A stretch of DNA of 64,000 bases, taken from positions 7,931,224 to 7,995,223 of the forward strand of contig NZ_JADWYI010000001.1 in NCBI RefSeq assembly GCF_016904885.1, written 5' to 3'. The DNA comes from Archangium primigenium. Lineage in GTDB: Bacteria; Myxococcota; Myxococcia; Myxococcales; Myxococcaceae. A model generated the notes under the pieces. It saw nothing but the letters and a program-made list of their open reading frames with translations. It had not been told where the DNA came from and made no database searches. Of the stretch, positions 1 through 64,000 are shown piece by piece. Numbering within the stretch: the stretch's first letter is position 1; each line of letters starts with the position of its first letter. A program made the position numbers and the translations under genes.

Positions 1-1219
1 CGCGCCAGGCCAGCGCGGCCTCGTTCAGGCGCGCGCCCTTGCAGTCCGGGCACAACGAATAGGCGCGGTAGCGCGAGAGCAAGACGCGCACGTGCATCTT
101 GTACGTGCGGCCCTCCATCCAGCGGAACCACGCGCGCACGCCCGGGTAGACGCGGCCCCCGTCGTAGTCGCCCGCGCCCTGGAGGATCTTCTCGCGCTGG
201 GCGGCGGTGAGCTTGCCCCAGGCCACGTCCGTGGGGATGCGCTGCTCGCGCGCGTAGGCGAGCATCATCTTGCGCTCCCACTCGGACGACTTGCCCGTCC
301 AGGGGCGCAGGGCCCCCTTGTCCAGGCTGAGGTTCGGGTTGGGGATGACCTTGTCCCAGTCGATGCCGATGGTGCGGCCGAAGCCCCGACACGTGAGGCA
401 CGCGCCCGTGGGCGACTGGTAGCTGAAGAGTCCCGGCCGGGCCTGCTCGAACTCACGCGCGCACTTCGGGCACACCAGACCCCGGCGGATGCGTCGCGGC
501 CCCGCGGGCGTGAAGGCCACCGCCTCGCCGTTGGCCTGCGCCCACGCCGTCTCCAGCGCCGCCGTCACCCGGCTCAGCTGCGACTTCACCAGCTTCACCC
601 GGTCCACCACCACGTGCGCCACGCCCGCCGAGTCCGTGGCCTCGCTCGGCTTGAGCGACTCCAGCTCCGCCACCTCGCCGCGCACCATCACCCGGTGGAA
701 GCCGTCCTTGAGCAGCCGCGCCCGCACGCCGATGAACTCCGCGGTGTCCGCGATGCGCACCGGAAACGTGAGCACCGTGGGCGCCTCGGGCTCGGCGTCC
801 AGGGTGGCCTGGGCCGCCACGCGCGCGTCCGTGCGCACCGCCTCCACCCCGCACTGGGAGCAAATCGGCATCGCCTCGCGCGTGAAGAGCGCGGACAGGT
901 ACGCCTCCACGTCGGCCAGCGTGGCCACGGTGGAGCGCGAGCTCTTCACGGGGGCGCGCCGGTCCACGGCCACTCCGGCGGCCACGGGCTCCAGGGCGTC
1001 CATGGGCGGGCGCTCCAGCCGCTCGAGGAACTGGCGGGCGTAGGGGCTGAAGCTCTCGACGAAGCGGCGCTGACCCTCGGCATACAGGGTGTCGAGCGCC
1101 AGGCTGGACTTGCCGGAGCCGGAGATGCCGGTGAGGCAGACCAGCTCGCCCTCCGCGAGATCCACCGACAAGGACTGGAGGTTGTGGGTGCGCGCGCCCA
1201 CGAGGTGAGTCTTGTGCAT
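1..1219 (-). CDS. uvrA: Excinuclease ABC subunit A (UvrA), N-terminal part, cut by window edge
   Basis: DNA-damage recognition ATPase of nucleotide excision repair. About 406 codons are visible from an ATG at 1219 (MHKTHLVGARTHNL) to the window start. The Walker A SGSGKSSLALDTLYAEGQRR and the following ESFSPYARQFLERLERPP block are typical of UvrA, as are a CPKC zinc pair and the FSYQSPTGACLTCRGFGR block with its second cysteine pair. The segment after Walker A (AVDRRAPVKSSRSTVATLAD) departs from the usual SIDQKTTSRNPRSTVGT of housekeeping UvrA. It may therefore be a paralogue or one of the long UvrA forms. The total length cannot be seen. It is divergent from the P450 gene across a 140-bp gap. 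Confidence 0.9.
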   Translation of the reverse strand, partial: MHKTHLVGARTHNLQSLSVDLAEGELVCLTGISGSGKSSLALDTLYAEGQRRFVESFSPYARQFLERLERPPMDALEPVAAGVAVDRRAPVKSSRSTVATLADVEAYLSALFTREAMPICSQCGVEAVRTDARVAAQATLDAEPEAPTVLTFPVRIADTAEFIGVRARLLKDGFHRVMVRGEVAELESLKPSEATDSAGVAHVVVDRVKLVKSQLSRVTAALETAWAQANGEAVAFTPAGPRRIRRGLVCPKCAREFEQARPGLFSYQSPTGACLTCRGFGRTIGIDWDKVIPNPNLSLDKGALRPWTGKSSEWERKMMLAYAREQRIPTDVAWGKLTAAQREKILQGAGDYDGGRVYPGVRAWFRWMEGRTYKMHVRVLLSRYRAYSLCPDCKGARLNEAALAWR

Positions 1220-1359
1220 AGACCGGCGGTGTTTAACGGCACACGTCGGGCCCGCCAACGGAATCCGTGACGTGGGGTGACGCCTGCCCGCTCGTCCTGC
1301 GCGCACCCGGGAGTCGCTACCATGGACTCCCCCTCTTCCACCCCAGGAGAGACCCCCCC

Positions 1360-2553
1360 ATGAGCGTTCGCATCAACCTGCTGGCCCCGGAGATCCGCGC
1401 CAACCCCTACCCCTTCTACGCCCGGCTGCGCCGCGAGGCCCCGGTGAGTCAGGTGGACCCGGGCGGCCTGTGGGCGGTGACGCGCTACGAGGACGTGCTG
1501 CACGTGCTCAAGCACCCCCAGCTCTTCTCCTCCGAGGGCTTCCGCCAGGCCTACCGCCCGGGGTGGATCTCCAACTACCCGCTCGCGGACTCGGTGCTGG
1601 TGATGGACCCACCGCGTCACACCCGGCTGCGCGCGCTCATCAACCGCGCCTTCGGGGCCTCGGTGCTCACGCGCATCGAGCCGCGCGTGCGGGAACTCGC
1701 CGCGCGCATCGTCGCGGCGCTGCCCGAGGAGCAGGAGGTGGACTTCGTGGCGGCCTGGTCCGTGCCCATGCCCATGGGGGTGCTGGGCGAGCTGCTCGGG
1801 CTGAGCCCCGAGTTGCACCCGCGCCTCATCCGCTGGGCGCAGCACTTCGCCCAGTTCACGAGCATTGGCCCGGACGACCCCGAGCGGCAGCAGGCCATGC
1901 GCGACACGGTGGACGAGGCGCGCGGCCACTTCCAGCAGGTGCTGGACGAGCGGCGGCGCCACCCCGGGGACGATCTGATGAGCGACCTGCTGCGGGCCCA
2001 GGTGGAGGGCGAGTCCCTGTCGGACACCGAGCTGCTGGGCTTCATGGTCCTGCTGCTCATCGGCGGCCTGGAGACGACCCTGCACCTGCTGAGCCACACC
2101 GCCCTGCGCTTGCGGTTGCAGCCGGAGTTGATGACGCGGCTGCGCGAGCAGCCCGCGCTCGTGCCGCGCTTCGTGGAGGAGGCGCTGCGCCACGAGCCGC
2201 CGGCGCACGGCGTGCTGCGGCTGACGAGCGAGGAGACGGAGCTGGGCGGGGTGCGGCTGCCCCGGGGCGCGCGGCTGCTGCTGCTCATGGGCGCGGCCAC
2301 CCGGGACGAGGCCTACTGCGAGGACCCCGAGCGCTTCGACCCGACCCGCACCGCGCCCCAGAACCTGCCCTTCGGCCATGGCATCCACTTCTGCCTCGGC
2401 TCGCAGCTCGCGCGGCTGGAGGCACGCCTGTCCCTGGAGGCGCTCGTCGCCCGCTTCGGTCGGCTGTCCGCGGGCGCCGAGCCCCTCACGTGGAACAGCT
2501 CGCTCATCGTGCGCGGCCCGGCCCGCCTGCCCCTGGTGGCGCACCGGGACTGA
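1360..2553 (+). CDS. Cytochrome P450
   Basis: Soluble class I bacterial P450 of 397 aa, a haem monooxygenase needing separate redox partners. The haem-ligand loop is FGHGIHFCLGSQLARLE (Cys near residue 340). The K-helix ExxR is EEALRHEPP, and the I-helix motif GGLETT supplies the acid/threonine pair for O2 activation. The start at 1360 was chosen because AGGAGA lies 9 bases upstream and the family normally begins near a NPYPFYARLR block, as here. No ferredoxin or biosynthetic genes adjoin it, so the substrate is unknown. Similar stand-alone P450s are common in myxobacteria. Confidence 0.93.
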   Translation: MSVRINLLAPEIRANPYPFYARLRREAPVSQVDPGGLWAVTRYEDVLHVLKHPQLFSSEGFRQAYRPGWISNYPLADSVLVMDPPRHTRLRALINRAFGASVLTRIEPRVRELAARIVAALPEEQEVDFVAAWSVPMPMGVLGELLGLSPELHPRLIRWAQHFAQFTSIGPDDPERQQAMRDTVDEARGHFQQVLDERRRHPGDDLMSDLLRAQVEGESLSDTELLGFMVLLLIGGLETTLHLLSHTALRLRLQPELMTRLREQPALVPRFVEEALRHEPPAHGVLRLTSEETELGGVRLPRGARLLLLMGAATRDEAYCEDPERFDPTRTAPQNLPFGHGIHFCLGSQLARLEARLSLEALVARFGRLSAGAEPLTWNSSLIVRGPARLPLVAHRD

Positions 2554-2654
2554 GCCCGCGCCCGCCTGGCTGCCCGGTCTGCATCGGGACACCCGAGGCC
2601 TCCTGTCTGCTGCAACCCGGGGCCGTGCCCATGCTGTGGACAGGAGGACACCCC

Positions 2655-3647
2655 ATGTCCGACGTCGACACCGGATTTCCCGTGGTCCAGGAGGCCGCCG
2701 CCCAGGCCATCTCCTCGCTGGCGCTCCTGGAGATGCCGCATCGCCAGGGCGTCGGGTTCCTGTTGTCCCCTGGAGGCGTGCTCGTCACCAACCTCCACGT
2801 GGTCGCGGGGGCCGAGGAGCTCTCCGTCCTGCTCTCCGACGGGCGCTTCCTGTCCGTGGAGCACGTCATCGCCTTCGACGAGAAGCGGGACCTGGCCCTC
2901 TTCCAACTTCCGGTGCGCGGAGTCGAGGCGCTGCGGCCCGACGCCCACGCCCCGCCCCGCGAGGGCGCCCCCCTCTTCATCCTCCACCCGAGCCCGGACG
3001 GCCAGCTGCGCCTGCTGGAGACGCGCGTGCACGCCGTCCAGGAACTCGACGACACCCTCACCTTCCTCGAATTGGAGGGCGCGCTGCCGGAGGAGTCCTC
3101 GGGCAGTCCCGCCTTCGATGCCTCGGGGGCCTGGGTGGGCGTGGCCACGTGTGCCTTCGCGGATGGACGGCCCGTCACCATCGTCATCCCCTCGGGCTAC
3201 GTGCTGCCCCTGTTGGAGCAGCCGGGCACCCACCCGTTGTCCACGCTCGGGCAGGCGCGCCCCGCGGCGTCCCGGCAGCGACAGGTGCCCCATCACTCGC
3301 TCGCCCTGTTGGAGGGGTGCGGCCCGGATGTGCTCGAGGAGGTGGCGCTCACGCTCCTGCAGTCCATCCAGCTCGGCGCGCCCCTCTACAACCGCGGAGA
3401 CCCCGCGGCGTGCTACCAGCTCTATGCCCGCGCCGCCGAGAAGCTCCTCCGGGAACGGACGGACTGTCCGGGCGTCCAATCGGCCCTGCGGCAGGGCCTG
3501 GAGCGCTGCGCCCGGCTGGATGGCGCGGACGGACGGGCCTGGGCCCTGCGCGACACCTTCGACGGGCTCATCCAGGTCATCGACCGGTGGCTGCGTGCCC
3601 AGGCGGCGCTCGTCACGCGGGTGGCGCCCCGCGACTACCTGCAATAG
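2655..3647 (+). CDS. Trypsin-like serine protease with C-terminal helical domain
   Basis: Protein of 330 aa without a signal peptide, so probably cytoplasmic. Residues about 15-195 form a chymotrypsin-fold peptidase: His in TNLHVV, Asp in KRDLALF and Ser in EESSGSPAFD give a complete His-Asp-Ser triad. The usual GNSGGP is changed to SSGSPAF. Residues about 215-330 (LEEVALTLLQSIQLGAPLYN and the rest) look like a helical domain seen on some bacterial conflict or signalling proteases; this assignment is by impression only. ATG at 2655 follows CAGGAGGA. The gene lies 101 bp after the P450 and 99 bp before a hybrid kinase, and may be a separate unit. The target is unknown. Confidence 0.8.
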   Translation: MSDVDTGFPVVQEAAAQAISSLALLEMPHRQGVGFLLSPGGVLVTNLHVVAGAEELSVLLSDGRFLSVEHVIAFDEKRDLALFQLPVRGVEALRPDAHAPPREGAPLFILHPSPDGQLRLLETRVHAVQELDDTLTFLELEGALPEESSGSPAFDASGAWVGVATCAFADGRPVTIVIPSGYVLPLLEQPGTHPLSTLGQARPAASRQRQVPHHSLALLEGCGPDVLEEVALTLLQSIQLGAPLYNRGDPAACYQLYARAAEKLLRERTDCPGVQSALRQGLERCARLDGADGRAWALRDTFDGLIQVIDRWLRAQAALVTRVAPRDYLQ

Positions 3648-3746
3648 CCCGTCGCCAGCGGACGTCCGCTACCCATGATAGGACACCGAGGAGCCGCGAG
3701 GCGCGTCCCCTCCCCCCGGGCGCGCCTCCCTTTCCGAGAGGAACAC

Positions 3747-5651
3747 ATGCGCGCCCTGCTGGTGCCATCCGCGAGCACCGACCTGACCTCCGTGGAGCGG
3801 CTCATGCGCCAGATCGGCATGGTGCCCACCCGGGTCAGGGACGAGGAGGGCGCCGTCGCCGCGTTCGCGCACCACCCCTTCCCCATGGTCGTCATGGGCA
3901 TGGATGACCAGGGCGACCGCATCGTGCTCGTGCGCGCGCTCCGGGCCAGCGTGCGCGGCTCCCAGACGGCGCTGGTGCTCGTGGCCAACCCCGAGCAGTT
4001 GGAGCTGCTGCCCCCCCTGCTGGACGCGGGCGTGGACGAGTTCTTGTCGCTGCCGCTGGACGAGCCCACCACCCTCCACCGGCTGCGGCTCGCCCGACGC
4101 CGGGCGTCCGAGCGGCCCGCGCCCCTGCCCGAGGACTTCGAGCTGGACGGCCTGTGCGCGGTGCTGCTGCGCGAGAGTCCCCTGCCCACCTGCATCACCA
4201 CGCGCGAGGGCAACGCCTTCGTCGAGGTGAACGAGGCCTTCACGCGGCTGTTCGGCTACTCGCGCGAGGAGATGCTCTGGCGCACCCCGCGCGACCTGAA
4301 CCTGTGGGAGTCGCCCATCGAGCAGGAGCGCATGGCGGCGCGCATGCGCGAGCAGGGCATCGTCCGGGGCGCCGAGGCGCGCATGCGCACCAAGCAGGGC
4401 GAGCTGCGCGACGTGCTCGTCTACGTGGGCATCGCCGAGTACGCGGGCACCCCGCACATCGTCTCCCTCTTCCCGGACGTCACCGAGCGCAAACAGCTCC
4501 AGGCGCGCCTGCAGCTCGCCGACCGGATGGCCTCGGTGGGCACGCTGGCCGCGGGCGTGGCGCACGAGATCAACAACCCCCTGGCCTACGTGACGGCCAA
4601 CCTCGGCTACGTGCACGCGGAGCTGACGCGGCAGTTGGACCGCGGCACCACGACGCTCAAGCCCGTGTGCGCCGCGCTCGACGAGGCCCTGCAGGGCGCG
4701 GACCGGGTGCAGCACATCGTGGGCGACTTGAAGACGTTCTCGCGCGAGACCCAGGAGAAGCTCCAGGCGGTGAACGTGGGCAAGGTGCTCGACTCCACGC
4801 TCAACCTGGCCTCCGCGGAGATCCGCCACCGGGCGCGGCTGGTGAAGGCGTACGGCGACAACGTGCCGGCGGTGCACGGCAACCACTCGCGCCTGGGCCA
4901 GGTGTTCCTCAACCTGCTGGTCAACGCCGTGCAGTCGCTGCCCTCGGACGGAGACGCCGAGCAGCATGAAATCCGCGTCACCACGCGTCCGCACGCGGAC
5001 GGGCGGGTGGTGGTGGAGATCTCCGACACGGGCGCGGGCATCGCCCCGGAGCTGATGGGCCGCATCTTCGATCCGTTCTTCACCACCAAGGCCCCCGGCA
5101 CGGGCACGGGCCTGGGGCTGTCCATCTGCCACAACCTCATCACCGCCATGGGCGGCGAGCTGCACGTGCAGAGCGACCTGGGCCGGGGCACCACCTTCCA
5201 GGTGCTCCTGCCCGCCTCCCAGCTGGAGTTCGTGCCGGAGCAGGAGCGCGCGCCGCTGCCCGACTACGAGGGCGGCCCCCGCTGCCGGGTGCTCGTCATC
5301 GACGACGAGCCGCTGCTGTGCTCGGCGGTGGAGCGCATCCTGGGGCCCCACCACGACGTGGAGTTCACCACCCTGGCGGCCGAGGTCCTGCCCCGCCTGG
5401 AGGCCGGGGAGCGCTTCGACCTCATCCTCTGCGACCTGATGATGCCGCGCATGAACGGCATGGACTTCCACGCGGCGCTGCACCGGCTGCGGCCGGAGCT
5501 CACGGGCCGGGTCATCTTCCTCACCGGCGGCGCGTTCACCCCCCAGGCCCGCTCCTTCCTCGAGCGCATCCCCAACCGCCGGGTGGAGAAGCCCTTCAAC
5601 GCGCGCGCCCTCCTGGAGGTCACCCGCGAGGTGCTCGCCTCGGTGGGGTGA
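3747..5651 (+). CDS. PAS-domain hybrid sensor histidine kinase
   Basis: Cytoplasmic 634-aa kinase without membrane segments. The order is: N-terminal receiver-like domain (about 1-120), PAS (about 135-260), dimerisation/H-box with the phospho-acceptor His in GVAHEINNPL, HATPase_c with N-box NLLVNAVQSL, G1 DTGAGIAPE, F-box DPFFTTK and G2 GTGTGLGLS, then a C-terminal receiver (about 515-634). The C-terminal receiver is intact, with DDE, the phospho-Asp in LCDLMMP and Lys in VEKPF. In the N-terminal receiver the phospho-Asp position seems to be Gly (VVMGMDDQG), so it is probably a pseudo-receiver. The start at 3747 follows GAGAGGAA. The 3' end overlaps the convergent membrane-protein gene by 32 bases. 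No cognate regulator is adjacent. Confidence 0.92.
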   Translation: MRALLVPSASTDLTSVERLMRQIGMVPTRVRDEEGAVAAFAHHPFPMVVMGMDDQGDRIVLVRALRASVRGSQTALVLVANPEQLELLPPLLDAGVDEFLSLPLDEPTTLHRLRLARRRASERPAPLPEDFELDGLCAVLLRESPLPTCITTREGNAFVEVNEAFTRLFGYSREEMLWRTPRDLNLWESPIEQERMAARMREQGIVRGAEARMRTKQGELRDVLVYVGIAEYAGTPHIVSLFPDVTERKQLQARLQLADRMASVGTLAAGVAHEINNPLAYVTANLGYVHAELTRQLDRGTTTLKPVCAALDEALQGADRVQHIVGDLKTFSRETQEKLQAVNVGKVLDSTLNLASAEIRHRARLVKAYGDNVPAVHGNHSRLGQVFLNLLVNAVQSLPSDGDAEQHEIRVTTRPHADGRVVVEISDTGAGIAPELMGRIFDPFFTTKAPGTGTGLGLSICHNLITAMGGELHVQSDLGRGTTFQVLLPASQLEFVPEQERAPLPDYEGGPRCRVLVIDDEPLLCSAVERILGPHHDVEFTTLAAEVLPRLEAGERFDLILCDLMMPRMNGMDFHAALHRLRPELTGRVIFLTGGAFTPQARSFLERIPNRRVEKPFNARALLEVTREVLASVG

Positions 5652-6426
5652 CACGCCCCGGGCGCGCCGCGGGCAGGGGCTCAGCCGGCATCGCGACGAG
5701 GACACACACGAACACGAACGCGCGGACGCTCCCCCCCATCAGCGTCATCTTGAGAATGGCTTGGATCTGCTTGATCACCTCGGGGCTTCCCCCCCCGAGC
5801 ACCGAGAAGAAGCTCACGAGCAGCATGACGACGATCGCGAGGCTCAGGGTCATGGCGGACAGCCCGTAAGACCTTCTGTTGCGCGACGTCGAGCGCAGCA
5901 GCATCCCGGGCCAGAACATCGTGAGCCCGACGGCCCCCAGGCACCCGACCGTGATCTGCCACGGCACCTGCCAGGAGAGGACCGCGCCGGTCTCGACCAC
6001 CCCCCAGGCGAGGAGGAAGGAACCCACGACGGTGCGCCACGACGTCCTTGCCTGGGCCCCACCGGCGTCCAGGGCCCGCGGCTTCGCGACAGCGGCGGAC
6101 TGAGTCACGCGCACGTGCTGGAGCACCTTCTGGCCATGAGGGGACAGCTCGCGGGCAGGGGCCGCCCCGAGCGCCAGCAACGCCTGAGCGGCCGTCTCGT
6201 CCACCCGGCGACCATCGCCGCCCCGCAGGCCCCCGAGCATCGGGTCGTCGAGGATGCGGTACAGCACGTCCGCGCGCAGGCGCGGCTCCTCCCGCGGCGA
6301 CACCGGGCGCGACATGGCCTCCAGGAGCGCGTCGACGTCCGCGCGCGTCGCATCGAGGGCTCGGGCCCGCTCCCTCAGGACGGCGAGCGAGCGCGGCACG
6401 GAAGAGGGGGCGGGGGTGGTCGTCAT
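5620..6426 (-). CDS. Hypothetical membrane protein, member of tandem trio
   Basis: Protein of 268 aa and unknown function. The first ~130 residues are charged and soluble. Four hydrophobic segments follow (starting near SWRTVVGSFLLAWG, then CLGAVGLTMFWPGMLL, TLSLAIVVMLLVSFF and VRAFVFVCVLVAM). The WRT...LLAWGxxE start of the membrane part and a conserved RNRRSYG turn recur in the two upstream same-strand genes, suggesting tandem duplication. It is last in the run and converges on the hybrid kinase, overlapping it by 32 bases. I do not recognise the family. Confidence 0.75.
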   Translation of the reverse strand: MTTTPAPSSVPRSLAVLRERARALDATRADVDALLEAMSRPVSPREEPRLRADVLYRILDDPMLGGLRGGDGRRVDETAAQALLALGAAPARELSPHGQKVLQHVRVTQSAAVAKPRALDAGGAQARTSWRTVVGSFLLAWGVVETGAVLSWQVPWQITVGCLGAVGLTMFWPGMLLRSTSRNRRSYGLSAMTLSLAIVVMLLVSFFSVLGGGSPEVIKQIQAILKMTLMGGSVRAFVFVCVLVAMPAEPLPAARPGRVTPPRRAPRG

Positions 6427-6476
6427 GGACGCCCCGACGATAGACGGAGCCCTTCCCGCGCTCCAATACGGGAGGG

Positions 6477-7040
6477 CTACCGCCGCCCGGAGAACGGCGG
6501 GGGGGCGTCATTCACCGCCCCGCGCAGGCCTCCGAGCACGAGGGCCCGGAAGAATCCGCCCGCCACCAACCCGATGAAGTAGTGCCCGCAGCGCCGCCCC
6601 TGTTCGCCCCCCAGCACGACCGAGCAGATCAAGGCGACGGGCGCGCACGCGAACAGGAAGAACATCACCGGACGCACGAGCGCCCGGCACCGGGCATACA
6701 GCCCGCGGTGGCGCTCCACGCGGAAGAGCCACAACACCCCCCCGGGGCCGATGACGGTGAGGGCACTCAAGGCCCGGCAGATCCAGACCGCCGCCCTGCC
6801 CTCGTCCCCGACCAGCCAGGACGGACCCAGGCGCAGCTCGACGAGTCCCAGGAGCACGGCGATGAGGCCCAGGAGGGGGCGCCGGTTTCCCTCCGCGGCG
6901 CCGCCCCGGGAGTCCTCGGGAAACGCGTCGAACGCCTCGAGCGATCGCCCCTGGGCCCGCGCCCGCGCGCGCATCCGTCGAAGGTTGCGTGCGGACGGGA
7001 CGGTGCGATTGAAGGGGGTGTTCTTCCGGGAGGTCGTCAT
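6477..7040 (-). CDS. Hypothetical membrane protein, second of tandem trio
   Basis: Protein of 187 aa, predicted with about four membrane segments after a basic N-terminus (MTTSRKNTPFNRTVPSARN). ATG at 7040 is preferred over one 14 codons upstream because GGAGGG sits 4 bases in front of it. Shared features with its neighbours are a first segment ending in LxELR, a middle VIGPGGVLWL segment, then VERHRGLYARC, which matches AARNRGFYKPF in the upstream gene. Function unknown; not similar to anything I know outside this locus. Confidence 0.7.
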   Translation of the reverse strand: MTTSRKNTPFNRTVPSARNLRRMRARARAQGRSLEAFDAFPEDSRGGAAEGNRRPLLGLIAVLLGLVELRLGPSWLVGDEGRAAVWICRALSALTVIGPGGVLWLFRVERHRGLYARCRALVRPVMFFLFACAPVALICSVVLGGEQGRRCGHYFIGLVAGGFFRALVLGGLRGAVNDAPPPFSGRR

Positions 7041-7100
7041 GGAGCCCTCCCCACGATAGACAGACGGATGGCCGCGCTCCACCCCCTCGCGGACAGAGCG

Positions 7101-7535
7101 CTACCGCTTGACGGCCGTTCGATTCCGCGAGGACGCCACCGCCAACACCGCGCCACACACGCCCAGGTAGACGAACACGCGGACAAGCCCCCACCCAAGC
7201 ACCCGGGTGATGAAGGCCTCGAGTGGCGCCTTCACCGCCAGAGTTCCACCGAAGCGCGAGGCGAGCACCGCCAAGGTCACCCCGAGGACGAGGCCCCCGA
7301 GCGCCACGAGGAAGGGCTTGTAGAAGCCACGGTTCCGGGCCGCCACGTGCCAGCACATCAGGAGTTCGGGGCCCACCACCACGAGGAAGCCTCCCACCAG
7401 GACCCCGCCACCGGACCGCCACATCTCGCGGCTCTCGGGCCAGAAGAGGATCAAGAGGAGCTCGAACCAGCCCCAGGCGACAAGAATGACGGCCAAGGCG
7501 GTACGCCAGGGCGACTCGCGATCGTTGACGGACAT
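7101..7535 (-). CDS. Hypothetical membrane protein, first of tandem trio
   Basis: Protein of 144 aa made almost only of four membrane segments. It starts PWRTALAVILVAWGWFELLL, which aligns with SWRTVVGSFLLAWGVVETGA in the 268-aa gene downstream. VVVGPELLMCWHVAARNRGFY matches the other two members around the GP and RN-x-x-Y positions. It is the shortest copy and perhaps the core fold; the other two carry added N-terminal soluble parts. It begins 40 bp after the FAD oxidoreductase stop on the same strand, so co-transcription with that gene is possible. Function unknown. Confidence 0.7.
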   Translation of the reverse strand: MSVNDRESPWRTALAVILVAWGWFELLLILFWPESREMWRSGGGVLVGGFLVVVGPELLMCWHVAARNRGFYKPFLVALGGLVLGVTLAVLASRFGGTLAVKAPLEAFITRVLGWGLVRVFVYLGVCGAVLAVASSRNRTAVKR

Positions 7536-7575
7536 GGGGCGTCCACTCTAAGCAGCGGAGGTCCCGCCCTCCAAC

Positions 7576-8616
7576 TCAGGCGGACAGCGCCTCGGTGTCC
7601 ATGCGCGCGAGGGACAGGCCCAGGCCCCGGTACAGCTCGCGCAGACCGTGGACCTTGTACTCCACCTGGCGCAGCGCCCAATCGTCATAGGCCGCCAGGA
7701 GGGGCGCCTCCAGGAAGGGCCGTGCGAGGCACGCGCGCAGCGTCTCGGCGGCGGTGATGCCCGAGCGCAGCGCGAAGAACACGCCCTGCCCCGCCGCCGG
7801 ATCGAACACCGCCGCCGCGTCACCCACCACCAGGCAGCCCGGCTTCACCAACGGCCGCATCGCCCGCCAGCTCACGTCCATGCCCCGGCGAGGCAGCACC
7901 GTCGGCAATCCCGCCAGGTGCGCGGGCAGCGCGGGCGGCGGCTGCCCCCGGGGCGCGAGCAGCGTCCAGGTCGACACCTCCGGTCCCACGCGCGCCGTCC
8001 AGAGCCAACCCTCGCCCCGCCGCTCGAAACGCGCGGCCCCGTCCTCGTCCACCGGCCCTCCGGCGACCTCCCCCCGCCAGGCGACCAGCGGCGCCGAGTA
8101 ACACTCGCGCCGCAGGCCCAGCCACCGCTCGGCCCCGTGCTGGCGGCCCGTCGCGTCGATGACCCACCGGGCCGCCACCGCCCCCTCGTCCAGGAGCACC
8201 CCCGCCGCCCGCGCCCCCTCCCGCCGCAAGCCCCGGACCGTCACCCCCCGGCGGACCTCCACGCCCAGGGCCACCGCGCGCGCCTCCAGCAACGCCTCGA
8301 AGCGGTCGCGGTGGATGTGGAAGCCCAACCACGGCCCGCGCGCATCCGCCCCGAAGCGGTCGAGCCGACCCGCCACCCGGATGCCGGTATACCGGGGCCA
8401 GTCCACGCCCCGGAACGCCGCCCCCACCCCGAGCCGCTCGAGCAGCGTTTCACAGCCGGGATGCAGGCTCTCCGCGGGAGCGGCCCGGGGTGCCCCGTGG
8501 CGCTCGCAGACGAGGACCCGGAGGCCCGCCTCCGCGAGCACGATGGCCGAGGCGAGGCCCGCGGGGCCCGCCCCCACCACGACGACGTCCACGGTTGAGG
8601 TCTGGAATGCGGTCAT
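7576..8616 (-). CDS. FAD-dependent oxidoreductase, LodB/halogenase-like
   Basis: Flavoprotein of 346 aa in the aromatic-hydroxylase / geranylgeranyl-reductase / halogenase superfamily. The N-terminal dinucleotide fold is VVVGAGPAGLASAIVLAEAG. The late FAD motif is VVGDAAAVFDPAAGQGVFFA. There is no clear halogenase WxWxIP motif. The start at 8616 follows AAGGAG; an in-frame ATG 7 codons upstream lacks one. It lies 33 bp downstream of a 783-aa protein on the same strand. Flavoproteins of this type are encoded beside LodA-like quinoproteins and are needed to form their tryptophylquinone cofactor. That role here is inference from context. Confidence 0.8.
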   Translation of the reverse strand: MTAFQTSTVDVVVVGAGPAGLASAIVLAEAGLRVLVCERHGAPRAAPAESLHPGCETLLERLGVGAAFRGVDWPRYTGIRVAGRLDRFGADARGPWLGFHIHRDRFEALLEARAVALGVEVRRGVTVRGLRREGARAAGVLLDEGAVAARWVIDATGRQHGAERWLGLRRECYSAPLVAWRGEVAGGPVDEDGAARFERRGEGWLWTARVGPEVSTWTLLAPRGQPPPALPAHLAGLPTVLPRRGMDVSWRAMRPLVKPGCLVVGDAAAVFDPAAGQGVFFALRSGITAAETLRACLARPFLEAPLLAAYDDWALRQVEYKVHGLRELYRGLGLSLARMDTEALSA

Positions 8617-8649
8617 GGTGAGGGCTCCTTCACACAACGGGGTGGAACG

Positions 8650-11001
8650 TCAGGCCGGCAGGGTGCGCAGCGAGGTGCGGACCACGCCGTCCACCGTCAC
8701 CTCGCAGCGGTAGATGGTCGGCTGGATGGCCTGCCAGGAGCGGTCGTACTGGCCGGAGACGTCCTCGGGGTTGTCCTTCGTGGTCAGCGCGTACTCGAAC
8801 AGGTAGCCCCGGCCCTCCAGCTCGCTGCCGGGCACCGTGTCCCAGTCGCGCTCCTCGGCGGTGATCATCCAGTAGTTGGTGGTGTTCACCTGCGCGGTGC
8901 CGTGGGGCTTCTGGTCGAGGGTCTCGATGCACTTGCGGTGGCACGCCATGCGCTCGATGAGCACGTCGCTGGTGAGGTCCGCGAAGAGCGCCCGGCCAAA
9001 CCGCTGGTCCAACGAGGCGGTGATGTAGTCGGTGTGGCTGAGGTTGCCGTAGTTCACCCCCGCCCGCGCCCCGTGCGCCTGGAAGAAGGGCCCGTAGCCC
9101 CCGTCCCAGCCCGGCTCGGACTTCACCTGGCCCGACAGCACCTCCGGGTGCTGGGGATGGTGGCCGAGCTCCCGATCCAGCAGCAGGATGGACGTGGGCG
9201 TGTCCACGCGGTGGAACGTGCGCGCCGCGTCCGGGGAGGCCGAGGGCCAGAAGCCATTGGCCGCCGAGCAGAACTTCACGTCCTCGGGGTACGGCGAGCC
9301 CAGGCCGAAGGTCGTGTAGTACAGCCCGTGCTCGAACAGCCCCTCCTTCTTCACGCCCTCGCGGTCATCGGCCACGGTGACGTCCCAGCCGGGGAAGAAC
9401 TCGTGGGAGCCCGCGTCCGGCAGGAAGTGGGTGGAGTAGACCAGGGGCTGCTTCTCGGGAGGCCGGTTGGGTCCACCGTACGGCCGACCCACCACCGCCA
9501 CCACCGAGTCATCCACGCCGAAGGCCCGCGTGTCGCTCGGGATGCCATTGCGCTGCGGCAGGCGGATGTGCGGGTTCACGTAGTGGCGGCCCTCGCACAG
9601 GGGCTGCGCGCTGCCCTCCTCGAACTGGTTGGGGTGCTTCTCGGTCCAGTCCTCCAGGTCGAGCTCGGTGGCGCGCGGGAAGAAGCTCGGCGCGGCGACC
9701 ACGGAGAACGCGGGCCGCGCGGGCAGGTCCCGGCCGAGCCCATCGACGAACGCCGCCACACAGCCGTCGCACACGCCGTCCTCGAACAGCGCCGCCTCGT
9801 AGTCGCCCGCGTCGATCTTGTTCGCCAGCCCGCCGTAGGAGGGGAACTCCTGGTTCAGGTCCGTCATGCTCTGGTCCGGGTTGACCTGCCGCCGGATGTG
9901 GACGAACTCGGGGGCATTGCGCGGCACGACGTTCTTCAGGTGGAGCAGGTCCTGCACCTTCTCCGCGGCGGCATCCAGGCGGCTGCCGAGGATCATGAAC
10001 GCGGTGTAGTGCCGGTTGATGGGCTGGCCGAGCAGGTTGTCGCGCGGCGGCACGATGAAGCGGGCGCGCTCCTTGACACCCGTCCTGGAGTTGACCTGCC
10101 ACGCCTCGCGGACGAGCGGCCCCGGAGGCGCGCTGATCATCACCGTGGCGCCCACGGGCGTCATGCGCACGAGCTCCGGATCCGGGCTCTCGCGGAAGTA
10201 GGGCGCGCGGTGGATGTCCAGGCCGTCCGGCACCCGAGCCCCCGGCGCGCGCTGGATGATGCGCCGGATCTTCTCGCTGCGGTGGGACTCGGCGAACTGG
10301 ACCGAGAGCGTGCGGCCCGGAACGCACTCGGCGCCGGCGAAGAGCTTGCGGATGGGATAGAGGAACTTGCGCCCGGCATCCCCCGCCACCTCGTCGCCCA
10401 GCAGCGACATCTGGTCATGCGCGCCCGAGCGCCACTTGGCGAGGAAGACGCCGTAGCGCGCGGGCAGCACGGCGATGTTGCCCGGGTCGCCCGTGATGGG
10501 GGTGTAGGCGCGCTCGGGGGCCTTGTAGAGGGCCTCGCCGGTGCCCACGCGCGCCAGGCCCGTGCGGGAGAACGCGAGGTCGGCGTGCTGACGGTGCGTG
10601 CTCACCTCGCGGGCGCGGTACTCGTAGGCGAAGACGGCGACCACGGCGTCCTTCAGGTCCTCCTCGGAGAAGGGCGCCAGCGCGTAGATGTAGTTCTCCA
10701 GGCAGTCCAGGTCCGCCCAGGAGGGATAGGCGCTGTCGGGCAGCGCGGGGCGGACATCCGGGCTGGCCAGGGCGTGGTAGAGCAGGCTGCGCGCCGGGTC
10801 TCCCGGCTCGATGGCGCGTCGGCCCTGGGGCGCGAAGTCGTCGAACCCGTCGAGGGCGCGGTTGACGTTCAGGTCCCGGGACAGCTCGGCGGCGAGGTCC
10901 GCCGCGCAGATGTCCAGCCCCTGGGTCTCCAAGAGGTAGTTGCGCCACCCGGCCCGGCCCAGCTTGTCCAGCACGGTCTTCAGTTCACTCAGCAATGACA
11001 T
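8650..11001 (-). CDS. Large soluble protein, possible LodA-like quinoprotein oxidase
   Basis: Protein of 783 aa without signal peptide or membrane segment. I do not recognise it with confidence. Residues such as 567-596 (GSPYPEDVKFCSAANGFWPS and what follows) resemble the C-terminal Trp-containing stretch of LodA-like cysteine-tryptophylquinone oxidases. The flavoprotein encoded 33 bp downstream is the usual partner of that family. Candidate cofactor residues would be Trp585 with Cys468 or Cys578, but the spacing does not clearly match LodA, so this is a hypothesis. ATG at 11001 was chosen over the longer frame because it follows GGGAGCGTGT and MSLLSELK is a natural start. A palindrome lies about 120 bp upstream. 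Confidence 0.6.
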   Translation of the reverse strand: MSLLSELKTVLDKLGRAGWRNYLLETQGLDICAADLAAELSRDLNVNRALDGFDDFAPQGRRAIEPGDPARSLLYHALASPDVRPALPDSAYPSWADLDCLENYIYALAPFSEEDLKDAVVAVFAYEYRAREVSTHRQHADLAFSRTGLARVGTGEALYKAPERAYTPITGDPGNIAVLPARYGVFLAKWRSGAHDQMSLLGDEVAGDAGRKFLYPIRKLFAGAECVPGRTLSVQFAESHRSEKIRRIIQRAPGARVPDGLDIHRAPYFRESPDPELVRMTPVGATVMISAPPGPLVREAWQVNSRTGVKERARFIVPPRDNLLGQPINRHYTAFMILGSRLDAAAEKVQDLLHLKNVVPRNAPEFVHIRRQVNPDQSMTDLNQEFPSYGGLANKIDAGDYEAALFEDGVCDGCVAAFVDGLGRDLPARPAFSVVAAPSFFPRATELDLEDWTEKHPNQFEEGSAQPLCEGRHYVNPHIRLPQRNGIPSDTRAFGVDDSVVAVVGRPYGGPNRPPEKQPLVYSTHFLPDAGSHEFFPGWDVTVADDREGVKKEGLFEHGLYYTTFGLGSPYPEDVKFCSAANGFWPSASPDAARTFHRVDTPTSILLLDRELGHHPQHPEVLSGQVKSEPGWDGGYGPFFQAHGARAGVNYGNLSHTDYITASLDQRFGRALFADLTSDVLIERMACHRKCIETLDQKPHGTAQVNTTNYWMITAEERDWDTVPGSELEGRGYLFEYALTTKDNPEDVSGQYDRSWQAIQPTIYRCEVTVDGVVRTSLRTLPA

Positions 11002-11123
11002 ACACGCTCCCACGGTGCTCACGAGACAGCTCGTGACCACCCCAGAGCACGCGCCGTGCCAGGGCGGATTCCCAGGGAGACCCAGGGGAATCGACCCCGA
11101 TCGCGGGGCCTGACACGGCGGCT

Positions 11124-11153
11124 GACACGTCAACGCGGGCCCATTGACCTGTC
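11124..11153. promoter_or_regulatory. Operator-like palindrome upstream of the 783-aa protein gene
   Basis: Arms GACACGTCAA and TTGACCTGTC are separated by exactly 10 bases and match at 9 of 10 positions, giving two half-sites one helical turn apart plus a half. A further TGACAC lies at 11111. The site is about 125 bp upstream of the start at 11001, a plausible place for a dimeric repressor or activator site. No regulator gene is adjacent, so the binding protein is unknown. Confidence 0.4.
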
Positions 11154-11323
11154 GACGCCGTTTCCGGACCCGCGCGGGCGACGAACGCGGCATGGACCCA
11201 ACCGACCGAGGTTCATGGATAGCCTCGATGCGGACATGCCCATCCCACAGGAAAGCGCTTTAAAGCTTTCAGAACGCGCCCGACGACTTTCGAGGCCAAG
11301 TCTATCTGCCCGTAGACTGAGCT

Positions 11324-11452
11324 TGGCCCGCTGACGTGGCTCTCCCGCATTTTGTGTGCACGACGCGCTTGAGGCGTTCTCTGCTCGTCGGGGTGGCGGG
11401 CGTCCTTCCTCACGGAGCACATAAAGTGCGGGAGAGCCACAAAAGCGGGCCA
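11324..11452. repeat. 129-bp inverted-repeat element (MITE- or REP-like)
   Basis: Two 36-base arms (11324-11359 and 11417-11452) are reverse complements at about 31 positions, including an uninterrupted GTGGCTCTCCCGCA core. They flank a 57-base centre. No transposase, target duplication or coding frame is seen. The size and symmetry fit a non-autonomous transposable element or a large cruciform/structured RNA. Other hairpins lie on both sides, so the element may be larger (about 11300-11497). Confidence 0.55.
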
Positions 11453-11501
11453 GTCCCAGTTGGCCGCTTGGGACAGACGGCTAGACAGGTAGACCGTCGA
11501 C

Positions 11502-13106
11502 TCAGCCCGCCTCCCACTCCAGCCGGTGGAGCGTCAGGGCCTCGGTCTTGCCCTTCACGAAGGTGGGACCCCGGGGCGTGACGGGCCAGTCGCGCTGGTG
11601 CCAACGCGCGTACGTCGCCTCGGTCAGCAAAATCTCGCCTTCCGCCGCGACGGAGCACACCCGACTGGCCACGTTGGTGGCGTCCCCGAGCGTGGCGTAC
11701 TGGAGGTACTGCTCCGAGCCGATGTTGCCCGCCGCCACCCAGCCCGAGTTCAAGCCGATGTGGATGCGCAGCTCCGGCAGGCCGCGCTCCCGCCAGCGCG
11801 CGTTGAGCCCCACCAGCGCCCGCTGCATCTCCACGGCGGCCCGCACGGCCCGCTCCGCGTCGTCCGGGTGCGCGAAGGGCGCGCCCCACACCGCCATCAG
11901 CGCGTCCCCGATGTACTTCTCCAGCGTGCCCTCGTGCCGGAAGACGATCTCCGCCATCACCGGGAAGTAGTCGTTGAGCAGGTCCACCACCTGCCGGGGC
12001 GCGAGCGTGGAAGACAGTTCGGTGAAGGCGCTGATGTCCGAGAAGAGCACCGTCACCTCCGTTTCGATCGTCTCCAGCGGCCCCCCGCGCGTCATCGCCA
12101 GCTTCTTGAGCGTGGCGGGCGGAAAGAAGCGCAGGTAGGCGTTGCGCAGCACCGCCTCCTCCTCCAGCCGCCGCGCGAGCAGCGAGTTGTCCAGGGCGAT
12201 CGCCGCCTGGTTGGCGAACGCGGTGAGGAACTCCAGGTCCTCCTCGCCAAAGCCATCCACGCGCGACAGGTGGTCCACGTACAGCACGCCCAGCACCTCG
12301 TCCCGGGGCTTGAGCGGCGCGCACATGGAGGCCCGGATGGACTGGAGCACCACCGACTGGGCGTCGTTGAGTCGGGGGTCCATCCACGCGTCGGAGAAGA
12401 GCGCCGCCAGGCTGTGCGTGCGCACGTAGTCCACGATGCGCTGGCTGTAGAAGGGCCCCGAGGGCACCTCGCCATTGGCCCTCCGCGCCACGCGCGGCCG
12501 CAGCGCCCCCGTCTCCGGGTCCACCAAGAGCAGCGCCACCCGGTCCACCGCCATGATTTGAAAGACGAGCTCCACGATGCGCTCGAGCAGCGCCTCGATG
12601 TGCCCGGGCGAGGACAAGAGCTGGCTCACCTTGAGCAACACCTGGAGCTTCTCGCTCGCCCGGCCCTCCTGGTTCGACTGCCGCACCTTGAGCACCGAGC
12701 GCGGCGAGGCCTGCGCCTCGGCCAGCAGTTCGCCCATGCTCCCCGGAGACAGCCGCGTGCGCAGCGACTGCACCTGCGAGGGGGTCAGCTCCCGCGGTTT
12801 TTCCCGGGGCGTCACGAGCGTGAAGAGCACCTCGCCACAGCGGAAGGACTGGCCCACGCGCAGCAGGCAGCGCTCCACGCGGACCTCGTCCACGAAGGTG
12901 CCATTCTTGCTCTGCAGGTCCTCCAGCAGCACCTGCTCGCCCTGGCGCTCGAGCCGCGCGTGACGGCGCGACAGGCTCCCATGGAACACGCAGAGGGAGC
13001 TCTCCTGCGTGCGGCCAATGGTCACGCTGCCCTCGGGCAGCTCGAAGACGCGCTCGTCCATCCGGCCCGGATTCACGATGAGCTGTAGGGTGGGCGCCGA
13101 CGTCAT
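11502..13106 (-). CDS. FHA-GAF class III adenylate/guanylate cyclase
   Basis: Soluble signalling enzyme of 534 aa. Residues about 1-100 are an FHA phosphothreonine-binding domain (TIGRTQESSLCV, SLSRRHARL, SKNGTFVD). About 170-320 is a GAF domain. About 345-530 is a class III cyclase. Metal-binding Asp residues are in VLFSDISAFTELS and YIGDALMAVWGAP, and the purine/substrate region is YATLGDATNVASRV. The FHA domain implies control by a Ser/Thr kinase, common in myxobacteria. It starts 34 bp after the aminopeptidase gene on the same strand. Whether the product is cAMP or cGMP cannot be told here; the ...TLGDATN pattern is compatible with ATP use. Confidence 0.92.
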   Translation of the reverse strand: MTSAPTLQLIVNPGRMDERVFELPEGSVTIGRTQESSLCVFHGSLSRRHARLERQGEQVLLEDLQSKNGTFVDEVRVERCLLRVGQSFRCGEVLFTLVTPREKPRELTPSQVQSLRTRLSPGSMGELLAEAQASPRSVLKVRQSNQEGRASEKLQVLLKVSQLLSSPGHIEALLERIVELVFQIMAVDRVALLLVDPETGALRPRVARRANGEVPSGPFYSQRIVDYVRTHSLAALFSDAWMDPRLNDAQSVVLQSIRASMCAPLKPRDEVLGVLYVDHLSRVDGFGEEDLEFLTAFANQAAIALDNSLLARRLEEEAVLRNAYLRFFPPATLKKLAMTRGGPLETIETEVTVLFSDISAFTELSSTLAPRQVVDLLNDYFPVMAEIVFRHEGTLEKYIGDALMAVWGAPFAHPDDAERAVRAAVEMQRALVGLNARWRERGLPELRIHIGLNSGWVAAGNIGSEQYLQYATLGDATNVASRVCSVAAEGEILLTEATYARWHQRDWPVTPRGPTFVKGKTEALTLHRLEWEAG

Positions 13107-13140
13107 CCCCCGTGCCCCCCTGACGAAGCCGGGCCCATGC

Positions 13141-14472
13141 TCAGCGGGCGTAGTGGTTGCGCAGCACGGAGATCATCGCCGCCACGTCCGCCGCGGCCGC
13201 CATCTCGCGGATGGAGTGCATGGACAGCATGGGGCTGCCCACGTCCACCGTGCGGATGCCCAGCTCACCCGCGGAGATGGGGCCAATCGTGCTGCCACAG
13301 CCGAGGTCCGTCCGGGTGACGAAGTTCTGCGGCACCACGCCCGCCTCCCGGCAGCACAGGGCGAACCACGCCCACGTCTCGCCGTCCGTGGCGTAGGACT
13401 GGTTGACGTTGGACTTGATGACGGGGCCCCCGCCGAGCAGCGGCTGGTGCTTGGGCTCGTGCTGGCCGGCGTAGTTGGGGTGCACCGCGTGCGCCATGTC
13501 CGCGGACACCAGGAAGGACTGGCGCATGGCCCGGTGGAACGCGTCGCGCCGGCCGTCCGAGAGGGCGTGGGTGAAGCGCTCGAGCAGGTCCTTGAGGAAG
13601 GGCGACGCCGCGCCCTGGGCGCTCACGCTGCCGCACTCCTCGTGATCATAGAGGATGACGCCCCGGGTGGCCTCGCCCGGCGCGTCCAGGGCCAGCAGCG
13701 CGGACAGGCCCGCGTGGCTGCTCGTGAGGTTGTCCAGGCGCGGCGCGTGGAGGAACTCGCCATGGGCCCCCGAGCGCGTGGAGGGCTGCGTGTCGTAGAG
13801 GCACAGGTCATAGCCGAGGATGTCGTCGGCGGTGGTGGTGACGCCCGCGCGCGCGAGCTCCGCCACGAGCAGGGCCTTGAGCTCCACCGTGCCCGCGCGC
13901 TCCAGGCCCAGCACCGGCACCAGGTGCTCCTGGGCGTTGAGCTTGAGGCCCTCGGTGTTGACGCCCCGGTTGAGGTGGATGGCGAGGTTGGGGATGCGCA
14001 ACAGCGGCCGGCGGAAGTCCACCAGGTGGTGGGCGAGCCGTCCGTCCTTGGCCGTCACCACGCGGCCGGCGAGCGACAAGTCCCGGTCCATCCACGTGCT
14101 GAAGAGCGGCGAGCCGTACACCTCCACGCCCAACTGCTGGTAGCCGAGCTTGCCCGTGTGGGGCTGGGGCTTGATGCGCAGGTTGGGCGAGTCGGTGTGG
14201 GCGCCCACCAGGCGGAAGCCCGCGCGCTCCACGGGGGCGGTGCCCAGGTGGAAGGCGGCGATGGTCGTGTCGCCCCGGGTGACGAACACCTTGTCTCCGG
14301 CCTTGAGCTCCCAGGGCTCGCGCTCGTCGAGGGCCCGGTAGCCCTGGGCGAGCAGGCGGCGGCTCGTCTCGCGCACCGCGTGGTAGGGCGTGGGCGAGGC
14401 GTCGATATAGGCCAGGAGATCGTTGGCGGCGGCGTCGGTGGCGGAGGACGGGGCGGCGGAGGGGGCGGTCAT
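13141..14472 (-). CDS. apeB: M18 family aspartyl aminopeptidase
   Basis: Cytosolic zinc aminopeptidase of 443 aa that removes N-terminal acidic residues. M18 marks are the metal-binding VGAHTDSPNLRIKP, YDHEECGS (catalytic and metal Glu), LVSADMAHAVHPNY with a second metal Asp/His, and a C-terminal SMHSIREM with the last His. Length agrees with DAP/ApeB enzymes (about 430-480). ATG at 14472 gives MTAPSAAPSSATDAAANDLL, the usual short lead before the conserved start. The cyclase gene follows 34 bp downstream. The symbol is by family and the match to any named enzyme was not tested. Confidence 0.92.
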   Translation of the reverse strand: MTAPSAAPSSATDAAANDLLAYIDASPTPYHAVRETSRRLLAQGYRALDEREPWELKAGDKVFVTRGDTTIAAFHLGTAPVERAGFRLVGAHTDSPNLRIKPQPHTGKLGYQQLGVEVYGSPLFSTWMDRDLSLAGRVVTAKDGRLAHHLVDFRRPLLRIPNLAIHLNRGVNTEGLKLNAQEHLVPVLGLERAGTVELKALLVAELARAGVTTTADDILGYDLCLYDTQPSTRSGAHGEFLHAPRLDNLTSSHAGLSALLALDAPGEATRGVILYDHEECGSVSAQGAASPFLKDLLERFTHALSDGRRDAFHRAMRQSFLVSADMAHAVHPNYAGQHEPKHQPLLGGGPVIKSNVNQSYATDGETWAWFALCCREAGVVPQNFVTRTDLGCGSTIGPISAGELGIRTVDVGSPMLSMHSIREMAAAADVAAMISVLRNHYAR

Positions 14473-14527
14473 CCCCCCCAGGCTATCGCCCCCACCGGCC
14501 CCCGCCAGGAGAAACGCGCGGCGGCGG

Positions 14528-15928
14528 TTACCTGTCGGACGCCTGGGCCGCGCCGCCCCCGGCGGGCTCCACGCCCTGGTGCACGGCGGGCAGCGCGGCG
14601 GACACCGCGCCCACGTAGAAGATGCCGTCATAGCCCTGGCCATCGCGGCCCCCGAAGAGCTGCACGAAGTAGCGGTCGCCCAGGTCCCGGCCCTTGGCCG
14701 GCCGCGCGCCGCACTCCAGCGACTGCGCGGGGCTCACCGCGCAGATCCACGCCGTGCCGCTCTTGTAGGCGATGTCGAGCGAGTAGACGTTCGGCCGCTG
14801 CTCGGCGAGCCGCAGGCCCATGGGGCGGTACTGCTTGTTCCAGGGCAGGCCCTGGACCTGGCGCGGGTGCAGGTTGCCGCTGACCACCAGCAGCGCGCGG
14901 CGCGGCGACGCGGTGGCCACCTCCAGCACCCGCTGGGCCATGACCTCCTCGCGTGCCTCGCCCTCCAGGGGCGGCCGGTCATAGGCGAACACCTTCACGT
15001 CCAGGCCCTGGGCCCGGAGCTTGCGCAGCGCGTCGAGCAGGTAGACCACGCCCTCGCTGTTGCGGCCGTCCGGGAAGGGGCTGCGCCAGAAGGGGCTCTC
15101 CATCAGCTTGGCCCAGTCCGCCTCCGTGCCCGCGCTGGCCACGAAGGCCTCCAGCCGCGCCTGGTTGGCGTCCGGCACCTCCAGGCCCACCGTCACGGGG
15201 ATGCCCTGGGTGGCCACCTGGCAGGCGCTCTGGGCGACGAAGTGCGGCACCTGCTGCGTGCCGTGCAGCTCCCCGAGCAGCACCACGTTGCCCGCGCGCG
15301 CCAGCTTGCCCAGGCCGAGCACGGGCACGCCGCACTCGATGCTCGCGTCCGCGTGTACCACCACGTCCGGGCTCGCCTGGGACTGGGTGCGCTTGACGAG
15401 CTTCGGGGCGAGGGCACGGAACACGCGCCACTCGAGCACCAGGTCGCGCGCCGTCTGGTGGGACTGGCCGAGGATGACGGACTGGCCATCCGCCTGCTGC
15501 TGGGCCATGAGGATGGCGGCGTCACTGCCCAGGCCGCCCGGGTTGTCCAGGGTGCGCCCGTCCACCTTCCAGAGGATTTCACTGCCCGCGGCCCGGAGCG
15601 CCGGGTTGGCGCTGCGCGTGTCGCGGGTGATGACGACCTGGGTGCGGTGGGGGCCCGAGGGCCGGGCGATGACGAGGTAGCGGTGCCAGTAGGCGGCCAC
15701 CCGGGAGTTGGCGAACTCCTCGCGCCACTCCGTCTCCAGCGAGGCGCGTCCCGGCATGTCCCGGACGTTGAAGCCCTGGGCGGCGAAGTACTCGCGCACC
15801 TGGGGCCAGACCTCGTCGAGCGGTTGGTCGTAGATGGCTTCCTCGTCGGGGGCGAAGTCCACGAGACGCGTGGCGCACCCCGACAGCGTGGTGAGCAAGA
15901 GCAGGCAACCCAGGGCCAGTCGAATCAT
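14528..15928 (-). CDS. Lipoprotein with ChaN/EreA-like domain
   Basis: Exported protein of 466 aa. The N-terminus MIRLALGCLLLLTTLSGCAT has a lipobox with Cys18, so it is probably anchored to a cell membrane. Residues up to about 190 form an unidentified domain. From about 225, LLGELHGTQQVPHFV and later VVSGNLHPRQVQG resemble the GExH and C-terminal His motifs of ChaN / erythromycin-esterase / Tiki-like proteins. Function could be haem binding or a hydrolase; neither can be decided. The C-terminal ~70 residues seem extra. It lies 55 bp upstream of the aminopeptidase gene, same strand. Confidence 0.7.
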   Translation of the reverse strand: MIRLALGCLLLLTTLSGCATRLVDFAPDEEAIYDQPLDEVWPQVREYFAAQGFNVRDMPGRASLETEWREEFANSRVAAYWHRYLVIARPSGPHRTQVVITRDTRSANPALRAAGSEILWKVDGRTLDNPGGLGSDAAILMAQQQADGQSVILGQSHQTARDLVLEWRVFRALAPKLVKRTQSQASPDVVVHADASIECGVPVLGLGKLARAGNVVLLGELHGTQQVPHFVAQSACQVATQGIPVTVGLEVPDANQARLEAFVASAGTEADWAKLMESPFWRSPFPDGRNSEGVVYLLDALRKLRAQGLDVKVFAYDRPPLEGEAREEVMAQRVLEVATASPRRALLVVSGNLHPRQVQGLPWNKQYRPMGLRLAEQRPNVYSLDIAYKSGTAWICAVSPAQSLECGARPAKGRDLGDRYFVQLFGGRDGQGYDGIFYVGAVSAALPAVHQGVEPAGGGAAQASDR

Positions 15929-16188
15929 GGCCCGATTATGCACCGGCGGCGCCTCCGCCCCTACCGGGCCCCCCACCCCGCTCCGCCCTCCGGGGGCCGC
16001 CCGGCCGCTCCACGCGCGTCCGGCGGCAAATGCGCGGAAGGAATCCTGACGACCGAGCGGCGAGTGCGACCCTCATGAACGCAGGAGAACGGCACGGACA
16101 GCCCTGGACACCACGGGGTTGACGGGTCCGGCGGTTCTAGTAAGGGCGGAGACGCGGCGCGCGGACCCGGACAGAGCGGAGCACCACG

Positions 16189-17343
16189 ATGAGACTCAAG
16201 AGCCTCACCTTCGAGGACAAGCGGACCGGCTGGATACTGGAAGACCTCCGCCTGGACCCCTTCAATCTTCTCGTGGGCGCATCCGGAGTCGGCAAGACCC
16301 GAATCCTCCGGGCGATCCAGGCAATCGGCCGCATCAGCACGGGCATCAAACACCCGCGCATGGACCGAGGGGTCCGTTTCGACGTCCACTTCGAGCAGGA
16401 TGGCCAGGACTACCGGTGGCAGTTCGACAGCATCTCGGCGCCCGCGGATGAAGAAGGAAACACGACCCAGGCGGTGGAGAGCGTCGACTCGATTCTCATT
16501 GAACAGCTATACAACTCAACCGAAGGACGAGCCCTGGTCGAGCGGGATGCCGATCGATTCCGCTTCAACGGCCAGGAACTGCCCATCCTCAGCCGAGCCT
16601 CCAGCGCGCTGCTCCTGTTCGATGAACCCACCATTGTGAGGGTGCGTCACGCCTTCACGAACTCCATTCTTGACACGCTGACCTCCGAAGCCCCTTCTCC
16701 TCGGTTGAGGACGAGAGACGTGCGGGCATGGATCGCCACTGTGTTTCCAACCCTCGAATCACTCCAAGACACGCCAGCCACACACACCCTCATCAAGGCG
16801 TTTGTTTTACAGGAAAGGTTCCCCGGGAGGTTCGACGAATTCAAGCAACACTTCATCGACATCTTCCCGACGGTCGAGGATGTCGTCGTGGGGCTCTCCC
16901 AAACCGTGGACACGAAGTCGGGTATCTCTCACGACACGCTCCTCTTCAGGATCAAGGAGCGGCATGTCTCTTCCTGGATTGATGCCGCGGACATCTCCTC
17001 TGGCATGAATCGGACGATGCATCACATCGTGGACCTGATGCTCGCATCCAAGGGAACGCTGGTCCTGATCGATGAATTCGAGAACAGCCTGGGTGTCAAC
17101 TGCATGGGTCCATTGACTGATCTCATCCGGTCACGCGCCCACGAGTTACAGTTCATCATCACCAGCCACCATCCCTACATCATCAACAATATTCCCAAGG
17201 AGGACTGGAAGATCGTGCGACGCAAGGGAAGCGCCGTCCAGGTCACGCCCGCGTCGAAAGTGGCCGCGCTTCAAGGGGCCTCGGCACAGGATGACTTCAT
17301 CCGGCTCCTCAACTCCTCCGAGTTCGAGGAGGGGCTGGGGTGA
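16189..17343 (+). CDS. AAA/ABC-type ATPase of a putative two-gene defence system
   Basis: Protein of 384 aa, OLD/AAA_21-type ATPase. Walker A is GASGVGKT (30-37), the ABC-like signature SSGMNRT (270-276), Walker B LVLIDE (291-296) followed by FENSLGVNC, and the switch His is in FIITSHHPY (323-330). The insert between Walker A and signature is helical and carries a second LLLFDEP stretch. Its stop overlaps the next gene's GTG by four bases (GTGA), so the two are coupled. Codon use is poorer in G/C at third positions than in the neighbours and includes a rare TTA (residue 207), suggesting acquisition. ATPase plus TOPRIM-type pairs include PARIS, Gabija-like and RloAB-like systems; I cannot assign this one to a named type. 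Confidence 0.85.
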   Translation: MRLKSLTFEDKRTGWILEDLRLDPFNLLVGASGVGKTRILRAIQAIGRISTGIKHPRMDRGVRFDVHFEQDGQDYRWQFDSISAPADEEGNTTQAVESVDSILIEQLYNSTEGRALVERDADRFRFNGQELPILSRASSALLLFDEPTIVRVRHAFTNSILDTLTSEAPSPRLRTRDVRAWIATVFPTLESLQDTPATHTLIKAFVLQERFPGRFDEFKQHFIDIFPTVEDVVVGLSQTVDTKSGISHDTLLFRIKERHVSSWIDAADISSGMNRTMHHIVDLMLASKGTLVLIDEFENSLGVNCMGPLTDLIRSRAHELQFIITSHHPYIINNIPKEDWKIVRRKGSAVQVTPASKVAALQGASAQDDFIRLLNSSEFEEGLG

Positions 17344-18071
17344 AGTTCTATTTTCTGGTGGAAGGCCGCAGAACCGAGAAGAAGCTCTACAGGGCATGGT
17401 TAGGCTACTGCTTTCCCCACCTTCAAGAGGTCGCACAAGCAGCGGACCTGACAACCCACAGCTTCTTCATTCTCGCGGGCATGGGGTACCCCTCCTACCT
17501 CCAGCGCATCCCTGACGCGCTCGCGGATTCCGCACGGTACGCCGCAGATCATCTTTTCATCTGCATCGACGCCGAGGAGCGAACGTACGACGAGCGCAAA
17601 CAGGAACTGCATACCCTGGTGGACAACGCACTTCGGAAACATCAAGCCGAGGGCCGTCCCTACACCGGGCAGATTCACATCATCGTCGCGGACTGTTGCA
17701 TCGAAACCTGGCTGTTGGGACATCAGAAGCTCATGCCTCGTCAACCCAACGACGAGGCGCTCGCCAAGTTCAAGCGCTTCTACGATGTCTCACGTGACGA
17801 TCCAGAGCGAATGGACCGGCATCCAGGGCATCCACGAGGACGTGCTGATTTCCATTTAGAGTATCTCAGCCACGTTTTTCGCCATCATGGCAAGAGTTAC
17901 TCGAAAGAACGCCCGGGCATCGCCACCGAGGCGTCTTACTTCGCGGCTCTTCGAGACCGCTGCCTCTCCCCCACACCTGGACACCGTCATTTGGCGAGCT
18001 TCCACGTCTTGTGGAGCACGTGGGCGGAGCTGGGCGGTCGCTTCGATATGGAAGCTCCACCGCTTTCCTGA
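17340..18071 (+). CDS. TOPRIM-like (RloB/DUF4276-type) effector partner
   Basis: Protein of 243 aa, starting with GTG that overlaps the ATPase stop codon. MKFYFLVEGRRTEKKLY carries the TOPRIM Glu (E8). LFICIDAEER (residues 72-81) supplies the acidic Asp77, and ADCCIETWLLG (117-127) matches the conserved late Glu-x-W of RloB/DUF4276-like proteins. Such proteins act as nuclease-like effectors held by an OLD-type ATPase in phage defence; activity here is inferred. It has a rare TTA codon near residue 173 like its partner. Only 5 bases separate it from the convergent OYE gene. No integrase or tRNA borders the pair. Confidence 0.75.
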   Translation: MKFYFLVEGRRTEKKLYRAWLGYCFPHLQEVAQAADLTTHSFFILAGMGYPSYLQRIPDALADSARYAADHLFICIDAEERTYDERKQELHTLVDNALRKHQAEGRPYTGQIHIIVADCCIETWLLGHQKLMPRQPNDEALAKFKRFYDVSRDDPERMDRHPGHPRGRADFHLEYLSHVFRHHGKSYSKERPGIATEASYFAALRDRCLSPTPGHRHLASFHVLWSTWAELGGRFDMEAPPLS

Positions 18072-18076
18072 AGGGC

Positions 18077-19204
18077 TCAGCCCTTCCTCTTGAGGCGCGA
18101 CTTCTCGCGGTTGCGCAGCCAGAAGCCCGACTGCACGGGCCAGTCCTGGAAGTCGGTCGGCTCGGGCACCAGCGCGCGCCGCGCGTGCACGGCCCACTGG
18201 GAGTCGAAGAGCGCCTCGCGGGCGAGCGCCACCAGGTCCGCCCGACCCCCGGCGACAATCGCCTCGGCCTGCGCCGCGTCGGTGATGGCGCCGACGGCCA
18301 TCGTGGCCAGGCCCGTCTCGCGCCGCACGCGCTCGGCGAAGCCCACCTGGTAGCCCGGCCCTGAGGGACCGTCATAGGCGTTGGCGATGCCTCCCGACGA
18401 GCAGTCCAATACGTCCACGCCCCGCGCCTGGAGCTCCCGGGCGAAGGCCACCGTGTCCTCGAGCGTCCAGCCCCCGACCACGCCATCAATGGCCGACACA
18501 CGCACGAACACCGGCTTGTCCTGGGGCCACACCTTCCGGACGCTCTCGATGATCTCCAGCGGGAAGCGCATGCGGTTCTCCCGGCTGCCGCCATAGCGGT
18601 CCGTGCGCTGGTTGGCGAGGGGCGAGAGGAACTCGTTGAGCAGGTAGCCGTGGGCGCAGTGCACCTCCACGACCTCGAAGCCCGCGCGCAGGGCCCGCTC
18701 CGCGGCGGAGCGCCACGCGTCCCGCAGCCGCGCGAGGCCCTCCTCCGTCAGGGCCTCGGGCACGTGCCAGCCCTGGGCGTGCGGCAGGGCGCTGGGCGCC
18801 ACCGTGGTCCAGGGGCCCTCGCCTCGCGCCGCCACGTCCGCCTGTGACAGAGGCCCATCCCCCTCCCACGGCCGCTGCGCCGAGGCCTTGCGCCCCGCGT
18901 GCGCGAGTTGGATGCCCGCCACCGCGCCCTGCGCCTTGAGGAAGGCCGCGATGCGCGCCAGCGCCGCCTCCTGCGTGTCATTCCACAGGCCCACGTCCCC
19001 GTGCGTGATGCGGCCCTCGGGAGACACGCCCGTGGCCTCGGCGATCACGACGCCGAAGCCGCCAAGCGCGAAGCGGCCCAGGTGGGCGAAGTGGTAGTCC
19101 TGGGCGACGCCGTCCACCGCGGAGTACTGGCACATGGGCGAGACGACGGTGCGGTTGCGCGCGCGCACGCTCCGCAGGGTGAGGGGCTCGAAGAGCTTCG
19201 ACAT
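18077..19204 (-). CDS. NADH:flavin oxidoreductase, YqjM-type Old Yellow Enzyme
   Basis: FMN-dependent ene-reductase of 375 aa. VVSPMCQYSAVDG holds the YqjM-class Cys that tunes the flavin. QLAHAGRKAS, HCAHGYLLNEFLSPLANQRT and RYGGSRENRMRF are the substrate and FMN loops. The second active-site His of YqjM (GYLIHEF) is replaced by Asn (GYLLNEF). Phosphate binding is in the C-terminal GGRADLVALAREALFD. The usual role is reduction of activated double bonds with NAD(P)H, in detoxification. Start at 19204 follows AGGAG. It stands alone between the defence pair and radC, divergent from radC. Confidence 0.92.
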   Translation of the reverse strand: MSKLFEPLTLRSVRARNRTVVSPMCQYSAVDGVAQDYHFAHLGRFALGGFGVVIAEATGVSPEGRITHGDVGLWNDTQEAALARIAAFLKAQGAVAGIQLAHAGRKASAQRPWEGDGPLSQADVAARGEGPWTTVAPSALPHAQGWHVPEALTEEGLARLRDAWRSAAERALRAGFEVVEVHCAHGYLLNEFLSPLANQRTDRYGGSRENRMRFPLEIIESVRKVWPQDKPVFVRVSAIDGVVGGWTLEDTVAFARELQARGVDVLDCSSGGIANAYDGPSGPGYQVGFAERVRRETGLATMAVGAITDAAQAEAIVAGGRADLVALAREALFDSQWAVHARRALVPEPTDFQDWPVQSGFWLRNREKSRLKRKG

Positions 19205-19414
19205 GGACGACGGGACTCCTGAAGGAAGGTCCCCCTGGGATGCAGCGGGCCCGGGCGCGTTGCGCGCACGCGGCGGGCGGACATCCGAGCCCTCGTCATG
19301 TGTCCCGGAGGCGAGGCCCCGGCGCGCGAACGAGACGGCCTGCGCGGGGGGGCCCCGAGACGACCAGGCCCGGCATGCGTGTTGCTCCCCTTTCGCGGGC
19401 GGAGGGAGGGCGGG

Positions 19415-20191
19415 ATGGCGCGTGAGGGGCTGGACGGGCGGGCGGAGCGGGGGGCGTCGGAGGGCGGGGGCGAGGGGTCGGTGAGGGCAGCGCTGGAGGG
19501 GGAGGACGCCCGGGAGCGGCTGTTCCGACTGGGGGCGGAGGCCCTCACCGACCCGGAGCTGCTCGGCCTGCTCTGGGGCGCGGGGGCGCGCACGCGGGCG
19601 CTGGCCGAGCAGCTGCTCGCGCCCGCGGGGGGACTCAAGGCGCTGGTGCAGCAGGACCCGAGGGCCCTGTGCGCGCGGCCGGGCCTGGGGCAGCTGCGCA
19701 CGGCGCAGCTCCTGGCGGCGCTGGAGCTGGGGCGCCGGGCCCAACGGGTGGTGGAGCGGCGGCCCCGGCTGCGCACGCCCCGGGACATCGCCACGTACCT
19801 CGCGCCCCAGCTCGGGGCGCTGCGGCGCGAGGTGTTCCACGTGCTGTGCTTCAACGCGCGCAACGTGCTCCTGCTCGACGCGCGGGTGGCCGAGGGCACC
19901 ATCAACGCGTGCATGGTGGACCCGCGCGAGGTCTTCGCCGCGGCCATCACCGCGCGCGCCACGGCCATCGTGCTGGCGCACAACCACCCGTCCGGAGATC
20001 CCGAGCCCTCGGCGCAGGACGTGGGCCTCACCGCGCAGCTCGTGGAGGCGGGGCGGATGCTGGGCATCAAGGTGTTGGACCACGTGGTGCTGGGCAGCGG
20101 GAACTACGTGTCGATGCGGGAGCGGGGGGACGTGCCTCCGCTGGAGGGGGAGGACCGGGGGCCATGGCGCATGGCGGGAGAACGTGGATGA
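19415..20191 (+). CDS. radC: RadC family JAB1/MPN-domain protein
   Basis: Protein of 258 aa. The N-terminal helix-hairpin-helix-like part (residues about 20-110) contains the GLGQLRTAQLLAALELGRR segment, and the C-terminal JAMM metalloprotease-fold domain has the metal motif HNHPSGDPEPSAQD and upstream Glu in RVAEGTINA. Family members were once linked to repair, but their function is uncertain. ATG at 19415 follows GGAGGGAGG. The stop overlaps the next start as ATGA, so the downstream DUF3006-like gene and then recQ are probably co-translated. Confidence 0.9.
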   Translation: MAREGLDGRAERGASEGGGEGSVRAALEGEDARERLFRLGAEALTDPELLGLLWGAGARTRALAEQLLAPAGGLKALVQQDPRALCARPGLGQLRTAQLLAALELGRRAQRVVERRPRLRTPRDIATYLAPQLGALRREVFHVLCFNARNVLLLDARVAEGTINACMVDPREVFAAAITARATAIVLAHNHPSGDPEPSAQDVGLTAQLVEAGRMLGIKVLDHVVLGSGNYVSMRERGDVPPLEGEDRGPWRMAGERG

Positions 20192-20505
20192 GGCTGCTGG
20201 GGACGCTGGGTGGGGTGGCGTGCGGCGGAGCGGGACACGCCGTGCAGGTGGAGGTGTTGGAAGACGAGGTGGCCCAGGTGGTGCCCCTGGGCGGGGGACG
20301 GGCGTATCCGGTGCCCCGCGCCACCCTGCCCCCGGAAGTCCGGGAAGGCGATGTGGTGCGGGAGGGCCGCGTGGACGTGGAGTGGGGCGTCCAGCTCACC
20401 CGGGAGTTCGCCGCGTGGCGTGCCCGCCTGGCTGTCCCGGTACCCGACAGGCTGGACCTGGAGGCAGGAGCCTCTGAGTCGTTGACGGAGCGGAAGGAAC
20501 GTTGA
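20188..20505 (+). CDS. Small DUF3006-like protein
   Basis: Protein of 105 aa. After a short hydrophobic start (MRLLGTLGGVACGG) it has a single small beta-rich unit, VQVEVLEDEVAQVVPLGG ... YPVPRATLPPEVREGDVV, typical of DUF3006 proteins, whose function is unknown. The tail is charged. It overlaps radC at ATGA (20188-20191) and ends at the TGA just before recQ, so the three genes form one tight operon. The alternative frames in this stretch lack such similarity. Confidence 0.7.
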   Translation: MRLLGTLGGVACGGAGHAVQVEVLEDEVAQVVPLGGGRAYPVPRATLPPEVREGDVVREGRVDVEWGVQLTREFAAWRARLAVPVPDRLDLEAGASESLTERKER

Positions 20506-20507
20506 AG

Positions 20508-22571
<2,064 letters not shown>

Positions 22572-22572
22572 G

Positions 22573-22935
22573 TCAGCGCCGCGACATCTTGTGGAGGATG
22601 AGGCCGCGCAGCGTGCCCATGACGAGCCCCACGCCCACCGCGAGCGCGTAGATGATGCACACGGTGGTGCCGCCGAAGACGAGCCGCAGTCCGGACTCGG
22701 AGATCTGCCCGGACACGTAGGCGTCGCGCAGCGGCCCGGCGAGGCCCGTCAGCTCCAGGGCCCGGGCCGGCAGCGCGTCCAGGGAGAGCGACAGGCGCTG
22801 CAGGAAGAGCGAGGGACGCACCCGCCACGCCACCTCCACCCCGAGGCCCACCGACAGGTAGATGATGGACAGCAGGAAGGCGTTGCCGCCCATGATGCGC
22901 ATGAGGGGCAGGTGCGGCGAGGACGAGGACGACAC
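22573..22935 (-). CDS. Small hypothetical membrane protein
   Basis: Protein of 120 aa read from GTG at 22935, one base after the stop of the TPR gene upstream, so the two are co-transcribed. Two hydrophobic segments (MRIMGGNAFLLSIIYLSVGL and TTVCIIYALAVGVGLVMG) flank a ~50-residue loop, and the C-terminus HKMSRR is basic. ATG at residue 12 is an alternative start. Family not recognised. It may be a membrane partner of the TPR protein. Confidence 0.65.
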   Translation of the reverse strand: MSSSSSPHLPLMRIMGGNAFLLSIIYLSVGLGVEVAWRVRPSLFLQRLSLSLDALPARALELTGLAGPLRDAYVSGQISESGLRLVFGGTTVCIIYALAVGVGLVMGTLRGLILHKMSRR

Positions 22936-22936
22936 G

Positions 22937-25900
22937 CTACCGGCCTCCCGACTTGCGCTGGAGCGCGGCCACCGCCTTCTTCACCCGGCCCGCCTCGGGC
23001 GAGCCCGCCGCGAGCTTGAGGAACTGGGCATACGCCTGGAGGGCGCGCGCGGTGTCCGCGGGCCGGGGGGCGAGCGCGTCCCCGAGGGCCAGCCACGCCA
23101 GGCCGTCCGCCGGCTCCAGCTCCACGGCCCGCGAGAAGGCCTGCAGCGCGGCCGGCTCGTCGTGCTGCTTGAGCGCCACCTCGCCCAGGGCGAGCTGGGC
23201 CCGGCCGGAGAAGGGCTCGAGCCGGATGGCCTCGTCCGCGGCCTCGCGCGCCTGCTTCGCCGAGCCCGTGGCGAGCAGCACCCGCGCCAGCGCCGCCTGG
23301 GCGAAGGACTTGTCCCAGGGGTAAGGGGCCGTCTGGGTGATGCCGGTCAGGCGCGTCGCCGCGTCGCGGCCCCCCGAGTCCTTCACCCAGTGCGCGCCCA
23401 CCTGGCCGCAGGGCGCCTCGGGTCCCTCGCGCCGCGCCGCCTCGAAGGCCTTGTCCGCGTTGGCCACCAGGCCCTGGCGCAGGAAGGCCAGGGCGATGGC
23501 GCAGAAGGTGTCCGGCGACTTGCTGTCGAGCTTGTTGGCGTTCTCCAGCGCGCCGAAGCCGCCCTTCACGTCCCCCAGGGCGAAGAGGATCTCCGCGCGC
23601 ACGCGGAAGGCCTCCGGGTCCGCCGCGGAGAGCTTCACGGCGCGCGCGGAGGCCGCCTCGGCGTCCTTGGTGCGTCCGGCGTGCACGAGCGCCAGCGCGG
23701 CGCCCTTGTGCGCCGCACCGGCCTCCGGGTGGGCGGTGCGCCACGCCTCGAACTGCTCGAGGCCCTCGGCGCCGCGGCCCAGGGACAGCAGCGTGCGGCC
23801 GAGCGCCTCGCGCGCCTCGGCGTTGGAGCCGTTGCGCTCCACGGCCTGGGCGAGCGGCTTGATGGCCACGTCGGGCAGGCCCTGGGCCAGCCGCAGCTGG
23901 CCGAGCGCGCTCGCCGCCTCGTCGTTGCGGGAGTCCTCGGAGATGGCCGTCTCCAGGAGCGCGCTCGCCTTGTCGAGCGACTTGTCCTGCCAGTACCAGA
24001 CGCCCAGCGCGGTGCGCACCAGGCTCTTGTCCTTGCGCGCGCCCACGAGCGTCTTCTCCAGGGCCTCGCGGGCCCGGGCGCGCTCACCCTCGGCGACGTC
24101 CGCGCGCGCCAGGTAGACGATGGCCTCGGCGGGGTAGCCCGCGCCGCCCCGCGTATGGCCCAGCTCCACCCGGGCGCGCTTCCAGTCCCCCAGGCGCGTG
24201 TAGGCCGCGGCCCGCACGAGCGCCACCGGCGACGTGTCCCCGTCCACGCGCGACAGCACGTCCTTCGGGCGCGACTGACCCAGCAGGGCCCGGCCCAGGC
24301 CCGCCTTGGCCGTGGTGTCCCCGGGCTCCACGGCCAGGGCCTGCTCGAAGGAGCGCTGCGCGGCGGGCATGTCCCCGCTGGCGAGCTCCGCCTCGCCCCG
24401 CGCCACGAGCAGGGAGAAGGCCAGCGGCCCCGTGCCCGGCTCGGCGAGCAGCGCGCGCGCCTCGCGGGCGCTGCCGAGCGCGGTCATCAGGCGGCCCTGC
24501 ACCAGCCGCGCGCGCTCGCGCACCGCCACGGGCGCCAGCTTGTCCGACGCGAGCGCCCGCGCGTCCGCGAGGGCCTGATCCAACTCCTGGCCCATCATCC
24601 ACCGGCTCTCGGCGAGGCCCAGGCGCGCGCCCGGGTGCTCGGGGGCGAGCTTCGCGGCGGAGGAGAACAAGCGCAGCGCGTTCACCGGATCCTCCGCGTC
24701 CCGGTAGTAGCCGCCCAGGGCCACGAGGCTGCGCACGTCGCGCGGCGAGTGCTTGAGCGCCCGGGTGAAGCGCTCGAGGGCCTCGCGCTTGCGGCCGCGC
24801 GCGAGCAGCCATTCGCCGGCGAGCCCCTGCACCTCGGCGCCCTCCGTGGCGGAGGCGTTGAGCAGGGCCTGGCTGGCGGCGTCACGGCCGGCGGCCTCCG
24901 CCACCAGCAGCTCCGAGGCCAGGCGCAGGCCCGGGTGGGCCTGACGCACGCCGGGGTGCTCGAGCGCGGCGAGCGCGCGCGTGCGGGCCTCGGGCTCGCC
25001 CCGCGCGTCGTAGCGCAGGGCCTGGGCATAGGCGGTCAGGGCCCAGCCCCGGGTGTTGTCCTCCTCCAGCGCCACCACGTGGGACAGCAGACCGAGCGCG
25101 TCCTGACGCGAGGACTCCGTGTCCTTGAGCAGCAGCTGTTGGGTCCGGTCCAGGGTGGACACCAGGGCCTCGCCGCCCTGCCGCACGCGCACGATGAGCG
25201 CGCCGCCCAGCAGCATCACGCCCACGCCCACGCCCGCGAGCACCTTCATCGCGCGGCGGGAGAAGGCCGAAGCGGAGTCCTTGGGCAGCAGCGTGGCACG
25301 CAGCTCGCGCTCGTAGGCGGCCGCCTGGCTCGCCACGTCCGGGACGGGCGTCGGGGACGCTTGCGCGGCGACGGGCGCGGCCACGCGGGCCGGGGGCGCC
25401 ACCACCGCGGGCAGGCCCGCCAGCAGATCCGGACGCGCCGGGTGGAGCTCCTCCGGCTCCGACCCGCTGTCGGCGTCCGCGGACGCCTCGGACGCCTCGG
25501 CGGGCGCGGCCTCGGGCTCGGACGGCGCGGCCTCCAGGGGCGGCGGCAGCTCGGCGAGCAGCGGGTTGGGTTCCTCGGCGGTGACGGCGTTGACGGGGAG
25601 CTCCTCGTCATCGAAGGGCAGCGCCACCTCGGCCGACTCGGCCTCGCGCGCCTCGTCCTCGGACGCCAGCACCGGCTCGGGCGCGCCGACCTCCTCCAGC
25701 GCGTCCTGCTCGCGCGGGGCGTCCTCGTCGGGCGCGGACGCCTCGACGGGCGCCTCGACGGGCGCGGGGGGCGGCGTCGCGGCGGCCTCGGCCGAAGGCT
25801 CGGCGGCGGCCTCGGCCCGGGGCTCGGCGGCGGCCTCGGCGGGCGCCTCCTCTGGCGCCGGCGTCTCCAGGGTGTTCAGGTCGCCGAAGGCCGGGGCGGG

Positions 25901-26311
25901 ACCGCCCGCGAGCGCCGCCTGGGCCTGCTCCATCCAGCCGCGCACCCGGGCGTCGTTGGGCTGCAGGGCGAGCGCCTTGCGCAGGATGGGCAGCGCCGAG
26001 CGGTACAGGCCCCGCTGCAGCAGCACCTCGGAGATGAGGTTGTAGGCGTGGGGGTTTTCCTTGTCGATGGCCACGGCCTGATCGAACTGGGCCATGGCCT
26101 CGGCGGGCCGCCCCATCAGGATGAGGGCCTTGCCCCACAGCACCCGCCCCGTCACCGACTGCGGGTGATGGACGATGCCCTGCTCGCACACGGAAATGAC
26201 GCGCGCGTACTCACCCTTGGCGATCAACGCCTTGGCCAGCTCCACGAACACCGCCGAGGCGGGATCCTGGGCCAACAACTGCTCGTACCGCTCCACCAAC
26301 GATTTGGCCAT
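22937..26311 (-). CDS. Giant TPR membrane protein
   Basis: Protein of 1124 aa. Residues 1-130 hold TPR-like repeats (RYEQLLAQDPASAVFVELAK...). About 135-345 is an Ala/Pro/Glu-rich low-complexity linker. One membrane helix follows (VLAGVGVGVMLLGGALIV, about residue 355). The remaining ~750 residues are further TPR repeats, presumably periplasmic. ATG at 26311 (MAKSLVERYEQLL) is the natural start; a second ATG lies 5 codons upstream. The protein faces a lipoprotein gene across a 72-bp divergent promoter region. The layout cytoplasmic TPR-TM-periplasmic TPR suggests a scaffold for an envelope or motility complex. Specific role unknown. Confidence 0.8.
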   Translation of the reverse strand: MAKSLVERYEQLLAQDPASAVFVELAKALIAKGEYARVISVCEQGIVHHPQSVTGRVLWGKALILMGRPAEAMAQFDQAVAIDKENPHAYNLISEVLLQRGLYRSALPILRKALALQPNDARVRGWMEQAQAALAGGPAPAFGDLNTLETPAPEEAPAEAAAEPRAEAAAEPSAEAAATPPPAPVEAPVEASAPDEDAPREQDALEEVGAPEPVLASEDEAREAESAEVALPFDDEELPVNAVTAEEPNPLLAELPPPLEAAPSEPEAAPAEASEASADADSGSEPEELHPARPDLLAGLPAVVAPPARVAAPVAAQASPTPVPDVASQAAAYERELRATLLPKDSASAFSRRAMKVLAGVGVGVMLLGGALIVRVRQGGEALVSTLDRTQQLLLKDTESSRQDALGLLSHVVALEEDNTRGWALTAYAQALRYDARGEPEARTRALAALEHPGVRQAHPGLRLASELLVAEAAGRDAASQALLNASATEGAEVQGLAGEWLLARGRKREALERFTRALKHSPRDVRSLVALGGYYRDAEDPVNALRLFSSAAKLAPEHPGARLGLAESRWMMGQELDQALADARALASDKLAPVAVRERARLVQGRLMTALGSAREARALLAEPGTGPLAFSLLVARGEAELASGDMPAAQRSFEQALAVEPGDTTAKAGLGRALLGQSRPKDVLSRVDGDTSPVALVRAAAYTRLGDWKRARVELGHTRGGAGYPAEAIVYLARADVAEGERARAREALEKTLVGARKDKSLVRTALGVWYWQDKSLDKASALLETAISEDSRNDEAASALGQLRLAQGLPDVAIKPLAQAVERNGSNAEAREALGRTLLSLGRGAEGLEQFEAWRTAHPEAGAAHKGAALALVHAGRTKDAEAASARAVKLSAADPEAFRVRAEILFALGDVKGGFGALENANKLDSKSPDTFCAIALAFLRQGLVANADKAFEAARREGPEAPCGQVGAHWVKDSGGRDAATRLTGITQTAPYPWDKSFAQAALARVLLATGSAKQAREAADEAIRLEPFSGRAQLALGEVALKQHDEPAALQAFSRAVELEPADGLAWLALGDALAPRPADTARALQAYAQFLKLAAGSPEAGRVKKAVAALQRKSGGR

Positions 26312-26383
26312 GCGGTGGCGGACCATAGCACCGGCGGCACACGGGTTTCGCCTCCTCCCCGAGGGGGTGTTAACGTCCTTCAG

Positions 26384-26803
26384 GTGACTCGCCTGCTCGC
26401 CGTGCTCCTCGCCAGCCTCCTTTGTGGGGCCTGTTCCCACACCCAGAAAGCCGCCGAGCTGGAGGCCCTCAAGACGACGGTGGACGACTTCCACCAGCGG
26501 GTGCGGTGGAAGGACTACCGCGTCGCCAGCCGCTACGTGGTGCCCGAGCGCCGCAAGGAGTTCGACCGGGGCCTGCGGCAGAACAAGGACGAGCAGGACC
26601 TGGACATCACGGACTACGAGATCGAGCGCGTGGACCTGGATGAGAAGGGGGAGCGGGCCACCGTGACGAGCCACTTCGTCTGGACGCGCCTGCCCTCGCT
26701 GTCCGTGCGGCGCGAGAGCGTCACGTCCGAGTTCGTCCTGCGCGAGGGCAAGTGGCTGCTGGAGAAGCAGGAGGGCGGCCCCTTCGACGGCACGCTGCCC
26801 TGA
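26384..26803 (+). CDS. Small lipoprotein
   Basis: Protein of 139 aa from GTG at 26384. The signal VTRLLAVLLASLLCGAC has a lipobox ending in Cys17. The mature part (KTTVDDFHQRVRWKDYRVAS...) is a compact alpha/beta domain of about 120 residues with a C-terminal VLREGKWLLEKQEGG strand, like small domains in NTF2/DUF4878-type lipoproteins. That similarity is by impression. It is divergent from the giant TPR gene, so shared regulation is likely. No ribosome site stands out. Confidence 0.7.
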   Translation: MTRLLAVLLASLLCGACSHTQKAAELEALKTTVDDFHQRVRWKDYRVASRYVVPERRKEFDRGLRQNKDEQDLDITDYEIERVDLDEKGERATVTSHFVWTRLPSLSVRRESVTSEFVLREGKWLLEKQEGGPFDGTLP

Positions 26804-26825
26804 GCCGCGGCCTCCCCTGTCCCCC

Positions 26826-26869
26826 AAAAAAATCGCCCACCGCCCCGGGGCCGGCCGGAGCGATGGGCG
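26826..26869 (-). terminator. Rho-independent terminator for the dehydrogenase operon
   Basis: Read on the minus strand, CGCCCA and TGGGCG (plus strand 26864-26869 and 26834-26839) form a stem around a GC-rich loop, followed by seven U residues (plus-strand A run 26826-26832). It lies about 180 bp past the stop of the gene at 27046, and can also face the end of the plus-strand lipoprotein gene. Confidence 0.55.
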
Positions 26870-27045
26870 TCGGAGGTTCCCCAATGGAACCCCCTGGATG
26901 AGGGAGGACTAGAGCAATCCGGATGCCACGGCCGGAAACGAACGCGCCCCCCGTGAAATCAGGCGGTTGTGTGTTCCCCACCCGTCGCTCCTGCGCATCC
27001 CTCGTCTCAACTCCCTGACAGGCGTGTCGTGGATTCCCGCGCCGG

Positions 27046-28020
27046 CTAGTCCCCCACCACGGAGCGGATGGTGTCGCGCATGCCATGACGCGGCTGCCAT
27101 GCCACGTCCTGGCGCCAGCGCGAGCCGTCCACGTTGCACAGGAACTGGATGTGGTCGAGCTCGGGCGGGGGGAAGTTAGCGAGCCGGTACTTGAAGAGCA
27201 TGCCCAGCAGGGGGCGGGCCACGGGGTGCGGCACGGGGATGGGGCTGCGGCCCAGCTCGCCGTGGATGGAGGACAGGGGCACCTCGCCAGGGCCCACCAC
27301 GTTGTAGACGCCCTTGGGCTCGGGGCGCAGGGCGGCCTCCACCATGGCGCGCGCCACGTCCTCCACGTGGATGAGCTGCAGCATGGGGTCGAACCCCGCC
27401 ATCACCCAGGGGTAGCGCAGGCGCAGGTAGTTGCTCGGCGCGTTCTTGATGGTGGGGCCCACGATGTGCACTGGCCGCAGGATGACCGTCTGGATGTGGG
27501 GGTGCTTCCAGAAGAAGCTGTGCGCGAGCATGTCCACCTCGATGAGGTCGCGCACCCCCGAGAAGCGGCTGGCCGCCATGAGCGGCGCGTCCTCGGTGAG
27601 GAAGTTGGAGTTGTCCGGGCTCGGGCCGTAGACGTTGGCCGAGGAGAGCACGACGACCTTCCGCACGCCGTACTTGGCGCAGTACTCGAGCAGCCGCGTG
27701 GTGCCCACCACGTTGAAGGAGTGGTGCTCCTCCTCGCTCATGCGCGGGTCGTGCATGATGCCCATGTGGATGACCGCGCGGATGTCGTTCTTGCGAAAGA
27801 CGTCCTCCGCCTTCTTCTTGCGCAGGTCCATCTGGTGCATCTCGACGTCCTTGGGCCGGCCCGGAAAGGGGCGCCGATCGATGCCGATGATGCGCTCGTG
27901 CTTGTGCAGCAGCTTGGCGAGGGTGCGCCCCAGGTTGCCGCTGATGCCGGTGACGACGACGGCCGGCCTCTTGGAGGAGTCCTGGCCCGAGGGGTCCTGA
28001 TTCGTGGGGTCCTGAGTCAT
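27046..28020 (-). CDS. NAD-dependent epimerase/dehydratase (extended SDR-like)
   Basis: Protein of 324 aa. The NAD-binding glycine motif is VVVTGISGNLGRTLA (residues 21-35). IIGIDRRPFPGRP, VIHMGIMHDP and VVVLSSANVYGP follow the extended SDR pattern. The expected YxxxK pair is not evident; the equivalent region reads SRFSGVRDLIEVD. The protein may bind NAD without classical catalysis, or use other residues. It follows an acyltransferase gene by 19 bp on the same strand, pointing to a lipid or envelope role. Confidence 0.8.
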   Translation of the reverse strand: MTQDPTNQDPSGQDSSKRPAVVVTGISGNLGRTLAKLLHKHERIIGIDRRPFPGRPKDVEMHQMDLRKKKAEDVFRKNDIRAVIHMGIMHDPRMSEEEHHSFNVVGTTRLLEYCAKYGVRKVVVLSSANVYGPSPDNSNFLTEDAPLMAASRFSGVRDLIEVDMLAHSFFWKHPHIQTVILRPVHIVGPTIKNAPSNYLRLRYPWVMAGFDPMLQLIHVEDVARAMVEAALRPEPKGVYNVVGPGEVPLSSIHGELGRSPIPVPHPVARPLLGMLFKYRLANFPPPELDHIQFLCNVDGSRWRQDVAWQPRHGMRDTIRSVVGD

Positions 28021-28039
28021 GACGCGGTGCCTGGGCGGC

Positions 28040-28894
28040 CTACCAGAAGACGCCCTGACGCTCCTTGAGGCCCTGGTTGAGCATGGCCTGGATGGCGGTC
28101 TTCACGGTGCGCACCTTCTTGTCCAGCTCCGTGTCCTCGTCGTCGGGGCGGCCGGTGAAGTTGAGCGGCTCGCCGAAGTAGATGCGGTACTTGGTGGGCA
28201 GGGGCAGCGGCACGCCCGTGACGGTGACGGGGAAGGAGGGAAAGCCCAACAGCTTCGCCAGGGGCTTGACGTCCATGAGCGCGGGGGCCTGCTCCTCGGC
28301 GCCCACCACCGCCACCGGAACGATGGGCGTGTTGGTCTCCAGCGCCAGGCGCATGAAGCCCAGGCCGAACTCCTGCAACTGGTAGCGCTGGGGCCACAGC
28401 TTGCCGAGCCCCCGCGTGCCCTCGGGGAACACGAGGATGGCCTCCTCGGACTCCAGCAGGCGGCGGCAGTTCTCCGGCGTGCCCACGATCTGCCCCACGC
28501 GCGCCATGAACGTGGAGACGTAGGGCAGCGTGGGCACCCACTTCTCCACCATGCTGCGCGCGTGCCGCGGCGGGTTGGCCTCCATCAAGAGGGCGATGCC
28601 AATCATGGCGCCGTCCATGGGCAGCTGCCCCGAGTGGTTGGACACGAAGAGCACCCGCCCCGCGGGCACGTGCTCGATGCCGCTCACCTCCACCCGGTGG
28701 TAGTGCCGGTAGAGCCACACCAGCGGCGCGAGCGCCGACAGGCTGTAGTCCAGGTTGAAGCCGAACGGGTCCACCCCGTACTCGTGCTCGCCCCGCCCCA
28801 GCGCCTCCAGGCGCTGCTTGCGCTCCGGACCGACCATGCGCTCCGTCCACTCGCGGAGCCCCTGCTTCACCTTGCCACCGAGCCGCTCAAGCAT
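28040..28894 (-). CDS. PlsC-like 1-acylglycerol-3-phosphate acyltransferase
   Basis: Membrane-associated acyltransferase of 284 aa. The catalytic HX4D motif is NHSGQLPMD. The second block FPEGTRGLGKLWPQRY and third PIVPVAVVGAEEQ fit the PlsC/LPLAT family. A hydrophobic stretch near LDYSLSALAPLVWLYRHYHR may bind the membrane. Some relatives acylate other hydroxylated lipids, so the acceptor is not certain. First gene of a pair with the SDR-like protein 19 bp downstream. Confidence 0.88.
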   Translation of the reverse strand: MLERLGGKVKQGLREWTERMVGPERKQRLEALGRGEHEYGVDPFGFNLDYSLSALAPLVWLYRHYHRVEVSGIEHVPAGRVLFVSNHSGQLPMDGAMIGIALLMEANPPRHARSMVEKWVPTLPYVSTFMARVGQIVGTPENCRRLLESEEAILVFPEGTRGLGKLWPQRYQLQEFGLGFMRLALETNTPIVPVAVVGAEEQAPALMDVKPLAKLLGFPSFPVTVTGVPLPLPTKYRIYFGEPLNFTGRPDDEDTELDKKVRTVKTAIQAMLNQGLKERQGVFW

Positions 28895-29132
28895 GCGGCT
28901 GGTTTACCCCATCCCCTCCTCCACTGGGAGGGGACTCGCCCCTCACACTCCGTGCGAAAGCGTTCGCCCCCAGGCCGGGTCGTTCGGTGCGCTGCCCCAC
29001 CATTCGCATGGGAGTGAAGCTTTCCCGCCATCGTGACGGACGGGGGCCTGCCCGCCTGGACGCTCGGGTGGTTGTACGGGAGTCGGGGCCTGCGCAGGTT
29101 TTCCTCGTCCAACCAGCCGGAGGAGGCGCGAC

Positions 29133-29792
29133 ATGATGATGCGGCGAATGCTGTGCGGAGTGGGGTTGCTGGCGGCACTGGGGATGGGAGGGGGTTGTGC
29201 GCACAGTGAGGCCCGGCAGGCGCGCAGCCAGGGAGAGAAGGTCGGTGAGGCCTTCGCCGAGAAGGCGCGCTTCGCGGACCAGCTGGCCATCTTCAACCAG
29301 AAGCAGATCGCCCTGGGTCAGCTCGCCCTGGAGCGCTCGGGCAACCCCGAGGTGCGGCGCTTCGCCCAGGTGCTCATCCGCGACCACCAGAACAGCCTGA
29401 GCGACCTGCAGACGCTGGCCGAGTCCAAGGCGTTCTCGCTCGCCATGGTGGACCTGTCCACCCAGGAGACGGCCACGGGCGGCGCGGGTCTGGAGGGCGC
29501 CATCCAGGGCGTCGAGAAGGGCGACAAGTCCTACGACAAGAAGACGGACAAGCAGGTGCGCAAGTTCCTCGAGCGCCGCGACGAGCTGGCGAGCCTGGAG
29601 GGCCGCCAGTTCGACAAGGAGTTCCTCGAGCAGATCGAGGACGACCAGGAGGCGGGGCGTGACCTGGTGAACGAGGGCCTGGACCGCTACCGCGACGACA
29701 CGTCGCTCGCCCTGCTGCTCAGCCGCACCGGCCCCGTGCTGCGCAGCCACGAGTCGCAGATCAACACCCTGCAGGGCTTCCTCGACCGTTAG
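29133..29792 (+). CDS. DUF4142 lipoprotein
   Basis: Lipoprotein of 219 aa. The signal MMMRRMLCGVGLLAALGMGGGCAHS has a lipobox at Cys22. The mature part is a four-helix, ferritin-like DUF4142 domain (FADQLAIFNQKQIALGQLAL, VLIRDHQNSLSDLQTLAES, EFLEQIEDDQEAGRDLVNEG). These are widespread periplasmic proteins without a firm function, often stress-induced. GGAGGAGG precedes three consecutive ATG codons. A strong hairpin follows the stop. Confidence 0.85.
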   Translation: MMMRRMLCGVGLLAALGMGGGCAHSEARQARSQGEKVGEAFAEKARFADQLAIFNQKQIALGQLALERSGNPEVRRFAQVLIRDHQNSLSDLQTLAESKAFSLAMVDLSTQETATGGAGLEGAIQGVEKGDKSYDKKTDKQVRKFLERRDELASLEGRQFDKEFLEQIEDDQEAGRDLVNEGLDRYRDDTSLALLLSRTGPVLRSHESQINTLQGFLDR

Positions 29793-29816
29793 GTGCAGCG
29801 CGGGTGAGGTCCTCCC

Positions 29817-29847
29817 GGCCCCCGTCCTCGACAGCGAGGCGGGGGCC
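29817..29847. terminator. Bidirectional hairpin terminator
   Basis: GGCCCCCG/CGGGGGCC (8 bp) extended by CCTCG/CGAGG across a one-base bulge, with loop ACAG. It sits between two convergent lipoprotein genes (stops at 29792 and 29874), so it can serve both. The U tract is weak. Confidence 0.6.
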
Positions 29848-29873
29848 GTGGTGTTTCCAGCGGCCGACTCCGA

Positions 29874-30461
29874 CTACTTGGGCTCGGGCGGGAAGTCCTT
29901 GAGCATCTTGTCCACGGCGCGGTCGATGAGCTTCTGGCTCTGGGCCGCGTCGCTGCGCTCGGCCAGCTCCGTCTCGGCGGTGCCGCGCCAGACGAGCTTG
30001 TTGGATTGGGCATCCACCATGTCGAGGATGAGCGTGCCCTCGCGGTACTCGCGCACCTGGGTGTCGAAGCCGCCCGCGCCGCCGTAGGCCACCGGGCCGA
30101 AGAACGGGTCGAACCAGGGATCCCACAGGTAGCCGTAGTAGTTGTCGATGGTGTCCACGGCCACCTTGTGCTCGATGGCGCCGTGCCAGCCCACCTTGAA
30201 GTCCGGGGACGCGTCCGGCGCCACGCGCTGGAAGCCCCGGGCCTGGAGTTCCCGGTCCACCGAGCGGTGCACGCGCTCCTGCACGATGGGGTTGTAGAGG
30301 GTGGGGTCCGTCTTGTCCTTCATGGGCAGCCAGGCGTAGGTGTGGAAGGCGTCGATGCGTTGGACGGCCGAGGGGTCGAAATTCGTCCGGGTCTGGATGG
30401 TCGAGCAGGAGGCGAGCCCCAGGACCAGACTGGCGCCGAGCAGACGGGATGCGAAGGACAT
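29874..30461 (-). CDS. DUF4136 lipoprotein
   Basis: Lipoprotein of 195 aa. The signal MSFASRLLGASLVLGLASCS has a lipobox at Cys19. The mature part shows the DUF4136 pattern: TRTNFDPSAVQRIDAFHTYAW, DRELQARGFQRV, then a Gly/Tyr-rich stretch and REYREGTLILDMVDAQSNKLVWRG. Function of the family is unknown; it is common in the outer membrane of Bacteroidetes and Proteobacteria. Start at 30461 follows AAGGGAGAA. Confidence 0.85.
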   Translation of the reverse strand: MSFASRLLGASLVLGLASCSTIQTRTNFDPSAVQRIDAFHTYAWLPMKDKTDPTLYNPIVQERVHRSVDRELQARGFQRVAPDASPDFKVGWHGAIEHKVAVDTIDNYYGYLWDPWFDPFFGPVAYGGAGGFDTQVREYREGTLILDMVDAQSNKLVWRGTAETELAERSDAAQSQKLIDRAVDKMLKDFPPEPK

Positions 30462-30651
30462 GGCGTTCTCCCTTGAGTGGCCGTCCGACGAGGACGGTCC
30501 CCACACAAGGTAGGCACGTGGCCGGAGCGGAGAGGGGCGAGCGGCCACGGGCGGGCCTCCCGGGCATCGGTCGGGCGGCCCCTGTCGGGCGGCCGCCCAT
30601 CCGGGGTATGTATTCCCCCCGAGACACGGGCCGACCCAGGGAGGCAAGGAC

Positions 30652-33600
30652 ATGCGGGACGAAGAGCCGCCGCGCGCGCGCGGAGACTCGGGCACACCCC
30701 TGACGGATGAAGATCCCACGGTCGTCCGGGCGCCCCCCGAGGCGCTGCTGAGGACCGTGCATGCCGCCCCCGCCGCGGGCACGAGTCGCGCGCCCTCCCC
30801 CGCCCCACCGCCCCGCGTGCGCCCGGGCCAGGAGCTGGCGGGCCGCTACACGGTGCTGCACGCGCTCGGCCGGGGCGCCATGGGCGAGGTGGTGTCCGCC
30901 TACGACGCGCGCCTGGACCGGCGCGTGGCCCTCAAGCTGCTGCGGCGCGAGGTGGACGCCCACCACTCGTTGGAGGACCTGACCACGCGCATGATGCGCG
31001 AGGCGCAGGCCATGGCGCGCCTGTCCCATCCCAACGTGGTGGCCGTCTACGACGTCGGCACGCTGCCGGATGGGGACCTCTTCATCGCCATGGAGATGGT
31101 GGAGGGGCAGACGCTGCGCCGCTGGCGCGACGAGGCCCCGCGGACCTGGCGCGAGGTGCTGCGGGTGTACGTGGCCGCGGGGCACGGGCTGGCCGCCGCG
31201 CACGAGGCGGGGCTCGTCCACCGGGACTTCAAGCCGGAGAACGTCCTGGTGGGCCGGGACGGACGCGCGCGGGTGACGGACTTCGGGCTCGCGCGCGCCG
31301 AGTCCCCGTCCTCGCAGGAGTCCTTCCGGGAGCTGAACCTGCCCGCGGGGGCCCTGGACAGTCCCCTCACCCTGGCGGGCACGCTGCTGGGCACGCCGCG
31401 CTACATGGCGCCCGAATTGCTGCGGGCGGGAGACGCCGACGCGCGCAGCGACATGTTCGCCTTCTGCGTGGCGCTGCGCGAGGCGCTCCACGGCGAGCAC
31501 CCCTTCGCGGGCGCCACCCCCGTCGAGTCCCTGGCCAACCAGCGCGAGGGCCGGGTACGGCCGCCGCCCTCGGGCTCGGACGTGCCCGCGTGGGTGGAGC
31601 GCGCGCTGCAACGGGGCCTGCACCCCGACCCCACCCAGCGCCCCGCCACGCTGCGCGAATTGGTGGACGCGCTGGAGCGAGACCCCGAGACCCGGCGCCG
31701 GATGCGCAAGCGCGGCCTGCTCGGGGCGGCGCTGCTGGGCTCGCTCGTGGCGCTGGCGCTCTCCACGGCCTTCTCCGGACCGCGGCGGGACACGGCGTGC
31801 GCCCACCAGGAGCGGCGCCTGGACGGCACCTGGGACAAGGCGGTGCGCGCGCGCGTGGAGCGGGCCTTCCTCGGCACCCGCCTGCCCTATGCCCCGGACA
31901 CCTTCACCACCGTGGCCGCGCTGCTCGACACCTACGCGGGCACCTGGGCGCGGCTGAGCACCGACGCGTGCCACGTCACGCGGGCGGCCCCCGGCGACGT
32001 CCCGGAGTGGGCGGCGCGCGGCGCGTCCTGCCTCGAGCGGCGGCGCGTCCAGCTCGCCACCCTCACGGAGGTCTTCGCCCGGGGTCCGGACGCCGCGGGC
32101 CTGGCCAAGGCCGTGCAGGCCGTCCAGTCCCTGCCACCCCTCGGGGACTGCGCGGATCCCCGGGCCCTGGCCTCGATGGTGCCCCTGCCCGAGGAGCCCG
32201 CGGCGCGCGCCCGGGTGGAGGCGCTCCAGACGCGCATGGCGCGGCTCGAGGCGCTCTGGCTCGCGGGCAGCTACCCGGAGGCGCTCGCGGCGGCCACGCC
32301 ATGGCTCGCCGAGGTGGAGCGCGTGGACTACCCGCCCCTGCGGGCGCAGGCGCTCCACCAGCTCGCGCTCCTCGAGGAGTCCACCGGGAACTACGCCCGG
32401 GCGGAGGAGCTGGCACGGCAGGCCATTCCCCTCGCCGCGCGCGGTCGGGACCTGGCGCTGGTGGCCAAGGCCTGGACACTGCTCGTGCGGCAGGTGGGCT
32501 GGCGGCAGGCGCGCTACCCCGAGGCGGTCGGCATGATGCTGGCGCTGGAGTCCGCGGTGGAGTGCGCGGACGACGACGCGACGCGCGCCGAGGCCCTGTC
32601 CACCGAGGCCATCGTCTACCAGGGCCTGGGCCGCTACGAGGACGCCCGGCGGCTGCACGCGCGCGCCCTCGAGCTGCGGCGCGAGGTGCTCGGCCCGGAG
32701 CACCCCCTGGTGGCCGCCTCGCTCAACAACCTGGGCAGCGTGCTCTCGGCCATGGGCAAGTTCGAGGAGGCCCGGGACGACTTCGAGCGCGCCCTGGCCC
32801 TGCGGCGCAAGACCCAGGGCCCCTCGCACCCCCTGGTGGCGCTCTCCTACAGCAACCTGGGCTCCACCCTGCTGGAGCTCGGCCGCTACGACGAGGCGCG
32901 CGAGATGCACGAGCACGCCCTGGCCATCCGCAAGAAGGTGCTCGGCACGGAGCACCCGGACGTGGCCAGCTCGCTCAACAACCTGGGCCTGGCCTTGCGC
33001 GCGTCGGGACGGGCTCCGGAGGCGCTCGCCCTGCAGGAGCAGGCGCTGGCCATCCGGAAGAAGGCCCTGGGCCCCGAGCACCCCGACGTGGCCAACTGCC
33101 ACACCAGCCTGGGCGTCTCCCTGCGGGACCTGGGCCGGCTCGCCGAGGCGCGCGCGCACTTCGAGCTGTCGCTCTCGCTGCAGGAGAAGGCGCTGGGGCC
33201 CGAGCACCCGGACCTCGCCGACCCCCTGGACGAGCTGGGCACGCTGCTGCGGGAGATGGGCCAGCCCGCCGAGGCGCGGGCGCACCACCGGCGCGCGCTG
33301 GCGCTCGAGGAGAAGGCCTTCGGGCCGGAGCACCCGCTCGTGGCGACCACGCTGCAGGGCCTGGGCGACGCGGAGCGGGACCTGGGGCACGGGGACAAGG
33401 CCCTGACCGCCTACGCGCGCGCCCTGGCCGTAAGGAGGAAGGCGCTCGGCCCCGAGCATCCGCTGGTGGCCCAGAGCCTCGAGGCCCAGGGGCGGCTCCT
33501 GGTGGCGCTGCGGCGGTGGAAGGAGGCCGTGCCCTTGCTGGACCAGGCCCTGCGGCTGACGCCCGAGCCCCGCCGCGCCGACGTGAGGAGCCTGCTCGCC

Positions 33601-33666
33601 CAGGCCCGCGCGGCGCTGCCCCCGGGCGAGGCCGGGCGCACGCTGGTGGCCGAGCCCGTGCCCTGA
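30652..33666 (+). CDS. Membrane Ser/Thr protein kinase with C-terminal TPR repeats
   Basis: Protein of 1004 aa. Kinase domain about 66-345: glycine loop LGRGAMGEVV, Lys95 in VALKLL, HRDFKPENV with Asp192, DFGLAR with Asp210, GTPRYMAPE. One membrane helix about 355-374. The outer part holds at least seven 42-residue TPRs of the kinesin-light-chain type (repeat ...LGPEHPLVATTL..LG...) between about 610 and 960. This kinase-TM-TPR layout is typical of myxobacterial STPKs that sense partners through the TPRs. It begins 190 bp from the divergent DUF4136 gene. Confidence 0.95.
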   Translation: MRDEEPPRARGDSGTPLTDEDPTVVRAPPEALLRTVHAAPAAGTSRAPSPAPPPRVRPGQELAGRYTVLHALGRGAMGEVVSAYDARLDRRVALKLLRREVDAHHSLEDLTTRMMREAQAMARLSHPNVVAVYDVGTLPDGDLFIAMEMVEGQTLRRWRDEAPRTWREVLRVYVAAGHGLAAAHEAGLVHRDFKPENVLVGRDGRARVTDFGLARAESPSSQESFRELNLPAGALDSPLTLAGTLLGTPRYMAPELLRAGDADARSDMFAFCVALREALHGEHPFAGATPVESLANQREGRVRPPPSGSDVPAWVERALQRGLHPDPTQRPATLRELVDALERDPETRRRMRKRGLLGAALLGSLVALALSTAFSGPRRDTACAHQERRLDGTWDKAVRARVERAFLGTRLPYAPDTFTTVAALLDTYAGTWARLSTDACHVTRAAPGDVPEWAARGASCLERRRVQLATLTEVFARGPDAAGLAKAVQAVQSLPPLGDCADPRALASMVPLPEEPAARARVEALQTRMARLEALWLAGSYPEALAAATPWLAEVERVDYPPLRAQALHQLALLEESTGNYARAEELARQAIPLAARGRDLALVAKAWTLLVRQVGWRQARYPEAVGMMLALESAVECADDDATRAEALSTEAIVYQGLGRYEDARRLHARALELRREVLGPEHPLVAASLNNLGSVLSAMGKFEEARDDFERALALRRKTQGPSHPLVALSYSNLGSTLLELGRYDEAREMHEHALAIRKKVLGTEHPDVASSLNNLGLALRASGRAPEALALQEQALAIRKKALGPEHPDVANCHTSLGVSLRDLGRLAEARAHFELSLSLQEKALGPEHPDLADPLDELGTLLREMGQPAEARAHHRRALALEEKAFGPEHPLVATTLQGLGDAERDLGHGDKALTAYARALAVRRKALGPEHPLVAQSLEAQGRLLVALRRWKEAVPLLDQALRLTPEPRRADVRSLLAQARAALPPGEAGRTLVAEPVP

Positions 33667-33676
33667 GGCCCTGGCG

Positions 33677-34621
33677 CTACGGGGGGATGGGGAGCCGGGA
33701 CGCCGCGTCGCGCAGGGTCACCACGTCGAAGTCCCGCCGGAGCCAGCTGAAGAGCGCGCGCAGCCGCTCGAGCTTGGTGGCCACGGGCACGCGCAGGTCA
33801 CGCTGCTGACGCACGAGCGCGGCGGGGATGCCGTCGTCCGCGTCGAGCACGTCCACCGCGTGCAGCTCCAGGTTGAAGAAGGGCGTGCCGCGGCAGGCGC
33901 GGTAGGCGGCGTGGACGGCGGCCCAGGGCAGCGTGGTGACGAAGGTGCCGATGAAGGGCAGGCGCAGGCCGGGCACGAGCGTCAGGGGCAATTCCACCAC
34001 CGGGCCATCGCCCCGCACGTAGGGCTGGGAGGGGTCCGGCCGGTAGGGCTCCGTCGGCGCGAGCAGCACGCGGGGGGAGTCCAGCACGGCGCGCGAGGGC
34101 CGTCCGGACAAGGCCAGGGCCCCCATCACCGCCGCCTTCGCCGCGTAGTAGGGCACGGCGGGAAACGTCGAGGAGCCGTAGCGGTAGCCGCGCTGCACGC
34201 AGACCGAGTACAGGGCGGCGTTGAGCGTGTAGCCCGGCGCGCGAAAGCCCACCGGCCGCGCGCCCGTGGCCGCTTCCAGCACCGCGTCCGCCCGCGCCAG
34301 GTCCTCGTCCATGCGCGCGCAGGGCAGGCGCGTGAGCGCGTAGTCGTGCGAGAAGCTGTGGCTGGCCACCTCCACGCCCGCGGCGTGCGCCTCACCCAGG
34401 GCCCGGGCCGCCCCGGCGTCCGCTTCCACGTCCTCTCCGATGGCGAAGAAGGTCGCCGGCACGCCCACCTCGGCGAACAGCGCGCGCAGGCGGGGCACCG
34501 CCGTGGTGTAGACGAGCCCCCGCGCCCGCGCGTCCAGGAGCGACTCGGGCAGGCCCTGGATGCGGCAGTAGTGCGGCAGCGAGTCCAGGTCGACGGAGAT
34601 GGAGGCGAGCCGCCGTGCCAT
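33677..34621 (-). CDS. Polysaccharide deacetylase family protein
   Basis: Protein of 314 aa, no signal peptide seen. NodB-fold marks are ISVDLDSLPHY (first Asp), TFFAIGEDVE, EVASHSFSHDYALT with the metal pair His-x-x-x-His, and GFRAPGYTLN. The first metal Asp looks like SVDLD. It probably removes N-acetyl groups from a cell-surface or lipid-linked sugar. ATG at 34621 is 11 bp past the glycosyltransferase stop; GAGGCGAGG lies upstream. Third gene of a sugar operon. Confidence 0.85.
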   Translation of the reverse strand: MARRLASISVDLDSLPHYCRIQGLPESLLDARARGLVYTTAVPRLRALFAEVGVPATFFAIGEDVEADAGAARALGEAHAAGVEVASHSFSHDYALTRLPCARMDEDLARADAVLEAATGARPVGFRAPGYTLNAALYSVCVQRGYRYGSSTFPAVPYYAAKAAVMGALALSGRPSRAVLDSPRVLLAPTEPYRPDPSQPYVRGDGPVVELPLTLVPGLRLPFIGTFVTTLPWAAVHAAYRACRGTPFFNLELHAVDVLDADDGIPAALVRQQRDLRVPVATKLERLRALFSWLRRDFDVVTLRDAASRLPIPP

Positions 34622-34632
34622 GGGGCCTCGCC

Positions 34633-35343
34633 TCACGTGCCGCGGATGCGGATGACGTACACGAGCTTGCCCACGTTCTTGAGCACGTTGGGCACGCGCT
34701 TGAAGAGGTGGATGGAGGGCTGGCGCTTCTCGTGGAGGACGATGGGAATCTCCACCACGCGCAGGCCCTGGCGCCAGGCGCGGATGACGAACTCGCTGGC
34801 GAACACGTCCATGTCCACCACGCACTGGCCCACCACGGGCAGCAGCGCCTCGCGCCGGAAGGCCTTGAGGCCGTGGGTGTCCGTGCCCTGGAAGTCCAGC
34901 ACCACCCGCAGCAGCCCGTTGTGCACCCGCGTGGCCAGGCGCCGCACCAGGGGCCGCTGATCCCGTGCGCCCTTGGCCGCCTTGGACCCCACCACCATGT
35001 CCACGCCCTGCTTCTCCAGGAGCGGCAGCGCCGCGTCGTAGAAGCTCAGGTCACACAGGTCGATCTCGTCGCAGAAGACGTAGGTGCCGCGGGCGCGCTG
35101 GATGCCCGCCTTGAGCGCCACGCCGTAGTTGGGCCGCTCCGAGTGGAACCAGCTCAAGCGCGGGTGGCGCGCGCACAGCTCCTCGAGGATGTCCCGCGTG
35201 GCGTCGCGCGAGCCGTTCTCCGCGAAGATGACCTCGTAGTCCCAGCCCCGCGCGTCCAATCCCTGGGTGAGCTCCGCCGCGGCGGAGGGGAGGATGGACG
35301 CCTCGTTGTAGACGGGGATGACGATGGACAGGAACGGGGCCAT
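34633..35343 (-). CDS. Family 2 glycosyltransferase
   Basis: GT-A fold transferase of 236 aa. SIVIPVYNEASIL starts the nucleotide-sugar domain. The acidic FCDEIDL stretch may take the place of the usual DxD. VDMDVFASEFVIRAWRQG is the ED-like acceptor loop, and the tail is basic with HLFKRVPNVLKNVGKLV. No membrane helices, so it is likely a DPMS/DPGS-like enzyme using a polyprenyl phosphate acceptor. It lies 44 bp downstream of the FAD protein gene. Confidence 0.88.
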   Translation of the reverse strand: MAPFLSIVIPVYNEASILPSAAAELTQGLDARGWDYEVIFAENGSRDATRDILEELCARHPRLSWFHSERPNYGVALKAGIQRARGTYVFCDEIDLCDLSFYDAALPLLEKQGVDMVVGSKAAKGARDQRPLVRRLATRVHNGLLRVVLDFQGTDTHGLKAFRREALLPVVGQCVVDMDVFASEFVIRAWRQGLRVVEIPIVLHEKRQPSIHLFKRVPNVLKNVGKLVYVIRIRGT

Positions 35344-35387
35344 GAGCGGCCGGGTGACGTAGCACGCCCCCCCGGCCCCGTCGACCG

Positions 35388-36701
35388 TCAAGCGTTGAGG
35401 CGGCGCGCGCAGGCCCGACCCGCGAGGATGGCGTCCTCCATGGACGAGTACTCCCACTGTCCATAGCGCCCGGCGGTCTGGAGGCCGGCGTGCTCCAGGA
35501 AGCGGAGGATCTCCGCCTTGGCCGCGCCGTAGGCCTCGTCATAGAGGACATAGGCGTGGGGGATTTCCCGGGCCCGGGCGAAGCGCACGTCCTCGGCCGC
35601 GTGCACCATGTTCGCGCGCACCAGGTCCTCCACCGCCAGGGCCTCGGCGCGCTCGCGCGTGAGCTCGCCGTGGTGGCTGAACTCCACGCAGAAGGTGGCG
35701 GTGTCCGGCGGCGCCAGGGGGGCGTAGACGGCCGAGGGCGAGCCGATGCGGTACGAGTGGAACTCGGGCTCGGGCAGGTAGATCCAATGCCAGGGCTGGC
35801 GGTTGGGGCCCCGCGCCGCCACGCATACGTAGGTGACGGTGGTGGCGCGCAGCCGGCCGGCCGCGGCGCGCACCTCGTCGGGCACGCCCGAGGCGCCCTG
35901 GGCCAGCAGCCGCACCAGGCCCGGCAGGGGAATGGAGGAGAGGAGCTGGGCATAGCGCAGCGTGCGCCCGTCGGACAGGGAGACCGCGCGGGCCTTCCAG
36001 TCGATGGCGAGCGGCTCCACGCCCACCTGCAACTCGCCCCCGCGCAGGTGCGCGCGCATGGCGCGCGCGAGGCTCTCGATGCCGCCCTCGCGCGGGTAGA
36101 GGAAGGAGGCGTTGTAGCCCAGGGCATCGCTGCCCACGCCCAGGGCCCCGTCCACCACCTCCTTGAGCGTGGGCCGGGGCACGAAACGGCCCACCCAGGC
36201 GGCGGACATCTCCGAGGGGTCCACCGTCCACAGCTTCTTGTTGTAGGGGAACATGAAGTTCTTGGCGAACCCCTCCCCCATGTAGCGCAGGATGAACTCG
36301 GCGAAGTCGCGCGGCTCGCGCTCGCGCAGCGCCCGGCCCTTCTCCCCGTAGACGGCCTCCACGTAGCCCACCAGGTTCTCCGCCACCACCTCGGGCGGCA
36401 ACCCGTGCGTGTTCACCTGGTAGGGAAAACGGGTGAAGACCCCCCGCGAGAACACGGCCGCCCGGCGCTGGATGGTGACGAGCTGATCCGGCAGCCAGCG
36501 CGTATTCACCAGCTCCTTGATCTCCGGATCCCTCAGGTGCAGCCAGTGCCCGGTGGCATCGAAGAAGCATCCCTCGAGCACCTCGGTCTTGATGAGGCCC
36601 CCGACCCGCTCGGTCTTCTCCAGGAGCACCCAGGGCTGTTGCAGGAAGTGCGCGGCGGACAGTCCGGCGAGGCCCGCTCCGAGGATGACGATGGGTTCCA
36701 T
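35388..36701 (-). CDS. FAD-dependent amine oxidase/UDP-galactopyranose mutase-like protein
   Basis: Protein of 437 aa. FAD-binding IVILGAGLAGLSAAHFL at the N-terminus, then EKTERVGGLIKTEVL and GCFFDATGHWLHL. The FPYNKKLWTVDPSEMSAAWV stretch and the late Arg/Gly region are like UDP-galactopyranose mutase and the related protoporphyrinogen-oxidase superfamily. Together with the GT2 and deacetylase genes it suggests modification of an envelope sugar. ATG at 36701; first gene of a three-gene operon, divergent from the large zinc-ribbon gene across 212 bp. Confidence 0.85.
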   Translation of the reverse strand: MEPIVILGAGLAGLSAAHFLQQPWVLLEKTERVGGLIKTEVLEGCFFDATGHWLHLRDPEIKELVNTRWLPDQLVTIQRRAAVFSRGVFTRFPYQVNTHGLPPEVVAENLVGYVEAVYGEKGRALREREPRDFAEFILRYMGEGFAKNFMFPYNKKLWTVDPSEMSAAWVGRFVPRPTLKEVVDGALGVGSDALGYNASFLYPREGGIESLARAMRAHLRGGELQVGVEPLAIDWKARAVSLSDGRTLRYAQLLSSIPLPGLVRLLAQGASGVPDEVRAAAGRLRATTVTYVCVAARGPNRQPWHWIYLPEPEFHSYRIGSPSAVYAPLAPPDTATFCVEFSHHGELTRERAEALAVEDLVRANMVHAAEDVRFARAREIPHAYVLYDEAYGAAKAEILRFLEHAGLQTAGRYGQWEYSSMEDAILAGRACARRLNA

Positions 36702-36913
36702 GCCCCCCGTCTACCACCTTCACCCGCCCCCCAGGAGGAGTCAGAAACCAGGAGTTCCGGGCCAAAACCGACTCTTGCCCGCCTGCCCTGCCTCCAAACC
36801 GTCGTGGGCGCACGGCGTCGCGTTCTTTGCCGCCTGGACGAGGGCTCGGGTAACCTGCGCCGCGCTGCGGGAGTTCGGACACGTGTGTCCGAGGGCCCCC
36901 GCCGAGGGAACCC

Positions 36914-39900
36914 ATGAAAGTCTCCTGCCCGTCTTGCCAGACGAATTACAACATCGATGACAAGCGGATCCCGCCGGGCGGCGCGAAGCTCAAGTGCGCC
37001 CGGTGCCAGAACACCTTTCCCATCAAGCTGGAGGGCGCGGCGGCTCCCGCGACGCCCGCCGCCATTCCGCTGCCCGGACCGGCCGCCGCGTCCGCGCCCG
37101 CCGCCATTCCCCTGCCGAGCCCCTCGCGTGCTCCAGTGCCCGCGTTCGGCGCCGACGATGATCTGCACCGGCCCGTGGAGGAAGCCACGCGGGTGATGGC
37201 CATTCCGCTGCCCAGCGCGGCCTTCCGCGACAACGCGTCCCCGCCGCCCGCCGGGGGAGCCATTCCCCTGCCCGGCATCGCGGCCCCCGCGCACCAGGCC
37301 ATTCCCTTGCCCGGCGCGAGCGACCCCTACGCCCAGGCCGCGGACCCCTACGCCCAGGCCGGCGACCCCTACGCGGCCGACCCCTACGCCCAGGCTCCCG
37401 AGCACCAGGCCATTCCCCTGCCCGGCGCGAGCGACCCCTACGCCCAGGCGGACGACCCCTACGCCCAGGCCGGCGACCCCTACGCGGCCGACCCCTACGC
37501 CCAGGCTCCCGAGCACCAGGCCATTCCCCTGCCCGGCGCGAGCGACCCCTACGCCCAGGCGGACGACCCCTACGCCCAGGCCGGTGACCCCTACGCGGCC
37601 GACCCCTACGCCCAGGCCCCGATGGACGCCGTGGCCCTGCCGCCTCCGGCCGCCCACGAGGACCCCTACGCCTACGCCGCGGATCCGTTCGGCGCCCAGG
37701 CCCCGATGGATGCCGTCGCCCTGCCCCCGCCCGCCGGAGACGCCTACGCGTACGCGGCCGAGCCCGCCCAGGACGCGGGCTTCGACCTGCCGCCGCCCCA
37801 GCAGCCCGAGGAGTCCTTCGCCTCCGTCCAGGCCGATGACGCCTTCGCCCTGCCTCCGCCCGCGCAGGCCGCCTCCGCCGACGACGCCTTCGCCGTCGAG
37901 GAGGATCCCTTCGCCCTGCCTCCGCCCGCGCAGGCCGCCGCCGACGACGCCTTCGCCGTCGAGGAGGATCCCTTCGCCCTGCCTCCGCCCGCGCAGGCCG
38001 CCGCCGACGACGCCTTCGCCGTCGAGGAGGATCCCTTCGCCCTGCCTCCGCCCCCGGAGGGCGCGGTCGCCGTGGACTTCTCCGATCCCGTGGTGGGCGA
38101 GCCCACGTCCATGGACGTGGGCCTGGACTTCTCCGAGCCGCCGCCCGCCGCGGCCGGGATGACCACGAACGCCCCCGGCTTCGACGACATGGACTTCGGG
38201 AGCCCGGTGGAGGGCGCGTCCATCCCCGACGCCCTGGAGTTCGACCCCACCGCGCCCGTCATGCCCGGGCAGGATGACCTCGAGGTCGACCTGTCCGCCC
38301 CGCTGCCGCCGCCGCCCACCGCGGGCGCCGCGGATGGCCTGGAGATGCTCAGCTTCATCGACGACGCGGCCAAGGACAGTGGCGCCAAGGGCCGAGGCGC
38401 CCAGCAGCGCCGCTACCAGGTGCGCCGTCGCTCGGGCAAGGTGTTCGGCCCGTTCGAGGAGGGCGTGGTCGTCAAGATGCTCGAGGACGGCCAGTTGCTC
38501 GGCAACGAGGACGTGTCCTCGGATGGCGAGGGCTGGGTGCCCATCGGCACGGTGGCGCTCTTCGCCGCGGCCATCCAGAAGCTCATGGAGGGCCCGGGCA
38601 CGCCCGCGGCGGCCGCCGCGCCGCCGCCCGTGGACGCCAAGGCGGGCCCGGCCACGCAGTCCGCCGCCAACGCCGCCGCCAGCGCCGCCAACATGGAGCG
38701 CATCAACCAGTTGTACGGCGGGCGCATGGCCCAGGTCTCCGTGGTGGACACCACCTCGAAGATGGAGATCATCCTGGGCCAGGTGAAGAAGCGCCTGCCC
38801 CTGGTGCTGTCGGTGGCCGCGGGCGTGGCCGTGCTGGGCGTGGGCCTGGGCTTCGGCGCCACGCGCTACGGCGTCTTCGGCATGAAGAAGTTCTTCCCCG
38901 CCCAGGTGAAGTCCGGGGGCGAGCTGGCCGCCAAGGTGGACGCCGCGCACAAGGCGCTGCTCACGGACTCGGTGGAGGGCTACAAGCAGGCGCGGGACCT
39001 GTCGGCCCAGGTACTCAAGGACGACGAGTACCCCGAGGTGCGCGCGCTGCATTGCCAGGCCGTCTTCTACCTGCAGCGCCGCTACGCGGTGTCCCCGGGC
39101 GGCGACGTGTCGACCTGCCGCTCCGAGGAGACCCGCGAGCGCCTGGAGCTCCTGGGCGAGCACAACCTGGAGTACGTGAAGTACCAGGCGGGCGCGGCCC
39201 TGCAGGCGCGCAACGCGCAGGGCGCCCTGCAGGCGCTCAGCAGCGCGCGGGGCCGGGATGACAACAAGGGCGACGTGGAACTCGCGCTGCTGCTGGCCGA
39301 GACCCAGGCGAGCCTCAAGCAGAACGCCGCGGCCATCGCCACGCTCACGGACGTCATCAAGCGCGAGCCCAAGCTGGCCAAGGCCCAGCACGCCCTGGGC
39401 AACCTCTACCAGGCCGAGGGCAAGGCGGACGAGGCCGTGACGGCCTACCAGGCCGCGCTCGACGCGGACGCCACGCACCTCATCTCCTCGGTGGAGCTGG
39501 CCGCGGTGGAGTTGCTGCTGCGCAAGGACGCCCAGAAGGGCCTGGCGGCCGCCGCGCGCGCGCTGGACGAGAAGACCCTCTCGCACATGGGCCCCGCGGA
39601 GCTGTCGCGGGCCCAGACGCTCAAGGGCATCGCGCTCCTGCAGCTCTTCGATCTGCCGGCGGCGGAGAAGGAGCTCCAGGCCGCGCTGGACAAGGATCCG
39701 GAGTCGCTCACCGTCAAGCGCTACCTGGCGCAGGTGCTCCAGGCCGAGCGGCAGTTCGAGAAGGCCCTGCCCCTGTTCCAGGCGGTGGCCAAGGCCGAGC
39801 CGCAGAACATCGACGCGGTGGGCGGCTACATCTCCACGCTGGCGACGCTGGGCAAGGTCGAGGACGCCCAGAAGCAGATCGAGGAGGCCAGCAAGCGCTT

Positions 39901-41224
39901 CCCCGACAACGCCCACATCGAGTACCTCTACGGTCGCATCGACGAGGCGCGCGACAACAACACCTCCGCCGAGCAGCACTACGCCAAGGCGCTCAAGGTG
40001 GACGCGCAGTTCGTCGCGGCCCACGTCGCGATGGGCCGTCTGCACCTGCGCCTGCACCGCCTGGACCAGGCCCGCGCCCAGTTCGAGGAAGCCGCCACCA
40101 AGGCGCCCGACAAGGCCCCGGTGCACGCGGCGCTGGGTGAGCTCGCGCTCGCCGAGAACCACATCGACAAGGCGCAGGAGGAGTTCACGCGCGCCGTCGG
40201 GTTGGATCCCAACCTCGCCGATGCCCACCTGGGCCTGTCGCGCCTGGCGCTGCTCGCCGGGGACGTGACCAAGGCCCGCCAGGAGGTGGACAAGGCCCTG
40301 GAACTGGATGCGCACTCGCTCAAGGGCGGGCGGCTGCAGCGCGGCATCGTGATGTGGCGCCAGGGCGCGCTGGACGAGGCCCTCTCCGAACTGGAGAAGG
40401 CCAAGAAGGAAGAGCCGCGCTCGGTGGGCATCCCCACCATGCTGGGCGCCGTCTACCTCGACAAGGGCATCGCCGTGCGCTCGGAGAAGAAGGAGACCGA
40501 GGCCACCCAGGCCTTCAAGGAGGCCGAGAGCAACCTGATGCTGGCGCTCAAGAGCGAGCCGTCCAACGCCGAGGCGAACTACTACCTCGCCCTGGTCAAG
40601 GGCCGGCGCGGCGAGTTCACCCAGGCCATCGAGAGCATGAAGACCGCCGTGGACCGGGCCTCCAAGCGGGCCGACTACCACTACGCCCTGGGCGTGCTCT
40701 ACCGCGACGCCAAGCTGCCCGCGGAGGCCATCGCCGAGTGGAAGAAGACCGTCACCCTGGACCCCAAGCTGGTGGACGCCTACGAGGCGCTGGGTCAGGC
40801 CTACATCGAGACCAACGCCATCGACGACGCCATTGGCGCCTACCAGTCGGTCATCAAGGCGGACCCCACGCGCACCCGGGCGCTGGCCTCCATCGGCGAC
40901 GCGCACTTCACCGCCATGCACTGGCGTGACGCCGTGAAGTCCTACGAGCAGGCCATCAAGGCCGACCCGAACCTCACCCAGGTCTACTACAAGCTGGGAC
41001 GCGCCTGGAGCGAGCAGAACCAGTACGGCAAGGCCATCGATTTCTACACCAAGGCGCTCGCCAGCGCCCCGGACAACGCCGATGGCTGGTACCACCTGGG
41101 CTACGCCTACAAGGAGAAGGGCAAGAAGAAGGACGCCGTGCGCTCCTTCAAGGAGTACCTCTCGCGCAAGCCCCAGGCCCAGGATCGCAAGGAGATCGAG
41201 GACGAGATCTCCTTCCTGCAGTAG
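36914..41224 (+). CDS. Zinc-ribbon / GYF / transmembrane / TPR giant protein
   Basis: Protein of 1436 aa. Residues 1-36 are an MJ0042 zinc ribbon (Cys5, Cys8, Cys28, Cys31). About 40-490 is a long Pro/Ala/Asp linker with three 37-residue repeats (HQAIPLPGASDPYAQ...), two MDAVALPPPA units and three 21-residue DDAFAVEEDPFALPPPAQAA units. About 495-560 is a GYF_2-type domain (RRSGKVFGPFEEGVVVKM ... GEGWVPIG). One membrane helix lies near 620-650 (LVLSVAAGVAVLGVGLGFG). The remaining ~780 residues are at least 14 TPR repeats, probably periplasmic. The M. xanthus gliding protein GltJ has the same zinc ribbon-linker-GYF-TM head. Function unknown; a polarity or envelope scaffold is likely. Confidence 0.85.
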   Translation: MKVSCPSCQTNYNIDDKRIPPGGAKLKCARCQNTFPIKLEGAAAPATPAAIPLPGPAAASAPAAIPLPSPSRAPVPAFGADDDLHRPVEEATRVMAIPLPSAAFRDNASPPPAGGAIPLPGIAAPAHQAIPLPGASDPYAQAADPYAQAGDPYAADPYAQAPEHQAIPLPGASDPYAQADDPYAQAGDPYAADPYAQAPEHQAIPLPGASDPYAQADDPYAQAGDPYAADPYAQAPMDAVALPPPAAHEDPYAYAADPFGAQAPMDAVALPPPAGDAYAYAAEPAQDAGFDLPPPQQPEESFASVQADDAFALPPPAQAASADDAFAVEEDPFALPPPAQAAADDAFAVEEDPFALPPPAQAAADDAFAVEEDPFALPPPPEGAVAVDFSDPVVGEPTSMDVGLDFSEPPPAAAGMTTNAPGFDDMDFGSPVEGASIPDALEFDPTAPVMPGQDDLEVDLSAPLPPPPTAGAADGLEMLSFIDDAAKDSGAKGRGAQQRRYQVRRRSGKVFGPFEEGVVVKMLEDGQLLGNEDVSSDGEGWVPIGTVALFAAAIQKLMEGPGTPAAAAAPPPVDAKAGPATQSAANAAASAANMERINQLYGGRMAQVSVVDTTSKMEIILGQVKKRLPLVLSVAAGVAVLGVGLGFGATRYGVFGMKKFFPAQVKSGGELAAKVDAAHKALLTDSVEGYKQARDLSAQVLKDDEYPEVRALHCQAVFYLQRRYAVSPGGDVSTCRSEETRERLELLGEHNLEYVKYQAGAALQARNAQGALQALSSARGRDDNKGDVELALLLAETQASLKQNAAAIATLTDVIKREPKLAKAQHALGNLYQAEGKADEAVTAYQAALDADATHLISSVELAAVELLLRKDAQKGLAAAARALDEKTLSHMGPAELSRAQTLKGIALLQLFDLPAAEKELQAALDKDPESLTVKRYLAQVLQAERQFEKALPLFQAVAKAEPQNIDAVGGYISTLATLGKVEDAQKQIEEASKRFPDNAHIEYLYGRIDEARDNNTSAEQHYAKALKVDAQFVAAHVAMGRLHLRLHRLDQARAQFEEAATKAPDKAPVHAALGELALAENHIDKAQEEFTRAVGLDPNLADAHLGLSRLALLAGDVTKARQEVDKALELDAHSLKGGRLQRGIVMWRQGALDEALSELEKAKKEEPRSVGIPTMLGAVYLDKGIAVRSEKKETEATQAFKEAESNLMLALKSEPSNAEANYYLALVKGRRGEFTQAIESMKTAVDRASKRADYHYALGVLYRDAKLPAEAIAEWKKTVTLDPKLVDAYEALGQAYIETNAIDDAIGAYQSVIKADPTRTRALASIGDAHFTAMHWRDAVKSYEQAIKADPNLTQVYYKLGRAWSEQNQYGKAIDFYTKALASAPDNADGWYHLGYAYKEKGKKKDAVRSFKEYLSRKPQAQDRKEIEDEISFLQ
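37292..37624 (+). repeat. Three 111-bp coding direct repeats
   Basis: Copies start at 37292, 37403 and 37514, with almost no differences. Each encodes 37 residues with IPLPGASDPYAQ followed by three further DPY units. They lie inside the linker of the zinc-ribbon protein and keep frame, so copy number could vary between strains without breaking the gene. Confidence 0.9.
37880..38068 (+). repeat. Three 63-bp coding direct repeats
   Basis: Copies start at 37880, 37943 and 38006 and encode DDAFAVEEDPFALPPPAQAA with small changes; a partial copy precedes. Proline-rich ALPPP motifs of this kind are the sort of ligand GYF domains bind, and a GYF-type domain lies about 120 residues downstream in the same protein. 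Confidence 0.88.
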
Positions 41225-41314
41225 CCCGGCACGAGCCCCGGGCGTCCTATTCCGGGCGCTCGGGTGCTTCCCTCCTTGCCCGGTGCGCGTGGGGTGACTA
41301 CAAACCGCACCGCC

Positions 41315-42595
41315 ATGCTGGATCTCAAGTACGTCGCGCAGAATTTCGATGCGGTCGTCGCCCGGTTGCAGTCCCGGGGCGGCAGCCTGGACCTCGGCCC
41401 CTTCAAGAGCCTCGTGTCGGAACGGCGCGACCTCTACGTGGCCATGGAGTCACTCTCCGCGCGCCGCAACGCCGCCAACGAGGAGATGAAGCGCAAGGCG
41501 AAGGAGGATCCCGCCGCGCTCGACGCCCTGCGCGGGGAAATGCGCGGCGTCTCCCAGTCCATCAAGGAGAAGGAGGCGCGGCTCAAGGAGGTGGAGGAGG
41601 AGCTCAGCCGCATCCTGCTCGTCATCCCCAACGTCCCCCACGAGTCCGTGCCCACCGGCGGGGGCGCCGAGGGCAACGTGCAGACGCGCATCTGGGGGGA
41701 CAAGCCCCAGCTGCCCTTCACCCCCAAGCAGCACTTCGAGCTGGGCGAGAAGCTGGGCATGCTGGACTTCGAGCGGGCCGCCAAGGTGTCCGGCTCGCGC
41801 TTCACCTTCTACAAGGGCGCCCTGGCCCGGCTCGAGCGCGCGCTCGTCACCTTCATGATCGACGTGCACACCCAGAAGGGTTACGTCGAGCTCCTGCCGC
41901 CCTACCTCGTGCTGCGCGAGGCGATGATGGGCACCGGCCAGCTGCCCAAGTTCGAGGACGACGTCTTCAAGACGCTGGGCGAGCCCGAGCGCTTCCTCAT
42001 CCCCACCGCGGAGGTGCCCGTCACCAACTACCACGCGGATGAAATCCTCGAGGGCGAGGCCCTGCCGGTGCGCTACTGCGCGTTCAGCCCCAGCTTCCGC
42101 GCCGAGGCGGGCGCGGCGGGCCGGGACACGCGCGGCCTCATCCGCCAGCACCAGTTCCACAAGGTGGAGCTGGTGAAGTTCGCCACGCCCGACTCCAGCC
42201 TCGAGGAGCTGGAGAAGATGACGGATGACGCCTGCGACATCCTGCGCCGGCTGGGCCTGCACCACCGGGTGATGCTCCTGTGCACCGGGGACATGGGCTT
42301 CGCCTCGCGCAAGACGTACGACATCGAGGTCTGGCTGCCGGGCCAGGCGGCCTACCGGGAGATCTCCTCCTGCTCGGACTGCGGCGACTTCCAGGCCCGC
42401 CGGGCGAAAATCCGCTTCCGGGCCCAGAAGGGCGACAAGCCCCAGCTCTTGCACACCCTCAACGGCAGTGGCCTGGCCGTGGGCCGCACCACCATCGCCA
42501 TCCTGGAGAACTACCAGCGCGAGGACGGCACCGTCGCCATCCCCGAGGTGCTGGTGCCGTACATGGGGGGCCTCAAAGAGCTCAAGCCGCTCTAA
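41315..42595 (+). CDS. serS: Seryl-tRNA synthetase
   Basis: Class II aminoacyl-tRNA synthetase of 426 aa; charges tRNA-Ser. The first ~110 residues form the antiparallel coiled-coil arm that grips the long variable arm of tRNA-Ser. Motif 2 is [20 protein letters not shown], and motif 3 is [27 protein letters not shown] is the serine-binding loop. ATG at 41315 ([14 protein letters not shown]) is the conserved start although no strong ribosome site precedes it. The gene is followed within 1.2 kb by four tRNA-Ser genes. Confidence 0.97.
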
Positions 42596-42616
42596 AAAAA
42601 AAGGACCCCACAAACA

Positions 42617-42645
42617 TTGTTGCAATGGGCGTCGGATGTTGTAGA
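42617..42645 (+). promoter_or_regulatory. Candidate promoter of the tRNA-Ser cluster
   Basis: TTGTTG (42617-42622), a 17-base spacer and TGTAGA (42640-42645). The same pair with near-identical flanks recurs before tRNA-Arg, which supports it as a real stable-RNA promoter. The tRNA begins 49 bases after the -10-like box, which implies a short 5' leader. Confidence 0.45.
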
Positions 42646-42693
42646 AGGGCGGCCCACCACGCAGCACGGTGGACCGCGCGGCGCGAAAGCAGT

Positions 42694-42780
42694 GGAGGAG
42701 TGGCCGAGCGGCTGAAGGCAGCGGTCTTGAAAACCGCAGGTGGCGCAAGCTTCCCGTAGGTTCGAATCCTACCTCCTCCG
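42694..42780 (+). tRNA. tRNA-Ser(UGA)
   Basis: 87-nt class II tRNA. Acceptor stem GGAGGAG/CTCCTCC, anticodon stem GCGGT/ACCGC with loop CTTGAAA (anticodon TGA), long variable arm, T-arm with GGTTCGAATCC. CCA not encoded. It lies 98 bp after serS. Confidence 0.96.
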
Positions 42781-42817
42781 TTGTTCGATGGTGTGGTTCT
42801 TTGACAGGTCTGGCACT

Positions 42818-42907
42818 GGAGAGATGGCCGAGAGGCTGAAGGCACAGGTTTGCTAAACCTGCATACTCGAAAGGGTATCGAGGGTTCGAATCCCTCTCTC
42901 TCCGCCA
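42818..42907 (+). tRNA. tRNA-Ser(GCU)
   Basis: Class II tRNA with acceptor GGAGAGA/TCTCTCC, anticodon loop TTGCTAA (anticodon GCT), a long variable arm and encoded CCA (42905-42907). Reads AGC and AGU. Confidence 0.96.
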
Positions 42908-42941
42908 CTCATCGAGGTTGTAGAAAAAAGGTAGAAAAAAG

Positions 42942-42971
42942 TTGTTGTGGTAGGGCGGCAGTGATTGTAGG
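42942..42971 (+). promoter_or_regulatory. Candidate tRNA-Arg promoter
   Basis: TTGTTG (42942-42947), 18-base spacer, TGTAGG (42966-42971), 23 bases before the tRNA-Arg 5' end. Matches the element ahead of the first tRNA-Ser gene, including a shared GGGCGnC stretch in the spacer. Confidence 0.45.
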
Positions 42972-42994
42972 AAGCGGCACGAAGGAAACGGCAA

Positions 42995-43071
42995 GCTCCC
43001 TTAGCTCAGCTGGATAGAGCGTCGGACTACGAATCCGAAGGCCGGAGGTTCGAATCCTCCAGGGAGCGCCA
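42995..43071 (+). tRNA. tRNA-Arg(ACG)
   Basis: Cloverleaf with acceptor GCTCCCT/AGGGAGC, anticodon loop CTACGAA (anticodon ACG) and encoded CCA (43069-43071). This is the bacterial tRNA whose A34 becomes inosine by TadA, encoded 21 bp downstream. Confidence 0.96.
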
Positions 43072-43092
43072 TCTTTCCTTGTCCCTTCCCCC

Positions 43093-43560
43093 ATGAGTCT
43101 GGATGAAGCTTTCATGCAGCAGGCGCTCGCGCTCGCGCGGGAAGCCGCTGGACTCGGGGAAGTTCCTGTCGGCGCGTTGGCGGTCCACGATGGCAAGATC
43201 ATCGGTTCGGGCTTCAACCGGCGCGAAATCGACCGCAACCCCCTGGCGCACGCGGAAATCTTCGCGATGGACGCGGCGGCCAAGACATTGGGCGTCTGGC
43301 GCCTGACGGGTGTCACCCTGTATGTGACGTTGGAACCCTGCGCCATGTGCGCGGGAGCACTGGTTCAATCCCGGGTCACCCGGCTCGTATTTGGAACCCT
43401 GGATCCCAAGGCGGGTGCTGTTGGCTCGCTCTACAACCTGGCCGAGGAACCCCGGCACAACCACCGGCTCCAGGTCACGAGTGGCATCATGGCGGACGAT
43501 TGCCGCCAGGTTTTGAAGGACTTCTTCGCCCGGTTGCGCGCGAGGAAAAACGACAAGTGA
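43093..43560 (+). CDS. tadA: tRNA-specific adenosine deaminase TadA
   Basis: Zinc deaminase of 155 aa that converts A34 to inosine in tRNA-Arg(ACG), letting it read CGU, CGC and CGA. Zinc and catalytic residues are in PLAHAEIFAM (His, Glu) and EPCAMCAGAL (two Cys). Length matches the E. coli enzyme. Only 21 bp separate it from the end of tRNA-Arg(ACG), so the substrate and enzyme may be on one transcript. GTG/ATG alternatives are not needed; ATG at 43093 fits the conserved DEAFMQQALALA start. Confidence 0.96.
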   Translation: MSLDEAFMQQALALAREAAGLGEVPVGALAVHDGKIIGSGFNRREIDRNPLAHAEIFAMDAAAKTLGVWRLTGVTLYVTLEPCAMCAGALVQSRVTRLVFGTLDPKAGAVGSLYNLAEEPRHNHRLQVTSGIMADDCRQVLKDFFARLRARKNDK

Positions 43561-43565
43561 ATATT

Positions 43566-43652
43566 GGAGAGCTGGCCGAGTGGTCGAAGGCACCTGACTC
43601 GAAATCAGGCATACCGGGAACGGTATCGTAGGTTCGAATCCTACGCTCTCCG
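43566..43652 (+). tRNA. tRNA-Ser(CGA)
   Basis: 87-nt class II tRNA. Acceptor GGAGAGC/GCTCTCC, anticodon stem CCTGA/TCAGG, loop CTCGAAA (anticodon CGA), long variable arm. Its 5' end is only 5 bp past the tadA stop. CCA not encoded. Confidence 0.96.
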
Positions 43653-43664
43653 CAGCAGTCTCAT

Positions 43665-43751
43665 GGAGAGGTGGCCGAGCGGTTGAAGGCGCACGCCTGG
43701 AACGCGTGTATATCTGAAAGGGTATCGTGGGTTCGAATCCCACCCTCTCCG
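43665..43751 (+). tRNA. tRNA-Ser(GGA)
   Basis: 87-nt class II tRNA. Acceptor GGAGAGG/CCTCTCC, anticodon stem CACGC/GCGTG, loop CTGGAAC (anticodon GGA). 12 bp after the CGA isoacceptor; probably one transcript. CCA not encoded. Confidence 0.96.
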
Positions 43752-43771
43752 TAGTATGTTGAAGTGCTTGT

Positions 43772-43851
43772 GGTCGGGGCAACGTGGGGACGTGAATCCC
43801 GCCAGGTCCGGAAGGAAGCAACGGTAGCGCACCTCCGCGTGTGTCCCGGCC
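43772..43851 (+). ncRNA. ffs: Signal recognition particle RNA (4.5S, small bacterial type)
   Basis: Contains the strongly conserved domain IV hairpin with GCCAGGTCCGGAAGGAAGCA, where Ffh binds. The closing stem GGTCGGGGCA (43772-43781) pairs with TGTCCCGGCC (43842-43851). About 80 nt; ends are estimated from the stem and could be a few bases longer. It precedes dnaX, as in many bacteria. Confidence 0.95.
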
Positions 43852-43859
43852 GTTCTTAT

Positions 43860-43907
43860 GAAGGAGCCGAATCGCCTGGAAACGGGCATTCGGCTCCTTC
43901 TTTTTTT
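43860..43907 (+). terminator. Strong Rho-independent terminator after SRP RNA
   Basis: Perfect 13-bp stem GAAGGAGCCGAAT / ATTCGGCTCCTTC (43860-43872, 43888-43900) followed by seven T (43901-43907). It ends the stable-RNA transcript and insulates dnaX. Confidence 0.92.
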
Positions 43908-44037
43908 GCGCTCGCCCGGTCCCTCGCCCAACCCGACACGTGTGGCCACCCGTCAGGCGGGCGTGACTTGGAAAGTCGCCTCCGGGAAGCGGAAGACGTG
44001 CGTGGCCGCGCCGGGCGTGGTTAGATTTGAGCCCCCC

Positions 44038-46069
44038 ATGAGCTACCTCGTTCTCGCCCGCAAGTGGCGCCCGCAGACGTTCGACGACATGACCGGCCAG
44101 GAGCACGTGGTCCGCACGGTCGCCAACGCCATCAAGATGAACCGCGTGGCGCACGCCTACCTGTTCTGCGGCCCGCGCGGCGTGGGCAAGACGACCGCCG
44201 CCCGCCTGCTCGCCAAGGCCCTCAACTGCGAGAAGGGCCCCACGGCCAGCCCGTGTGATCAGTGCCAGGCGTGCCGGGAGATCGCCGCGGGCACCTCGGT
44301 GGACGTGGCGGAGATCGACGGTGCCTCCAACAACGGCGTGGAGAACGTCCGGGAGATCCGCGAGAACGCCAAGTACCTGCCGCAGCGCGACCGGCACAAG
44401 ATCTACATCATCGACGAGGTCCACATGCTCTCGGGGGCGGCGTTCAACGCCCTCCTCAAGACGCTGGAGGAGCCGCCCGGGCACGTGAAGTTCATCTTCG
44501 CGACCACCGAGGCGCACAAGCTCCCGGACACCATCCTCTCGCGCTGCCAGCGCCACAACTTCCGGCGCATCCCCGCCAAGGTGATGCTCGAGCGGCTCAA
44601 GTACATCTGCGCCCAGGAGAAGGTGGCCATCTCCGAGCGCGCGCTCTCCATGGTGGTGCGCCAGTCCGAGGGCGGCATGCGCGACTCGCTCAGCCTCCTG
44701 GACCAGATCTTCTCCGCCTGTGGCGCGGACCCCAGTGACGAGGCCGTGGCCGACGCCCTCGGCGCCATCGACCGCACCGTGGTGCAGGACTTCGCCGAGG
44801 CCCTGGTCCGCAAGGACGCCCGGCGCGTGCTCGAGCGGGTGGAGGACGTCTTCAACCGCGGGTTGGATCTCAAGCGGCTCGCCGAGGAGCTCGCGCTCCA
44901 GCTGCGCCACCTCTTCGTGGCCCGCACCCTGGGCGAGGCCCCTTCGGAGCTGGCCGAGTCCGAGCGCACCGCGCTCACCACGCTCGCCAAGGAGGCGGAC
45001 GCGGCGCAGATCTCCCGGCTCTTCGACATCGTGCACGGGTGCGTGTGGGAGGTGTCGCGCGCGGCCCAGCCCCGGCTCGCCCTGGAGATGGCGCTGCTCA
45101 AGGCCATCCAGCTCTCGCCCGCCGGCTCCATCCCGGAGCTGCTCGCCCGGGTGGATCGCCTCGCCGCCGGTCTCGGTCCCGACGACGCACACAAAGCAGC
45201 CCCTGGAGCGTCCGGAGGTCGCTCCAGCCCGGCCCCCTTTCGCTCCCACTGAGCGTCGCCCGGCCCCCTCCCCTCCCCCTTCCCCGCCCGTCGCTCCGCC
45301 CCCCGCGCCCGTGGTGCGCGTGACGAACGTGCGCCCGCCGCCCCAGGCCCGTCCCGAGGTGCCTCCCGCCGAGGCCCCCGTCGACGACGAGCGCCTGTTC
45401 CCCGAGGAGGGGCCCGCGGACGGCTGCGCCTCGGGCGAGTGCTTGCCCGATGCCCCGCCCGTGGCCGCCGCGCCCGCGGCGATGCCCGAGCCGGAGCCCG
45501 AGTCCGTCCGGCCCTTCGACGTCCACCATGCGCGCCCGCCCGCCGCGTCGCCCCAGGCATCCCCGGGCATGGCCCCCTCGGGCCGGGACAATCCCCGGCG
45601 GCCGCTCCAGGAGCGCTGGCGCTCGGCCGTGGACACGGTGAAGGAGACGTCCGGACGGCACGCCAAGTCGCTCGCCAGCGGTCGCCTGCTGTGGATCCGC
45701 GAGGGTGAGGTCGCCATCGCCTATCCGCCCAAGGACGGCTTCCACAAGACGACCGTGCTGGGCGCCGCCGGCCGTGCCCTGGTCGAGAAGGCCCTGAGCG
45801 AGCACTTCGCCCGGCCCACGAAGCTCGTGGTGCAGGACTGCGCGGAGGGGGACATGCGCCCCGAGGCGGGCCTGGTGAGCCTCTCGTCCCAGGATGCCTC
45901 CGAGCGGGCCGCCTACGAGAAGAGCACCGAGGGCCGGGTGCGCGCCCATCCCTCCGTGCGCGCCGCGCTCCGGCTGCTCGGCGGGGAGATCGAGCACATC
46001 CAGGTCTATGACCTGCCCACCCGTCCGGCCGCTCTCCCTACGAGCGAGACTCCTGACGAGAGCGCCTGA
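44038..46069 (+). CDS. dnaX: DNA polymerase III subunit gamma/tau, reading frame split
   Basis: Clamp-loader ATPase. ATG at 44038 (MSYLVLARKWRPQTFDDMTG). Walker A GPRGVGKTT, zinc cysteines C..C..CQAC, Walker B IYIIDEVHML, sensor SRCQRHNF, and domain III up to about residue 375 are in the first frame. That frame stops at 45252 (404 aa). The tail region continues in the +1 frame to 46069: a Pro/Ala linker followed by a tau-like C-terminal domain (WRSAVDTVKETSGRHAKSLA ... HIQVYDLPTR). The best crossing point is near 45178-45185, where third-base GC preference moves to the second frame; CCC.G at 45178 is a possible +1 slip. The fused product would be about 676 aa, usual for tau. Either a frameshift or a one-base assembly error. 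Confidence 0.88.
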
Positions 46070-46130
46070 CAACACGCGCGCCCGACGCTAGGGTGCGCCC
46101 TCCGACCCCACGCGCCCCACGAGGACGTCC

Positions 46131-46448
46131 ATGCCCGGCATCGACCTGAACTACTTCATCCGTCAGGCCAACAAGCTCACGGAGAAGATCGAGCAGCGCA
46201 AGAAGGAACTGGCCGAGGAGACCATCGAGGCCCAGGCCGGCGACGGCCGGGTGACGGTGGTCGCCAACTGCATCCAGGAAGTGCGCAGCATCAAGATCGA
46301 CAAGTCGCTCGTGGACCCGAACGACCTGGGCATGCTGGAGGATCTGGTGACCGCCGCGGTCAACGCCGCCCTGGCGAGCAGCCGCGACAAGATGCAGCGC
46401 GAGCTCGGCAAGATCTCGGGCGGCGTGAAGATCCCCGGCATTACTTGA
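46131..46448 (+). CDS. YbaB/EbfC nucleoid-associated protein
   Basis: Small dimeric DNA-binding protein of 105 aa. The central QAGDGRVTVVANCIQEVRSIKID and LEDLVTAAVNAALASSRDKM pattern is that of YbaB/EbfC. It lies between dnaX and recR, as in most bacteria, and the gap to recR is only 6 bp. GAGGA precedes ATG 46131. Confidence 0.93.
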   Translation: MPGIDLNYFIRQANKLTEKIEQRKKELAEETIEAQAGDGRVTVVANCIQEVRSIKIDKSLVDPNDLGMLEDLVTAAVNAALASSRDKMQRELGKISGGVKIPGIT

Positions 46449-46454
46449 GGGTGA

Positions 46455-47048
46455 ATGACGCCTGACCCCCTCAACCGCCTGGTCGCCCAGCTCGCCAAGC
46501 TCCCCGGCATCGGGGAGAAGACGGCGCAGCGGCTGGCGTTCCACATCCTGCGTGCCCCGGGCGAGTACGCCCAGGAGCTGTCCCAGGCTATCCGCGAGGT
46601 GAAGGAGAAGGTGCACCTGTGCACCCGGTGCTTCTCCCTCACCGACGCGGAGCTGTGTGGCTTCTGCCGCGACTCGCGACGCGACGAGCGCGTGTTGTGC
46701 GTGGTGGAGACGTTCGCGGACCTCATGGCCCTCGAGCGCACGCGCGAATTCAAGGGCCGCTACCACGTGCTGCACGGCGTGCTCTCTCCACTGGATGGCG
46801 TGGGCCCGGATCAGCTGCGCATCAAGGAGCTGCTGGAGCGGCTCGGCGATGGCCGCATCGAGGAGATCATCCTCGCCACCAATCCGGACGTGGAGGGCGA
46901 GGCCACGGCGCTCTACCTCACGCGCCTGCTCAAGCCCGTGGGCCTCCGGGTGAGCCGCATCGCCCAGGGCCTGCCCATGGGCGGCGACCTCGAGTACGCC
47001 GACCAGGCCACCCTGGCCAAGGCGCTCAGCGCCCGGCGCGACCTCTGA
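46455..47048 (+). CDS. recR: Recombination mediator RecR
   Basis: RecFOR pathway protein of 197 aa that loads RecA on gapped DNA. The helix-hairpin-helix LAKLPGIGEKTAQRLAF, C4 zinc finger C-TRC ... CGFC, and TOPRIM domain (CVVETFADLMALE, TNPDVEGEATALY) are complete. Length is normal. It ends the dnaX-ybaB-recR operon and converges on a kinase gene 12 bp away. Confidence 0.96.
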   Translation: MTPDPLNRLVAQLAKLPGIGEKTAQRLAFHILRAPGEYAQELSQAIREVKEKVHLCTRCFSLTDAELCGFCRDSRRDERVLCVVETFADLMALERTREFKGRYHVLHGVLSPLDGVGPDQLRIKELLERLGDGRIEEIILATNPDVEGEATALYLTRLLKPVGLRVSRIAQGLPMGGDLEYADQATLAKALSARRDL

Positions 47049-47060
47049 GGACGTCCCGGG

Positions 47061-48596
47061 CTACCGGGTGACGCGGTAGCCCAGGGGCAGCACCACCGAC
47101 ACCGACTCGCCCTGGTGCGCGGGAAACCGCAGCCGCTTGAGCCGCGCCTCCAGGCACCGCGCCAGCGGCCGCCGCGCCAGCGGCCCCTCCATCACCGGCT
47201 CCGCCTTGCCCGAGGCATGGATGGTGAAGCGCACGCGCACGTCGCCCTCGTCCGCGGGCAGGTCCGCCTTGTGCCGCTCGAAGCACGAGGAGACCCGGGC
47301 CCGGTGGCGCGCCAGCACCCGCTGGATGTCCGCGGTCTCCAGGGACACCCGTGTGACCGCGTGCATCTCCTCCGCAGACAGCGTCTCCACGGCGGGGGCC
47401 ACGGGAGCGCTCACCGGCGCCCCGGCGACGACCCGCTGGGGCTCCTTGGGTGGAGCGGCCACCGGCGGCCCCGGGGCCTCCTCCTCGACCCCCCACCGCC
47501 CCGCCCAGAGGCCCCCTCCGAGCAGCAGGGCGAGGCTCGCGGCGGCCAGCACGCGCCGTCCCCGCCGGCCCCGCGCCCCGTCGTCCATCCGAGCGCCGAG
47601 GGCCGAGGGAGAGCGCTCCACGAAGGGCGCGGCCGCCGTCTTCTCCTGGTAGCGCCGCTCGCCCACGCTGGCGCGCAGGTACTCGGCGAGCCGGGCCCGC
47701 GAGGGCTCCACGGGCTCTCGGGCCAGCAGGGCCTCCAGCGCCTCGGCGAACGCGGCGGCGGTGGCGTGACGCCGCGAGGGCTCCACCGCCATCGCCTGGA
47801 GGACCACGGCCTCCAGGTCCGCGGACAGCTCGGGCCGCAGGGCGCGCGGCGCGGCGCACTGGCCCAGGCGCAGGGCCTCGAGCACCTCCGCTTCCCGGGG
47901 CCGGGCGAAGGGCCGCACATGGGTGAGGGCCTCGTAGAGGCTCACGCCCAGGGCGAAGACGTCCGCGCGGCGATCCACCCGGCCGCCCCGCGCCTGCTCG
48001 GGCGCCATGTAGACGGACTTGCCCAGCACCGGCCCCGGCCGCCCCGAGGCGTCCCCCGGCCCCACCTGCGCCACCCCGAAGTCCAGCACCTTCACCCAGC
48101 CCGAGTACGTCACGTAGAGGTTGGACGGCGACACGTCCCGGTGGACGATGTCCAGCTCATGCGCGTGGTGCAGCCCCCGGGCGGCGTCGGCGAGCACCCG
48201 GAGCACCAGGGGGATGGGCACGTACTCGCCCCGATGGCTCGCCATGCGCACCAGGGTGGAGAAGTCCTCGCCCGGCAGGAACTCCATGCACAGGTAGGGA
48301 CGCTCCTCGCTCGTGCCCTGGTCGAACACCCGCACCAGGTGCGGATGCGTCAGCCGGGCCGCCACCTGGGCCTCCTGCTGGAACATCCGCACCAGTTCCG
48401 GCTGCCCCAACAGTCCCTCGCGCATCCGCTTGATGACAAGGTCGCGGCCCGCCCCCTCCCCGCCCGCGCGCCGGGCGAGGAAGATCTCCGCCATGCCGCC
48501 CTCGGCCAGCTTGCGCAGCAGCACGTAGGGCCCGAAGGGCCGACGCTGCCACGGACCAGGACCCGGCAGGTCCCCGAGGGAGGAAGAAGCCGTCAT
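47061..48596 (-). CDS. Membrane Ser/Thr kinase with periplasmic TonB-like C-terminus
   Basis: Protein of 511 aa. Kinase domain about 22-290: LAEGGMAEIF, Lys56, HRDVSPSN (152-159), DFGVAQ (172-177), KSVYMAPEQ. One membrane helix about 349-366. Periplasmic part of ~140 residues ends in a TonB-like / AgmX-type domain (VRVRFTIHASGKAEPV ... RCLEARLKRLRFPAHQG). Such domains usually act in energy coupling or binding of outer-envelope proteins. ATG at 48596 is the only good start. It lies between recR and mglB on the opposite strand. Confidence 0.92.
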   Translation of the reverse strand: MTASSSLGDLPGPGPWQRRPFGPYVLLRKLAEGGMAEIFLARRAGGEGAGRDLVIKRMREGLLGQPELVRMFQQEAQVAARLTHPHLVRVFDQGTSEERPYLCMEFLPGEDFSTLVRMASHRGEYVPIPLVLRVLADAARGLHHAHELDIVHRDVSPSNLYVTYSGWVKVLDFGVAQVGPGDASGRPGPVLGKSVYMAPEQARGGRVDRRADVFALGVSLYEALTHVRPFARPREAEVLEALRLGQCAAPRALRPELSADLEAVVLQAMAVEPSRRHATAAAFAEALEALLAREPVEPSRARLAEYLRASVGERRYQEKTAAAPFVERSPSALGARMDDGARGRRGRRVLAAASLALLLGGGLWAGRWGVEEEAPGPPVAAPPKEPQRVVAGAPVSAPVAPAVETLSAEEMHAVTRVSLETADIQRVLARHRARVSSCFERHKADLPADEGDVRVRFTIHASGKAEPVMEGPLARRPLARCLEARLKRLRFPAHQGESVSVVLPLGYRVTR

Positions 48597-49002
48597 GCGC
48601 TGGGGGCGGAGGGGTCCGCCGAAAAGGGACGAGAAAAGGGCGAAATTGAACCGCGAGCATGTACCCGCGCTCGCAGTATAGTGGATAGCCGATATTTCCC
48701 CTTGAGCTCGAAGCGCTCGGAGTTTTGAATCGCTCCGGTCGCGTGGATGATGCGAACCCTCGAATGACGCGCCCCCTTGAGCCCCTCGACGTGTACCGTC
48801 CCGGCCTGGTCCTCCGCCCCCGCGGGTGGGCCGCCGGTGAAAGATCTCGCGCGGAAACGGGCGGCTTCTTGCGGGGTGAGAGGGGCTTTGCTAAAGCTCC
48901 CCGGGTTGGGAGCGCCGTACCTAACCTCCGAAATTCATTCCAGAAACCGGCGTGGGCCGCGGAAGCACAGGTCGAGCGAGACGCTTAGGAGCGTAAACGC
49001 CC
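48597..49002. other. 406-bp intergenic region upstream of mglBA
   Basis: Divergent interval between the Ser/Thr kinase and mglB. A TATAGT box lies at 48677-48682 with no good -35 at 17 bp (TTGAAC at 48646 is 25 bp away). The segment 48881-48905 forms a weak CTTT/AAAG hairpin. AGGAG about 11 bases before 49003 serves mglB. No convincing gene or RNA is seen. Confidence 0.5.
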
Positions 49003-49482
49003 ATGGGCACGCAATTGGTGATGTACGAAGAGGAGTTCACCAAGATCAACGCGGTTTGCGACCGGCTGACCAAGGACGCGAACGCGAAGGTGGTGTTCCT
49101 CGTCGACAAGAACGGGCAGCTCATCTCCTCCGCGGGGCAGACGCAGAACATCGACACCACCTCACTGGCCTCGCTGACGGCCGGTAACGTGGCGGCGATG
49201 GGCGGCCTCGCGAAGTTGATTGGCGAGAACGAGTTCCCCCATCAGTTCCACGAAGGGGCCAGGGACTCGCTCTACATGACCATCGTGGGCAGCCGGGTGG
49301 TGCTCGTGGTCATCTTCGACAACCGCACGAGCCTCGGTCTGGTTCGCCTGCGCATCAAGAAGGCCAGTGACGAGCTGACCAAGATCTTCGAGAGCCTCGT
49401 GAAGAAGACCGATGGTCCCGGGGTCGGGTCTCCGTTCGCCGAGATCTCCGACGACGATATCGACAACCTCTTCAGCGAGTAA
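49003..49482 (+). CDS. mglB: MglB, Roadblock/LC7 GTPase-activating protein
   Basis: Protein of 159 aa, same length as M. xanthus MglB. It is the GAP for MglA and marks the lagging cell pole during gliding. The Roadblock fold is clear (VFLVDKNGQLISSAG ... SLYMTIVGSRVVLVVIFD), and the acidic tail AEISDDDIDNLFSE is conserved. AGGAG lies upstream of ATG 49003. mglA starts 11 bp after its stop, so the pair is an operon. Confidence 0.97.
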   Translation: MGTQLVMYEEEFTKINAVCDRLTKDANAKVVFLVDKNGQLISSAGQTQNIDTTSLASLTAGNVAAMGGLAKLIGENEFPHQFHEGARDSLYMTIVGSRVVLVVIFDNRTSLGLVRLRIKKASDELTKIFESLVKKTDGPGVGSPFAEISDDDIDNLFSE

Positions 49483-49493
49483 TCCGAGAAGCC

Positions 49494-50081
49494 ATGTCCT
49501 TCATCAACTACTCGTCTCGCGAAATCAACTGCAAGATCGTCTACTACGGTCCCGGTCTGTGCGGGAAGACGACGAACCTGCAGTACATCTACAACAAGAC
49601 CGCCGCGGAGACGAAGGGCAAGCTCATCTCGCTCTCGACCGAGACGGATCGCACGCTCTTCTTCGACTTCCTGCCGCTGTCGCTCGGGGAGATCCGCGGC
49701 TTCAAGACGCGCTTCCACCTGTACACGGTGCCGGGCCAGGTCTTCTACGACGCCAGCCGCAAGCTCATCCTCAAGGGGGTGGACGGCGTGGTGTTCGTGG
49801 CCGACAGCCAGATCGAGCGCATGGAGGCCAACATGGAATCGTTGGAGAACCTGCGCATCAACCTGGCCGAGCAGGGCTACGACCTGAACAAGCTCCCGTA
49901 CGTCATCCAGTACAACAAGCGGGACCTGCCCAACGCCGTGTCGCCCGAGGAGATGCGCAAGGCGCTCAACCAGCGCAACATCCCCGAGTACCAGGCGGTG
50001 GCCCCCACGGGCGTGGGCGTGTTCGACACGCTCAAGGCCGTGGCCAAGCTCGTGCTCACCGAGCTCAAGAAGGGCGGCTAG
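49494..50081 (+). CDS. mglA: MglA, Ras-like polarity GTPase
   Basis: Protein of 195 aa, as in M. xanthus. In its GTP form it sets the leading pole and drives both gliding and type IV pilus motility. P-loop GPGLCGKTTN, switch region with TVPGQVFYD (Thr in place of the usual Asp), and base-binding NKRD are all present. The sequence looks almost unchanged from M. xanthus as recalled. Genes for other motility proteins are not adjacent; a GltJ-like protein is encoded 8 kb upstream. Confidence 0.98.
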   Translation: MSFINYSSREINCKIVYYGPGLCGKTTNLQYIYNKTAAETKGKLISLSTETDRTLFFDFLPLSLGEIRGFKTRFHLYTVPGQVFYDASRKLILKGVDGVVFVADSQIERMEANMESLENLRINLAEQGYDLNKLPYVIQYNKRDLPNAVSPEEMRKALNQRNIPEYQAVAPTGVGVFDTLKAVAKLVLTELKKGG

Positions 50082-50093
50082 TCCCGCCCCACC

Positions 50094-50113
50094 GAGCGGG
50101 ATGTTTCCCGCTC
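50094..50113 (+). terminator. Hairpin after mglA
   Basis: Stem GAGCGGGA / TCCCGCTC with loop TGTT, 13 bases past the mglA stop. An upstream TCCCGC (50082-50087) can also pair with its left arm. A U tract is missing, so it may be a weak terminator or a 3' stabiliser. Confidence 0.5.
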
Positions 50114-50206
50114 AACCCCGGACACGCGCCCGACGACGCGTGTCCGCGCGAGTGCGTGCACTCGGGATAGACTCCCACCCGCAACCCGCTCCTGGGGGAC
50201 GGGGAC

Positions 50207-50656
50207 ATGGAGAAGCTGGCCGTCGTTTCGTCATCGCAGCTGTTCGACATGCTCTCCAGCGCGGAGCTGTTGTGCCTGGCCGAGCTGGCCGAGCAGCGCG
50301 ACTACACCGCGGGCGAGGTGGTGTTCGAGGAAGGAGAGCTGGGCGACAGCCTCTACGTCATCGTGCGCGGAGAGCTGGAGGTGGTGCGGCGCGAGGAGGA
50401 CAGCCCGCCGCGAGCGCTCAAGGTGCTCGGCCCGCCGGAGTTCTTCGGGGAGATGAGCCTCATCGACAAGGAGTACCGCTCGGCCACGGTGCGCGCGCGC
50501 ACGGACGCGCGGCTCCTGCGGCTCACCGCCCAGCACCTGGCCACCTTCCGCCAGGAGTACCGCGACGGCTTCACCTTCATCGTCATCAACATCGCGCGCA
50601 GCCTCTCGGCGCGGGTGCGCGAGGCCAACGCCCGGCTCGGCGCCCGGCGCCCCTGA
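50207..50656 (+). CDS. Cyclic nucleotide-binding domain protein
   Basis: Stand-alone cNMP-binding domain of 149 aa. The beta-roll is LAEQRDYTAGEVVFEEGELG and LYVIVRGELEVVRRE; the phosphate-binding cassette is PEFFGEMSLIDKEYRSATV. No DNA-binding part is present. It begins 125 bp after mglA on the same strand. The window also encodes an adenylate cyclase, but 37 kb away. Role unknown. Confidence 0.88.
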   Translation: MEKLAVVSSSQLFDMLSSAELLCLAELAEQRDYTAGEVVFEEGELGDSLYVIVRGELEVVRREEDSPPRALKVLGPPEFFGEMSLIDKEYRSATVRARTDARLLRLTAQHLATFRQEYRDGFTFIVINIARSLSARVREANARLGARRP

Positions 50657-50667
50657 AGGCGCGCGGG

Positions 50668-51492
50668 CTAGCCGAAGAAGTCGCGCGGCTTCCAGCCGAT
50701 GTCCCCGAGAAACCCCTGGCTCTCGGCGACGAACTGCGCGGACAGGCCCGGCGCGCACGCGAGCACGTCCCCGAAGCCCACCCGGTGCGGCGCGCCGTCG
50801 ATGCGCACCACCACGCCGCCCGCCTCCTGCACCAGCAGCGCCCCCGCCGCCTCGTCCCAGGGCTTGAGCCCGAACTCGAAGTAGCCGTCGAAGCGGCCCG
50901 CCGCCACGTACGCCAGGTCCAGCGCGGCGCTGCCCGTGCGCCGCATGCCCTGCGCCCGGACGATGAAGCGCCGCAGCAGCCCCAGCGGGCCCTCGGGCTT
51001 GTGGTGCACGTCATAGGGAAAGCCCGTGCACAAGAGCGCCCGGGCCATCTCCGTGCACCCCGAGGCCTTGAGTGGCCTCCCGTTGAGCGTGGCCCCCTGC
51101 CCCCGCGCCGCCGAGAAGAGCTCCTGGAGCATGGGATCGTAGATGGCGCCCGCGAGCAGGCCCTCGGGCCCCTCCACGCCAATGCTCACGCAGAAGTGCG
51201 GCACCTGGTGCGCGTAGTTGGTGGTGCCGTCCAGCGGATCGATGATCCACCGCAACTCCGAGCCCCGCGTCACCCCGCTCTCCTCGGCCAGGATGGCGTG
51301 CCCCGGGTAGTGCCGCCGCAGGAAGTCGATCACCACCGCCTCCGCCGCGCGGTCCGCGTCGGTGACCAGGTCGATGCCTCCCTTGTACTCGATGGTGCGC
51401 GCCTCGAGGAACCGCTCGGCGAGCAACCGGCCCGCCAGCTGGGCGGCCTCCTCGGCGATGCGGCGCAGCGTGGCGGGAGACTCATCGCTCAC
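50668..51492 (-). CDS. suhB: Inositol monophosphatase family protein
   Basis: Mg-dependent phosphatase of 274 aa. Metal motifs LAEESG, WIIDPLDGTTNYAHQ and KPWDEAAGALLVQEAGG are complete. Could act on inositol phosphates or related sugar phosphates; some members (SuhB) also affect transcription. GTG at 51492 overlaps the TlpA gene by 11 bases. Last gene of a five-gene overlapping run. The symbol is a family name only. Confidence 0.9.
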   Translation of the reverse strand: MSDESPATLRRIAEEAAQLAGRLLAERFLEARTIEYKGGIDLVTDADRAAEAVVIDFLRRHYPGHAILAEESGVTRGSELRWIIDPLDGTTNYAHQVPHFCVSIGVEGPEGLLAGAIYDPMLQELFSAARGQGATLNGRPLKASGCTEMARALLCTGFPYDVHHKPEGPLGLLRRFIVRAQGMRRTGSAALDLAYVAAGRFDGYFEFGLKPWDEAAGALLVQEAGGVVVRIDGAPHRVGFGDVLACAPGLSAQFVAESQGFLGDIGWKPRDFFG

Positions 51493-52048
51493 GGGGCACC
51501 TCCTCCTGCAACAGCGTCTCGATCTCCTGCTGACTGCGCGCGAGATCGTCCTCGTTGAAGCCCTCGTGGACGAAGCGCACCTGGCCCCGCCGGTCGATGA
51601 GCAGGGACGTGGGCATGCCCTTGAGGTGCAGCACCGAGTCCGCCACGTTGGCGCCGGCGTCCAGGAGCACCGGAATCACCGCGGGGTCCACCTTCGTCTC
51701 CTTGAGGAAGGCAGCGATGCCCCGGGTGTCCTCGTCCACGTTGAGCGCGTAGGCCTTGAGGCCCCGCGCGGCGTAGTGCTTGGCCAGGTCCTGGTACATG
51801 GGCAACGAGTCGCGGCAGGGCTCGCACCACGTGGCCCACACGTCCAGCAGCACCACGTTCCCGCGCTCCGAGGCCAACGAGAAGGGCTCGCCGCCCGGGT
51901 AGCGCCGCACGGTGAAGTCCAGCGCGGTCCCCGAGCCCAGGGCGGCACTGGAGCGCTGCAGCGCATTGCCGGTGAGCGACGGCATCGGCTTGGGGGACGC
52001 ACAGCCCGACAGGGCGAGCACGGCGAGCAGACAACGCACGGACGTCAT
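51482..52048 (-). CDS. TlpA-like thioredoxin lipoprotein
   Basis: Lipoprotein of 188 aa. Signal MTSVRCLLAVLALSGCASP has the lipobox Cys16. The redox site is WATWCEPCRDS and the cis-Pro loop KGMPTSLLIDRRG. Acts on disulfides in the envelope, for example in cytochrome c maturation. It lies 5 bp after mpl and overlaps the phosphatase gene, so its place in a murein operon is odd. Confidence 0.92.
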   Translation of the reverse strand: MTSVRCLLAVLALSGCASPKPMPSLTGNALQRSSAALGSGTALDFTVRRYPGGEPFSLASERGNVVLLDVWATWCEPCRDSLPMYQDLAKHYAARGLKAYALNVDEDTRGIAAFLKETKVDPAVIPVLLDAGANVADSVLHLKGMPTSLLIDRRGQVRFVHEGFNEDDLARSQQEIETLLQEEVPRER

Positions 52049-52053
52049 GACGT

Positions 52054-53520
52054 TCACCCTTCCCCTTCCCGCGCCCGCAGCGCGGCGAGCAGCTTCTCGA
52101 TGAAGCCCCCGAAGGCCCCATTGCTCATGACGAGCAGCACGTCCCCGGCGCGGGCCTCGCGCGCCACGCGCTCCACGAGCGAGGGCACGTCCGGGGCGGC
52201 ATCCGCCGCGATGCCCTGGGCCTCGAGCTCGCGCACCACCCGGGGCACGTCCAACTCCTCCCCCGTGGGCACCTTGTCGTGGCGCTCGGGCACCTTGAGG
52301 CTCGCCCGCGTGGCGCCCGTGAAGGCGTGCGCGTAGTCCTCCTGGTGGATGTTGCGGCGGCTCGTGTTCGAGCGCGGCTCGAAGATGGCCCACAGCCGAC
52401 GCTCCGGGTAGCGGTGGCGCAGGGCGGCGATCGTCTCGCGCACCGCCGTGGGGTGGTGCGCGAAGTCATCCACCACCAGCATGCCCCCCACCTCCGCGCG
52501 CACCTCCTGACGCCGCTTCACGCCCTGGAAGCTCGCGAGCCCCCGGGCGATCTCCGCGAAGGACAGGCCCAGCCCTCGCGCCGCGGCGATGACGCCCAGC
52601 GCGTTCTCCACGTTGTGCAGGCCCGACATCGGCAGCAGCACCGTCCCGAGCACCTGGCCCCGCTCGACCACCTCGAAGCGCGCGCCCTCGGGACCGAACC
52701 GGACCTGGCGCGGGACGTAGTCCGCCTCGGCGCCCTCGCGCGCCACGTAGGTGATGACCTGGCCGGGACAGGCCTGGGCGAGCTTCACCGCGTTGGGATA
52801 GGCGGCGCACACCACCAGCCGACCATCCGGCGGCACGAGCCGCACGAACTTGTCGAAGGTGGCCTCGTAGTGCGGCAGGTCCCGGAAGATGTCCGCGTGG
52901 TCGAACTCCACGCTGGTGAGGATGGCCGTGCGCGGCCGGTAGTGCAGGAACTTGGAGCCCTTGTCCCAGTAGGCGGTGTCGTACTCGTCGCCCTCGACGA
53001 CGAAGTGCGGCCCCTGGCCCACCCGGTAGTTGCCCGCGTAGTTCTGCGTGACGCCGCCCACCAGGAAGGACGGATCCTTGCCCGCGTCCACCAGCACGTG
53101 CGCCATGAGCGAGGACGTGGTCGTCTTGCCGTGCGTGCCCGCCACCACGACGGAGTGCGAGCGCGCGAGGAAGAGCGAGCCCAGCGCGGCCGGGAAGCTC
53201 ATCTGCGGCAGGCGGCGCTCGCGCACGGCGGTGGCCTCGGGGTTCACCCGGCGGATGACGTTGCCGATGATGACCAGGTCCGGCCGCGCCACGTCCAGGT
53301 TCTCCGGAGCGTAGGGCGTGAGCGCCTGGATGCCCCAGGCGCGCAGCATGTCGCTCATGGGCGGGTAGACGTTCTCGTCGCTGCCGGTGACCTCGTAGCC
53401 CGCGGACTTGAGCATGCCCGCGAACGAGCCCATGCCCGTGCCGGCCACGCCGACCAGGTGGATGCGGCGCACCGCGCCAGGAGAGAGGGTGTCGAGGACG
53501 TTGCCGTTGTCGTCAGCCAT
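52054..53520 (-). CDS. mpl: UDP-MurNAc:L-Ala-gamma-D-Glu-meso-DAP ligase (Mpl)
   Basis: Mur-ligase-fold enzyme of 488 aa that reattaches recycled tripeptide to UDP-MurNAc. N-terminal IHLVGVAGTGMGSFAG, ATP loop VVAGTHGKTTTSS, and the EGDEYDTAYWDKGSKF block are Mpl marks; C-terminal DDFAHHPTAV and ANIEPRSNTS-like FEPRSNTSRR follow. Overlaps the serine hydrolase gene by 8 bases upstream and precedes the TlpA gene by 5 bp. Confidence 0.95.
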   Translation of the reverse strand: MADDNGNVLDTLSPGAVRRIHLVGVAGTGMGSFAGMLKSAGYEVTGSDENVYPPMSDMLRAWGIQALTPYAPENLDVARPDLVIIGNVIRRVNPEATAVRERRLPQMSFPAALGSLFLARSHSVVVAGTHGKTTTSSLMAHVLVDAGKDPSFLVGGVTQNYAGNYRVGQGPHFVVEGDEYDTAYWDKGSKFLHYRPRTAILTSVEFDHADIFRDLPHYEATFDKFVRLVPPDGRLVVCAAYPNAVKLAQACPGQVITYVAREGAEADYVPRQVRFGPEGARFEVVERGQVLGTVLLPMSGLHNVENALGVIAAARGLGLSFAEIARGLASFQGVKRRQEVRAEVGGMLVVDDFAHHPTAVRETIAALRHRYPERRLWAIFEPRSNTSRRNIHQEDYAHAFTGATRASLKVPERHDKVPTGEELDVPRVVRELEAQGIAADAAPDVPSLVERVAREARAGDVLLVMSNGAFGGFIEKLLAALRAREGEG

Positions 53521-54688
53521 GTGCTTTCGGAGTGAGATCGTCCAGGTCGAGCGCCTGCACGACGAGATCGTGGAAGAGGGGGCGGAAGTCGCGGATGCGC
53601 GTCTCCTGGCGGCCGTGGGCCACGCGGTTGGTGACGAGCGCCACCACGAGCGAGCGGCGCAAGTCCACCCAGAGGCTGGTGCCGGTGAAGCCCAGGTGGC
53701 CCACCGCGCCCGGCGGCGTGTCCCCGAGGAAGTGGCCCGCGCTGGACAGGGCCTTGGAGGGCGAGTCGAAGCCCATGGAGCGCGTGCTGCCCGCCAGCAG
53801 CGGATCCGACGCCAGCGCCCGGTACCAGAGCGGCCCTGGCGCGAGCGCCGCGTCCCCCGCGCACCCCGCGAGGATCGCCTGACCGAAGCGCGCCACGTCC
53901 ACCGCGGTGCCGAACACCCCCGCGTGACCGCTCACCCCGTCCATCACCCAGGCGTTGTCGTCATCCACCTCGCCCAGGACGGCCGCGCGCGAGGGCAATT
54001 CACCCCACAGGCCCTCCTGGCCGGGCGCGGGCTCGCGCGGCCGGGTGGCCCCCGTGGGCGCCACGCGTCCGTCCGAGGGAAACGCCGTGAGCCGGTGGAA
54101 GCGCGCCGAGAGGCCCAGGGGCCCGGCCACGAGCCGCGCGAAGAGCTCGTCCAGGGGCGCGCCCCCCGCCCGCGAGAGGATCTCCCCCAGGAGGATGAAA
54201 CCCACGTCGCTGTAGGCGGTGTGCGTGCGCCACGGGTTGAGCAGGGGCGTGCGGGCGGCGGCCTGAATCACCTCGGCGCGCACCCGGGTGCGGAGCTCCG
54301 CCGGGCAGCCGGGCTCCTGCAGCTCGGGATGGGCGCGCAGGGCCTCGGCGAAGAAAGGCACGAAGGGCGGCAGTCCCGAGCGGTGGTAGAGCAGGTCCGC
54401 CACGGTGGCCCCCGCCTCGCCCACCGGCGCGTCCGGGAAGAAGCGGGCCACGGGCGTCTCGGGGCCCACCTTGCCCTGGGTCCACAGGCGCAGGAAGAGC
54501 GCGGTGGTGCAGAGCACCTTGGTGACGCTCGCCAGGTCGAAGCGGGTGTCGCCCGACACAGGGCCCGCCACCCCGCCGAACACCTGCACGCCCCGGTGCA
54601 GCACCACGACCTGGGCGGCCGGGAAGATGCCGACCGAGACCGCCTCGTCGAGAACCCCCTGGAGCTGGGCGATGGGATGAGCGCTCAT
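53513..54688 (-). CDS. Beta-lactamase-fold serine hydrolase
   Basis: Protein of 391 aa of the class C beta-lactamase / esterase superfamily. Active-site ASVTK (SxxK), tyrosine motif HTAYSDVGF and C-terminal HLG in GHLGFTGTSLW. No signal peptide, so cytoplasmic. Its start overlaps the LD-carboxypeptidase stop by ATGA. With Mpl and LdcA around it, it may cleave amide or ester bonds in muropeptides; no direct evidence. Confidence 0.88.
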   Translation of the reverse strand: MSAHPIAQLQGVLDEAVSVGIFPAAQVVVLHRGVQVFGGVAGPVSGDTRFDLASVTKVLCTTALFLRLWTQGKVGPETPVARFFPDAPVGEAGATVADLLYHRSGLPPFVPFFAEALRAHPELQEPGCPAELRTRVRAEVIQAAARTPLLNPWRTHTAYSDVGFILLGEILSRAGGAPLDELFARLVAGPLGLSARFHRLTAFPSDGRVAPTGATRPREPAPGQEGLWGELPSRAAVLGEVDDDNAWVMDGVSGHAGVFGTAVDVARFGQAILAGCAGDAALAPGPLWYRALASDPLLAGSTRSMGFDSPSKALSSAGHFLGDTPPGAVGHLGFTGTSLWVDLRRSLVVALVTNRVAHGRQETRIRDFRPLFHDLVVQALDLDDLTPKAHG

Positions 54689-55590
54689 GCCTGGACCGCG
54701 CCCTCGAGGAAGGTCAGCAGGGCGGCGCCCGCATCCAAGCGCACCCGGGTGCCCAGGGCGACGGGATAGTTGGGAATGTCGTGCCCGATGGGGAAGCCCG
54801 CGGCGCACGGCAGCCCCGTCTCCTCCGCGAGCGAGCGCAGCACGTCCGCGGCGCTGTAGGGCGCGTCCTTCTCCTTGAGCTCGCACTCGGTGAACAGCCC
54901 GAGCACGATGCCGCGCACGCGCTCGAACACGCCCGCGAGCTTGAGGTGCGTCCACATCCGGTCGAGCCGGTAGGGCTTTTCCCCCACGTCCTCGATCAAC
55001 AGGATGGTGTCCTCGAGCGGCGGCATGTACGGCGTGCCCAAGAGCCGCGAGAACACGGAGAGGTTGCCGCCCACGAGCCGCCCCTCGGCCACCCCGCGCA
55101 CGTAGATGGCATCGCCCGACAGGGACGGCGGGGGCTCGGGGGACTCCAGGAGCCGGAAGAGATAGTCCCGGACCGCGGGCGGCTGGGTGCCCAGGTGGGT
55201 GACCACGGGCCCGTGGATGGAGACCCGGCCCTGGGACTGGAGGAACAGGTGCAGGGCCGTGACGTCGGAGAAGCCCACCAGGGACGAGGGCGCCAGGTTC
55301 GCCTGGAGCAGCGACGGCAACAGGCGCATGGAGCCATAGCCGCCCCGGGCACAGAAGGTCGCGCGCACCGAGGCGTCCGAGAGCGCGTTCACCAATTCCT
55401 CGGCGCGGCGGGTGTCTCCGCCCGCGAGGTAACGCCACGCGTCATAGAGGTCCGGCCGGTACTGGGGCGCGTAGCGATCGGCGAGGACGGCGAGGCCCTT
55501 CTCGAAGGTCGGAACGTCGAAGGGGCCCGCGGGGGCGATGACGTGGATGGCGTCCCGGGGACGCAGGGCGAGGGGCTTTTGCCAGTTCAC
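54685..55590 (-). CDS. ldcA: LD-carboxypeptidase (S66 family)
   Basis: Serine peptidase of 301 aa that removes the terminal D-Ala from tetrapeptide stems during murein recycling. Nucleophile in ARGGYGSMRLL, Glu in LIEDVGEKPYRLDRM, His in GFPIGHDIPN. Family also includes MccF, but context supports LdcA. GTG at 55590. First gene of the five-gene run. Confidence 0.92.
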   Translation of the reverse strand: MNWQKPLALRPRDAIHVIAPAGPFDVPTFEKGLAVLADRYAPQYRPDLYDAWRYLAGGDTRRAEELVNALSDASVRATFCARGGYGSMRLLPSLLQANLAPSSLVGFSDVTALHLFLQSQGRVSIHGPVVTHLGTQPPAVRDYLFRLLESPEPPPSLSGDAIYVRGVAEGRLVGGNLSVFSRLLGTPYMPPLEDTILLIEDVGEKPYRLDRMWTHLKLAGVFERVRGIVLGLFTECELKEKDAPYSAADVLRSLAEETGLPCAAGFPIGHDIPNYPVALGTRVRLDAGAALLTFLEGAVQA

Positions 55591-55664
55591 AGGCGCTACA
55601 TAGCACCCGCCACGGAGGGATCCCGCCCTTCACGCGCCGGGCTGTCCGCCCGGCCACCCCTCCC

Positions 55665-56915
55665 CTACCCGCCCGCCCGGCGCTCGAACACGGCGGCGAA
55701 GAAGCCGTCCGTGCCGTGCAGGTGCGGCGCGCGGACCCAGAAGCCCTCCGGACCGTCCTGGGGAACGAGCTGGAACTCCGAGGCCTCCTGGAGAAAGCCC
55801 CGGGCGACGTCCTCGTTCTCCGCGCGGTTGACCGTACAGGTGGCGTAGACGAGCCGACCCCCGGGGCGCACGAGACGACGGGCCCGCGCGAGCAGCTCCC
55901 TCTGGACGGCCGGCCACCGGGACAAGACCTCGGGCGTGAGCCGGAAGCGCTGGTCGGGCCCGCGCCTGAGGGAGCCCAATTCCGAGCACGGAGCATCCAC
56001 CAGCACCCGGTCCACGAGCAGCCCCTCCGGGGGCGAGCGGAGCACCTGGACGAGCGAGAGCCCAGCCCGGGAGGAGCGCTGGAAGAGCCGGTCCAGCCGT
56101 CCGGCATCCGGGTCATAGGCGAGGAGCCGCCCCGTGTTCGCCATGTCGGCGCCGAGTTGGAGCGTCTTGCCCCCCGCGCCCGCGCACAGGTCGAGCACCG
56201 TCTCGCCGGGTTGGGCCCCCACGAGCAGGCCGATGCCCTGGCTGCCCTCGTCCTGGACCTCGAAAAGCCCATCCCGGAGCGCGGTCAGTCCATAGAGGTT
56301 GGGCTTGGGCCCCTCCACATGGAGCGCCAGGGGGCTCAACGCCCCGGGGCGGGTCTCCACCCCCTCGGCCTGGAGCCGCGCCTGGAGTGCCTCCCGCGAG
56401 CCCTTGAGGAGGTTTGTCCGCAGGGTGATGGGCCCCGGGACATTGAGGTGGGCGCAGAAGTCCTCGGCGGAGGGCCCCCACTCCTGGAGGAAGTGCTCGG
56501 CGAGCCAGTCCGGCAGGGAGTAGCGCTCGGCGAGCGAGGACGGCTCTCCCGAGGACACGGCGAGGGCCGCGCCCCCGGCGAGCCGAGCGGCCTCCTCAGG
56601 AGGCAGGCCCACGAGCCGGCTCAAGAAGACCTGGAGGAGGTCCCCCCCGGACGCCGCTTCGACGCCCAGGTGGAAGAGGAGCCGACGCCGCCACAGGGAC
56701 ATGTTGAAGAGCGCCTCGGCGAGGACGCGCCGCTGGTCTCGGGACAGGTCGCGGTGGGCGCGAAGGGTCCGGTCGAGCACGCGCTCCGCGGGAGCACCCG
56801 AGAAGACCTCGGAGAGGGCGCCGGTGAGCACCGGGGTCAGTCCTTCGAGGGCCGACCAGGGAATCGAACGAAGTCGTGCGAGGGGGTCGAAACAGGGAGT
56901 TGACAGATGGGCCAC
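55665..56915 (-). CDS. RsmB/NOL1-type rRNA (cytosine-5) methyltransferase
   Basis: SAM-dependent RNA methyltransferase of 416 aa. N-terminal helical NusB-like part (1-130), then the Rossmann MTase: VLDLCAGAGGKTLQLGA, LVDAPCSELGSLRR with motif IV Cys, and VYATCTVNRAEN with catalytic Cys. Length agrees with RsmB (about 430). GTG at 56915 is preceded by AGAGAAGG. The nearby tRNA gene is divergent. Confidence 0.9.
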   Translation of the reverse strand: MAHLSTPCFDPLARLRSIPWSALEGLTPVLTGALSEVFSGAPAERVLDRTLRAHRDLSRDQRRVLAEALFNMSLWRRRLLFHLGVEAASGGDLLQVFLSRLVGLPPEEAARLAGGAALAVSSGEPSSLAERYSLPDWLAEHFLQEWGPSAEDFCAHLNVPGPITLRTNLLKGSREALQARLQAEGVETRPGALSPLALHVEGPKPNLYGLTALRDGLFEVQDEGSQGIGLLVGAQPGETVLDLCAGAGGKTLQLGADMANTGRLLAYDPDAGRLDRLFQRSSRAGLSLVQVLRSPPEGLLVDRVLVDAPCSELGSLRRGPDQRFRLTPEVLSRWPAVQRELLARARRLVRPGGRLVYATCTVNRAENEDVARGFLQEASEFQLVPQDGPEGFWVRAPHLHGTDGFFAAVFERRAGG

Positions 56916-56979
56916 CCTTCTCTAGAAAGCACCTCGTCTTCGCGACGGCAACAACCGGTCGGCGCGGCGGCGAACATAT

Positions 56980-57052
56980 TCCCCGATAGCTCAGCCGGTA
57001 GAGCGGGTGACTGTTAATCACTAGGTCCGAGGTTCAAGTCCTCGTCGGGGAG
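56980..57052 (+). tRNA. tRNA-Asn(GUU)
   Basis: Acceptor TCCCCGA/TCGGGGA, D-arm with AGCTCAGCCGGTAGAGC, anticodon loop CTGTTAA (GTT), T-arm with GGTTCAAGTCC. CCA not encoded. Followed by a strong terminator. Confidence 0.97.
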
Positions 57053-57067
57053 CAAGATTCACAAGAA

Positions 57068-57102
57068 GGGCCTCGGATGAAAATCCGAGGCCCTTTTCTT
57101 TT
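57068..57102 (+). terminator. Rho-independent terminator of tRNA-Asn
   Basis: Perfect 11-bp stem GGGCCTCGGAT / ATCCGAGGCCC, loop GAAA, then TTTTCTTTT. Confidence 0.93.
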
Positions 57103-57167
57103 GCCCCTCGGTCATGGACGGCGCCGGGGTCAACGTTCCCGCCGGTCGCCGCCCGCGCCTGACCGCG

Positions 57168-58133
57168 TCAGTCGCAGTCGACGTCCTGCTGATCGCCGAC
57201 GCCGTCGAACTCGAAATTCGGGGCGTAGTGCGAGCCGTCGTACTCCTGGCGCACGCCGAAGTTCTGGTACGTGCAGTGCCCGTCCGGCCACCGCGCGAAG
57301 GCCGCGACCTCGAGCGACCGGCCGAGGATGACACCCGAAACCCGGTGACGATCGATGGTCCAACCGCGGCTCACGATCTTCGCGCGCTCGAACTTCTCCT
57401 TCCACGCGTTGTCGGCGGCGTGCTGCTGGATCGCGATGAGCGCCTCGGCCGCCAGCGCGTCGTTCTTCATGCCCTCCTGCACCTTGGCGAACGTGAAGCC
57501 GCTCTTGAGCGGGCTGTTGTTCCGGACGAGCGTGAACTCGCCCACGGCGGCGGGCGTCTCCGAGCGGAAGGCGCCGGAGTAGGTGAACATCTCGAGGCGG
57601 ATCACGTGATTGCCGGCCGGGAGCGTCTTCAGGAACTTCGTCCAGCGCGTCGCGACCTCGAGCGAGTCCTTGCGCTGCTCCGGATCCGGATCCTCCGCCG
57701 GGTTGAGGTTGACCGCCCGCGTGGAGTCGGCGGCGCGCTCAATCGAGAGATCCTTGCCGTCGGACCACTCGCGGGAGGGTTTGCCGTCGACGGTGGCGAG
57801 AATCTCGAAGCCCTTCGCGAGATAGGTGCTGCCATCGCCATCGCTCCAGACCGCGAAGTGATTCGCGAACGCGGAGGGGACGTAGACGCGGCCATAGATG
57901 TGGTCCGTGTCGGCGAAGCTGTTCGCGAAGAGCGACGGGTCCGGGTTCGTGCGATCGATCTTCTGCGTCGAGAAGACAATCTTCCCGACGTTGGCGGCAT
58001 GCACCGGGTTCGTGATGCCCTCGCCCTGAACCGGCTGGGCCGTCCTGATGCCGAGGAGCGCCTTGCCGACGGAGCAGCCCGACGAGGTCACGAGGAACAG
58101 GGCGGCCACGCCGCCGGTGATGTACGTGCGCAT
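57168..58133 (-). CDS. Unknown lipoprotein
   Basis: Protein of 321 aa with signal MRTYITGGVAALFLVTSSGC and lipobox Cys20. The mature part is a beta-rich domain (IYGRVYVPSAFANHFAVWSD ... HVIRLEMFTYSG ... VGEFTLVRNNSPLKSGFTF) and ends in GDQQDVDCD. Two late cysteines may form a disulfide. Ribosome site AGGAGA. Family not recognised. It lies 130 bp downstream of the TonB-dependent receptor, same strand, and could be its accessory lipoprotein. Confidence 0.7.
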   Translation of the reverse strand: MRTYITGGVAALFLVTSSGCSVGKALLGIRTAQPVQGEGITNPVHAANVGKIVFSTQKIDRTNPDPSLFANSFADTDHIYGRVYVPSAFANHFAVWSDGDGSTYLAKGFEILATVDGKPSREWSDGKDLSIERAADSTRAVNLNPAEDPDPEQRKDSLEVATRWTKFLKTLPAGNHVIRLEMFTYSGAFRSETPAAVGEFTLVRNNSPLKSGFTFAKVQEGMKNDALAAEALIAIQQHAADNAWKEKFERAKIVSRGWTIDRHRVSGVILGRSLEVAAFARWPDGHCTYQNFGVRQEYDGSHYAPNFEFDGVGDQQDVDCD

Positions 58134-58263
58134 TGATGTCTCCTGCGAGCGTCGCCCGCGGGGATGGAGTTCGAGAGGTCAGGACGCTTGCATGTGCGAG
58201 CCCAGGCCCCCCTCAATCGCCTGGACTCGCCTGGGTCTCCCACGGACTCAACCGAGCCGTGAA

Positions 58264-61239
58264 TCAGAAGCCGTAGCGCATGCCGAACTGGAAGCTGCGC
58301 GTCGGTCCCACCAGGGCCGTGGGCTGGCCGAACTTCGGGTTCGCCGTCTCGGTCGTCGGAGGCAGGAAGCCGTCGTAGCCGCCGAAGTTCGTCGTGTTGA
58401 GGAGGTTGAAGCACTCGGCGAAGACGCCCACCCGGTGGCCCTTGGTGATCGAGAAGTCCTTGGCCAGACGCACGTCCACCTGGCTGAACTGGATGAAGCC
58501 CTCCGCCCGACCCTCGTTGATGCGGAGCACGAACTCGTCCGGCGCGAAGCCCCGGGAGGCATCGGAGATGGTGTAGGGCAGGCCCGTTCCCAGCGTCACG
58601 AGCGTCGACAGCTTGAAGTCCAGGGGCAGGCCCACGATGCCGGAGAGCACGAGCCGGTGGCGCTCGTCGGCACCCGAGGGCGCGAGCGGGCTGTCCTTGA
58701 TGGTCGGGAAGTCGAAGTTGAAGAGCCCGCCCCGCTCCTTCGCGACCGCGAGCGTATAGGCCAGTGAGGCGCCCCACGACACGCCGCCCGCCGAGAACTC
58801 CGTCGAGTAGGGCTTCTCCGCCGAGATCTGCAGGCTGTTGTAGACAGACGTCCGGTCGCTGGCCGAGATGATGACGGCGCCGAAGCCGCCCGGCGTGGGG
58901 ATGAAGTCGCGGTTGCCCGTCGACAGGCGGTTGGCGGGATAGAAGCCAATGCCATTCTGGCCTCGGATGTGCGTGAACGTCGCCGAGGTGCTGATCGGGC
59001 CCACCTGCTGCCGGAAGCCCGCGCTGAGCTGATCGCTCGACGGCGGCCGGGTGCGGTTGTTGAGCAGGTAGATCTCCGGGGCGGGCGCCACACCGCTCGC
59101 GATGAGCGAGTCGAGCCCCTCCCGGCTCAGGTACTCGGGCCGCCAGGCAATGGTCGGCTGGCCGCCGCGGGGAGCACCGTCCTGCGAGAAGTAGAACGTG
59201 CGGCTCTGGTACTGGAGGCGAAGCCGCTCGTCCACGCCGGTGTTGAAGAGGTTGCGATCGTAATAGCGCCCGGCGCCGGCGAAGAGCACTGTGTGCCCAT
59301 TGCCCAGCACGTCGAAGGCGGCGCCGAGGCGGGGCTGCACCGCGCCCAGGAAGACGGGACGCTGCTGACCATTGGTCAGGTAGTCCTTGGCCGGGAAGAA
59401 GTCGGGCCCGTTCGTCTGGGCCACGGTGTTGGCGAGTTCCTCCACCGCCGCGCGGACCTCCGCCGGGGTCACGTAGTCATTGTTCAGGGGATTGGTCTCG
59501 ACATCCCACCGCAGACCCACGTTCACGGTCAGCTTCTTGGCGATCTCCCAGTCGTCCTGGACGTACACGCCCACCTGGGTGTTGTTGGCGGACACCCTCG
59601 GATCACCAACGCCATAGGCGGCCTCGGCCGGGAAGTCGTAGTTCAAGCCATTCTCGGCATCCTCGCGGAAGCGGAACAGCGGATTGCCGAACAGCGTGCG
59701 CTCGATCTGATAGTGCTGGAACGACAGCTTGGCGCCTGTCTTCACCACGTGCTGGCCGAGCCAGTTGAAGTTCGCGAACGTCGCGTCGTTGCGCACCGTG
59801 AACGCCCGCTGGCGGATGTCCTGGCTCGTGTCGCGGCCACCCACGCGGACCACGCCCTCGTAGTCGCGCCCCACGGCGCCCAGGCTCGTGGCGATCGGGT
59901 TGAATTGCGAGTCGAGGTACTGGAGCGTGGCCTCGTTCGTCAGATCTCCGAACCGCAGCTGATGTCTGGCCGAGGCCGTGGTGACGTTGTTGCGGACGTT
60001 CTCGGCGCTCTCGAAGCTCGTCAGGCCACCGAAGCCACGGATGTCCGTCTCCGTCCGGAGGCTGGCGCTGATATCCAGCGTCTGGTTGCCCGCGGGCTTC
60101 CAGGTCAACTTCGCGAAGCCGAGGTGCTCCCGGAACGGACTGCCGAAGTTGCCCTCGAAGCCGCCGAACCGGGCCAGGTTCGCCGCCGTCGGATTGCCGA
60201 TGGACACCAGGTTCGCGCGGTCCTGAAGGTTGCCCTCGTACGTCAGGAAGAAGTGCAGCTTGTCCTTCACCAGGGGCCCGCCCAGCGCCGCGCCGAGCTG
60301 GGAGCGCAGCTCCTTGGGCCGCTCCAGCTCGCCCTTCTCGAGCGCGAAGTAGTTCGGGGCGATCAGCGCCTCGTTCTGGTAGGTGAAGAAGAGGTCGCCA
60401 TGAAACTCATTGCCACCCGAGCGCGTGATCGCGGAGATGATCGCGGCGCTGGCCTGCTCGTACTCGGCCTTGTAGTTCTGGGTGATGACCCGGAAGCCGC
60501 TGACCGCGAGCTGGGGAAAGGGATTGCCCCGGCTCGCGTCCTGGCCAACCAGACCGCCTTCGATGACGTTGTTCTTGAGGCTCACCCCGTCCACGAACAC
60601 GTTGGTGCTGCGGGCCTCGAGCCCTCCGGAGGAGAAGTTCTTGTTGAACTCGTCGTTGGAGACCCGAACGCCGGGCGCGAGGGCCGCGAAGTTGAGGAAG
60701 TTGCGGTTGTTTTGCGGCAGGTTCGCGATCTGCTCGCGGCTGACGTTGGTGGCGATCTCGGACGTCGTGCTCTCGAGGGTCTTGCCCTGGACGAGCACGG
60801 TCTCACCCTGCCCGATGTCCAGGGACACGTCCTTCTCGACGTCGATGTTCACGTCCACCGTCTGGCCGATCTGCACGGTGACGGTCCGGTAGGCTTCCTT
60901 GCCATCGGGCTGGGTGACGGTGAGCACATACTCACCGGGGGCGAGGCCCGTCAGGAAGAAGGAGCCGTCCGTGCGCCGGGTGCCCTGGGTCGCGAAGCCC
61001 GTCTGGGTATTCACCGCGACCACGGTCACGCCCGTGGCCGGTCCGCTCAGCGCGGTGAGGCCGAGCCGGATGGACGCCGTCGTTCGCTGCGCGAGCGCCG
61101 GCACGGCCGTGAGCGAGACGAGGAGTCCCCCCACGCCCCAGAGACGGATGAAGCGCGCGCTCCACGAGGGGGAGCAGCGGTCCGGGTGGAGGTTGTTCTG
61201 GATGCGGTTGCCTGAGGTGTCCCGAGCGATTCCGGTCAT
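58264..61239 (-). CDS. TonB-dependent receptor with carboxypeptidase-regulatory domain (Oar-like)
   Basis: Outer-membrane protein of 991 aa. Signal about residues 25-52 (LWGVGGLLVSLTAVPALAQ). CarboxypepD_reg-like domain (GPATGVTVVAVNTQTGFATQ) about 55-130. Plug domain with NLPQNNRNFLNFAALAPG. Beta-barrel to the end, closing with aromatic SFQFGMRYGF. The N-terminal fold and plug are those of M. xanthus Oar and related receptors for large or peptide substrates. No clear TonB box was picked out. Divergent from the chitinase gene, so it may import products of chitin digestion; inference only. Confidence 0.9.
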   Translation of the reverse strand: MTGIARDTSGNRIQNNLHPDRCSPSWSARFIRLWGVGGLLVSLTAVPALAQRTTASIRLGLTALSGPATGVTVVAVNTQTGFATQGTRRTDGSFFLTGLAPGEYVLTVTQPDGKEAYRTVTVQIGQTVDVNIDVEKDVSLDIGQGETVLVQGKTLESTTSEIATNVSREQIANLPQNNRNFLNFAALAPGVRVSNDEFNKNFSSGGLEARSTNVFVDGVSLKNNVIEGGLVGQDASRGNPFPQLAVSGFRVITQNYKAEYEQASAAIISAITRSGGNEFHGDLFFTYQNEALIAPNYFALEKGELERPKELRSQLGAALGGPLVKDKLHFFLTYEGNLQDRANLVSIGNPTAANLARFGGFEGNFGSPFREHLGFAKLTWKPAGNQTLDISASLRTETDIRGFGGLTSFESAENVRNNVTTASARHQLRFGDLTNEATLQYLDSQFNPIATSLGAVGRDYEGVVRVGGRDTSQDIRQRAFTVRNDATFANFNWLGQHVVKTGAKLSFQHYQIERTLFGNPLFRFREDAENGLNYDFPAEAAYGVGDPRVSANNTQVGVYVQDDWEIAKKLTVNVGLRWDVETNPLNNDYVTPAEVRAAVEELANTVAQTNGPDFFPAKDYLTNGQQRPVFLGAVQPRLGAAFDVLGNGHTVLFAGAGRYYDRNLFNTGVDERLRLQYQSRTFYFSQDGAPRGGQPTIAWRPEYLSREGLDSLIASGVAPAPEIYLLNNRTRPPSSDQLSAGFRQQVGPISTSATFTHIRGQNGIGFYPANRLSTGNRDFIPTPGGFGAVIISASDRTSVYNSLQISAEKPYSTEFSAGGVSWGASLAYTLAVAKERGGLFNFDFPTIKDSPLAPSGADERHRLVLSGIVGLPLDFKLSTLVTLGTGLPYTISDASRGFAPDEFVLRINEGRAEGFIQFSQVDVRLAKDFSITKGHRVGVFAECFNLLNTTNFGGYDGFLPPTTETANPKFGQPTALVGPTRSFQFGMRYGF

Positions 61240-61456
61240 TGCCCCCCATCTAGACGCTTCCTCTCGGCGGGTAAACGGCGTCCGGGTGTGGCCGGTCCTC
61301 CCCGGGTGAGGGGACCGCGCATTGACGCGCGCGGCCATCGCGATTCGTTGACCTCATAAATTTTGAAACGCGATCGAAGTGAACTCTTTCTGGGCTCCTG
61401 ATTGACCCGAAATCACGTGACCGGGCCTCTTCCTGGAATTCCTTGGAGGAGTCTTC

Positions 61457-62890
61457 TTGCGCAACCCATTCGAACTCCGAAAGCTGGCGGTTGGATCGCT
61501 TCTCGCCACCCTCGTGGCCTGCTCGGGCCCGGCCGACATCCCGGAGCAGGAGCCCACGGACACGCTGGAGCGCGGCGCGCTCAGCACCCGCGTCGTCGGG
61601 TACTTCCCCACGTGGCAGGGCGACGTCAACGCCATCCAGTACGACAAGCTCACCCACATCAACTACTCCTTCCTGCTGCCCACGGCGCAGGGCGGGCTGT
61701 ATGGCGTGAGCAGTGGCGATGCGCGCCTCCAGTCGCTCGTCCAGGCGAGCCACGCGCGCGGCGTGAAGGTGTTCATCGCCGTGGGCGGCTGGATGGACGG
61801 CAATGACTCGCCCTTCGAGCAGCTGGCCGCCAACGCCACCGCGCGCACCACCTTCGTCAACAACGTGCTCGCCTTCGTGGATCAGGCGGGCCTGGACGGC
61901 GTGGACATCGACTGGGAGTGGCCGGATCCCGGCGCCTCGGCCCAGAACTTCGGCACGCTGATGAAGCAGCTCGGTACGGCGCTGCACGGCAAGGGCAAGG
62001 GGCTCACCGCCGCGGTGCTCGCCCACGGCGGCGACGGCATCCCCGTCTCGTCCTTCGCCGACGTGGACTGGCTCAACATCATGGCCTACGACATGGGCTA
62101 CCCCCACTCGTCGTATGAAGTCGCGGTCCAGTCGATGGACTACTGGCTCGGCCGGGGTCTGCCCAAGTCCAAGGCGGTGCTGGGCGTGCCCTTCTACGGC
62201 AAGAACTCGTCCAACGGCGCCTACACCTACGCGCAGCTCGTGGGCATGGACGCGCAGGCGCCCAACAAGGACGTGGTCAACGGCATCTATTACAACGGCA
62301 TCCCCACCATCAAGAGCAAGACCCAGCTCGCGCTCCAGCGGGGCGGCGGCGTGATGATCTGGGAGATCTCCCAGGACACCTCGGGCTCCACCTCGCTGCT
62401 CAACGCCATCTACCAGGTGGCCGGCGGCACCTCGTCCAACAACCCCGCGCCGTCCGTGAGCCTCACCTCCCCCGCCAACGGCACGTCCTTCTCGCAGGGC
62501 AGCGCCATCACCCTGAGCGCCAACGCCTCGGACTCCAATGGCAGCATCGCCAAGGTGGAGTTCTTCGCGGGCGCCACCAAGGTGGGCGAGAAGACCTCCG
62601 CCCCGTACAGCCTCAGCTGGACGAACGCGGCGGCCGGCACCTGGTCCCTGACGGCGCGGGCCACGGACAACGAGGGCGCGTCCACCGTCTCCGCCGCGGT
62701 CTCCATCACCGTGAAGGGCACGGGCACCGGCTCCTGCTCGGGCGTGTCCGCCTGGGACGCCACGCGCGCCTACGTGAAGGACGACAAGGCCACCTCCGGC
62801 GGCAAGCTGTGGCGCGCCAAGTGGTGGACCCAGAACGAGACGCCCACCGGCAGCGAGTGGGGCGCGTGGGAGCTCGTCGGCAACTGCTGA
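61457..62890 (+). CDS. Secreted GH18 chitinase lipoprotein with Big and CBM5/12 domains
   Basis: Protein of 477 aa from TTG at 61457 with GGAGGA upstream. Signal to LLATLVACS suggests a lipoprotein (Cys22). GH18 domain about 45-325: SXGG-like FIAVGGWMDG and the catalytic DGVDIDWEWP (Glu as acid). A Big_7-type Ig domain about 335-420 (PSVSLTSPANGTSFSQGSA) and a chitin-binding CBM5/12 at 425-477 (AWDATRAYVKDD ... AKWWTQNETP). Degrades chitin outside the cell. Confidence 0.94.
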   Translation: MRNPFELRKLAVGSLLATLVACSGPADIPEQEPTDTLERGALSTRVVGYFPTWQGDVNAIQYDKLTHINYSFLLPTAQGGLYGVSSGDARLQSLVQASHARGVKVFIAVGGWMDGNDSPFEQLAANATARTTFVNNVLAFVDQAGLDGVDIDWEWPDPGASAQNFGTLMKQLGTALHGKGKGLTAAVLAHGGDGIPVSSFADVDWLNIMAYDMGYPHSSYEVAVQSMDYWLGRGLPKSKAVLGVPFYGKNSSNGAYTYAQLVGMDAQAPNKDVVNGIYYNGIPTIKSKTQLALQRGGGVMIWEISQDTSGSTSLLNAIYQVAGGTSSNNPAPSVSLTSPANGTSFSQGSAITLSANASDSNGSIAKVEFFAGATKVGEKTSAPYSLSWTNAAAGTWSLTARATDNEGASTVSAAVSITVKGTGTGSCSGVSAWDATRAYVKDDKATSGGKLWRAKWWTQNETPTGSEWGAWELVGNC

Positions 62891-62893
62891 CAG

Positions 62894-62932
62894 CCGTCCC
62901 TCGCAATGACTCGCGACATGCCAGGGGGACGG
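62894..62932. terminator. Hairpin after the chitinase gene
   Basis: CCGTCCC (62894-62900) pairs with GGGACGG (62926-62932). The loop of 25 bases overlaps the left arm of a second inverted repeat (62910-62957), so the two structures exclude each other. Confidence 0.4.
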
Positions 62933-62957
62933 AGCGCAACCCCTTGCATGTCCCGAG
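62910..62957. repeat. Inverted repeat upstream of the GST gene
   Basis: CTCGCGACATGC and GCATGTCCCGAG match at 11 of 12 positions with a 24-base spacer. It ends 24 bases before the GST start, so it could be an operator or a leader stem. Confidence 0.4.
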
Positions 62958-62981
62958 CGGTCTCGGCTAACGAGCCGCACC

Positions 62982-63641
62982 ATGTCCCTCGCGCTCTATG
63001 GCCATCCCTTCTCCTCGTACACGCAGAAAGTCCTGATCGCGCTGTACGAGAACGGCACCCCCTTCGAGTTCCGCACCATCGGGCCGGAGACGCCGCAACA
63101 CTCGGCCGAGTGGCTGCGGCGCTGGCCGCTGCGCAAGTTCCCGCTGCTGGTGGATGGCGAGCGCGACCTCGCCGAGACCAGCATCATCATCGAGTACCTG
63201 CAGCTCGTGCACCCCGGACCCGTGCGCCTGCTGCCCGCGGACCCGATGGCCGCGTTGGAGGTGCGCTTCCTCGACCGCTTCTTCGACCTGCACGTGATGA
63301 ACGCGGCGCAGCACGCGGTGGACGGCGCGCTGACCGGAAACCCCGTGAAGCGCCAGGAGGGACAGGCCCTCGCGGAGAAGAAGCTGGAGGTTTCCTACGC
63401 CTGGCTCGAGGGGAAGCTCGCCGGGAGGACCTGGGCCGCGGGGGCGGACTTCACGCTGGCGGACTGCGCGGCCGCGCCCTCGCTGTTCTACGCGGACTGG
63501 ACCCACCGGATCTCGGAGGCCTATCCCGTGCTGCGCGCCTACCGGACGCGGCTGCTCGGCCGCCCGTCCTTCGCCCGCGCGGTGGAGGAAGCCCGGCCGT
63601 TCCGACCGCTCTTCCCCCTGGGCGCGCCCGAACGGGATTGA
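62982..63641 (+). CDS. Glutathione S-transferase
   Basis: Protein of 219 aa. N-terminal thioredoxin fold (ALYGHPFSSYTQKVLIALYENG) with the glutathione-binding LAETSIIIEYL and a cis-Pro in RKFPLLVDG; all-helical C-terminal domain with ADFTLADCAAAPSLF. Conjugates or reduces electrophiles with glutathione. Start at 62982 gives the normal N-terminus. Confidence 0.92.
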   Translation: MSLALYGHPFSSYTQKVLIALYENGTPFEFRTIGPETPQHSAEWLRRWPLRKFPLLVDGERDLAETSIIIEYLQLVHPGPVRLLPADPMAALEVRFLDRFFDLHVMNAAQHAVDGALTGNPVKRQEGQALAEKKLEVSYAWLEGKLAGRTWAAGADFTLADCAAAPSLFYADWTHRISEAYPVLRAYRTRLLGRPSFARAVEEARPFRPLFPLGAPERD

Positions 63642-63657
63642 GGCCCGCGCGGTCCGC

Positions 63658-64000
63658 TCACCGCTCGCTGTCGAGGGTCGCCATGCCCGCCGCCGCGTAG
63701 CGCGTGCCCGCCACCTGGCTCGCGGGCACCGCCGCCTCCAGCTCGGCGACCTCCGTCTGGGAGAGGGACACCTCGAGGCTCGACAGCGTGTCCGCGAGCT
63801 GCCTGCGCGTGCGCGCCCCCAGCGTCGGGAGGATCATCACGCCTTGCGCCACGCCCTTCGCCCGGACCCACGCGATGGCGAGCTGTGCCGGAGACACGCC
63901 CTTCTTCGCCGCCATGCGCGCGAGCGCGTCCACCAGCTGATCGTTCTTCTCCGCGTTGTCCGCGGAGAAGCGCGGCAGGTGCGCGCGGATGTCGCGTCCT
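63658..64000 (-). CDS. Aldo/keto reductase, C-terminal part, cut by window edge
   Basis: About 113 codons end at 63658. The C-terminal AKR NADPH-binding block is present (GVSPAQLAIAWVRAKG, ILPTLGARTRRQLADTL) and the preceding HLPRFSADNAEKNDQLV matches aldo/keto reductases of the YdbC/PLR type. The catalytic Tyr and start lie beyond the window. Convergent with the GST gene, 16 bp apart. Confidence 0.85.
   Translation of the reverse strand, partial: GRDIRAHLPRFSADNAEKNDQLVDALARMAAKKGVSPAQLAIAWVRAKGVAQGVMILPTLGARTRRQLADTLSSLEVSLSQTEVAELEAAVPASQVAGTRYAAAGMATLDSER

Follow-up and report, generated by a model that had tools for sequence, protein, structure and literature searches.

The 1436-aa protein encoded at 36914-41224 (+) in Archangium primigenium, here called the giant, is best explained as an envelope scaffold, a reading to which we give a probability of about one half. 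It would belong to a bitopic inner-membrane family that combines a cytosolic docking head with a periplasmic TPR solenoid and is possibly chaperone-linked. The giant's family has no functional name, and no description of the protein was found in the literature searched, though it is conserved across much of Myxococcota. Positions without a prefix refer to the window, the 64,000-nucleotide stretch C1:7931224-7995223 of the 9.49-Mb genome, and those prefixed C1 refer to the genome itself.

The giant begins with a zinc ribbon (PF13717/MJ0042, residues 1-38, 36914..37027), which gives a PF13717 match over residues 1-36 in the domain profile search (E 1e-14) and has the cysteine spacing C5-X2-C8-X19-C28-X2-C31. 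A proline-rich, probably disordered linker with seven IPLP[G/S] motifs and xALPPP/DPYA repeats (37028..38323) separates it from a GYF-fold domain (38411..38587, residues ~500-558, core VRRRSGKVFGPF...ML.DGQLLGNEDVS.D). The GYF domain is weak by sequence (PF14237, E 0.014, under the cut-off) and was therefore examined by structure. Its AF2 model, built from 31 orthologous segments, has a pLDDT of ~95 across the domain and matches Smy2, GIGYF1/2 and the GltJ GYF domain 7z3c in the PDB with a Foldseek probability near 1, as it does chains of the chloroplast TIC complex; in VIA-align, 7z3c has a Z of 5.9, level with the other GYF matches. The domain thus has the GYF fold with its GP motif (AF2, Foldseek/VIA) and is counted among the GYF domains. 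The C-terminal 760 residues consist of TPRs (38921..41221; TPR_2, E 8e-50), and the AF2 model of residues 641-1436 has a mean pLDDT of 92.7 and ~45 helices, which corresponds to ~22 repeats. A fold search with the TPR model returned generic TPR solenoids only (OGT, Ctr9, IFT-A, Ski3), without a functional hint. The order of zinc ribbon, proline-rich repeat linker, GYF-type domain, membrane helix and TPRs described in the initial annotation is thereby borne out. An antisense 1520-aa ORF (36533-41095, -) was rejected as a high-GC mirror frame, the conservation of domain proteins being found in the + frame only.

A single membrane helix is predicted at residues 630-648 (38801..38857). Lysine and arginine are commoner on its N-terminal side in 76 of the 101 family members and rarer in 10 (means 4.1 versus 2.7), and the flanking charges are close to balanced in the window protein itself. 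By the positive-inside rule, this family-wide excess makes an N-in/C-out orientation likely, so that, on the evidence of charge, the zinc ribbon/GYF half is likely cytosolic and the TPR half likely periplasmic. Given the usual roles of these domains, the ribbon, the PLPG array and the GYF domain may act as multivalent docking sites for cytosolic partners, and the TPR solenoid may hold an envelope complex in the periplasm.

The linker contains two tandem arrays, a 111-bp (37-aa) unit repeated 3.1 times at 37282..37622 (+) and a 63-bp (21-aa) unit repeated 3.5 times at 37842..38064 (+), each 96% identical; as judged from the sequence, both are recent. The length of this coding sequence, with arrays of such identity, probably varies among strains. 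The IPLP[G/S] motifs start at residues 51, 65, 97, 117, 130, 167 and 204, and [AVI]PLP[GAS] motifs number seven in the linker versus 0.09 expected from shuffled sequences. Ten long-linker relatives tested have 3-19 copies of PLPG-type motifs. A DNA-level genome scan for A[IV]PLPG gave four clustered matches in the giant and ten scattered singletons elsewhere (the reversed control pattern gave 29 matches); the sole cluster in the genome thus lies in the giant, to which the array is specific. Proline-rich peptides are the usual ligands of GYF domains, and PLPG is therefore a candidate for binding by one; the Smy2 entry 3fma, matched by the GYF model, is a complex of a GYF domain with a proline-rich peptide. 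By this analogy the PLPG motifs are likely ligands of some GYF domain, either the giant's own or that of another protein.

A search with a 321-aa segment from the GYF domain to the first TPRs found orthologs in 25 of the 30 relatives, each of these genomes having a single copy, with 33-71% identity over the GYF/TM/first-TPR segment and open frames of 1028-1690 aa; the ribbon is kept in all of those whose N-terminus is on the contig. A pattern scan of genome contigs gave 80 loci, nearly all with Myxococcota or older Deltaproteobacteria names, the nearest named relatives being Archangium species. One locus titled Comamonas sp. (L099, BNCN01000011.1) has the full Myxococcus-type arrangement of giant, serS and neighbours and is probably mislabelled or contaminated. 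The overall architecture is common to 101 loci, with ribbon and GYF domain widely retained. Among Myxococcaceae the ribbon is near-invariant and the best-conserved part of the protein: CPSCQTNYNIDDKRIPPGGAKLKCARC is identical among Archangium-, Myxococcus- and Pyxidicoccus-type members that are only about half identical over the entire protein. The Lujinxingia-type members (L137, L151) begin at the GYF domain and lack the ribbon, with GYF domain and TPRs retained, which makes it unlikely that the ribbon carries the core function.

The gene for seryl-tRNA synthetase, serS (41315..42595, +), lies directly downstream of the giant, and no terminator-like site was found between the two in the window. 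The linkage is kept across several lineages: of the 79 loci with sufficient sequence beyond the giant (a few contigs enter this count twice), 62 have serS as the next gene on the same strand, 0-159 bp away, among them lineages whose proteins are 28-32% identical. From this adjacency the two genes are probably co-expressed, and the position directly upstream of serS indirectly suggests constitutive, growth-linked expression of the giant and not a motility regulon. In locus L126, a gene for a cNMP-binding/Crp-type regulator (L126:3473-4336) abuts or overlaps the giant start, upstream of giant and serS.

On the other side, the giant is divergent from a flavin amine oxidase-like gene (35388..36701, -) and, in the same upstream group, from a glycosyltransferase 2 gene (34633-35457) and a polysaccharide deacetylase gene (33677-34825). 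These three are conserved neighbours in Myxococcaceae and some order-level relatives, less deeply so than serS, and known exopolysaccharide systems include TPR scaffolds in the periplasm; the TPRs might then help to make or export a polysaccharide that these genes produce. This explanation seems quite improbable, since the sugar genes, being divergent, are on a separate transcript from the giant and are missing where the serS or dnaK linkage persists, and since the ten neighbours scanned include no gene for a polymerase, flippase or exporter.

In eight distant loci (L137, L139, L140, L150, L151, L153, L154, L157), the gene directly downstream is of the DUF4388/DnaJ/TPR type. The products are homologs of one DUF4388 + TPR protein, in several of which a J domain is detected, and dnaK comes next in six of the eight. 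These downstream proteins are only ~26-34% identical to that of L139, so the gene order has persisted through long divergence. In L133, the second gene downstream of the giant is a convergent DUF4388-DnaJ-TPR gene; grpE, dnaK and dnaJ are divergent and upstream in L126, as is dnaK in L146. Chaperone neighbours are absent in L129, L131 and L144, the other inspected members of the L126 lineage, and that part of the evidence is therefore moderate; the L126 genes are the ordinary heat-shock operon, and their linkage could be chance synteny. The surroundings of the giant in Myxococcaceae, the window included, showed no dnaK or DnaJ gene, nor did those in most serS-linked lineages. At L139:16600-18144, and also in L137, L151 and L157, the dnaK placed after giant and DUF4388-type gene encodes only ~515 aa, ends short of the end of the Hsp70 profile and seems to lack the C-terminal lid.

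A link to a DnaJ-type protein independent of synteny comes from the GYF domain. In hhalign, the family GYF profile matches the GYF domain of a GYF-DUF4388-DnaJ-TPR protein of the same genome (C1:8769681-8772011, L009:3682-6012) with 96% probability (E 5e-9, 30% identity), versus 51% (E 1.5e-4) for GltJ GYF domains. The former is the closest GYF domain found for the giant's, and both proteins end in TPRs; unlike the giant, this protein has a J domain and DUF4388 and lacks the zinc ribbon. The J-protein of the distant lineages has a receiver-like N-terminus, not a GYF domain. Another GYF-chaperone-type combination may be seen at C1:2291830-2293119 (-) (L076), where a 430-aa frame has a GYF domain followed, by eye, by J-like and PilZ-like regions.

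For the envelope scaffold, it is more speculatively proposed that the cytosolic partner is a GYF/J-domain protein bringing DnaK to the envelope, because distant members of the family precede a DUF4388-DnaJ-TPR gene and dnaK, and because the closest GYF domain in the same genome sits on a GYF-DUF4388-DnaJ-TPR protein. Drawn from genome context and one profile match, the chaperone link is the better-supported lead when compared with control by MglA. A fuller version, to which we give only a low probability, is an undescribed Myxococcota transmembrane chaperone-docking system made of the GYF-TM-TPR protein, the DUF4388-DnaJ-TPR protein and DnaK. In Myxococcaceae the GYF domain of the J-protein would read the IPLPG array, concentrating DnaK at the inner membrane beneath the periplasmic TPR scaffold.

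The initial annotation had compared the giant with GltJ and proposed another MglA-linked receptor, noting mglBA 8 kb away. The genes are real, mglB at 49003-49482 (+) and mglA at 49494-50081 (+), and lie 7.8 kb downstream of the giant. A Ser/Thr protein kinase gene (47061-48596, -) lies in between. Nine family-f1 genomes with long contigs have the giant and mglBA 8-17 kb apart; in genomes G018, G021 and G025 they fall on different contigs, and in G027 a single contig carries them at a distance of 3.7 Mb. No mglA was found within 10 kb in the flanks of any of the 80 named giant loci. The mglBA neighbourhood is thus family-level synteny, gone in order-level relatives. MglA is near-universal in the phylum, and GltJ-like proteins are near-universal too; the co-occurrence of MglA with the giant is uninformative for that reason, and co-occurrence with MglA or GltJ-like proteins was dropped as a discriminator. 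The genome also encodes, at C1:3890244-3890816 (-), another GTPase of MglA type with 53% identity to MglA and counterparts in most relatives.

GltJ/AgmX of Myxococcus xanthus resembles the giant in its N-terminal MJ0042-type zinc ribbon, linker, GYF domain, single membrane helix and C-terminal part past the membrane. The GltJ of the same genome (C1:7160395-7162431, -) has a ribbon, a GYF domain, a TM and a C-terminal domain. The structural correspondence expected for the ribbon and the GYF domain was found, the giant ribbon matching the GltJ zinc ribbon 7zok (E 7e-6) and the GYF model matching 7z3c as given above. The GltJ-type (TonB-like) C-terminal domain is absent from the giant and TPRs stand in its place, also as originally described. 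Six ribbons exceed the cut-off in this genome, and that of the giant is identical to the GltJ ribbon at 11 of 38 positions, versus 15/38 for the ribbon-TM-TPR paralog C1:4050616 and for C1:2612838, 13/38 for C1:6262696 and 12/38 for C1:2720520. The paralog at C1:4050616-4053789 (+, L071) has a zinc ribbon, a proline-rich linker, TPRs and, by eye, one TM; unlike the giant, it lacks the GYF domain and has other linker motifs and a second Cys cluster before the TM. At residue 35, F occurs in 49 of the 52 distinct family ribbons versus I/V/L in all 26 GltJ-type ribbons, and where GltJ-type ribbons have I/V/L35 and, mostly, K29-K30 and G32, the giant has F35, A29-R30 and Q32. The MglA-binding motif of GltJ reportedly lies beside the zinc ribbon, and the conserved GltJ linker motif was examined for this reason: E[IL]G.[AV]FD..[LF] occurs between ribbon and GYF domain in 23 of 29 GltJ-type proteins, whereas all 101 giant family members lack it. 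The giant also differs from GltJ/AgmX in its long PLPG-repeat linker, the lack of an EIGAVFDQVL-type motif, a location outside a glt cluster, and a GYF domain of the same fold that appears nearer another subfamily by profile comparison. Taken together, the ribbon identities, F35, the missing linker motif and the GYF profile indicate that the two heads share domain types, not the GltJ-specific version, and the giant is not in the GltJ family in the strict sense. The shared head thus stands at the level of module types, a ribbon and a GYF domain before a single TM, and fails at the level of the GltJ version.

GltJ is itself an MglA effector (PMC12288465). The giant could be a second one, its ribbon/linker binding MglA-GTP at the leading pole or focal adhesions and its TPR solenoid replacing the TonB-like output of GltJ, given that it has the module types of GltJ, with both head domains matching solved GltJ structures, and lies near mglBA in the closer Myxococcaceae. 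We consider this unlikely: the ribbon and linker differences just described and the affinities of the GYF domain count against it, the mglBA linkage is seen in one family only, and the family extends to lineages in which the GltJ motif is missing from the zinc-ribbon proteins. The MglA reading comes down to domain types recurrent in these bacteria and to synteny local to one family, and the step from a shared module to an MglA link is unsupported. GltI/AgmK and SgmX are, like the giant, large TPR proteins, known from the myxobacterial motility field. GltI has 4132 aa and is encoded in the glt G1 cluster (PMC3169522).

The best PDB match of the giant ribbon is 2nb9 (E 2.5e-6), which, judging by its residue numbering, we take for that of ZitP. 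In ZitP of Caulobacter crescentus, PopZ binding is determined by W35 together with a basic patch (K18, R24, R27, R34), and the AgmX (GltJ) ribbon, with I35, shows no polar localisation in Caulobacter (PMC5182065). ZitP is also a bitopic ribbon protein and controls pili and motility (PMC5182063). The giant, likewise bitopic with an N-terminal ribbon of the same family, might then be a polarity organiser of this kind, its ribbon attaching it to a polar or cytoskeletal hub distinct from MglA, with the periplasmic half organising machinery at the pole, for instance type IV pili or secretion. The family keeps the aromatic residue at 35 and basic residues at 18 and 27 (F35, R18 and K27 in the giant). 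The giant has A24 and T34 in place of R24 and R34 of the basic patch and, unlike ZitP, has a GYF domain and TPRs and is far larger; with the ribbon also absent in the Lujinxingia-type members, such a role appears doubtful.

Whichever reading holds, heads made of a zinc ribbon and a GYF domain recur as a docking format in myxobacteria, and such a head alone is therefore no sign of MglA control. Binding to MglA, if it occurs, would give the polarity network an additional output through periplasmic TPRs; a chaperone link, if real, would make the giant an unusual route of DnaK/DnaJ to the envelope.
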